Origin: a virus | Virus record (IMG/VR): IMGVR_UViG_3300017788_000077 | Span: 1 to 37,013 of that record | DNA length: 37,013 bases | Direction: 5' to 3' (one strand) | Shown here: in pieces, positions 1 through 37,013 of the stretch | How positions within the stretch are numbered: position 1 is the first letter of the stretch | Layout of the letters: each line of letters begins with the position of its first letter | Position numbers and translations under genes: made by a program | Notes under the pieces: generated by a model | Databases searched by the model: none | The model's input: the letters and a program-made list of their open reading frames with translations, nothing else | What the model was told of the DNA's origin: nothing

Positions 1-3000
1 AGTTGTGGCCACTGTATTGAACACGTTTTGAGTGGTTAGTGCACCAACCAACGTGCCGCTATTGATAGTGGTAGTACCACCATTGCTGCTACCGATGTTT
101 ACGTTAGTAGTTGAACTGGCTGCTGCTCCAGTTCCAATGTTTAATGTTTTTGTAGTAGCGGCAGCAGTGACGCCTGTGGCAATATTATAGGTGCTAGCGC
201 CTGTGCTACCTCCAAACATGTTTACAGTTTGTGCTGCTGTGGCTGTATTACCCACGTTCCAGGTAGTAGCAGCATTGGCTAAATTGACGGTGCCGGTTAC
301 AGCGTTCATCCATGTCACTGTACCAGTAGTCACGTTTGTTGTTATAGTTGCTGTACCACCTGTGCCGTTGCCGTTTAAAGTTAATGTACTATTTCCTGAA
401 GTCGTTCCTATATTAACTGCTGCGGCTGCACCACCGATATTGGTAGTACTGGCACCGCCTGTGGCTAAGTTTATAGTTCCTGTTGTTGTTCCGGTATATA
501 GATTAATCGTACCTGTAGTGACATCACTGGTTAGACTAATAGTACCGCCAGTAGTAGATCCTATCTTAAACGTGTTGGCTGTAATAGCCGGACCAAATGT
601 CAGCGTGCTGGCTGCTGCTGCAGAAGTTGCTAGATTAACTGCTGTGGCTACACCAAATGCGTTAACTGTGGTGCTGACTGTGTTCCATAGATTAACAGTA
701 GTCTGCGTACCTACTACTGTGGGATTACCTATGGTCAGCGTCCCAGAGTTGGCTCCTAGAGCGACTGTGGTTCCTGCTCCTGCAATGTTGACTGTGGTAG
801 CGTTGCCGTTGAACACGTTAGCTGTAGCAGCATTAGTGGCTAATGTAGCAGTACCTGTGGTGGCATTACCTCTGATAGTTAGCGTGCTGTCACCAGCAGT
901 AGTGCCTAGATTTAACGCTGCGGCTGCGCCACCAACGTTTATGGTGCCTGCACCACCTGTGGCTAAATTCACCGTGCCTGTGCTGACGCTAGTATAGATG
1001 TTGACCACTCCTGTGGTCACATCTGTGGTTAGGTTAATCGTTCCACCAGCTGTGCTTCCAATCTTAAATGTGTTTGCTGTAATAGCAGGACCAAATGTCA
1101 GTGTGCTAGCAGATGCAGCGCCGGTTGCGACGTTAACTCCTGTGGCTACACCAAATATATTGCCTGTAGTAGCATTAGTGTTGATGATGTTAGCCGTAGT
1201 CATCGAAGTGACTAAATCAAGAGTCGTATTGTTGGCGCTAGGGGTAACACTTAGACGTGTGGTTGCTGCTTGGGCGCCAGTTCCTGATGCTAGAGTAGTG
1301 CCTGTGGCAAATGTGATTGAGCCGCCTGTGGCGTTACCTGTGCTTAGACCACCTTGTAGTTGTAAGTTAGCTGCGACAATGTTTGTACCCGCGCCGTCTG
1401 TAGCACGAATGATTTTAGCTGTGGGTGTCGCTGAACTTGTATTATTACCTACAACTAGATCAGTAGATGGATTAACAACAATGCTGGCTGTGCCTTGATT
1501 AGTGATAAATGCTGTAGCGTTGTTGTCACCGATGCGTAATGTATCAGCATTGACTAAAACATCACCTGTGCCGTCTGGTTGGATAGTGATATTGCCGTTT
1601 GCGCCGTTGGCTATAGTAATAGAACCCGAGTTAGTTCCGCTGTTAGTATTAAGTGTTAAATCACCCGTGCCGTTTGTGGTAATAGTTGCAGCAGCGTTTG
1701 AATCTCCAATACGAACTGTGTCAGCTGTTAGATAAACGTCTCCTGTTCCGTTGGGCGCAATTTCAATATTACCGTTAGTGCCATTATTGATTAAAATGGT
1801 GCCGCTGTTGGTTCCATTATTTGTGCTTAATGTTAAATTAGCAGTACCTTGGGTTGTGATAGTCGTTGCTGTATTGTTAGCGCCAACTTGTAAAGAATTT
1901 AGGTTTAACTTTAATGTTTGTGCAGCCGCTGCACCAGCAATCATTTGTCTAATGATGAAATCAAAATCTTCGCTTGTTGCTGTTACATCTGTGACCACAG
2001 ATTCGATTGTGGTTCCGATTTCGTTATTGCCGTTGGTTGTTTCTGTGATTAACTGGATTCCAGTGCCGATGCCATTTGCAGGAGTACCAGATGTAGTATG
2101 TGTAACGATTATTGGAAAACTTACAGCGTTATTAGATCCGTCGTCTTGGGTAAATGTAATAGTGTTAGGTACATTTACAGTGCTTGCATTGATAGTGACT
2201 GTATCTCCGCTAGCGTCACCGAGCGTGGTATTTCCATCCACTGTTAAATTATTATTGATGCTGGTCGTGCCAGTGGCAGCACCGATTTCTAAAGTGGTAG
2301 CTGCCCCGGCAAAGTTTACGGTAGTAGCTACTGTGTTATATAAATTTTGAGTAGTCTGTGTACCTACTACTGTAGGATTACCTATGGTCAGCGTTCCCGA
2401 GTTAGCGCCAATGTTTACCGTGGTGCCTGCACCAAACAAGTTGCCTGTGGTGGCAATCGTGTTAAACACGTTGGCTGTGGTCATTGCTGTTATTAAATCT
2501 AATGTGGTTGCAGCAGAGCTTTGTGCTAAAGTCATGCGTGTCACTGCGGTATTAGTCACGTCGCCAGTTGAATCAGTAGTGCCGGTTTGGAAATTAATCA
2601 CACCGGTTGTGCCTGTGCCTGTTGACAATCCTGGACGGATAGTTAATGCGGCTCCGCCAATGTTTGTACCAACACCATTTTCTCCTTTGATCACAGCACT
2701 CACCGGTGATGTGCTGGCTTCGCTAGATCCAATAGTAACGTTTCTGTTACGCAACAACAGTGTGCTTTCTTTTATTATTGTTCCAGCTCTTGCTAAATTT
2801 GTCTGAGTAGTTGCTGTTGAAATTTTAAACACAAAACTCTGGCTGGATAACCCTGCTGTAGTTACGGGCCATGTCCCGTTTAGTGCTGTTACACCCGAGC
2901 TAGCAATAGTAATTTGATCGCCAGTGTTAATACCTAAACTGCGAGGAGTGTCTGTAAATGCTATAGGATTAGTAGCAGTAATGATTCCTGTTACGTTAGC

Positions 3001-6000
3001 ACTGAGATAAACCCTAGTTGCGCCAACTCCGGTCACATAAGTACCTGCAGGAATAAACGCATTACCTTGTACTAACATTCCAGCACGGACACCTGTGGTG
3101 CTGGCAAAACGTAAAAATCCTTCGTTATTGGCGCTGTTAGTTGCTAGAGCGATACCTGTCGCACCGATAAACACAGTACCAGATCCTGCAGTTGTGCCTA
3201 TTAGTACTCCTGTGTTCGAATAAGTGAATGTTGTAGCATTGCTGACAGTCACTGATGCATTAATTGCATTAAATCCGCTGTCACTGGTGCAGACGATAGT
3301 CACTGTGTCGCCGTTAGTTAGTCCGTGATTGTCTGTCGTCACTATAGTAGCTATGTTAGAGCCGTTTCTATCCACAGTACTAATAGTGGCATTTAAACCA
3401 ATATTAGCTGTTACTAACACATTCAAAGAACCGCCAGTAGTATAACTCTTGACGTTAGCGGTTAGATCTTGAGAAGCTGCGCTACTACCGATATAAATCG
3501 CTTCAGCATCTCCTCCCACATTTAGAGCATTTGCATTTGAATTAAACACGTTAGCTGCGCTGGTACTTGATGTACCCACTGTGGCGCCTGTAGTGTTAAT
3601 CACATCTGCTATAGTAAGTTTAGAACTCCACTGTGGTTCGGTACCGGTACTGGTCATTACGGTATCAGCGACATCAATATTTAGAGTATTAAGAGTTGTT
3701 GCTGCGCTGGCATACAACATATCGCCGATACCATAGCTAGCAATATTAGTTCCGCCTCGATTAACAGGCACATTACTGGTCAAGTTGCTGGGATTTAAGA
3801 AATAGCTCGAATCATAGGTATCAAGTGTACCTGCATCAATAACACCTGCTTTGATCAATACCTGTCCTGCAGACAGGCTATCTCCGGTGCCTACGCTAAA
3901 CTGTGTAGTATTGAAACTAGCCACACCTGTGGTAGAATATCCTCCAGCGCCCCCAGTCTTGTCTGCTTTGGCTACGTCGAATGTTAGGTCTCCGTAGAAC
4001 GGGCTAGAACCTGATCCTGTGATTGACAGCACACTGTCTACGGCAATTTGTGCGCTTTTTACCGCTGTAGCCCAGGTTGAATCTCCCCTTAGGAACGTTG
4101 AGCTATTGGCTGTACCTGTGGCTAATCTTGATGTCGCTATAATACCTGAAATGATGTTGCTGGCATCAATATTCGTGGTTACCAGGCTGTTCCAATTATC
4201 ACGAACTGTTGAGCTAGTATTAACCGTTCCTATAGCCTTGATAGTGGCGTTGGTTAATGTGATGGTACCTGTGCCCACGGCAGTGATATTTGCTTCGCTA
4301 AGGGTGATACCTGCGGTACTGTTTAGAGCATCTGCACGCAGTGGATGTATGGTAAAGCTATTAGTGGTCACACTACCTACAAACCAATAGGTGTTTTCTG
4401 TGATCTGTACAGCGTCCACTGAAGGTAAGTTACTGCCTTTGATCCTAAATGCATCTCCAGTCAAGAATCCATGCGCTGGAAATGTCAATGTGTTTTTAGT
4501 AGTATCAACGACACGCCTAGTCAGTGTATGACCTGCTCCTGTAGATGTTGCAAGTGCTATGATAGTGGCAAGATTATAAGCAGTATAAAGTTCAACAGTC
4601 GTAGAATTGATAACTTTGACATAATAAACATTATTAGTTATTAGTCCCCCGACCGCGGGATCTACTCCAGGATTGTACTGCACTGGATCACCATTGGTAA
4701 ATCCGTGTGCTGCTAGGGTTGTGATCCTGTTTAGAAGAGTATCAACACCACCTCCACTGCCTGTTGACGTTGCATCAAAAGTAGCAACTACCGTGGTTGT
4801 AGCAGTACCAGTTAATACTGTGCTAGAATTGTGTTCAATAAGATCAGGAGCGCCATTGGTAGCGACGAACGTCTGCCCTCCTAGAAGATTCATGTATATG
4901 CGTTTTTCAACTGCGCTGACTGTGATTTGGAATCCAGATCCGCCTCCGCCTAGATATGTATTGCTAGCAGAAAGAGTGTTGCTGCCGCCTGTGCTAGAAT
5001 AATTCGCGCCACCGAATACTACATCTACGTTAGTAACTGCACCTGCTGCTACAGTGATATCTGCTAGAGCACCTACGCCGCTACCTGTAACATTGGTCAA
5101 TGGTACGCGAGTATATGTGCCATTAGTATAACCGCTACCTCCAGTTAACCCTGTTAAGTTATTGACTGCGGTAATAACTCCCGGTCTATACTCAGTAAAT
5201 TCTCCTTGGCTTAGAGAGTCAGCTGCTGTGATAACCGATCGCACGGTACCTGTTTCTGCGGATGGTGCGAAGAATTTTAATGTAGCTGTGGTAGTAGCTG
5301 CTACAGTGGAAGCTGCAGGAAATGTTATAGTAAAGGTCCTTGGATCAACAGCCATATTAACTGTGGTAATCTTTGAACCTTTTGGTATGGTACCACCCGT
5401 GTCAAATACAAATTGACCTGTGGCTATAGTGCCGGACAAGCCGGCCGCGGGCACGCTGCCAGTCATCGTGGTCACGGCTGCTGCACCATCTAGAGTAGCA
5501 GTAGCGGTAGTGTCAGCTGCGGTGGCACTGTCTGCGGCTATATTCGAATAATAAAATTCTGTTGAACTGGTTACTGTGACATATTCTGTATCATCATAAC
5601 TATCAGTACCGGCATCAATCTTAACAGCATTGCCTGTGGAAAAATTATGTGCAGCAGTAGTAGTTAGATAAACTTCATTATTATATCTAAATGCTGAGCT
5701 GATTGAGCCGGCGGTATAAGTTGGAGAGCTGGTAGGATCTAATATCAGATATTGACCATTGGTTGATGCTCTTAGGAAGTAGTTAGAGCTTGAACTAGAA
5801 GCTACTGTAGCGACACTGACGGTAACCGTGGTGTTAGTGTCGCTAGGAGTTCTATCTCCGGCGATGATCAGTGTGTCGGCACCTGTGGTAAATGCTGTAT
5901 TAAATGTGCCAAATACACTGCCTACAATGATGCTGGTAGCACTGGTATAACTAGATTTCAATATGCCGCTGGCACCGCCGTAGTAGATCGTTCCTTGAAC

Positions 6001-8991
6001 TGTGGCAGTACCAGGATTGATGTTAGAAAATACTTCAAAACTACCGGCGCTGCTGCGATCCACCAGCCAAACACCGTTGTATGCTGAAGGAGTAACGCCT
6101 TCTAAGAGCACATATGTGTCTTTGGTCACGGTAATTGCGCCGCTGTGTGTAACTGTGAAACTATTCGCGCCGCTGGTAATAGCGGTAGTCGCAGTATTAC
6201 CGACAGTCTGTATGACGGTAGCACCTACCGAAGCAGTGACAGCAGAGCTGATGGTCAGTTCTTGTTGCTGGAAGTTTTCAGTGGCGATATCTCCAGCCAA
6301 TATATCGCTGGCTGGTATATCATTTACCTGCGACAATCGACTGTCTAGACCGCTGGAACTAAAGTTAGTAAAACTACGGCTAGTAGGAATCAAATCTGCG
6401 TTGATCTGTCCGTTTGAATTTAACTGTACTAGAGATCCCGGTACAGCATTAGTGCTGACGTTTTTATCTAGAACATTGCCCAAACGATTCTGAGCAAAGC
6501 TATAGACTGCTAGTTGGGTGCTGATGCGGCTGTCTTTAGGACCTCCAGTTTCATTTTCACCTAAGTCGACGTCTGTGCTGATAGTTTCAACTGTAACTCC
6601 GCCTACACCCAGGCGCAGCACGTCTAAGGTATCAACTGTGATCTTGTTCGTAAACGTTACGTTACCAGTCCTGTTAAAGGCAGTGATAAATGTCCCGACT
6701 TTAAAATCACCTAGCTCGTTGGTTCCTGATGTATAAACTCGACCAGCGTTCTGTGATACTTGTTCGTATTCTGGAACAGTCTGACCACCGTTCTGAGGCA
6801 ATGCATTATAATCTGTGCCCGATCCTGCATATTCCCAGGTATGCGCAGATGAGTTGGTAATACTGGGCCTATGGAACCAAATCTTTTTACCCGGGAGTGT
6901 AGCTGTGCTGGTAAATGTTCCTCCTGTGATAGTTGGAAGGATTTGAAATCTAGCGCCATAGAGATCTGTTCGAGATGCTACAGAACTCACTGTGTATGAT
7001 ACACCTATACCGTTTCGTGTCACGATAGTGCTTGCCGCTGCAAATTGATTTCTAGTTTCAGTAAGACCAATGGTAACTTTGTTTATAGAAACTACTAATT
7101 CTCTAGTGCCGGCATTATAGCTGTAAACATAAGCATTATTGGGAAATCCGCTGGTCAATCCTGTTAAAACATCTCCGGCAACAAATGTGTAACCGCTAGG
7201 ACTTCCTAATGCTAAAGTTAAAGTTTGAAAAGTGTTATGTGTTTCAATGACTTCTCCAACAAACATTTCATAATCTTGTTTACGAAGTTTTTGTGTGCCT
7301 AAACCAACAGCAAGAATGTCAACATCTCTAGTTAAGCTGTCGTCATAGGCAAGACTGAATGTGTTTAATGTTAAAAATTTAATATAAAATACATCACCAT
7401 TAAAAATTCCGCCTAGTTCTGTTCCACCGTTGCTGTCGTAGGTAACTGCATCACCATTGTTAAATCCGTGACCAACAATGGTAAAAATATTTGTTCCTGC
7501 ATTGACATCGGTAGCAGCATCAAAATTTACTTCAAGGAAACTAAGAAGATTGCTTTTATATGTGCTGGTAAGATCGGCGTTAGTGCTTGGATCATATATT
7601 CTAACCACAAATTCTTCAACTGGACCGTCGGGTCTACTAAAACCGAATGCTGTTATAGTCTGTATGCTTCCGACAGTACCTGTCGTACCTATATAACCTT
7701 GATCGAATGCAAATACATTTGGACTGTATCCGTTAGATCTTAGTGCATATACACCAAAGTTTGTGGCAGAGTTAGTGATAGAACAATAACCTCCGCTTTG
7801 TGTGTAGCAGCCGTTTAACATGAAAATCTGGAAGCAGCTAACGATCTGTACGTAAGCATCGTTGATAACACGCCATCCTGTACCACCAAAGCTTAACATA
7901 GTAAAGGCATTGGCAACCATCGACTTTCCTTGTTCAGGTGCCGGACCACTTACAGGATTTTCTGCTTCTATCTGATTAGTGGGAGTATTAGGTGTAACAA
8001 CCTTTGATCCGTCAACTAGTACACCATTACCTCCTAAGAAACTAATCAATGAACAGTTTTGAATATATGGAGATTGGCTGATTAAAGGCTTAGTTGTAGG
8101 TAAGTATGTATAACCTACTCTAGAACAATTAATATCTAAAGGGTCATCAAATGCTACAGCATAAGCAAATGTATAGCTAGGCACGCCGCTGGCTAAACCG
8201 TCTCGAAAGGTAAATTCTCCAAAATAGCAACCATTTCGTACACGTAATAAATCTAATCCTGGATTCAGTGGACGGATATTAACCGAACGTAAGCTATCGC
8301 CTTTCACGGTAACATTGTCAGGAACGATGATGGGATTATCGATATAATAATCGCCAGCACCTACGATGACGTTTACTCGAGTCCCGTTGACTGCGCTGCC
8401 TGAAGTATAGACCAATCCGGACGCTATTTGTAACGCACGTTTAATAGTTAGCACTGGTGCTGTAATACCATCATTGCCATCATTACCTTTGGTTGCTGAT
8501 ACATAGACTCGATTGCTACCGAAAGTATCGGCGTCTGTCCAATTTAATTGTCCGGATCCGTCGGTTCTTAATATCTGATTTAACCCACCTGTGGCAGTAG
8601 GTAATGTCAGTGTATAATTTCCTGCTAGGCTGTTAGGTGCTTTGATACCTGCAAAGTTAGTGCCGCTGCCTGTGGCTTCTTTCATTTGCAGCGTTTTAGC
8701 GTTTTCAATGGCAGTGTTTTGTGTTAAGCTAACTTGTGTGCTGGTTAACGTGGCCACAGTGGTGCCGTCTGCTACTGCGGTGATTGTACCGTCAGTGCCG
8801 GTGTCTGTGACAGTAACTTCTGTATTATTTTTAAAAATTGTCGATGTAATATCTAAGATGCTGTTGTCATCTTTTTTTACATAAACTTTACCGTCTGCGG
8901 TGTTGAGGGCAAATTCGCCCGCATCGAGTTGTCCGGCTGTTGGTGCTGTGCCAGCTACGCCGCTTCGTTTGTGTCTAATTTTTGTTGCCAT
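1..8991 (-). CDS. Giant tail-fibre/adhesin-like virion protein, C-terminus outside window
   Basis: An open minus-strand frame runs without a stop from ATG at 8991 to the left edge: 2997 codons, incomplete. AGGA lies about 9 nt before the ATG. The N-terminus (MATKIRHKRSGVAG, then LDAGEFALNTADGKVYVKKD) is of the kind that starts many phage fibre proteins. Near residues 170-250 follows a right-handed beta-helix (pectin-lyase-like) block, VYVSATKGNDGNDG...GAGDYYIDNPI...VKGDSLRS. A long Ser/Thr/Gly/Ala-rich beta region comes next. The last 900 or so residues are degenerate short repeats such as TTGTINLATGG and STLTFGPAITANTFKIGS. It lies 68 bases after the related 1367-aa fibre gene and is probably co-transcribed with it. 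Role inferred: host-recognition fibre or other surface appendage on the virion. Its low complexity creates many long antisense frames with no coding meaning. Confidence 0.8.
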   Translation of the reverse strand, partial: MATKIRHKRSGVAGTAPTAGQLDAGEFALNTADGKVYVKKDDNSILDITSTIFKNNTEVTVTDTGTDGTITAVADGTTVATLTSTQVSLTQNTAIENAKTLQMKEATGSGTNFAGIKAPNSLAGNYTLTLPTATGGLNQILRTDGSGQLNWTDADTFGSNRVYVSATKGNDGNDGITAPVLTIKRALQIASGLVYTSGSAVNGTRVNVIVGAGDYYIDNPIIVPDNVTVKGDSLRSVNIRPLNPGLDLLRVRNGCYFGEFTFRDGLASGVPSYTFAYAVAFDDPLDINCSRVGYTYLPTTKPLISQSPYIQNCSLISFLGGNGVLVDGSKVVTPNTPTNQIEAENPVSGPAPEQGKSMVANAFTMLSFGGTGWRVINDAYVQIVSCFQIFMLNGCYTQSGGYCSITNSATNFGVYALRSNGYSPNVFAFDQGYIGTTGTVGSIQTITAFGFSRPDGPVEEFVVRIYDPSTNADLTSTYKSNLLSFLEVNFDAATDVNAGTNIFTIVGHGFNNGDAVTYDSNGGTELGGIFNGDVFYIKFLTLNTFSLAYDDSLTRDVDILAVGLGTQKLRKQDYEMFVGEVIETHNTFQTLTLALGSPSGYTFVAGDVLTGLTSGFPNNAYVYSYNAGTRELVVSINKVTIGLTETRNQFAAASTIVTRNGIGVSYTVSSVASRTDLYGARFQILPTITGGTFTSTATLPGKKIWFHRPSITNSSAHTWEYAGSGTDYNALPQNGGQTVPEYEQVSQNAGRVYTSGTNELGDFKVGTFITAFNRTGNVTFTNKITVDTLDVLRLGVGGVTVETISTDVDLGENETGGPKDSRISTQLAVYSFAQNRLGNVLDKNVSTNAVPGSLVQLNSNGQINADLIPTSRSFTNFSSSGLDSRLSQVNDIPASDILAGDIATENFQQQELTISSAVTASVGATVIQTVGNTATTAITSGANSFTVTHSGAITVTKDTYVLLEGVTPSAYNGVWLVDRSSAGSFEVFSNINPGTATVQGTIYYGGASGILKSSYTSATSIIVGSVFGTFNTAFTTGADTLIIAGDRTPSDTNTTVTVSVATVASSSSSNYFLRASTNGQYLILDPTSSPTYTAGSISSAFRYNNEVYLTTTAAHNFSTGNAVKIDAGTDSYDDTEYVTVTSSTEFYYSNIAADSATAADTTATATLDGAAAVTTMTGSVPAAGLSGTIATGQFVFDTGGTIPKGSKITTVNMAVDPRTFTITFPAASTVAATTTATLKFFAPSAETGTVRSVITAADSLSQGEFTEYRPGVITAVNNLTGLTGGSGYTNGTYTRVPLTNVTGSGVGALADITVAAGAVTNVDVVFGGANYSSTGGSNTLSASNTYLGGGGSGFQITVSAVEKRIYMNLLGGQTFVATNGAPDLIEHNSSTVLTGTATTTVVATFDATSTGSGGGVDTLLNRITTLAAHGFTNGDPVQYNPGVDPAVGGLITNNVYYVKVINSTTVELYTAYNLATIIALATSTGAGHTLTRRVVDTTKNTLTFPAHGFLTGDAFRIKGSNLPSVDAVQITENTYWFVGSVTTNSFTIHPLRADALNSTAGITLSEANITAVGTGTITLTNATIKAIGTVNTSSTVRDNWNSLVTTNIDASNIISGIIATSRLATGTANSSTFLRGDSTWATAVKSAQIAVDSVLSITGSGSSPFYGDLTFDVAKADKTGGAGGYSTTGVASFNTTQFSVGTGDSLSAGQVLIKAGVIDAGTLDTYDSSYFLNPSNLTSNVPVNRGGTNIASYGIGDMLYASAATTLNTLNIDVADTVMTSTGTEPQWSSKLTIADVINTTGATVGTSSTSAANVFNSNANALNVGGDAEAIYIGSSAASQDLTANVKSYTTGGSLNVLVTANIGLNATISTVDRNGSNIATIVTTDNHGLTNGDTVTIVCTSDSGFNAINASVTVSNATTFTYSNTGVLIGTTAGSGTVFIGATGIALATNSANNEGFLRFASTTGVRAGMLVQGNAFIPAGTYVTGVGATRVYLSANVTGIITATNPIAFTDTPRSLGINTGDQITIASSGVTALNGTWPVTTAGLSSQSFVFKISTATTQTNLARAGTIIKESTLLLRNRNVTIGSSEASTSPVSAVIKGENGVGTNIGGAALTIRPGLSTGTGTTGVINFQTGTTDSTGDVTNTAVTRMTLAQSSAATTLDLITAMTTANVFNTIATTGNLFGAGTTVNIGANSGTLTIGNPTVVGTQTTQNLYNTVATTVNFAGAATTLEIGAATGTTSINNNLTVDGNTTLGDASGDTVTINASTVNVPNTITFTQDDGSNNAVSFPIIVTHTTSGTPANGIGTGIQLITETTNGNNEIGTTIESVVTDVTATSEDFDFIIRQMIAGAAAAQTLKLNLNSLQVGANNTATTITTQGTANLTLSTNNGTNSGTILINNGTNGNIEIAPNGTGDVYLTADTVRIGDSNAAATITTNGTGDLTLNTNSGTNSGSITIANGANGNITIQPDGTGDVLVNADTLRIGDNNATAFITNQGTASIVVNPSTDLVVGNNTSSATPTAKIIRATDGAGTNIVAANLQLQGGLSTGNATGGSITFATGTTLASGTGAQAATTRLSVTPSANNTTLDLVTSMTTANIINTNATTGNIFGVATGVNVATGAASASTLTFGPAITANTFKIGSTAGGTINLTTDVTTGVVNIYTSVSTGTVNLATGGAGTINVGGAAAALNLGTTAGDSTLTIRGNATTGTATLATNAATANVFNGNATTVNIAGAGTTVALGANSGTLTIGNPTVVGTQTTVNLWNTVSTTVNAFGVATAVNLATSAAAASTLTFGPAITANTFKIGSTTGGTISLTSDVTTGTINLYTGTTTGTINLATGGASTTNIGGAAAAVNIGTTSGNSTLTLNGNGTGGTATITTNVTTGTVTWMNAVTGTVNLANAATTWNVGNTATAAQTVNMFGGSTGASTYNIATGVTAAATTKTLNIGTGAAASSTTNVNIGSSNGGTTTINSGTLVGALTTQNVFNTVATT
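361..1155 (-). repeat. About 0.5-kb tandem module inside the giant fibre gene (period 498 nt)
   Basis: The stretch near 361-655 matches 859-1153 at a constant offset of 498 nt (166 codons). For example the GGACCAAATGTCAG block starts at 590 and again at 1088. Both copies encode STLTFGPAITANTFKIGS followed by a run of TTG(T/V)(I/V)N(L/I) repeats. A third, partial relative (TLTIGNPTVVGTQTT then an NTV(A/S)TTVN motif) is found near 2320-2400, and a cousin occurs in the neighbouring fibre gene near 9600-9720. The period is a multiple of three, so modules can be gained or lost in frame. Confidence 0.75.
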
Positions 8992-9009
8992 GTTATCATC
9001 CTATATAGG

Positions 9010-9057
9010 TACGGGTCAGGCCTTTCGGCGCCCTGCGGGTCAAGTCTTACGACGCCC
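9010..9057 (-). repeat. Tandem pair of 24-nt hairpins with GNRA loops between the fibre genes
   Basis: Two adjacent 24-nt units (9057-9034 and 9033-9010, read on the minus strand) match at 19 of 24 positions. Each folds as GGG, C, a 3-bp stem, a tetraloop, the closing stem, a short bulge, GA, then CCC. The inner stem is GTC/GAC with loop GTAA in the first and GCC/GGC with loop GAAA in the second. The T-A to C-G swap preserves pairing, and both loops fit GNRA. The pair fills most of the 68-base gap between the stop at 9060 and the ATG at 8991, and is far more GC-rich than its surroundings. It may be an mRNA processing, stability or translation signal; no T-run follows, so it is not a simple terminator. 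Confidence 0.7.
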
Positions 9058-9059
9058 AA

Positions 9060-12000
9060 TTAATAACTTCCGCCGTCAATCACGTCAGTCCATGTAGGTA
9101 CGTTGCTGCCATCGGTTGTCAATATTCCATAACTTGTTGTTGCATTACTACCTGGATTGCTTGCTGCTGTTACTAGCAATCCGCTGGTATTATTTCCGTA
9201 TATAACTCCATTAGTTGTAAAACTGCTTTGTCCTGTACCACCGTACTGGACTTCTAGGTCCGTGGTCAGCGTTAATGTTTTGATATTTACTGTTGATCCA
9301 GTTCCGCCAAGATTTAGCGTGCTGGCACCGCCACCACCGATGTTAACAGTACCAGTGGTTACATTGTTAAACAAGTCAACAGTACCCGTTGTTACATCGC
9401 TGGTTACTGTTACTGTTCCTGCTGCTGTTCCAGAAATCTTTAGCTGATTGCCTGTGATAGCACCGCCGATATCTACCAGTGTAGCAGCACTGTTGTTGTC
9501 ACCTAAGTTGATAGTTCCGGAGCTAGCGATATTAGTTGTTCCAGTCAAGCTAGTCAATATGTTAGCTGTACCGGTGGTTACGTCTGTGGTTAAGTTTATA
9601 GTACCGCCAGTGGTTCCTGCTATCTTGACTGTGTTACCGCTATTGGTGCCGCCAAATGTTAATGTGCTAGCGGATGCTGCTGTTGTTGCGATATTAATTG
9701 CTGTAGCAGCTCCCAAGACGTTGCCTGTAGTTGTTGTGGCATTTAATAAATTGAACGTAGTTTGATCTGTAGTAATGTCGCCGCCCTTGACTTGCAGATC
9801 ACCGTCGACAACAAGATTATTATTAACGTTTGTAGTACCTGTGGCTGCACCAATTTCTAAGATTGTTGCTGCTCCAAATGCATTAACGGTAGTAGTTGTG
9901 GTGTTTAATAAATTAACCGTTGCTTGATTACTGCTAACTGTAGTACCTTTAATTTCTAAGTTACCATTTATATTAGTAGTGCTGGTAGTATGCGCGATAT
10001 TAATCGTAGCAGCATTGAGGAATGCATTGATTGTGGTAGGTCCATCATCGCCGATGCTGTTTTTATCGTCACGATTTAATAGATTAAAAGTTGTAGCAGT
10101 GCTGTATAAATCTCCGCCATTAATTCCAACATCACCTGTGAATGTTATGTTTGCACCTGCAACTGTTGAATCACCTAAACTTACTTTGTTTAGATATCTG
10201 TTTTCTACGTAATTAGCTACAGCTTCTTGTGTCGGTACTGTGTTTACATCTTGGAAACCAGTGCTGGCAATAAGATTAGCATTGTTACTGACTTCTCTTA
10301 ACTGCACGCCTACAGGAACACCATTGCGTTTGAATGGTCCTATGGCTGCTAGGCCCGATAAGTTGATATTTTCAGCGTCAATGCTAACTTCACCTGTTAG
10401 GGCATTTACAGTGAAAAACTGACCGATTCTATAATTTCCAACCTGATCGCTGGTAACTGTAAAGCATTTACCATTGTTGATTTCAATGCGTTCTTTCGTT
10501 GGATCCGGTTCTCCGCCAAAGAATGGTAAAGCGTTATAGGTCACCCCGGCGCCTACATATTCTAACGCTGTTCCTCCAGTTGATACAGTTGACACATTAT
10601 GGAATCTCACATTAGTACCTAATGCAACAGTCTGTATCGGAGGGAATGTATAAACTTTACAACTACCGCCGTAGGTATTATTTAGGAAATCGATAGCACC
10701 ATCTTGTATAGCTTGTTTTTCATCTAAGACAGCCAATCGTTCGACATTTAAAATAGGATCTCCGTTGGCGTATTCTGGTTCTGATCTAGGATCGGGTACG
10801 TAACCAGTACCGTGATCTATCACGTCTATAACTATCTGTAACAAATCTTCAGCTTCGTTTCCTGGCCCCAATGGATCAACAGGAATACCCAGAGGCAAGC
10901 TAGTGTTTTGTAAAACTGTGTTTCCTGTTGTTGGAGTTATAAGAATATTTCTTGTTATGTTTCCAACTATAGTTTTCCAATATTCATAGGTTGCCTGTGT
11001 TTCTTCGATTTCTCCTGCTATGACGCTGCCTTCTGCATATGAAAGTGCTGCGTTAATAGTTTGGATGTTACCTTCATAGGTTAAATCGTAGGCCAGCGCA
11101 TCGATGATATAGCCTACATCTCGTCTACAGGTAGCTACATCATAAATCAATGCAGGATAGTTTTCTGCTATCCAGTATTCTAATTCTGTTTGTATAAAGT
11201 TTTTATTAGCTAACAATATCACAGCAGCTTCATAATAACCAGCACGTCTAGGACTAGTAGGTGTATTGGTCACAGACGGAGCAGTTGAAATTCCAAGATT
11301 TATGATATTGTTTACTGTATTAAATCCATTCGTTATCGCAGTCTGCATGTTTGAATCGGCGGTATAGGTCAAGGCTAAATTTCTAGCTTCTTGGAGACCT
11401 GCGATAGTTTGAGATTTTTGTAGGCTAGTGACTTTGCTAGAGTAACTTCTCAGATAAGATAATCCAGCAAAAACTGTAGCGTGGTTGGTTCCTAATACAG
11501 CATCACCTAATACAGCATCTAAGATATATCCTATATCTCTACGGCATTTCTGTTCATCATAAGAAAAAGTAAACGATTCGTCTGTTACTTGAGAAACATA
11601 ATATCCAACTTCATATCCCGTGATAGGATCAATTTCTCCTATGAGCATCACGCTACCGATTTGAGGTTTGTTTGCTAGATCATAGACTTCGATGAATTGA
11701 TTCTTTGCAAGATTAGCTAGAGCAGTAGCACCGTTAGCCGGCGTGATGCTGACGTTAGGTTGGAAATCATAACCGCTACCTGGATCTGTTACAGTGATAG
11801 CATTAACTATACCTAAGATAGGATCGATGCTGGCTACAGCAGTAGCTTGTACACCGCCTGGTGTGGTTGGTGGATCTATGAATATGGTAGGAGCTACAGT
11901 AAATCCGCTACCAGAAGTTACTACAGTAATGCTGCCTACTTCGGAATAATAATCTTGATTGGTTTCGGCCGTGGTATAAGGATCTAGATAATAACCATCT

Positions 12001-13163
12001 GCTACAAAGCCTTCTGTACCAAAATCGATAACAGAGTTTGAAAGGCTTAGATATCCGCCTTTGCTTGCGTAAAAAGCCTTGGAGCAAAATACCGAGAAAC
12101 AAGATACGATCTGCATATAACCAAAATTGGTAATATGGAATCCGACACCGCCTTGGGAAACCTGTGTAAACGCATCGCCTACCATAGATTTAATCGGACT
12201 CTGTGAACTGTATCGATCACCGTCTACTAAAATTCCTCCACCACCACCTTCGATGTCTATGCCATAGACATTTACCTGTAAAGGATCGATTTCATCATCT
12301 CGTAAAGGTCTAGGTCCAGTGACCATCGTTGCATTGAGATCGGGCTGTTCGGTCTGGAATGGCAACCATTCGACTCCGTTGCGCATCCAAGGTCCGTTGA
12401 TGTTAGAACAATTTTGTATATAAGGTGATGTATCTACGATAGCATCGCTGTCTATGGCTACAGTATAAGCAGGTGCTGCTAATCCTTTGAATACTATGTT
12501 GGCTATATAGTTTGCGCTGTTTACTAAAAACAAATCAGGTGCATATTTTACTTTACCAGTGGCAGGCGTGCTAACAATATTAGTTCCTGCCTGGCGATAA
12601 GTTATTTGATTTGATGCAGGTACAGCATAAATGTTCACATCGGTTTCGTCAACGGAATCATTTGAACACCGTACTCGGATCCTGTCGTCGGTGCTCAAAC
12701 CGTGAGGAGCAGAAACAGTGATAGTAGTTAAATTATTAGTCCGTACGATGTTGGTGATATCAAAACTTACTGGTCCGTTAGCTGGGCGGACGATAGTAGT
12801 TCTAAGACTGTCACCTATGACAGAAACTTTTGGTGGAACTCTTAAGGGATTATCTTCAAAGTATTCTCCGCTGCGCACATAGATAGTGGTACCTTGCTGT
12901 GCTTCTTCTAGAGCAGATTTTAAAGTTGCTTTGGCCTGGAGCGGCCCTTCTCCTAGCCCATCGTTGTTGTCGTTTCCGTCTACAGTGACGTACATTACAT
13001 TAGTAACTTCAGGTCCTGGAATAGCACCCCCGATGATGTCTAAGTCACCACGGATGGTTACCCGTTGCGTAGGGTTTAATTCAACATTTCCAGATGCAGT
13101 TTGAAGGACTGTTGCATCTAAAACATTTGATAAATTTAAATTCTGTCTACGAAGATATTTCAT
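9060..13163 (-). CDS. Tail-fibre-like protein with pectin-lyase beta-helix domain, 1367 aa
   Basis: The protein has a short helical start (MKYLRRQNLNLSNVLDA), a beta-helix domain from about residue 55 (MYVTVDGNDNNDG...TTIYVRSGEYFEDNP...VSVIGDSLRTT), a central region with two DIGYI(L/I)DA-type helical segments (roughly 535-720), and a C-terminal third of NLLN(A/T)TTTT and TGTTNVNNNL(V)VDGDL repeats. The beta-helix start and the repeats closely resemble those of the giant fibre downstream, so the two are probably paralogues. ATG at 13163 lies 2 nt after the stop of the 111-aa gene with no clear ribosome site, which suggests translational coupling. Role inferred: virion fibre or baseplate-attached structural protein. 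Substrate or receptor cannot be told. Confidence 0.75.
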   Translation of the reverse strand: MKYLRRQNLNLSNVLDATVLQTASGNVELNPTQRVTIRGDLDIIGGAIPGPEVTNVMYVTVDGNDNNDGLGEGPLQAKATLKSALEEAQQGTTIYVRSGEYFEDNPLRVPPKVSVIGDSLRTTIVRPANGPVSFDITNIVRTNNLTTITVSAPHGLSTDDRIRVRCSNDSVDETDVNIYAVPASNQITYRQAGTNIVSTPATGKVKYAPDLFLVNSANYIANIVFKGLAAPAYTVAIDSDAIVDTSPYIQNCSNINGPWMRNGVEWLPFQTEQPDLNATMVTGPRPLRDDEIDPLQVNVYGIDIEGGGGGILVDGDRYSSQSPIKSMVGDAFTQVSQGGVGFHITNFGYMQIVSCFSVFCSKAFYASKGGYLSLSNSVIDFGTEGFVADGYYLDPYTTAETNQDYYSEVGSITVVTSGSGFTVAPTIFIDPPTTPGGVQATAVASIDPILGIVNAITVTDPGSGYDFQPNVSITPANGATALANLAKNQFIEVYDLANKPQIGSVMLIGEIDPITGYEVGYYVSQVTDESFTFSYDEQKCRRDIGYILDAVLGDAVLGTNHATVFAGLSYLRSYSSKVTSLQKSQTIAGLQEARNLALTYTADSNMQTAITNGFNTVNNIINLGISTAPSVTNTPTSPRRAGYYEAAVILLANKNFIQTELEYWIAENYPALIYDVATCRRDVGYIIDALAYDLTYEGNIQTINAALSYAEGSVIAGEIEETQATYEYWKTIVGNITRNILITPTTGNTVLQNTSLPLGIPVDPLGPGNEAEDLLQIVIDVIDHGTGYVPDPRSEPEYANGDPILNVERLAVLDEKQAIQDGAIDFLNNTYGGSCKVYTFPPIQTVALGTNVRFHNVSTVSTGGTALEYVGAGVTYNALPFFGGEPDPTKERIEINNGKCFTVTSDQVGNYRIGQFFTVNALTGEVSIDAENINLSGLAAIGPFKRNGVPVGVQLREVSNNANLIASTGFQDVNTVPTQEAVANYVENRYLNKVSLGDSTVAGANITFTGDVGINGGDLYSTATTFNLLNRDDKNSIGDDGPTTINAFLNAATINIAHTTSTTNINGNLEIKGTTVSSNQATVNLLNTTTTTVNAFGAATILEIGAATGTTNVNNNLVVDGDLQVKGGDITTDQTTFNLLNATTTTGNVLGAATAINIATTAASASTLTFGGTNSGNTVKIAGTTGGTINLTTDVTTGTANILTSLTGTTNIASSGTINLGDNNSAATLVDIGGAITGNQLKISGTAAGTVTVTSDVTTGTVDLFNNVTTGTVNIGGGGASTLNLGGTGSTVNIKTLTLTTDLEVQYGGTGQSSFTTNGVIYGNNTSGLLVTAASNPGSNATTSYGILTTDGSNVPTWTDVIDGGSY

Positions 13164-13165
13164 AA

Positions 13166-13501
13166 TTAAATTATTACATAGCTCACTGTTACACTTACTT
13201 GGGTAGCATTCGTTGTAGTAGCCCAGATACGATCTCCTGGACTTAAAACTAGTCTTTCTGCTGAAAAGGTAAAGGTATCGTTGGCATCAACAGGAACTTG
13301 TTTAGCTACTATATTTGTTGTGCTGGTTGTGTCTCCGCTCTTTACCACATATATGTCAAGGAATTGTCTTCCGATGGTATCATCTAAAGGATCGGGAGTG
13401 TTGAGATTGCAAAAGAACATTACTGTAACGGCTAGATCCGACGCTGAACTAGGACTTATCGCTAACGGAACATTGCTTAAATTTGTGCTTTGAATTGCCA
13501 T
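13166..13501 (-). CDS. Small beta-rich virion protein of unknown function, 111 aa
   Basis: I do not recognise a named family. The sequence is rich in beta-forming residues, with no signal peptide or membrane helix (MAIQSTNLSNVPLAIS...LSPGDRIWATTTNATQ near the end). A good ribosome site, AAGGAT, precedes the ATG. It sits between the 413-aa fibre-like gene and the 1367-aa fibre, 9 nt and 2 nt away, so all three are probably one late transcript. The LSPGDRIWATT segment recalls small capsid or fibre-attachment beta-sandwich proteins of marine phages, but that is only an impression. Role inferred from position: a minor virion component, possibly fibre attachment. Confidence 0.65.
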   Translation of the reverse strand: MAIQSTNLSNVPLAISPSSASDLAVTVMFFCNLNTPDPLDDTIGRQFLDIYVVKSGDTTSTTNIVAKQVPVDANDTFTFSAERLVLSPGDRIWATTTNATQVSVTVSYVII

Positions 13502-13510
13502 TTTTTATCC

Positions 13511-14752
13511 TTATAGTATCAATGAATAAAGCAAAGCTTTAGTCTTACTGATCAGTTCGTCGTTGGTTCCTAGAGTATTTACAAAATACAGTCCTGTACC
13601 TCCTGTTCCTGGCACATTTGTCGAGTAAACTTTTACATAACCTATCGGTGTGGAAGGAATAGAAGCCTTATTTGCTAAATTTAACACGCTGTCGACTAAT
13701 ATATTGTCATTAGAAACATTAGAAATATTATTATTTTTAATTCTAATGTTATCTACAGTCAACGCATTATTATTGATAATAGCTCTTTGTGCTCCGTCTA
13801 TTTCAAAAGTAATTTTGCTTACACCACTAGTGTCAAAATCATAGGTTTGTACTTTGGTATCGTTTTCAAATATTTTATTTGTGTCAGAACTTGCGGTCGC
13901 ATTGTTTACATAATTTATCAATGCCAACATGTTCGGAACATAGTCGTCGTTTTTAACGGGATTTGGTTTTACTATTCCGCTGGCGCTTCCTGGAGGACCT
14001 AAAATAATATTTGGGCCTGCTAGAGTGTAGGTAAATGAATTAGCAGTAGGCGTGCTCGAAATCAAAATATATGTACCATTGATCGATGAATTGCTGATAC
14101 AACTTACATCGACATGATTTTTTCCTGGTACTAATGGATCTAAACCAGGAACAACATTTTCTAAAGTAGTGACAGTTACCACTCCTCCCGTTCTTTGTAT
14201 TTGGCTGATAGTGTAGGTTATTCCGATTAAGGCATAATCTAATACATTTTCTTCGTAGTCAGTTGTGCCTTCTACGGTAATTACACCGTTACCACCACCG
14301 ATTAAAGTAAGATTATCACCTTTGGTAGTGATCTTGTTTGTGGCTATTGCTAATAAATCTTCATCAGCATTCCTAAATACCCAGGTCTGTTCAGTAGGAG
14401 AACCTGGTGTAGGAACGATATCCCAATCTTCGTAGAACAGTAATGAAACGTCTCCGTCAGGTGCCGACCCTCTGCTAATTTGAAATCCGGAACTGTCTTC
14501 TCCATTCCATGGAGTCACTCCAGGTCCTGGTTCTCCTCTATTTAGATAGATAATATTGTCATCTATTTCTAAGGTTTCAGATTTTACCGTAGTAGTATTA
14601 CCTGCAACATACAAGTCACCGGTGATTCTAACTTCTCCCTGTGCGCCAACGAGTCCGCTAGGATTAGTATCGAGTACGATATTACCAGGAGTTGTTGTTG
14701 ATCCAACGACTACTTTATAGTCGCTGCCTTGGACTCTTAGTACTTTAGACAT
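13511..14752 (-). CDS. Fibre-like structural protein, 413 aa
   Basis: The N-terminus (MSKVLRVQGSDYKVVVGS...GNIVLDTNP) is followed by a motif common in phage fibre and adhesin proteins: GEVRITGDLYVAGNTTTVKS, then ETLEIDDNIIYLNRGE, near residues 40-80. This recalls the NVTGDLTVNGTTTT-type repeats of fibre stalks. Next comes a W-containing beta domain (EDWDIVPTPGSP...WVFRNADEDLL), then a mixed region. The same TTTVNxxxLxVxGDL style is seen in the two large fibres downstream, so this is probably a third member of the appendage set. ATG at 14752 has only a weak GGA before it, and the gap to the upstream 292-aa gene is 23 nt. No receptor or enzyme motif is seen. Confidence 0.65.
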   Translation of the reverse strand: MSKVLRVQGSDYKVVVGSTTTPGNIVLDTNPSGLVGAQGEVRITGDLYVAGNTTTVKSETLEIDDNIIYLNRGEPGPGVTPWNGEDSSGFQISRGSAPDGDVSLLFYEDWDIVPTPGSPTEQTWVFRNADEDLLAIATNKITTKGDNLTLIGGGNGVITVEGTTDYEENVLDYALIGITYTISQIQRTGGVVTVTTLENVVPGLDPLVPGKNHVDVSCISNSSINGTYILISSTPTANSFTYTLAGPNIILGPPGSASGIVKPNPVKNDDYVPNMLALINYVNNATASSDTNKIFENDTKVQTYDFDTSGVSKITFEIDGAQRAIINNNALTVDNIRIKNNNISNVSNDNILVDSVLNLANKASIPSTPIGYVKVYSTNVPGTGGTGLYFVNTLGTNDELISKTKALLYSLIL

Positions 14753-14775
14753 TATCTACATTTCCAAATTAATAA

Positions 14776-15654
14776 TTAGGCATTAGAAATCTTAACAGAA
14801 GTGTTTAATACTGCTGTGTCTAACACCCAAGGCACTGATTGTGGAAGACCTCCTACTAATGGAAACTGTGATCCGCTATCAGGGACAATAACTGCGCGAT
14901 GAGCTGTTAATTTTGTAACATAGTATGTGTCTCCGTCACTGTCAGTAGCAACAATGTTTGCTTCTCCGGCAGCATCAACTGCATCACTTTGAAGTTCAAC
15001 TACACCCTCGTTTGTACCATCAGTTACAAGATAACGACGAGCTCCCGTTTGTTTAATAATATCAAGAGCAATTGTAGAACCTGCAACAATTCGGCCAGTT
15101 ATCGTGATTGCATTTTCTTTTGCTGAGGTTAATACAGAAGTACCTGTAACAGATTCTGTAAATGTTGGAGCGGCGTCTGCGGTATCAACGTATCCAGATC
15201 CTGCGGCCGTGATCACAACTGCTTTAGCACGGAAAGTGATAGTTAGTGTACATCCGTCACCTGCTACGCTGTTGTCAGTGGTCGCTTGAGCTCCGCTCGG
15301 CAAGGCTTCAAAACTACCGCGGCTTGCGCCGGTTCCAAAATCAACAGTTAAAACTTCTCCGCCGGTGTCAACTGTTGCAACACGAAAAATAGCACTTCCG
15401 CCGGCTGTAGTTACTGTTAACAAATCTCCAACTACGTAATCTGTACCTGCGGCTGTTGCAACAGCAGATAATGATTCAGATGTAACTGTACCTGTCGCTG
15501 TTGTACCTGTTGGATTTGTTGGTGCCGAAAAAGTTACTGTGGGTCTTACAGTATAACTACCTAGTGTACCTAATGTTACACTGGCTACACCTTCACCGCC
15601 GATAGTTGGAGTGTTTCTGTTACCAAAATATTTCTTGTTCAATGGACGTCCCAT
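14776..15654 (-). CDS. Virion structural protein next to the capsid gene, 292 aa
   Basis: The protein starts MGRPLNKKYFGNRN, a basic start I associate with structural proteins of marine T4-like phages, though I cannot name a family. The rest is Thr/Ala/Gly-rich and beta-rich with two repeated blocks of the form (I/V)TAAGSGY and VGDLLTVTTAGGSA, suggesting Ig-like or repeated beta domains. It is the first gene after the gp23 terminator and has its own late promoter and a strong AAAGGAG site 8 nt before ATG. That implies high late expression, as expected for an abundant head or tail decoration protein. Function beyond virion structural is inference. Confidence 0.6.
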   Translation of the reverse strand: MGRPLNKKYFGNRNTPTIGGEGVASVTLGTLGSYTVRPTVTFSAPTNPTGTTATGTVTSESLSAVATAAGTDYVVGDLLTVTTAGGSAIFRVATVDTGGEVLTVDFGTGASRGSFEALPSGAQATTDNSVAGDGCTLTITFRAKAVVITAAGSGYVDTADAAPTFTESVTGTSVLTSAKENAITITGRIVAGSTIALDIIKQTGARRYLVTDGTNEGVVELQSDAVDAAGEANIVATDSDGDTYYVTKLTAHRAVIVPDSGSQFPLVGGLPQSVPWVLDTAVLNTSVKISNA

Positions 15655-15719
15655 TTGTTTTCTCCTTTAAGTGACGTTCTAGGTCTACGCAGCGGGTTAC
15701 TGCATAAGTCTGACATCAT
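15639..15719 (-). other. Possible 26-codon upstream reading frame overlapping the 292-aa gene start
   Basis: In the leader downstream of the late promoter, ATGATG at 15719-15714 opens a 26-codon frame (MMSDLCSNPLRRPRT...) that ends at 15639, 16 nt inside the 292-aa gene. It has no good ribosome site. The double ATG lies within an inverted repeat, CTGACAT-C-ATGTCAG (15710-15724), that could hide it. It may be chance. Confidence 0.2.
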
Positions 15720-15742
15720 GTCAGTTCTTCTTTTAGACTATA

Positions 15743-15750
15743 TATTTATC
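15743..15750 (-). promoter_or_regulatory. T4-type late promoter box GATAAATA
   Basis: The minus-strand sequence GATAAATATATAG matches the T4 late consensus TATAAATA at 7 of 8 positions. It lies about 90 nt before the 292-aa gene and just beyond the gp23 terminator. The same GATAAATATAT string precedes the 887-aa gene at 24397. gp55 encoded in this window is the expected reader. Confidence 0.7.
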
Positions 15751-15756
15751 AATCAT

Positions 15757-15784
15757 AAAAAAAGGGCACCGAAGTGCCCTTTTG
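15757..15784 (-). terminator. Intrinsic terminator after gp23, TTCG loop
   Basis: Read on the minus strand, a GC-rich stem AAGGGCAC / GTGCCCTT closes a TTCG tetraloop and is followed by seven T. It is 26 nt past the gp23 stop and ends the capsid transcript before the next late promoter. UUCG-loop terminators after the major capsid gene are typical of T4-like phages. Confidence 0.9.
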
Positions 15785-15809
15785 AACCTTATAATACAGG
15801 GTTTCTTGA

Positions 15810-16979
15810 TTAGCTAAACTTAACCTTAGCAGTAGTAACTGCAACTTTGCCTAGGTAGTCAGCAGCGTTACCAAGAGACGAAGCTGTGTTTGACAACTCA
15901 ACATAACCATAACGTGTCATAAAGCTCACGACTGGTTCAAATGTTGATGGATCAAGCACAACACCGCTACTCATCAATGGAATGTATGGGCAGTAGAATG
16001 CTGCGGCATCACTCTCTGAGCCACCTTTGTAACCAATCAACACATCGTCACTGGTCTGATATGTGTTAACATAGATCTTCATAGCATTGTTTAGAGTACC
16101 AACGAACTTGGTGTTTGTCGGTGCTTCGAATGTGCCTTCTGTTGTGCGAGCAAAAGCAGAAGTTGTGGCGCTCTGAAGGATTGTTAATGCTGTGGGGCTA
16201 ACAACAGCCCAGTTACCAGCACCGCGACGTGTACGCTGAGCGATCAAGTTAGCAACACGGTTGATTTGAACAGCTAGTGCGGCATGCTCATCACCAACAA
16301 ATGTAGCAGTACCAGAAACAGCGCTTTGATCGTATGTTTCTGAAGCTGCGCCAGCTAGTGTGCTTAGAGAAGCTAAAACTTCTTGATCAATTTCAGCAGT
16401 AATTTCTTGTGCTAGTGCAGCCATGATTTCTGCTTCGATGTCAATGCCTTGTTGGGCTTGTGCATCTTGTGCAGCCTCAAATGTCCAGCGAGCAGACAAT
16501 TTACGTGTCTTTGCTTCAACTGTTTGCTTGAGGATCTGGATGCTCATTCTGTTACCAGCAACACCTTCTAAAGTAGCTGTGTTAGAAGCTTTAGCAGGAC
16601 TAGCTTCGTTACCAGAATAAGCTTCAGCGATCTTGAACGGGCTGAATGCTTCTTCACCAGCTACAACTCCAGCGCCTGCACTGGTGTCAGCATAGCGAAC
16701 ACGCAGAGTATGGATTTGACCAACTGGACCAGTCATTGGTTGAACGCCAACTAATTCGTTAGCGATAACTGTGGGCATAACTCGACGGATTACTGGAAGA
16801 ATCACGCGATTTAATGTTGCGACGTTACCAGCAGAAGTTGCGCCAGCTGTGGCACTTTCTGCAAGATACTTGCGGGTGTTTTCTAATGTTACAGCCATTG
16901 TGGAACGCTTGGTGCCTTGTAGGCCTTCTAGTAGGGCTTCCTTGGTCTCGTTCCAACGGCCTGTTAGTAGTTCAGACAT
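15810..16979 (-). CDS. 23: Major capsid protein gp23
   Basis: This is the shell protein of the head, made as a precursor and trimmed by gp21. The segment TLNRVILPVIRRVMPTVIAN, then ELVGVQPMTGPVGQIHTLR, at about residues 55-95 is the hallmark region of T4-type gp23. Candidate protease sites of the LxE type are LLE-G at 18-19 and LAE-S at 41-42, just before the mature body. At 389 aa it is much shorter than T4 gp23 (521 aa) and probably lacks most of the insertion domain. AAGGAG stands about 9 nt before ATG. It follows gp22 by 13 nt, and a strong terminator follows. Confidence 0.95.
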   Translation of the reverse strand: MSELLTGRWNETKEALLEGLQGTKRSTMAVTLENTRKYLAESATAGATSAGNVATLNRVILPVIRRVMPTVIANELVGVQPMTGPVGQIHTLRVRYADTSAGAGVVAGEEAFSPFKIAEAYSGNEASPAKASNTATLEGVAGNRMSIQILKQTVEAKTRKLSARWTFEAAQDAQAQQGIDIEAEIMAALAQEITAEIDQEVLASLSTLAGAASETYDQSAVSGTATFVGDEHAALAVQINRVANLIAQRTRRGAGNWAVVSPTALTILQSATTSAFARTTEGTFEAPTNTKFVGTLNNAMKIYVNTYQTSDDVLIGYKGGSESDAAAFYCPYIPLMSSGVVLDPSTFEPVVSFMTRYGYVELSNTASSLGNAADYLGKVAVTTAKVKFS

Positions 16980-16992
16980 TTAAATGTTCTCC

Positions 16993-18087
16993 TTAAATTT
17001 TTAAACCAGCGAGCTTTCGAATATCGATTATATTCGTATCAGTCTCGCTACTACTTACGCTGTTAGGAATTTTATTTCCTGTTACTTCTTTAGCCTCTAC
17101 TAGTGCCTTACGTTTTTGTGGAGCTTCTCCAGCGATCACAGCTGGTAGATATTTGTCAAAGCTAATACGTAACTTTGATGTCTGAACACTTTCAAGCAGT
17201 TCGGTCATGATAGCTTTTTGGTCTTTGGCCAAAGGAGCGATCAGTTCCGAGATAACTTCTTGACGTTGTTTGCTCTCCACTAGAGCCTTGATTTCTTGTT
17301 CTTTGCGTTCTGCGAGTTGGCGTGCTTGTGCGGCATCATTTTTAGCCGTGGCTAATGCCAACTCTTTCGCGTCTATGACTTTGAGCAATTTACTTGTTTC
17401 TGATTTTTCACTCAGATAACTTGTTTGATATTCGCTGGCAAAAGCTTCAAACAACTTACGACCAAAGTCGTTTCGACGAGCAGTTTCGATATCTTCTTTT
17501 AGTTGTCCGATCTCTGTTGACAGAGTTTTTTCAACTGTGGATTCTACCAATTGTGCTGCACGTTGAATAAATTGTTGTTTAATTTTAGCAAATGCTTCTT
17601 TGCCTTCACGAATCAAACGCACCTTAGTTTCTGCAAGATCTTTTTTATCTGTATAGAATTCTGCGATTTCTTGTGCTAGAGCTTCAACAACAAACTGTTC
17701 GAGTTTAATAAACTTTTCAGCCATTGTTTTTTGATCTTCATGCAACTCTTTGACTTCAGATGCTAGTTGACGGACTACAAATTCTTTCATCTTTTCTGCA
17801 TCTTTTTTAGCCTTCATCATAGCCTTGGCTTTAGCTTCGGCTAGTTGCTCTCGATCTTCTACGAATTGAGCAATTTCTTCGCGTAGTTGGTCTCCTAACA
17901 TGCGATCAACAGCTTCAACCATGATCTGTTTATCATGTTCGTAGCGTTGTGCGAATTCTTCGCGTAACTGTTGAGTTACTTGATCACGATTTTCTGTGAT
18001 ACGACGTTCCCAAGCAGATTCAATTTCGTCTCTAACTTCTTCTGAAATCACATTGTTTTCGTACAGAGATTTTAGTGCTTCCAACAT
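16993..18087 (-). CDS. 22: Prohead scaffold protein gp22
   Basis: The 364-aa protein is almost wholly charged alpha-helix with heptad-like patterns (for example REEIAQFVEDREQLAEAKAK and VVEALAQEIAEFYTDKKDLA), as expected of the internal core scaffold on which gp23 assembles and which gp21 then degrades. It begins MLEALKSLYENNVISEEVRD. Its place between protease gene 21 and capsid gene 23 is the T4 order. GAGGAG is 8 nt before ATG. A disordered Ser/Thr stretch near residue 345 precedes a short C-terminal tail (IIDIRKLAGLKI). The charged-helix repeats share a period of roughly 40 residues (the QFVVxxLAxE(I/V) motif recurs). Confidence 0.9.
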   Translation of the reverse strand: MLEALKSLYENNVISEEVRDEIESAWERRITENRDQVTQQLREEFAQRYEHDKQIMVEAVDRMLGDQLREEIAQFVEDREQLAEAKAKAMMKAKKDAEKMKEFVVRQLASEVKELHEDQKTMAEKFIKLEQFVVEALAQEIAEFYTDKKDLAETKVRLIREGKEAFAKIKQQFIQRAAQLVESTVEKTLSTEIGQLKEDIETARRNDFGRKLFEAFASEYQTSYLSEKSETSKLLKVIDAKELALATAKNDAAQARQLAERKEQEIKALVESKQRQEVISELIAPLAKDQKAIMTELLESVQTSKLRISFDKYLPAVIAGEAPQKRKALVEAKEVTGNKIPNSVSSSETDTNIIDIRKLAGLKI

Positions 18088-18102
18088 TTGTGATTCTCCT
18101 CT

Positions 18103-18732
18103 TTATTGGAGTCCACCTATTATTCTTAATAGGCTTTCTTTTAAATAATACTGTGCTTTAGGATCTCCTTGCACTTCCTTCGCTATGCGCAGGTTACTAT
18201 ATCCACCTCGGGTATTCATAAGGTGTTCATAGATTGGTGTAGGATATGCTCCAGGAGCACTGGGTTGAGCTACCACATCCACTGTGATAATCTCAAAATC
18301 AGACACTTCTCCGGAACCGTCCTCTCGAACGTTTCCGGATCCGCGTGAACTGACTCCTAATTTCACTCCGCTTTCTAACATGGATTTCACCAGTTGTCCC
18401 ATCGGAGTTGGTAGGATTTTTAATTTACCATAACCGTTAGGGCCGTCCATCCACATTTCTGTGATCATATGGCTTACACGGTCTAGGTTGATTCTTAGGT
18501 CGTCTGGATGATCAACTTCGCCTAGAACTGAGTATCCTCCTGCAATCTGATCGTTAAGAGTCTTGACAGCCTGGCCAATTTCATTGACAGGATAAACTCG
18601 CTGATTTTGATTCCTAACGCCGCCCTGGATGCAGATTCCTTTCATATAAAGGTTCTTACCGCCGTCACGGTCGTCGGATTCAACGATCATTCTTGCTTGA
18701 TCGAAACTCAGGTTTTCGCGTAGATAATTCAT
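18103..18732 (-). CDS. 21: Prohead core protease gp21
   Basis: This is the serine protease that sits in the prohead core and cleaves scaffold and capsid precursors before DNA packaging. The 209-aa product shows the family's catalytic signature: His75 in GEVDHPDD and Ser128/129 in KLGVSSRGSG, followed by FEIITVDVVAQPSAPGAYP. ATG at 18732 is chosen over the in-frame GTG at 18735 because AAGG lies at better spacing. It follows the acidic core protein by 13 nt and precedes gp22 by 15 nt, in the T4 order. Confidence 0.93.
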   Translation of the reverse strand: MNYLRENLSFDQARMIVESDDRDGGKNLYMKGICIQGGVRNQNQRVYPVNEIGQAVKTLNDQIAGGYSVLGEVDHPDDLRINLDRVSHMITEMWMDGPNGYGKLKILPTPMGQLVKSMLESGVKLGVSSRGSGNVREDGSGEVSDFEIITVDVVAQPSAPGAYPTPIYEHLMNTRGGYSNLRIAKEVQGDPKAQYYLKESLLRIIGGLQ

Positions 18733-18745
18733 CACTTATACCTTG

Positions 18746-19579
18746 TTACCTGGCACGATTCGGAGCGCCGTTGATTGGGGAGCTTGCGCTCTTATCTCCA
18801 TTGTCTCCTGTGCCTTTCTTTTCAGCACCGTGTCCGGGTTCTTTTTTCTTAAATGCTGTTTTACCAGCATTTCCTCCTGGAACATTAATATTGCCGAAAT
18901 TCTCTTCTTTAGTGAAAGGATTCAATAATCCGCCTTTGGTGCCTTCACCTTTGGCTTCTCCACCCTTTGCGATATTTGCAGTCGTGCCGCCCATATCATT
19001 CTTACCTGCTACGATAGACTTGGTATTTACACCATTATCACCGCCTTTGGGATTTGTTACTTTTTCAATGTATTCTCTCATGAAATTGTCGCTGACGTCA
19101 AAGCTGTCTTTAACGGGCTCATCCATATCCATGCCCATTTCATCGTCCATGCCCATTTCATCGTCCATGCCTTCTTCATCGGACATTAGTTTTTCAAATT
19201 CTGCTTTGAGTTCGTCTAAGGCATCTTCTAGATCAACAACACGATCTTCGATATCGTCGTCACTGTCCATGTCTCCATCATCGTCGCTTTCGATGTCGCT
19301 CATGAAATCGTCTGTGGCATCCCCACCGACATCATCGCCTTTTTCATCTTCGCCTTCTGCAAAATCAAAATTTTCGTCTACTTCTTCATCATCTTCTGTA
19401 GATTCATCTACTTCTTCCTCGTCTTCTTCTGCAGATTCAGTAAAATCTTCTGAAAGGATTTCTTCGTAGATTTCACGCGATTTTTCAACTACTAATTGAT
19501 GGAAAATTTCTTTGGCTTTTTCTTGCTCATCGGCAATAAGGTGCTCGAGCATCTGCTCGAATTTTGATCGATCAGTCAT
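18746..19579 (-). CDS. Acidic prohead core protein, gp67/gp68-like
   Basis: The start at 19579 has AGGAG 7 nt upstream and gives 277 aa. An upstream TTG at 19612 would add 11 residues and is less likely. The N-terminal helix (MTDRSKFEQMLEHLIADEQE, then KAKEIFHQLVVEKSREIYEE) is followed by long Asp/Glu runs (residues 50-160), including a DDEMGMDDEMGMDMD repeat. After this comes a Gly/Lys-rich tail. T4 gp67 has the same plan (short helix, then acidic tail), though at 80 aa it is much smaller. Its position between gp20 and gp21 matches T4 genes 67/68. Expected role: internal core component, cleaved by gp21. Confidence 0.7.
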   Translation of the reverse strand: MTDRSKFEQMLEHLIADEQEKAKEIFHQLVVEKSREIYEEILSEDFTESAEEDEEEVDESTEDDEEVDENFDFAEGEDEKGDDVGGDATDDFMSDIESDDDGDMDSDDDIEDRVVDLEDALDELKAEFEKLMSDEEGMDDEMGMDDEMGMDMDEPVKDSFDVSDNFMREYIEKVTNPKGGDNGVNTKSIVAGKNDMGGTTANIAKGGEAKGEGTKGGLLNPFTKEENFGNINVPGGNAGKTAFKKKEPGHGAEKKGTGDNGDKSASSPINGAPNRAR

Positions 19580-19615
19580 GTTTTTCTCCTGTAATGTGTG
19601 CAAGGCTGTCAAATA

Positions 19616-19623
19616 TATTTACT
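19616..19623 (-). promoter_or_regulatory. Weak late-promoter-like box AGTAAATA
   Basis: Minus-strand AGTAAATATATT, about 40 nt before the ATG of the acidic core gene, matches the late box at 6 of 8 positions and lies in the 97-base gap after the 79-aa gene. Spacing suits a late start for the 67-21-22-23 run. The surroundings are AT-rich, so a chance match is possible. Confidence 0.35.
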
Positions 19624-19676
19624 TAATTATGTAAAATATATGCAGAAATGATTGGATTTTAAGGTATTTTTAAATT

Positions 19677-19916
19677 TTACGCAGCAGGCTGCGGCGGAGG
19701 CATGTACATTTGCTTTACAAATTCCAATTCTTTTTCTTGTTCTAAGATATGTTGTTCACTGGCTTTTCTTAGCTCATTAACCTGCTTTAGAGTTAATCTT
19801 GTTTTTCGTGTATCATCTTTTTTCAAAGATGTAGAATCTCTGCTAGGATTATATCTCATATCGCTAGCCGCAGCTTTAGCATCAGAGTCTATGTAAAATA
19901 ATTCTCTTAATATCAT
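19677..19916 (-). CDS. Small protein between portal and core genes, 79 aa
   Basis: The gene encodes a basic, helical 79-aa protein (MILRELFYIDSDAKAAASDM at the start, a LTLKQVNELRKASEQHILEQ helix, then a Pro-rich end MPPPQPAA). It begins 10 nt after the gp20 stop. No family is recognised. T4 has gp67 (80 aa) at this place, but that protein is acidic and this one is not, so homology is doubtful. Position suggests a prohead assembly or virion role. Confidence 0.6.
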   Translation of the reverse strand: MILRELFYIDSDAKAAASDMRYNPSRDSTSLKKDDTRKTRLTLKQVNELRKASEQHILEQEKELEFVKQMYMPPPQPAA

Positions 19917-19926
19917 GATGTAATAT

Positions 19927-21660
19927 TTATGCTGCTGGCGGTGTTGCTGGTGCTGCTGGTGCTGCAGGCGCGGCTGGTGTTCCGCCGGCTTCTGCTCCAG
20001 CAGCTGGTGTTTCCATTCCTTCCGGTGCAGCAGTATCAGTCATTGCACCAGTGTCAGCTTCTATGCCTGCTTGACTTATACCTACTCCTCTCATTTCTCC
20101 GCTGGCGTCTGTTATTTGAGATCCAGATTTCCCATTTTCTTCAGCCCATAAGCGTTCGTTTTCTGCCATTTCTTCTTCGCTTAATCCTAGGAAACGTTTT
20201 AACGCAAATCGTTTGCTCACGTATGGAGTTTGAGAAATAGTTCCATAGGTGTTAATTCTTTGATTATCAAGCTCTGCTTGACGATAAGTTGCAAAGTTCT
20301 GCGGAGGTTGGAATTTTAACTCAAACAAACTAGAATCAATGTTGAGTCCTCTATCATAGAGATAAAGTTTAAATTCTTGGTCGAATATATCCTGCATCAG
20401 ACTTTGTAATCTCATACAATAATTATTAAAACGTAATTCCTGGATATATGCTGTACCAACTCTGCCATCGTTATACTGCGCTTGACTATCATCAGCACCT
20501 GTTGGTAGATAACTGCTAGGAATTCTTAAACCACGGAATAGTTTGTTAGTAAAATATTTTAAATCATCAATCTCGCCGAGATTCGTACCCCCCGGCAGTG
20601 TTTCAACTTTACTTCCTCGACCTTCTGCTGTTGTTGGAAAGAAATAATCTTCATTGATAGATAAAGGATTATATGCACTGTCAATTACATTAGTACCGCC
20701 ACCGGTTGCACTAGGTATCCGTCTTTGATGTATTTCATTTTTTACCCTTTCAACAAAACTCATAGCCAAGTGACTGGGCATATTTCCTACATCGATATAG
20801 AAAATACGTCTTTCTGGAGCACGTTGAATACGATAGATTAGGATAGCATCTTCTAACAGTTCTTTTTGTTTAAAAACTTTAAAGACATTTTCTAATAGAC
20901 TGTTACCAAATGGAAAGTTATTATCTAATCCCTCTGATAAACTCAGATGTATTACATGTTTGGCATCTACGGCCAACTCATTTTGTAACATTTCAAATCG
21001 ACTACCGCTAGAACTTGATGCAGGATATGCACCTACCATACCTCTAGCTGCTTGGCCTCCTGCCACATAAGCAGTGCCGCGATTATTTGTATTAGTAGTG
21101 TTAGGATTGATAGTTGTTACTACTAGATCTTGGAAGTTAGGATTTAAATCACGTATGACATATTGTTCAGGTTCTTTACCTTCGCTTTCGTTAACGATAA
21201 TCTTAACAATCTTAGCAGGATCGATATAGACCCATTTTTTATTCTCAGGATCTCTAATAAAAAAGCAATCTCCATATTTGAATGTATTACGTATTATACG
21301 AAAAATTCGTGTTTCAAATTGTTGTAATTTAGTCCATTGTTGTAGATACTCTCGCAGGATAGCGATTTCGCTGTTAGTGGCTTTACTTTTAAAAAACATA
21401 TGGAAAGGCGTGCCGTTTTCTCTATTTTTTTGGCTAGAAAATTCAGCTAGGATATCTAATGCTGCATTGACTTCTGAATCCATGTCCATGGTATCATATT
21501 GCAGATATCTCTCGATACGATTCGGTGCACCTGTATATACATCTGGTAAGAAGCTAGAATAATTTTTACGGGCAGGGCCAGCTTGATTTCCACCTAATGT
21601 GCTAACAGTCGATGGCGCTGTATTAACTTTTACAGGTGTGAAATATTTTCGCCATGACAT
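19927..21660 (-). CDS. 20: Portal vertex protein gp20
   Basis: The 577-aa protein forms the dodecameric ring at the head vertex through which DNA is packaged and to which the tail joins. T4-type portal segments are plain: APNRIERYLQYDTMDMDSEV, then NAALDILAEFS (residues 45-76), FKYGDCFFIRDPENKKWVYI (about 127-146), IYRIQRAPERRIFYIDVGNM (near 280) and GLRIPSSYLPTGADDSQAQY. The last 60 residues are a low-complexity Ala/Pro/Gly tail. GGAG is 8 nt before ATG. It is 19 nt downstream of the tape-measure-like gene. Confidence 0.95.
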   Translation of the reverse strand: MSWRKYFTPVKVNTAPSTVSTLGGNQAGPARKNYSSFLPDVYTGAPNRIERYLQYDTMDMDSEVNAALDILAEFSSQKNRENGTPFHMFFKSKATNSEIAILREYLQQWTKLQQFETRIFRIIRNTFKYGDCFFIRDPENKKWVYIDPAKIVKIIVNESEGKEPEQYVIRDLNPNFQDLVVTTINPNTTNTNNRGTAYVAGGQAARGMVGAYPASSSSGSRFEMLQNELAVDAKHVIHLSLSEGLDNNFPFGNSLLENVFKVFKQKELLEDAILIYRIQRAPERRIFYIDVGNMPSHLAMSFVERVKNEIHQRRIPSATGGGTNVIDSAYNPLSINEDYFFPTTAEGRGSKVETLPGGTNLGEIDDLKYFTNKLFRGLRIPSSYLPTGADDSQAQYNDGRVGTAYIQELRFNNYCMRLQSLMQDIFDQEFKLYLYDRGLNIDSSLFELKFQPPQNFATYRQAELDNQRINTYGTISQTPYVSKRFALKRFLGLSEEEMAENERLWAEENGKSGSQITDASGEMRGVGISQAGIEADTGAMTDTAAPEGMETPAAGAEAGGTPAAPAAPAAPATPPAA

Positions 21661-21679
21661 ATAAAATTCTCCAATTTAA

Positions 21680-24343
21680 CTACATTCTATCGTAGATGTT
21701 TGAACTATTAGATTTAGTTGCGCTGATTTGCTTACGTCCAAGATCTTCATTTTGACTAATTAATCGTTCCATCCTCATATTTAACTGATCTAAACTTTTA
21801 ACTACGTCGTCTAGGCTAGCATTATTTTGACTGCCTGCAGAGGCTGTTTGCGTTGTTGGCTTCGAGGCCTGTGCTTGTCCGGCGGTTGTTTGTTGAGAGG
21901 GTTGATTCTGCTGTGATTGCGCACGCACCGCAGCAGGTACTGTAGCTGCATTATTTTTAATAGCCTGCCCAAATCCTGGAAGATTGATAGAATTTAAATC
22001 AACTGCAGGAGTTGACGGTTTGCTACTGATCGTGGTATCAATCGTTGAGCTAATTCCTCTCAATAATTCGTTAGGATCAAAACTTTGCGGATCAACGCTC
22101 TGCTGCGTTATCGAACCTTCGAGATTACCGAATTCATTGTCTATATCTTGTACTACTTTGGCCATAGTATCTTCAAAATCACCAAACGCATCAGCTGGAA
22201 TTTCATCTGCTGAGCCAAGATTTCCAAATTCAGTGTCTATATCTTGTACTACTTTAGCCAAGACATCTTCAAAATCACCAAACGCATCAGCTGGAATTTC
22301 ATCTGCTGCACCGAGATTGCCGAACTCGGTGTCTATGTCTTGAGATACCCTGGCCATGGCGCCTTCGAGATCACCGAATTCTGTATCTGCAGAATCTTCA
22401 GATACACGTTTCATGGCCCCTGCTAGATCTCCAAATTCCGTGTCTATATCTTGGGTCACTTTAGCCATAGCTCCTTCTAGGTCGCCAAATTCAGTATCAG
22501 GCATATCATCTGCTACACGTTTCATAGCTCCAGCCAAATCACCGAACTCTGTATCTATGTCTTGAGTTACTTTGGCCATGGCTCCTTCAAGATCTCCAAA
22601 TTCAGTATCGATCATGTTTGAAAACATCTTTTGAGTGTCCATGTTGCTTAATTCTTGTTTAGCCTGTGCAAATTTATCGGCCACAGCAGTTGCGCCTGAT
22701 TGTTGCATCCCAAGAGCAAGATTCTTCATCTGTTCTTCTGTGACCACTCCTTCTCTACCGTGTAATATGCTCAGTGTTCCTTCTCCAAAATCTTCTATCA
22801 GTTTCCCTGTAGCACCTAATGATCCCGAAGATCTACCTCCGACGGCCATGGAATTTATTTTTCCAGATATACTAACAAAGGTGTCACCTGTCACGTTTAC
22901 GGCTTTCGTGGCAACATTAAGAGCAGCATTAGTCACTCCGCCTATCGGTCCTCCTTGTTGACCTTGGCTCATTAATCCCTGCCTAGCTCTACCTTCTATA
23001 ATTGATTGTACATTTCCTTCTTTTCCGCCAGCCAATCTTTCAGCGCCTTCGACTGCATACTGACCTGCTCGAGATGCTTCTTGAGAGATGCTTTCTCCTT
23101 TTTGATTTCTTGTCATTACTGCGCCTGCAACACCGGCTCTTATATCCTGTACTGTACGTTCGACAGCAGTAGCTCCAGCTACAGTTCCGCCAACAAAACC
23201 TCCTTGTTTATCGAGACCTGATCTAGATTTTTCAATTTCAACTCTTGCTGCTTTTAAAACTTTAGCATAATCATCTTGCGTGGTCATCAACACATTCATG
23301 CTTTTAGCAGTTGCCTGTACAGAATCGTTGAACGGCATCATAGTTTCGATGTTTTTTATCATCGTTTTACCAATAGGTCCGCCTGCTTCGCCAAGTGTAG
23401 CCTGTAGTAATAAGGTAGGATCTTGTTGATTTCTCAGCATCTCAGCTGTAGCTCTTTCGCCGAACTGTTTTGCAGCGTCAAATTGTCCTTTGCCTAAAGC
23501 AGACATCTGATCAGCTGTGGCTTGGCTAGCTTTTCCAAATGTGGCAAATTGATTTGTTGCTTCTTCGCTGATCAGTGTGCCTGTGGCAAACAGTTCTTTG
23601 GCCATTTGCCCGCGGCCTTCGATCTCGGCTTGTTTTAAAGCAGCCATTGCATCTGTTCGAATCTTTCTAGCTTCTTCTTCAGTCTTGCCCATGGTCATCA
23701 ATCGCAGTTTTGCTTCAACCTGTCCGTCGACTCGGTTCTTCTGCATGATTTCCATCTGCTCTTGGCGACTTTTACCAGTGAGTTTGGCCATCATATCCAT
23801 TTCTCTAGCCATTTCAGCTGCGCTGTTTCTTGCATCAGCAGATGATTTTTCATCTGCTGCATTTGTAAATTTTTGTATAGAAGCCTGCATAGCAAGGACT
23901 TCGTTTAGTTCTTTAGACGAATATCCTAGATTCCTTAACTCCTTGTCCATGTTATTTTTAAAGAATCCGTCGCTGAGTTTAGCAAATGCTTCGGTTCCTC
24001 GAGTAACACTACCGCCCATGCCTGTCAGGTATTTTCCGTTGTCTTTTACTACTTGAGCAAACTCATCGAGATCTAATCTACTCCGCGCAGCAGCAGCACT
24101 CATCCCTACTAGGTCATTGCTGAAATTTGATCCTGTGCGACTTAGATCTCTAAAGGTGTTCAACGAATTTTTCGCAGTGTCGGAAAAGTCTTTTAAAGTC
24201 TCTTTGGTTATATTCCCGGCTTCTTTTAGATCAACTATAGATTTTGTAGGAGCAGCGCCGCTAGACGCATTCCTTGGTAAACTTTTAGAGATCGCGTCAG
24301 CTAATAATTGTGCGTCTGCTTTAGTAAAACTTCCAGTGGCCAT
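21680..24343 (-). CDS. Tape-measure-like structural protein with FGDLEGAM repeats, 887 aa
   Basis: A long helical, Ala/Lys/Glu/Met-rich protein. The first 400 residues look like coiled-coil tail measure sequence. Around residue 525 FGEGTLSILHGREGVVTEEQ recalls the (L)HGxEAVI motif near the end of many phage tape-measure proteins. Residues 577-744 hold ten FGDLEGAM-type repeats, followed by a Gln/Pro/Ser-rich linker and a short C-terminal coiled coil. It has its own late promoter and an AGGA site. It lies directly upstream of gp20, where T4 has tail genes 18 and 19, neither of which is seen here. Tape measure is inference from length, composition and that motif; an internal or neck protein is possible. 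Confidence 0.5.
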   Translation of the reverse strand: MATGSFTKADAQLLADAISKSLPRNASSGAAPTKSIVDLKEAGNITKETLKDFSDTAKNSLNTFRDLSRTGSNFSNDLVGMSAAAARSRLDLDEFAQVVKDNGKYLTGMGGSVTRGTEAFAKLSDGFFKNNMDKELRNLGYSSKELNEVLAMQASIQKFTNAADEKSSADARNSAAEMAREMDMMAKLTGKSRQEQMEIMQKNRVDGQVEAKLRLMTMGKTEEEARKIRTDAMAALKQAEIEGRGQMAKELFATGTLISEEATNQFATFGKASQATADQMSALGKGQFDAAKQFGERATAEMLRNQQDPTLLLQATLGEAGGPIGKTMIKNIETMMPFNDSVQATAKSMNVLMTTQDDYAKVLKAARVEIEKSRSGLDKQGGFVGGTVAGATAVERTVQDIRAGVAGAVMTRNQKGESISQEASRAGQYAVEGAERLAGGKEGNVQSIIEGRARQGLMSQGQQGGPIGGVTNAALNVATKAVNVTGDTFVSISGKINSMAVGGRSSGSLGATGKLIEDFGEGTLSILHGREGVVTEEQMKNLALGMQQSGATAVADKFAQAKQELSNMDTQKMFSNMIDTEFGDLEGAMAKVTQDIDTEFGDLAGAMKRVADDMPDTEFGDLEGAMAKVTQDIDTEFGDLAGAMKRVSEDSADTEFGDLEGAMARVSQDIDTEFGNLGAADEIPADAFGDFEDVLAKVVQDIDTEFGNLGSADEIPADAFGDFEDTMAKVVQDIDNEFGNLEGSITQQSVDPQSFDPNELLRGISSTIDTTISSKPSTPAVDLNSINLPGFGQAIKNNAATVPAAVRAQSQQNQPSQQTTAGQAQASKPTTQTASAGSQNNASLDDVVKSLDQLNMRMERLISQNEDLGRKQISATKSNSSNIYDRM
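22110..22613 (-). repeat. Ten-copy (D/N)(T/A)xFG(D/N)L repeat within the 887-aa gene
   Basis: About 168 residues contain ten copies of an FG(D/N)-centred motif. The first five are TEFGDL(E/A)GAM and the later ones TEFGNLG(A/S)AD and DAFGDFED. They are spaced 16-20 residues apart and alternate between two linker types (AKVTQDI and KRVADDMP). The codons differ between copies, so the array is old or diverging rather than freshly expanded. Confidence 0.85.
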
Positions 24344-24369
24344 TTATTTTTTTCCTAGAAAAATGCGTA

Positions 24370-24377
24370 TATAAATA
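24370..24377 (+). promoter_or_regulatory. T4 late promoter TATAAATA for gp26
   Basis: A perfect TATAAATAC box sits 37 nt before the gp26 ATG. Twelve bases beyond it lies an opposing late box for the minus-strand 887-aa gene. Confidence 0.85.
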
Positions 24378-24389
24378 CGGATAATAATA

Positions 24390-24397
24390 TATTTATC
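24390..24397 (-). promoter_or_regulatory. T4-type late promoter GATAAATA for the 887-aa gene
   Basis: Minus-strand GATAAATATAT lies about 47 nt before ATG at 24343 and is identical over 11 bases to the box at 15750. It drives the 887-aa, gp20 and head genes leftward. It overlaps the transcribed leader of the rightward gp26 promoter. Confidence 0.75.
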
Positions 24398-24413
24398 GGG
24401 ATCAAAAACTGCT

Positions 24414-25232
24414 ATGAATTCAAATCCACTACAAAAGTATTTTAGACAGCCAAAAATTTTTATGTCTCTGCCTAGCAAAGGGTTATTTTACCCCCAAGGA
24501 GTTTTAACTGGAGATCATAATAATGTACCTATCTTTGCCATGACTGGTATGGATGAATTGATCATGAAAACCCCTGATGCATTATTCAGTGGCGAAGCTA
24601 CAGTTAAATTAATCGAAAGTTGTTGTCCTTATATCAAAGACGGTAGAGAGATACCCAGCTTCGATGTTGATGCTCTGTTGATTTCAATTAGGATAGCTAC
24701 CTTTGGTCCAGACATGACTGTGTCACATACCTGTAAAAACTGCAGGACTGAAAACGAATTTGAAATCGATCTTACATCAGTATTAGAATTTTATAAGGAC
24801 AAAGTGTTTAATAGTAATCTAGAACTAGGTGAACTTACTGTTAATTTTAAACCACTTAGCTACAAAGACATGACTAGATTTAACACAGAAACATTTAAAT
24901 TCCAAAAGATGCTGGCGCAGATCGAAGGTATTAACGACGATAAAAAACAAGAATTCATCGATGATGTCTACGAAAAATTAGCCGAGTTACAGCTAGACAT
25001 TTTCTTAAACAGTATCGAATCTGTGAGCGGACCGGATTTTTCCGTAACAGAAACAGATCAGATCAAAGAATGGTTATCAAATTCTGAAAGAACACAGTAT
25101 TCAGCCATTAAAAATAAATTAGAATCTAACAGAGAATCTTGGAGTACGCCTAAACATCATATCAAGTGTGCCAGTTGTGGCACAGAAGATGATATATCAG
25201 TGACCATGGATCAATCTAATTTTTTCGAATAA
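24414..25232 (+). CDS. 26: Baseplate hub subunit gp26
   Basis: The 272-aa protein matches the T4 gp26-type baseplate family: PLQKYFRQPKIFMSLPSKGL, then FYPQGV at the start, an MTGMDELIMKTPDALFSGEA segment (44-63) and a CCPYIKDGREIPSFDVDALL segment (70-89). Two CxxC pairs, C107/C110 and C252/C255, probably hold a zinc ion. T4 gp26 is 208 aa, so this form is longer. It is expected in the central hub of the baseplate during tail assembly. A perfect late promoter stands upstream; the ribosome site is weak (GGGA). Confidence 0.8.
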   Translation: MNSNPLQKYFRQPKIFMSLPSKGLFYPQGVLTGDHNNVPIFAMTGMDELIMKTPDALFSGEATVKLIESCCPYIKDGREIPSFDVDALLISIRIATFGPDMTVSHTCKNCRTENEFEIDLTSVLEFYKDKVFNSNLELGELTVNFKPLSYKDMTRFNTETFKFQKMLAQIEGINDDKKQEFIDDVYEKLAELQLDIFLNSIESVSGPDFSVTETDQIKEWLSNSERTQYSAIKNKLESNRESWSTPKHHIKCASCGTEDDISVTMDQSNFFE

Positions 25233-25237
25233 GATTA

Positions 25238-25459
25238 TTGTCATTGTCTAATTCTGACATCGAAAAGCTAGTAGAATCGATGGAATTAGAAACCAAGCGA
25301 ATCAAAGACGAAATATTTAGGATAAGTTGGTATATGCGAGGTGGAGTCAGCAGTCTAGATCTGTTTTATGTTTATTCCTTTGAAGATCGTCAGATCATGA
25401 ACAACATCATCAAAGACAACATAGAAGCTACTAAGAACGCTAAGATACCCTTGCTCTAA
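25238..25459 (+). CDS. Small conserved-looking partner of gp26, 73 aa, TTG start
   Basis: The helical protein has a striking centre, RISWYMRGGVSSLDLFYVYS, then FEDRQIMNNIIKDNIEATKN, ending KIPLL. I recall the pattern WYMRGG...(E)R..I...I..N.E.TK from small proteins that follow the gp26 gene in T4-like phages, but I cannot give a firm name. A hub-assembly factor or chaperone is plausible by context only. The frame has no ATG near its start. TTG at 25238, 5 nt after the gp26 stop, is used here and implies coupling to gp26 translation; TTG at 25244 is an alternative. Its TAA shares bases with the stop of the converging 331-aa gene. Confidence 0.65.
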   Translation: MSLSNSDIEKLVESMELETKRIKDEIFRISWYMRGGVSSLDLFYVYSFEDRQIMNNIIKDNIEATKNAKIPLL

Positions 25460-26451
25460 GGTCTTTCTTTTACGCCAGCTAGGGGATCAGGAAGTCCCAA
25501 GGCACTGGCTTTATCCCTAACGTGTTGAGCCTGTTTTTCCATACCGGGTAGTATGAACCCGTCATCACCGGTGATCTTTACACCCCCAACGACAATATTT
25601 TTGTTTCCAGCGTCTTTGCGTACCTTCATATCAGGAACATATTGAGCACCGTTTTTAGATAGTTCACCGGAAGAAGCAGGAACTTCTGATTTTGGCCGTT
25701 GTATCGGAGTTTGAAGTGCAGCAGGAACCGGTATGTCAGCAGCTTCTAATGCTTTTACAGCTTGGTCTTTAAGTTCGGTAGTGATAACTCCTACAGTTCC
25801 ATTGGTCAGTTGCATTATCCAATGTTCCATGAATTTTTTACCTGCATCTGTGGCCATGAATGCCAGCGCAGCGGTAGAACTCATTCCGATAAATTTTGAA
25901 AAAACATTCTTAACTGCGTCAGGTGTTAAATCAACCACTTTGATCGCAGTGCCAACAAGAGGTGTTTTGCTGGCTACCCATCTTAGAGCTCTTATTATGA
26001 GACTAGGTGCCTTGAACGCAAGCAAGGCAGCTATCACCAATGCTCCCGCAGCTTGCATTCTGTCGTTTTCCGCAGTGGCTAATGCTTGTTCCGGAGACAT
26101 ATCATCATAGATAGAAGGTTTGCCTTTAAGGAAGTTTTCGTATTCTTCTTGGATTTGTTCGAGCTTAGACCAATATTCTAAGACCACAGCCATACTGACG
26201 AACACATGAATGCCTTCTAATACTATACGAGGGTACCCTTTTATCCTCGTTTCAGCAGCTTTTCGAGCACGAGCATTCTTCTTAGCTAGCTCTGCGATAG
26301 CTTCAGCTCGATTAGCCTTTAGTTTAGCTTTAAATTCTCTAGCTCGACGAGAACTAGGAGCGAGACCTTTAGGCTTACCCTTAAATAGATTTTTTAGTTG
26401 GCTGACACCAACTTCGTTGAGATCTTCAATGATTATTTCAGAAACTTTCAT
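25456..26451 (-). CDS. 331-aa protein of unknown function with hydrophobic segments
   Basis: The product begins MKVSEIIIEDLNEVGVSQLK, followed by a very basic helix (residues 25-72, rich in Lys/Arg/Ala). There are hydrophobic stretches near 74-92 (RIVLEGIHVFVSMAVVLEYW) and 133-156 (AAGALVIAALLAFKAPSLII), a weaker one near 195, and a Gly/Pro-rich C-terminus. It may be membrane-bound or carry buried amphipathic helices. No family is recognised. It is the last gene of the leftward operon, beyond the structured noncoding region, and its ribosome site is poor (AAGAA). Its TAG overlaps the stop of the 73-aa gene. Confidence 0.6.
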   Translation of the reverse strand: MKVSEIIIEDLNEVGVSQLKNLFKGKPKGLAPSSRRAREFKAKLKANRAEAIAELAKKNARARKAAETRIKGYPRIVLEGIHVFVSMAVVLEYWSKLEQIQEEYENFLKGKPSIYDDMSPEQALATAENDRMQAAGALVIAALLAFKAPSLIIRALRWVASKTPLVGTAIKVVDLTPDAVKNVFSKFIGMSSTAALAFMATDAGKKFMEHWIMQLTNGTVGVITTELKDQAVKALEAADIPVPAALQTPIQRPKSEVPASSGELSKNGAQYVPDMKVRKDAGNKNIVVGGVKITGDDGFILPGMEKQAQHVRDKASALGLPDPLAGVKERP

Positions 26452-26523
26452 ATTCTTATTTATTCGATGAAGAACTGCGTTCTTCAGTTCTTCGCTCTCG
26501 CTCGAACGTTTTTCTTTTATATT

Positions 26524-26540
26524 AAAAACACGGAGTGTTT
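26524..26540 (-). terminator. Small possible terminator within the noncoding region
   Basis: Minus-strand AAACAC TCC GTGTTT followed by TTAAT makes a 6-bp stem with a 3-base loop and a five-T run that overlaps the stem. It would end an upstream leftward RNA before the 331-aa gene. It is weak and AT-rich. Confidence 0.35.
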
Positions 26541-26624
26541 GAATATTATCCAGATTGTTCAGTCACACTTAGCCCGCTAGGGCTAAGATTTGAACATTAT
26601 CCGAGTTGAACCATGTCACATAGC
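26538..26624 (+). repeat. Two degenerate repeat copies, each abutting a hairpin
   Basis: TTTGAATATTATCC at 26538-26551 and TTTGAACATTATCC at 26589-26602 differ at one of 14 bases. Similarity continues weakly (GTTG or ATTG, then GTCACA, then TAGC) for about 36 nt in total. Each copy begins where a hairpin ends (26526-26540 and 26568-26587), so the unit is hairpin plus tail. It looks like a duplicated palindromic element. Confidence 0.6.
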
Positions 26625-26928
26625 GTTAGAACTACAAGGTAGTAAAAAAATTTTACTGCCTCACGCAGGCGGTTGCCCGGTACCTGCTCGTTCCGTCTTA
26701 TTACAACGGCGGGTCTGTACACATACGCTATCATATGCACAGCCGTGGGCTATTAACCCTCTTTTAGCCTTTTAAAAATATTTTCAAACAGCAAAATCGG
26801 TTGTATGTAGGCATATCCGATCCTCGTCCTGTTAAGGATAGTTACTGAGTACTCTTTAACGGCGAGAGATTTCCTTACCCTGCGACATCACCAGGGATTT
26901 GGGCGTACGAAATTAGCCTACGCTGAGC

Positions 26929-27372
26929 TTAACCGTTTGATTGAATTTGAGATTGTTCTAAAAGACGTTGCCTAAGTATGTTTGAACCGCCTACTCTGAC
27001 GTTGATTATACCATTATAGTATTCGTCAGTTTCTAAAACCCTGCGTTCAAACTGCTCTCTTGCCTCTAAGTATGACATTTCTGCCTTGGATTGACAAAGA
27101 TACAGTATTTCTCTGCGGAAATTTTCTGCGCCTAACTGCTCAACATCTGCCTGTAGCCTATCTGATGATCCCCAATAGTCGCGCCAATCGCTTTCTACTG
27201 TGCCGCGTCTTTTGAGTTTTCGGCCTTTCAGTGGTGGTCGTGTTTTCTTAAACTGTGTTAATTTCTTGCCTATGTATTTTTGACCAGTGATGAGATTTGT
27301 GATGATGTAGACGAATCCTATATAACCTTCAGGAATTTCCTCTAAAGCTGAATCTTGATAAAACCATGTCAT
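26929..27372 (-). CDS. GIY-YIG family endonuclease-like protein, 147 aa
   Basis: The N-terminal nuclease motif is clear: GFVYIITN at residues 19-26 and KYIGKK at 32-37, followed by a basic loop, a DWRDYWGSS segment, and an FRREILYLCQSKAEMSYLEA stretch, whose Glu-bearing helix fits the family's metal-binding position. No DNA-binding repeat (NUMOD) domain follows. It may be a conserved phage nuclease rather than a mobile homing enzyme. ATG at 27372 comes 7 nt after the stop of the 81-aa gene, where ACAGCTAA is repeated in tandem; no ribosome site is visible. The structured noncoding stretch starts right after its stop. Confidence 0.75.
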   Translation of the reverse strand: MTWFYQDSALEEIPEGYIGFVYIITNLITGQKYIGKKLTQFKKTRPPLKGRKLKRRGTVESDWRDYWGSSDRLQADVEQLGAENFRREILYLCQSKAEMSYLEAREQFERRVLETDEYYNGIINVRVGGSNILRQRLLEQSQIQSNG

Positions 27373-27379
27373 TAGCTGT

Positions 27380-27625
27380 TTAGCTGTTTTGTTCTCCCTG
27401 TACCTTTGAAATTGAGCTGCGATATTTAGGTGATTTTAATTTTGGTTTTTTGTCTCTAATAGCCTGTATTTCATTTCTGCGTTCACTACAAAGCCGCCGT
27501 ATGTCACTGAGCAAACGACGTAGTTCTATGCCAGCAACATGAGTTCTTCTTCCTTCCCAGTGTAGATTGCGATCAAAATATTCATGCATCTTTTCTAGCA
27601 GAAGCTCATGGACATCCTTGGTCAT
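27380..27625 (-). CDS. Basic helical protein of unknown function, 81 aa
   Basis: Starts MTKDVHELLLEKMHEYFDRN and is rich in Arg/Lys, with an amphipathic helix AGIELRRLLSDIRRLCSERR and a disordered basic tail (KPKLKSPKYRSS). No family is recognised. Its ATG overlaps the gp46 stop in an ATGA junction (27622-27625), so translation is coupled to gp46. Position and charge suggest a nucleic-acid-linked or gp46/47-associated role, which is inference only. Confidence 0.7.
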   Translation of the reverse strand: MTKDVHELLLEKMHEYFDRNLHWEGRRTHVAGIELRRLLSDIRRLCSERRNEIQAIRDKKPKLKSPKYRSSISKVQGEQNS

Positions 27626-29403
27626 TCTACGATCTCCAGATCGTTTTCATAACTGGTGAATCCGTTTTCTTTGATCACTTTGAGAACATTGTTGACACGA
27701 CCTACTAGTTCGTCCTTGTGGCTGATCAGATAGATATTTTTCTTTCTTTCTCGAGCCATTTTTTTCAAAACACCCAAGGCATTTTCTACACCTGAGGCAT
27801 CCAGTCCATTATCTATGAGTTCGTCGATAAACAAGAGATTGATATTCTGATAAAGGCTTTCCCAGACGTCTCTGAAACTCCAACTTAGACCTAAAATCAA
27901 TCTATTTCTTTCGCCTCTAGATAAGTTATCAAAATCTAAATCTTGTCCTAACTGTGTAATTTCCACACTGAGATCATTCTGGAACATCACTGTGTGCGGC
28001 AAGCCCATGCGATCTAGATAGTATGTTAAACGATTGTTTAAATACGCAAGATTTTGATCTATGATCTTTTTACGGATGAATGAGTCTTTGCTGGTCAGTA
28101 GTTTCAATAGGAACTCTTGATGATCTTTGAGAGTCGTAAGATCGTTGACTAGATCCCAAGTGATGGTCTGTAAAGCAGTGTTTTTTAACTCGTCAATCTG
28201 TTCTTGATAAGGATCTGTTTCAGTTTGTCGATTACCTAGAGCAGTTTCTAAACTGGAGAGATTATTTTGATGCTTGAGAGCCTCCTCTACAGTGTCATAG
28301 TAAGTCTGAGGCCGGCCGTTGATATCTCCGATCCCCTCCAACTCTGCTACCGCTGCTGCGTAGCTATCGCTAACGTTCTGCAAATAGCTAGCCGCATCTT
28401 GTAGATTTTTTTCCGCTGCTGCGGCTAACTCCTCGTGTTTGTGCGTATGAAGTGCTTGCTCACAAGCCGGACAAGTTTTGTTTTTAAGTTGATCAACTTC
28501 TTTTTCGTATTTTTTAACCTGTTTATCTGCTTGGATTAATGCAGTTTCTAAAGTAGCCTTTTCTTTGTTAAGACTTTTGATCTTAGTGCTTTGTTCTTCG
28601 TAGATTTTAAGTTTAGCATGTTGCCCTAATTCTCGTTCGATGTCCACAGATTGTAAATCTAGAATACTTTTAGCGATTTTTTCGCAGTCTTCTTTTTGCT
28701 GCGTATACCACGCCTTTTGCCTAGTTTCTAAACCCTCGATGCTCTGCTGTATTTTTTCGTTAGATTTTTTAGTGGCTTCGATGTTAGCATTTTCTTGTGT
28801 GATTTGATCTTTGGTAATTCGAATCTGTTCTTTGAGAAGCTCTGCTTTTTCACTGAGTAAAGTGATGCCTAGCAGTTGTTCGATGACAGCACGTTGATCA
28901 TTAGATTTCATGCTTAAGAATGGTTCTGTATATGTGTTCAATGCTACGATATGTTTGAACATGTCATGGCTCATGCCCAACAGTTCGTCTATGTCCTTCT
29001 GCGTCTCTCGCATGTCACCTTGGCTGTCGTCGGTGGCTTCGGAACTCTGCTCGATATCGTCAACGAAGAACTTCATCACTGATGGCTTCCTACCGCGTTC
29101 GATGCGATAGTTGATGCCATCTTTTTCAAAAAGCAGCGTAACCAACATGTTTTTGTTATTGATCTTATTAATCAAATTGTCTTTTTTGATGTTAGTTAGG
29201 GCTTGGCCGTAGAGAGCGTAGCTTAATGCGTTGACTATGGTTGTTTTACCAGTGCCGTTGCGGCTTCCAGAATCATCACCTCCTTGGTCTAGATTTTCAC
29301 CAAGCACTAAGGTCAGCTGCTCTCGGCCAAAATCTACAGCTTGGGTTTGATTACCCACGCTCATGAAGTTTTTCACCGTTAGATCTTTTATCTTAATTGC
29401 CAT
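27622..29403 (-). CDS. 46: Recombination endonuclease subunit gp46 (SbcC/Rad50-like ATPase)
   Basis: This is the ATPase half of the gp46/gp47 complex that resects DNA ends for recombination-dependent replication. Seen: Walker A GSRNGTGKTT at 46-55, a long coiled coil (about 185-440) broken by the zinc hook CPAC at 311-314, the ABC signature LSRGERNR at 494-501, Walker B NLLFIDELID at 522-531, and the ISHKDE switch His near 561. The loop before Walker A is enlarged (GENLDQGGDDSGSRNG) compared with T4. GAGG precedes the ATG. It lies 33 nt after gp47, as expected for a paired complex. Confidence 0.95.
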   Translation of the reverse strand: MAIKIKDLTVKNFMSVGNQTQAVDFGREQLTLVLGENLDQGGDDSGSRNGTGKTTIVNALSYALYGQALTNIKKDNLINKINNKNMLVTLLFEKDGINYRIERGRKPSVMKFFVDDIEQSSEATDDSQGDMRETQKDIDELLGMSHDMFKHIVALNTYTEPFLSMKSNDQRAVIEQLLGITLLSEKAELLKEQIRITKDQITQENANIEATKKSNEKIQQSIEGLETRQKAWYTQQKEDCEKIAKSILDLQSVDIERELGQHAKLKIYEEQSTKIKSLNKEKATLETALIQADKQVKKYEKEVDQLKNKTCPACEQALHTHKHEELAAAAEKNLQDAASYLQNVSDSYAAAVAELEGIGDINGRPQTYYDTVEEALKHQNNLSSLETALGNRQTETDPYQEQIDELKNTALQTITWDLVNDLTTLKDHQEFLLKLLTSKDSFIRKKIIDQNLAYLNNRLTYYLDRMGLPHTVMFQNDLSVEITQLGQDLDFDNLSRGERNRLILGLSWSFRDVWESLYQNINLLFIDELIDNGLDASGVENALGVLKKMARERKKNIYLISHKDELVGRVNNVLKVIKENGFTSYENDLEIVE

Positions 29404-29436
29404 ATTGCCTCATTAAATTATTTTTCCATGGTCTTA

Positions 29437-30450
29437 TCATAGGTTGTTGTAAATGTCCAACAATATTTTAGTATCATAGTTGTCACTCTGTATGCTTACG
29501 ATCTGATTGCTAACTATCTGATCCACGCTTTCAAAGGTCTGTATATCGATACTCGATGTGATTTCTACTTCTTTCTTTTCTGGAATCAGAGTAAGTTCTC
29601 TGATATCATAATCAGTCATAAATTTTTCTTTGATAAAACTGGCTTCTTCGTAGGTGATGTTTATGTCTAGAGCCACCCTGAGATGCATCTTAGATTTTAA
29701 GAGATTATCTGCATCGTCAATAAGCTGACTGAGTTTTACAGTCCTGTATTTAGGAGCATCAAACCAATTTAAATATTGTGGTTGTTGTCCCCATTCTAAA
29801 ATCATCATTCCGCGATCGTCGTCCCATGCGTCTGCATAGTTGTGGGGGAAAGCATTTCCGATATAGATCATATTTAGGCGTTGCTGCCTTTTATGAAAAT
29901 GCCCGCTAAATCCTAATTCATAATTCGAAAAATGTTCTAGTTGTATTTCCCCATGATCAGGCATTTGCACCATAGCGTTCATAAAGAAGCTAGGTAATTC
30001 GAAGTGACCAAAAATATATTTGCCACCTCGTTTGCCTATACTCTTCCATTCCTCGCCTACTAGCCAAGGACATAAGGTAACATCACCTATAGTAATAGGC
30101 TTGTGTACTACAGTGACACCTGGGATATATTTGCCAAATTCTACAGAATGAATATCTCGCTTGTCCTTATAATACAAGTCGTGATTACCAGGAAAGAAGA
30201 AAAACTGATCAAATGCTTTTCCTAGTTTTTCTAAAGCCCTAAGGCTGTAATCCATGGTAGTGATATTTAGGCTGTTGCGATTGTGATGCCAGTCGCCCAT
30301 GAATATGCCTGTGTCACAGCCCGCCTTTTTGGCCTCTTCTATATACCAATCTACGAATTGTTCACAGTCTTGATTGTGTGTTTGGCTATTAGATTTTAAC
30401 CCGAAGTGTATGTCCGTAAAACAGGCTACTTTTTTAAACAAGTTACTCAA
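29437..30450 (-). CDS. 47: Recombination endonuclease subunit gp47 (SbcD/Mre11-like), TTG start
   Basis: The metallophosphoesterase nuclease partner of gp46. All the metal motifs are visible: D13 and H15 in TDIHFG, D53 in GDWHHN, N89-H90-D91 in GNHDLYY, H149 in FGHFELP, and H184/H186 in SGHFHKRQ. Length (337 aa) is close to T4 gp47 (339 aa). There is no ATG at the start. TTG at 30450 has GGAG 8 nt upstream and is the best start, so expression may be held down. It follows gp55 after a 45-base gap. Confidence 0.95.
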   Translation of the reverse strand: MSNLFKKVACFTDIHFGLKSNSQTHNQDCEQFVDWYIEEAKKAGCDTGIFMGDWHHNRNSLNITTMDYSLRALEKLGKAFDQFFFFPGNHDLYYKDKRDIHSVEFGKYIPGVTVVHKPITIGDVTLCPWLVGEEWKSIGKRGGKYIFGHFELPSFFMNAMVQMPDHGEIQLEHFSNYELGFSGHFHKRQQRLNMIYIGNAFPHNYADAWDDDRGMMILEWGQQPQYLNWFDAPKYRTVKLSQLIDDADNLLKSKMHLRVALDINITYEEASFIKEKFMTDYDIRELTLIPEKKEVEITSSIDIQTFESVDQIVSNQIVSIQSDNYDTKILLDIYNNL

Positions 30451-30495
30451 ATTATGATCTCCGTTGATCTATTATAACTGACAGGCAGCAACAGG

Positions 30496-31317
30496 TCAAT
30501 CTTCAGAGCCTTCAAATCTCTTCATCGCATTAGCATAGTCGCCTTCGCCCATTCTGGTGTAACTAGGATTCATACCGTTCATTTCTAATAGATCATCTCG
30601 GATATTTTGATTACGTTTTTCTATGTTAATAATTCTTACAAAACTATTAGTCACTGCGGCTGTAAAATAAGCGAAAGGGTTGTCCGATTTACTTTCGTCA
30701 AACTGTAAACCAATCTGGGTTAATTGTAAAATAGCCTGCCCCTTCATTTCGTCATTGTAGGTATAACCGCGAACATTGCCCCGTGTAGCATAGCGTTCGC
30801 AGAGCTTAATATACATGCGAGCTAGATTATTTGTGACCTGTCCGTGATCTTTGCTAAATTTGCCTTTTTCAACAGTGCCTTTCCAATGACTTTTTCCAAC
30901 ACATACTAGTTCGTCATTCTCATTAAATTTCCAATGTTGGAAAGGAGGAAAATTAACCTTGTCTCTATGATCGGCTGTGGATTTGGGATTCTTTTTCCGT
31001 GTGCTGTTTAACGGAACATGATCAAATGTCATAATACGGAAAATCACATCCGTTTTAGCAATTTTTTTATAATCTATTTCGCAGTCAGCCAACTTGACCT
31101 TTTCTCCTGCTTGTTTACGCCTCTCGAATTCTTGTTGGCTTAGTCTTTTGGCTTTGTTTCTTTTGGCGTCTGCGACTGTACGAATATTAATCTTACCTAC
31201 ACTAGGTAAGATTAAGTCGTATTGATGATATTCTTTTTTAGTAAATGAGCAATATGTATTTTTGCTCCTATGTATTTCTTCTAACAAGTCTTTATTGTTT
31301 AAGTAATTGATTTTAAT
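30496..31317 (-). CDS. 55: Late-promoter sigma factor gp55, apparent ATT start after homing-gene insertion
   Basis: The protein is gp55-like: a small sigma-type factor that directs host RNA polymerase to ATAAATA late promoters. Evidence is the T4-like place before gp47/gp46 and the segment ITDD/QLTQIGLQFDESKSDNPF, AYFTAAVTNSFVRIINIEKR, which resembles sigma region 2. The first in-frame TTG (31287) has no ribosome site. Extending upstream to ATT at 31317 gives (M)KINYLNNKDLLEE... with AAGGAG 7 nt before it, ideal spacing. This start aligns codon for codon with the stub MKVNYLNR that lies beyond the homing endonuclease gene. The length is then 273 aa. The AAGGAG lies inside the last codons of that endonuclease gene. 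Use of ATT is inference; TTG at 31287 is the alternative. Confidence 0.85.
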   Translation of the reverse strand: MKINYLNNKDLLEEIHRSKNTYCSFTKKEYHQYDLILPSVGKINIRTVADAKRNKAKRLSQQEFERRKQAGEKVKLADCEIDYKKIAKTDVIFRIMTFDHVPLNSTRKKNPKSTADHRDKVNFPPFQHWKFNENDELVCVGKSHWKGTVEKGKFSKDHGQVTNNLARMYIKLCERYATRGNVRGYTYNDEMKGQAILQLTQIGLQFDESKSDNPFAYFTAAVTNSFVRIINIEKRNQNIRDDLLEMNGMNPSYTRMGEGDYANAMKRFEGSED

Positions 31318-31318
31318 T

Positions 31319-31960
31319 TTAATTCTCCTTTAAATGTTTGCAATTATCAAAGTGCCATCTAACCATAGCACTAGCTCCGCCGGATTTACCACAAATAGGG
31401 CAAACACTGATCGGTTTTGAACGATTCTTTAATTTTTCTTTAATTTTTTCTTTTGTTTCTGTTGTTTTTAGTTTTCCTTTTGCAGCGATTGACATTTTCT
31501 TTTTAGATTCTTCTTCTCGTTTACGTCCATTATTTGCTTTAGAAATTTTCTTTTTAGTTTCTTCAGAAAGAGGATGCCTGATTCTGTTTTTTGCTGCAAT
31601 CGATCTTTTTAATCTAGTTTCATCAGATTCATTTCGTTTTGCTTCTGATAGTTTCTTCCTTGTAGTAAGGGAAGGATTTTTTAAACCTTCTCCACCGTTT
31701 GTTTTATTATTAAGTATTCCTGTGTTTAAATCTTTTCTACCGTATTCTGCTATAAGTTTTATTTCTAAATCGAGTGCTTCTTGTTCAAACAAATTTTTTT
31801 TAAAAAATATTATACATTCTGGTAGAGGAGGCTCAATCCCGTGATGTTTAACAAATGCTCGATTATCAATACCTTTTCCTATATAATACGGAGTACCTGC
31901 TGTTGCAGTTTTTGAGTCTTTACTTCTAATGTAGGCATACACATAAAAATTATTTTTCAT
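31319..31960 (-). CDS. GIY-YIG homing endonuclease (Seg-like) with NUMOD repeats and zinc finger
   Basis: A free-standing homing nuclease of 213 aa. The catalytic domain shows VYAYIR (7-12), YYIGKG (25-30), Arg34 and the Glu66 helix (ALDLEIKLIAEYGR). Next come several basic DNA-binding repeats of the NUMOD3 kind (LSEETKKKISKANNGRK and relatives, about 95-170). A C-terminal zinc-finger-like end follows (CPICGK...HFDNCKH, about 190-208). It sits between a gene 55 stub and the intact gene 55 body. It has no good ribosome site; ATG lies 7 nt after the stub's stop, so it may be read by re-initiation. The Lys-rich, AT-rich coding differs from gp55 and gp47, as expected of an acquired gene. Confidence 0.9.
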   Translation of the reverse strand: MKNNFYVYAYIRSKDSKTATAGTPYYIGKGIDNRAFVKHHGIEPPLPECIIFFKKNLFEQEALDLEIKLIAEYGRKDLNTGILNNKTNGGEGLKNPSLTTRKKLSEAKRNESDETRLKRSIAAKNRIRHPLSEETKKKISKANNGRKREEESKKKMSIAAKGKLKTTETKEKIKEKLKNRSKPISVCPICGKSGGASAMVRWHFDNCKHLKEN

Positions 31961-31967
31961 ATCTTAT

Positions 31968-31994
31968 TTATCTATTAAGATAGTTAACTTTCAT
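31968..31994 (-). pseudogene. 55: Eight-codon stub of gene 55 left upstream of the homing gene
   Basis: ATG at 31994, behind GGAG (32002-31999), encodes MKVNYLNR and stops. The start of the gp55 body downstream reads (M)KINYLNN. Six of the eight positions agree if the start codon is set aside with V/I counted as similar, yet nearly every shared residue uses a different codon: AAC/AAT, TAT/TAC, CTT/TTA, AAT/AAC. This is the expected remnant of the original gene start, now perhaps serving as a leader peptide for the homing gene. Confidence 0.65.
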
Positions 31995-32017
31995 AATACT
32001 CCAATATAGATCTAACA

Positions 32018-32046
32018 ATTATAAACTACGCGGTTTATTTTGTCAA
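32018..32046 (-). promoter_or_regulatory. Consensus sigma-70 promoter for the gp55-gp47-gp46 operon
   Basis: Minus-strand TTGACA (32046-32041), a 17-base spacer and TATAAT (32023-32018) match the host sigma-70 consensus at 12 of 12 positions. The start would be near 32011, about 17 nt before the gene 55 stub. It is an early-type promoter for the leftward operon. Confidence 0.9.
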
Positions 32047-32053
32047 CTAAATA
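32046..32053 (+). promoter_or_regulatory. Late-promoter-like box ACTAAATA for the baseplate genes
   Basis: Plus-strand ACTAAATACT lies 20 nt before the ATG at 32074. It keeps the TAAATACT end of the T4 late consensus but lacks the first TA. It is nested in an inverted repeat, TGTCAA (32041-32046) and TTGACA (32055-32060), whose left arm is the -35 box of the opposing sigma-70 promoter. Confidence 0.5.
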
Positions 32054-32073
32054 CTTGACAAAAGGAGAAATCG

Positions 32074-33117
32074 ATGCCATTTGATGTAGGTGCCGGATTA
32101 AACACAGTATCTAAATTATCTAGTGGTGCCTTAGGGTCTTCGGGCGGCGTATTAAGCGGAGCACTAGGAACAGCCAGCAAACTTGCAGGAGCACTTAATA
32201 ATTTATCTAATCCTGCTGCCTTGATATCCTCATTAAGAAGCTTAAATCTACCAAAAGGCGGCGAATCTGGAGTAAAATTATCAAATGCCGCAGCCGCGTT
32301 TGGTGGAGCAGATGCCAGCAACGATTGGCGTGTTAGACTCAGCGTGCCATCTGCTTTTGTAGGCAGTCCAGTATTGCAACCTTTAGTGCAGGCCGGGGGT
32401 TTGATATTTCCTTATACCCCTCAGATACAGATATCAAGTTCTGCTAATTATGAAGATACCAGTGTAACTCATCAAAATTATCAATTTACCAATTATCAAA
32501 ACAGCAGAATTAATGCCATACAGATAATCGCACCATTTAATGTTGAAGACGGAGCTCAGGCATTATACTGGCTAGCAGCGGTACATCTTTTGCGTAGTGC
32601 GACTAAAATGTTTACTGGCGACGGGAATTTACAAGGAAATCCGCCACCTATATTAAAATTAAATGGTTACGGAGATTACGTTTTTAAAAATGTTCCTGTG
32701 ATAGTGCAGAGTTTTTCTGTAGATCTCCCACAGGATTCAAATTATATTAATACCAGTGTGGCCGCAGCCGCAGCATCTGCATCTCAGGGAGGCGGCCCTT
32801 TGAGTTCAATAGCTGGTATATCTAGTACTAGTTCCCAACTAGCCGGTCTTGCCGGAGCATTAGGGGCAAATAAAGCTGCTAATGCCTTAGGTGCTATCGG
32901 CGCAGTAGGAGGAGCTGTAGCTGGAATCAGTAAATTGATCAATAGCGCAACTTCTTTAGCCGGTGGCGGCGCATTCGCTACTAATGGAAACAGTTGGGTG
33001 CCAACTAAGAGTGCGATGAACATCACCGTACAACCGATATACAGCAGAGAAAGTGTAAGACAATTTAGCCTGCAGAAATTTGTCAACGGAGAGTATGTCA
33101 ACGGAGGATACGTATAG
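32074..33117 (+). CDS. Baseplate protein, probable tail-tube cap (gp48-like), 347 aa
   Basis: Gly/Ala/Ser-rich ends flank a core of about 170 residues: WRVRLSVPSAFVGSPVLQPL, then GGLIFPYTPQIQISSSANYE, FTNYQNSRINAIQIIAPFNV, YWLAAVHLLRSATKMFTGDG, PPPILKLNGYGDYVFKNVPV. The C-terminus carries MNITVQPIYSRESVRQFSL. I associate this pattern with tube-initiator or tube-cap baseplate proteins of marine T4-like phages, often named gp48, but sequence likeness to T4 gp48 itself is not evident to me. AAGGAG stands 7 nt before ATG. It opens a rightward baseplate operon with gp53 and gp5. gp54 or another tube-like protein is the main alternative. Confidence 0.6.
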   Translation: MPFDVGAGLNTVSKLSSGALGSSGGVLSGALGTASKLAGALNNLSNPAALISSLRSLNLPKGGESGVKLSNAAAAFGGADASNDWRVRLSVPSAFVGSPVLQPLVQAGGLIFPYTPQIQISSSANYEDTSVTHQNYQFTNYQNSRINAIQIIAPFNVEDGAQALYWLAAVHLLRSATKMFTGDGNLQGNPPPILKLNGYGDYVFKNVPVIVQSFSVDLPQDSNYINTSVAAAAASASQGGGPLSSIAGISSTSSQLAGLAGALGANKAANALGAIGAVGGAVAGISKLINSATSLAGGGAFATNGNSWVPTKSAMNITVQPIYSRESVRQFSLQKFVNGEYVNGGYV

Positions 33118-33416
33118 TGGCAACTTATACTAATACCAGCCCTTGGGCATCTACCGAAATCGTTCAAAATTATCTTGGAATCTTAAACATCAGACCAGTT
33201 GCAGCTGAAGAAGACGACTATCTTTATAAAATAGAACCGCAGTATACACATAGACCAGATCTTTTAAGTTATGACCTTTACGGTACATCGAAACTATGGT
33301 GGGTCTTTACACAAAGGAATCTCAATGTCCTACAAGATCCTATCTATGATTTTGTTCCAGGCGTTGAAATATATATACCGAAGAGATCCGGTCTAGCTAA
33401 AGTATTGGGATTATAA
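33117..33416 (+). CDS. 53: Baseplate wedge protein gp53
   Basis: The short gp53-type fold is evident: IEPQYTHRPDLLSYDLYGTS, KLWWVFTQRNLNVLQDPIYD, FVPGVEIYIPKRS. The YGT..LWWVF..RN...DPI.DF..G..I.IP string is the family signature. At 99 aa it is half the size of T4 gp53 (196 aa). GTG start at 33117 shares its G with the TAG of the preceding gene, and GGAGG lies 9 nt upstream, so the two are tightly coupled. It acts in the baseplate wedge that surrounds the hub. Confidence 0.85.
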   Translation: MATYTNTSPWASTEIVQNYLGILNIRPVAAEEDDYLYKIEPQYTHRPDLLSYDLYGTSKLWWVFTQRNLNVLQDPIYDFVPGVEIYIPKRSGLAKVLGL

Positions 33417-33417
33417 C

Positions 33418-35871
33418 ATGCCTATTGATTTAGATAAAGCCGCTACTACTCTCACCAATGCTGCAAGAAACGTAGTGAATAATTCAGGGCTGGCAGCAGG
33501 AATATCAGCACCGGGTTCTATTGACTCATTAAAAAATAAACTTACTACCGGAGCTTCATCTTTAATTAGCGGAATTACCAATTCTATCCCGGGAGTGTCT
33601 ACTCTTGAATCTGCTCTGCAGAATGCAAAGAACAATGTTAATAAATTGGGTGACATATTTCAAAATGCAGAGCAATCAACAGTTACAGTCCCTTCAGGAA
33701 TCAATGGAAGAGTACCCAATGTTTTACATTATTATAGTTCTTACAACTATATTTTTACCCTCAGTGTGTTAGATGATGCACAGATCAATTTCCCCAATGA
33801 TACATATCGTAAAGGTTTGCTAGGACCTCTTTTATTAAAAAGCGGCAGCGGAGATCCTACTAATAGAGTACCAACTGCTAATAAGACCAAAGCCAACCCT
33901 TCTGGTAGTTTTGATTTTTATATCGAAGATGTAGAAATACAATCTCAGATGGGGTTCGAAAGGAACACTGGTAACACCAATGCCACGGGATTTAAATTTA
34001 AGATAATTGAACCTTACAGCATGGGAATGTGGTTTCAAACTTTACAAGCAGCAGCAATAGCCGCAGGACATAGAAACTATCTTGACATGCCTATTTTATT
34101 AACATTAGAATTTAAAGGGCATATAGACGCAGATTTACAAAATGTGCAGATAGACAAGACAACCAAATATTTTCCTATGAAGTTGCGACAGTTTAGCATA
34201 AGAGTAACTGCTAAAGGATCTGAATACGACATAGACGGCTATGCGTTTAATGAAAAAAGTCTTTCAACGATCTATAATCAATTAAAAACGGACATGTCCA
34301 TCACTGGAGCGACGGTAGCTGAGATGTTACAGACAGGAGAAAAAAGCCTACAATCAGAAATCAACAAAAGATTAAATGAATCGAAAAAAAGAAATGATAT
34401 AGCAATACCTGATCAAATATTAATTAGTTTTCCTAAGGATCTTAAAACAGGTCAATACAATCCTCCTTCAACAGATAATTCTACACCTGCATCAGCAACA
34501 GTTAATCCTAATGCCGCTCAGACACCCCAAGCATCGTCGGATTTCTTTAAAAAGATTGGACTAGTGACTAGCAAAGTTAATGGAACACAAGTGCAAGAAA
34601 CAGCCGATATTAACGACCTTGGTGCAAGCACTATGGGATTTAATTTGTATAACAAAGGTGATACTCCTTTCGCTAAAGATAATCTTGCCTACGATGAAAA
34701 GACTGGAACTTATAAAAGAGGAAATATAACGATCAATCCCAGCGTAGGAGAATTTAAGTTTGCACAAGGCAGTGATATAATAAATGCAATTAACCAAGTC
34801 TTATTAATGAGTGAATATGGAAGGACAGCATTGACGCAAGTCAACAATAAAATAGGATTAATTAAATGGTGGAGAGTCGAACCTCATATGTTCTATATTC
34901 CTTCAGATGCTAATCTTGCTTACACTGGACAAAAACCTAAATTAGTCGTTTATAGAGTAGTACCTGTTGATGTTGATGTCAGTTTTTTCCTCCCTCCTAA
35001 CTCTTCTAGACCCGGAACTGAAGAAGCTAAAAAGCAAGTAATAAAAGAATACAATTACATCTACACAGGCAAAAATTTAGACGTTTTAGATTTTGATATT
35101 GAACTACGTGCAGGATTCTTTTCGTCGATCGCAGCAGATTCTGGAAGCAATAATGAGGGTAAGCAGATCAAAGAAAATACTGGCGGCGCAAGCGACGGAC
35201 AAACTGAAAATAAAAATTCAACTCCTTCTGGAAAGGCTCCTATAAACAATGTGCTTCCGACCAGCATGCTGAAAGATTCGGTCGGTACTACCACAGGCGG
35301 AAAAGGTGGCGGTGGGCTCGATGATGCAGCTTCTATAGCAGCGAGACAATTCCATGATTCTATAACTGCAGGTGTAGATATGACCAATCTCCAATTAAGA
35401 ATATTAGGAGATCCTTATTATATTGCTGACAGTGGAGTGGGAAATTACACAGCGGTAGCTACAGATAATAGAAATATCAATGCTGACGGTTCGGCAGATT
35501 ATCAGAGAGGACCGGTCCATGTCCTAGTCAATTTTCGATCTCCTATCGATATCGATCAAGCGAGCGGCTTATATGATTTTGTTGGCACGGCTGAAGTCCC
35601 TCAATTCAGCGGATTATATCAAGTAAACAGAGTAACATCAAATTTTATTAGAGGAAAATTTACACAAACCTTGATAATGATGAGATTACGCGGTCAAGAT
35701 ATACCAAGCTCAGAACCACCAAAATTAGCTATGACACCTAGCAGCACTACCACTAGTGAAGCATTAATCAATGAAGATGGATCTGTAAGTAATTTTAGAA
35801 GAAACAATGAAACCGGAGAACTTTATGATGCTACAGGGTTATATGATAATCAAGGAAGGGCGTTATTTTAA
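33418..35871 (+). CDS. Large baseplate structural protein, hub candidate upstream of gp5, 817 aa
   Basis: No named family is recognised with certainty. After a disordered Ala/Ser-rich N-terminus (1-95) come beta-rich segments: NVLHYYSSYNYIFTLSVLDD, SGSFDFYIEDVEIQSQMGFE, GFKFKIIEPYSMGMWFQTLQ, LTLEFKGHIDADLQNVQIDK, YFPMKLRQFSIRVTAKGSEY. A second structured half starts near residue 470 (IKWWRVEPHMFYIPSDANLA), and a third near 660 holds LRILGDPYYIADSGVGNY. The linkers are Gly/Ser/Asn-rich. Position just before gp5, where a gp27-like hub ring would be expected, suggests it is the hub partner of the spike; that is inference. It begins 1 nt after the gp53 stop with a weak ribosome site. Confidence 0.6.
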   Translation: MPIDLDKAATTLTNAARNVVNNSGLAAGISAPGSIDSLKNKLTTGASSLISGITNSIPGVSTLESALQNAKNNVNKLGDIFQNAEQSTVTVPSGINGRVPNVLHYYSSYNYIFTLSVLDDAQINFPNDTYRKGLLGPLLLKSGSGDPTNRVPTANKTKANPSGSFDFYIEDVEIQSQMGFERNTGNTNATGFKFKIIEPYSMGMWFQTLQAAAIAAGHRNYLDMPILLTLEFKGHIDADLQNVQIDKTTKYFPMKLRQFSIRVTAKGSEYDIDGYAFNEKSLSTIYNQLKTDMSITGATVAEMLQTGEKSLQSEINKRLNESKKRNDIAIPDQILISFPKDLKTGQYNPPSTDNSTPASATVNPNAAQTPQASSDFFKKIGLVTSKVNGTQVQETADINDLGASTMGFNLYNKGDTPFAKDNLAYDEKTGTYKRGNITINPSVGEFKFAQGSDIINAINQVLLMSEYGRTALTQVNNKIGLIKWWRVEPHMFYIPSDANLAYTGQKPKLVVYRVVPVDVDVSFFLPPNSSRPGTEEAKKQVIKEYNYIYTGKNLDVLDFDIELRAGFFSSIAADSGSNNEGKQIKENTGGASDGQTENKNSTPSGKAPINNVLPTSMLKDSVGTTTGGKGGGGLDDAASIAARQFHDSITAGVDMTNLQLRILGDPYYIADSGVGNYTAVATDNRNINADGSADYQRGPVHVLVNFRSPIDIDQASGLYDFVGTAEVPQFSGLYQVNRVTSNFIRGKFTQTLIMMRLRGQDIPSSEPPKLAMTPSSTTTSEALINEDGSVSNFRRNNETGELYDATGLYDNQGRALF

Positions 35872-35882
35872 AATAAATCATT

Positions 35883-37013
35883 ATGCCAGAAGAAATTAGA
35901 GTAAGCGCCGTCGAAGGCGGCAAGATGAGCAGCCCAGGACCATTCCTGGCAAAAATCATTTCTCATCTCGATCCAACCTATATGGGATCTTTAGAAGTCC
36001 AATTAATGCATGAAGTAGGCAATGACGAAGGTAGATCCGGTCAGTTGCACGTTGTAAAATATCTTAGCCCATTCGCTGGACAGACCAGTGTTGATTATGT
36101 AGGCGAGGATCCCGACGATTACAATAATACGCAAAAAAGTTATGGTATGTGGTTTGTACCTCCTGATGTGGGAACCTTAGTTGCTGTGATATTCATAGAT
36201 GGAGATCCGAGAAAAGGATACTGGATAGGTTGCGTACAAGACAATGCTATGAATTTTAGCGTACCAGGACAAGCAGCCACCAGTTTCCATGTCGACGGCA
36301 TCGAAGAACGGGTACCTGTGGCAGAATATAATAAGATCGCACAGGCTTCGACAGCAGACCCAACACAAATTAAAAAACCGGCCAGCCCCTTGCAAGATGT
36401 ATTAAATGAACAAGGTTTGTTATTGGATGATATACGAGGCATCACTACTAGCAGTGCTAGAAGAGAAATACCTAGTTCTGTTTTTGGTATCAGCACACCT
36501 GGACCTGTAGATAAAAGACCGAATGCTAAGAAGGGAAGGATCGGCAAATCAGAACACAAAATCGCTTCAGGATTCGTTAGTAGATTAGGCGGCTCGACCT
36601 TTGTCATGGACGATGGTGACGATAAGTTTCTTAGAAAAACTGCTGCTAGCGACGGCCCACCTGAATATGCCGCAGTAGAACAAGACGAGACTGACGGATT
36701 GCCCGAGATACCACATAATGAATTGTTAAGGATAAGGACGAGAACAGGTCATCAGATATTATTCCATAACAGTGAAGATTTAATTTACATCGGAAATTCT
36801 CGAGGAACTACTTGGATAGAATTGACCAGTGATGGTAAAATTGATATCTATGCGCAAGATAGCATTAGTATTAGAACTAATCAAGATTTAAATCTACATG
36901 CAGACCGAGATATTAATTTCGAAGCAGGAAGAAATATCAATATCAAAGCGACAGAAGAAATGCATACTCATGTTATTAAAGATTCAATATTAATAGTTGA
37001 CGGAAATCAAAAA
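35883..37013 (+). CDS. 5: Baseplate hub spike gp5-like (VgrG-type), C-terminus outside window
   Basis: 377 codons are visible, open to the right edge. The N-terminal OB-like domain reads GPFLAKIISHLDPTYMGSLE, VQLMHEVGN..., then KSYGMWFVPPDVGTLVAVIF and GDPRKGYWIGCVQDNAM (residues 19-130), as in gp5 and VgrG spikes. A linker follows, then from about 285 LRIRTRTGHQILFHNSEDLI and alternating octads (DGKIDIYA, QDSISIRT, NQDLNLHA, DRDINFEA, GRNINIKA), the triple-stranded beta-helix of the needle. No lysozyme signature lies between, so unlike T4 gp5 this spike appears to lack a cell-wall enzyme. ATG at 35883 is 11 nt after the previous stop; no clear ribosome site. Confidence 0.85.
   Translation, partial: MPEEIRVSAVEGGKMSSPGPFLAKIISHLDPTYMGSLEVQLMHEVGNDEGRSGQLHVVKYLSPFAGQTSVDYVGEDPDDYNNTQKSYGMWFVPPDVGTLVAVIFIDGDPRKGYWIGCVQDNAMNFSVPGQAATSFHVDGIEERVPVAEYNKIAQASTADPTQIKKPASPLQDVLNEQGLLLDDIRGITTSSARREIPSSVFGISTPGPVDKRPNAKKGRIGKSEHKIASGFVSRLGGSTFVMDDGDDKFLRKTAASDGPPEYAAVEQDETDGLPEIPHNELLRIRTRTGHQILFHNSEDLIYIGNSRGTTWIELTSDGKIDIYAQDSISIRTNQDLNLHADRDINFEAGRNINIKATEEMHTHVIKDSILIVDGNQK

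Follow-up and report, generated by a model that had tools for sequence, protein, structure and literature searches.

How does a phage keep its late sigma factor when a homing endonuclease gene has settled inside the start of the gene that encodes it? The question is raised by the window, a stretch of 37,013 nucleotides of viral DNA (IMG/VR record IMGVR_UViG_3300017788_000077), in which gp55, a nuclease gene and a short reading frame that we call the stub all lie on the minus strand, in the order promoter, stub, nuclease, gp55 (Table 1). ATG 31994 opens the stub, which reads MKVNYLNR over eight codons (31994-31971) and closes with a stop at 31970-31968. The promoter at 32018-32046 now heads stub, nuclease and gp55 alike. 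Beyond the nuclease gene the gp55 frame resumes at ATT 31317, which lies 7 nt past AAGGAG and opens (M)KINYLNNKDLLEEI. This layout of stub, GIY-YIG gene, AAGGAG and ATT restart in the gp55 frame had been drawn up in a first-pass annotation made from the letters alone, and every coordinate of it was confirmed on the sequence. Only AGG AGA ATT AAA separates the in-frame stop from ATT 31317, so the frame contains no ATG, GTG or TTG ahead of TTG 31287. A second in-frame ATT is located two codons upstream of ATT 31317, but only 1 nt from AAGGAG; of the two, 31317 is the one that aligns with the native ATG.

Table 1. Features of the interrupted gp55 locus in the window
Feature	Position	Strand	Evidence
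Native gp55 promoter, TTGACA-17-TATAAT	32018..32046	-	12/12 consensus match
Native gp55 ribosome site, GGAG	31999..32002	-	Sequence
Stub, ATG AAA GTT AAC TAT CTT AAT, then AGA TAA	31968..31994	-	First 22 nt equal uninterrupted L010
Predicted GIY-YIG homing endonuclease gene, 213 aa, zinc-finger-like C-terminus CPIC...HFDNC	31319..31960	-	PHROG homing endonuclease, 1.6e-16
Strong ribosome site AAGGAG within the last nuclease codons, predicted to serve gp55	31325..31330	-	SD energy -8.7; conserved AAGGRGAAYYAAAATT
Predicted gp55 start codon, ATT	31315..31317	-	Alignment position of the native ATG; stop in frame a little upstream; 8 lineages
Respelled first gp55 codons KINYLNNK, travelling with the nuclease	31291..31314	-	Comparison with relatives; codon-difference count
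gp55, late sigma factor of the T4 type, 273 codons counted from ATT	30496..31317	-	PHROG sigma factor for late transcription, 2.1e-75

We compared the locus with gp55 genes that lack the insertion. All 80 of the 80 gp55 relatives at 79-86% identity are uninterrupted. Uninterrupted relatives begin gp55 with MKVNYLNN or close variants, and in most of them a TTGACA-TATAAT promoter like that of the window leads into ATG and (x)KVNYLNNKD, which is the MK(V/I)NYLN start behind the promoter that had been anticipated for them. One such locus (L010) reads ATGAAAGTTAACTATCTTAATAAC, 22 nt of which are identical to the window stub from the first base. Across 152 scored uninterrupted loci, drawn from two sets of relatives, gp55 starts with ATG in 137, GTG in 8, TTG in 7 and ATT in none. 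The relatives' starts, together with the exact match to L010, identify the 8-codon stub, on the strength of its sequence, as the native gp55 start, now displaced, and place the ATT where the native ATG would stand. Of the outcomes that the first-pass annotation had named as contrary to its reading, neither of the two open to sequence comparison was found: the stub resembles the relatives' gp55 starts, and none of the uninterrupted relatives starts at the position of TTG 31287. We rejected that TTG as the start of gp55 in the window, as its use would remove the conserved NYLNNKD segment that the relatives have.

The interrupting gene encodes a predicted GIY-YIG homing endonuclease, with the core residues (Y-V-Y, YYxGKG, R34, E66 and N85/N88) invariant in eight relatives. 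Pfam gave no GIY-YIG match for the window nuclease; NUMOD3 falls just under the cut-off in it and over the cut-off in L083, L084 and L250. The AlphaFold model of the nuclease is poor (pLDDT 62) and too weak to carry a conclusion on the fold; its top matches are UvrC GIY-YIG domains at non-significant scores. The gene is free-standing, with neither intron nor intein: nuclease and gp55 each have their own frame and stop, and a search of Rfam returned no intron match around the nuclease. For the window nuclease itself no clear ribosome site is present; its first codon lies 7 nt past the stub stop, so that ribosomes may reach it by way of the stub.

Searching with the nuclease protein, by alignment and with junction patterns, we found the window's arrangement repeated at the same gp55 codon in about nine further lineages, drawn from independent metagenomes (carrier loci L082, L083, L084, L248, L250, L336, L338-341, L342 and L392, of which L338-341 are near twins of L250 and L392 has the same sequence as L251). 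A scan for the exact junction in the window's spelling gave no match, but a broader pattern did; the left-junction scan returned, among the matches listed, mostly unrelated AT-rich sequence. In every carrier with a readable stub the insertion point falls after the codons for NYLN. We rejected chance or an assembly artefact as the source of the arrangement, since contigs of about a dozen independent metagenomes share it, and likewise a second gp55 copy elsewhere, none being present in five carrier records; each of these, one of 329 kb among them, holds one gp55.

The distribution of the nuclease is patchy. The window's closest gp55 relatives are all without it. Between carriers it is better conserved than the genes beside it: the nucleases of the window and L082 share 75% identity, versus 50% and 66% for two neighbouring genes, and against the other carriers nuclease identity is 61-67% and gp55 identity 45-50%. 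These figures, with occupation of the same codon in about 10 lineages, fit horizontal spread to a single site. Among the matches listed, no close relative of the nuclease was seen at gp55 in isolated phages.

The unusual start codon recurs along with the nuclease. gp55 restarts at ATT in the window, L082 (whose contig ends five codons into gp55), L083, L248, L250/L338-341, L336 and L342 (whose contig opens within the nuclease gene); in L084 and L392 it restarts at ATG. With the window counted, L345 included, and the window and L082 taken as one, this gives eight ATT lineages against two with ATG. In all eight the ATT sits exactly at the start-codon position, as had been proposed for the window. 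When the last base of the start codon was left free (ATN), ATT alone was found at gp55. The type of start codon tracks the C-terminal module of the nuclease: SDEVK accompanies ATG (L084 and L392), and the ARRAA and zinc-finger types accompany ATT, so that the gp55 start and the right end of the nuclease seem to travel together as one module. In L345 the insert has shrunk to a remnant that holds no long open reading frame, and gp55 still opens AAAGGAGAATCAAA ATT CGT with a stop shortly upstream; judged from this locus, the ATT-start gp55 has outlived the nuclease there.

Several carriers depart from the common arrangement in detail. The stub is lost in L336, where the nuclease reading frame appears to open with a CTG immediately after the ribosome site native to gp55 (~1343, reverse complement). 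The stub starts with ATA rather than ATG in L082 (2967-2993) and L392 (1235-1264), with the remainder of the stub kept. In L250 (3627-3645) and L338-341, CAA stands in place of the TAA that ends the nuclease, which is thereby three codons longer and overlaps the ATT CGT start of gp55. The gp55 reading frame of L345 (8890-10815) spans 641 codons and contains an intein-like insert (RGY|CVDTATEAL ... LTGN|TYVDEM).

We propose, at a probability of about 0.78, that the locus holds a mobile homing-endonuclease unit that targets the start of the late sigma gene in large T4-like phages and carries a replacement start with it. The unit would consist of the nuclease gene and, at its right end, a ribosome site (AAGGAG or AAGGGG), a 7-nt spacer, ATT and the respelled first gp55 codons. 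Most likely, the nuclease cuts the gp55 start of uninterrupted phages, and repair copies the nuclease together with this right-end module into the recipient. Insertion after NYLN would leave behind, as the stub, the promoter, ribosome site and first codons of the recipient, bring the nuclease under the gp55 promoter and let gp55 restart from the carried copy, presumably from an AUU backed by the strong ribosome site. Since the carried copy is respelled and has no ATG, the restored gene would probably escape its own nuclease while uninterrupted relatives are cut. The structure and the ATT start put forward in the first-pass annotation are upheld by these comparisons, and its two functional proposals, target immunity and a lowered gp55 dose, we continue to infer.

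Codon comparison bears out that gp55 now begins from a second copy of its start, spelled in another way and moving with the nuclease. Between stub and own carried copy, 26 of 36 shared-residue codons differ (72%) in the seven carriers with both copies, against 50% in random pairs of uninterrupted alleles (P=0.003); swapping carried copies among carriers gave a permutation P of 0.035, and the numbers in both comparisons are small. This excess divergence supports, without proving, recoding for immunity against the nuclease's own target. A tentative alternative, which we consider on balance somewhat doubtful, is ordinary co-conversion: in a distant phage the nuclease would have been the upstream neighbour of gp55, and on moving it would have taken the adjacent donor allele along, making the spelling simply donor sequence and the ATT a hitch-hiking accident, with no selection for immunity or dose. 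A natural allele, L074 (AAAATCAATTACTTAAACAA), has nearly the same spelling as the carried codons, so a co-converted foreign allele would explain much of the respelling, and the tracking of start codon by C-terminal module is likewise as co-conversion would have it. This account sits less easily with the divergence of own stub and copy beyond that of random allele pairs, with the pairing of ATT with strong ribosome sites, and with an ATT that is unchanged across lineages at 45-50% gp55 identity when a single base change would give ATG. Loss of the ATG is not obligatory for the unit, as L084 and L392 keep it in the carried copy.

We then considered how gp55 might be translated from such a start. 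The carried ribosome site is AAGGAG or AAGGGG, with a 7-nt spacer before the start codon. Its predicted energy of pairing with the 16S tail (SD energy) is -7.8 to -9.3 kcal/mol in the ATT lineages, whereas the leaders of uninterrupted genes average -5.5 kcal/mol (best -8.2; n=100 distinct) and the two ATG carriers, L084 and L392, reach -5.6 and -6.4 kcal/mol. A strong site thus accompanies the weak start and may offset it. RNA folding around the start gave no sign of a sequestered ribosome site, because the ATT sites are as open as uninterrupted starts or more so. Translation of gp55 would presumably begin at AUU, and its dose may be lowered or sensitive to IF3. In L248 and L250, an in-frame ATG seven codons upstream of the ATT is a possible gp55 start.

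Precedents for such control exist in bacteria. AUU and AUA starts with an extended SD in S. aureus give about 10% of AUG output (PMC13009471), and SigR of Streptomyces uses a non-canonical GTC start that is repressed by IF3 (PMC5472188). By this parallel, ATT may be kept for translational control rather than immunity, holding late sigma output low or IF3-sensitive behind the nuclease gene, a possibility to which we give a little less than even weight. It is compatible with the mobile unit proposed above and concerns only the reason for which ATT is kept; the strong site that accompanies ATT and the ordinary site that accompanies ATG are in keeping with it, but L084 and L392 manage without ATT.

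Expression of gp55 without initiation at ATT appears very improbable, whether ribosomes were to shift from the nuclease frame by +1 at AAGGAG AAT TAA or splicing were to link the stub to gp55 in one transcript. gp55 does lie in the +1 frame relative to the nuclease, and an SD-like AAGGAG just ahead of the nuclease stop is reminiscent of prfB. L345, however, keeps the same ATT site without a nuclease reading frame and has a stop shortly upstream, which led us to reject a frameshift fusion. A group I intron or other splicing was rejected in turn: Rfam gave no match, the downstream copy repeats the exon, and carriers exist without a stub (L336) or without the stub ATG (L082, L392).

The replacement-start unit resembles several known systems, each in part. 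In phage Aeh1, mobE leaves nrdA in two pieces; gp55, by contrast, is fully restored. The two cases share a free-standing nuclease gene embedded in an essential gene of a T4-like phage (PMC2988022). The free-standing seg and mob genes of T4 either lie between genes or split them (PMC2988022), and the seg genes share with our unit a GIY-YIG nuclease, a modular C-terminal DNA-binding part, the absence of intron and intein, and use of the host-gene promoter; they sit between genes, however, whereas the gp55 unit lies inside a coding sequence and re-supplies the gene start. Closest in logic are the mobile ORFs of fungal mitochondria, which come with duplicated ends of genes, in Allomyces atp6 and in Glomus atp6, atp9, cox2 and nad3 (PMC3630166). 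In these, as here, a nuclease in an essential gene supplies a foreign, mostly synonymously diverged end and leaves the native remnant behind; the gp55 locus has both the displaced native piece and a foreign, predicted functional copy with mostly synonymous differences. The fungal elements replace the C-terminal end and keep the native start, whereas the phage unit replaces the start, the ribosome site and the start codon, so it works like the fungal class and is not a member of it. An AUU start is shared with infC, pcnB and S. aureus cvfC1, the last of which also has an extended ribosome site (PMC13009471, PMC5472188); those are cellular genes, unlike the phage late sigma factor, whose start is predicted to have been brought by a mobile element. 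The open-access literature searched yielded neither a published nuclease in gene 55 nor one that carries a gene start, as the present unit does with its conserved AUU for a phage sigma gene.

If the proposed unit behaves as described, a selfish nuclease can settle in an essential gene without intron or intein by bringing a replacement start, which would probably also make the carrier genome immune. Two old questions become testable at this locus, namely by what means a free-standing homing gene spares its own genome and whether it can rewire control of host genes. For annotation, gene finders limited to ATG, GTG and TTG would put the gp55 start ten codons too far downstream. A broader proposition, on which we are evenly divided, is that a class of phage homing elements hits gene starts, carries its own translation start module and repairs the gene with a recoded, nuclease-proof start, and that in gp55 the conserved AUU puts the late sigma factor of many phages under AUU/IF3-sensitive translation that lasts beyond loss of the nuclease. 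A similar architecture in a second gene suggests a general class. In L281 (2968-3650) and L276 (2970-3650), a 125-aa phage gene (PHROG 11637) runs, after about codon 11, in frame into a more remote GIY-YIG gene (36-39% identity), and the first codons of the phage gene are re-supplied with a different spelling. The re-supplied start in both is an ATG that overlaps the nuclease stop.
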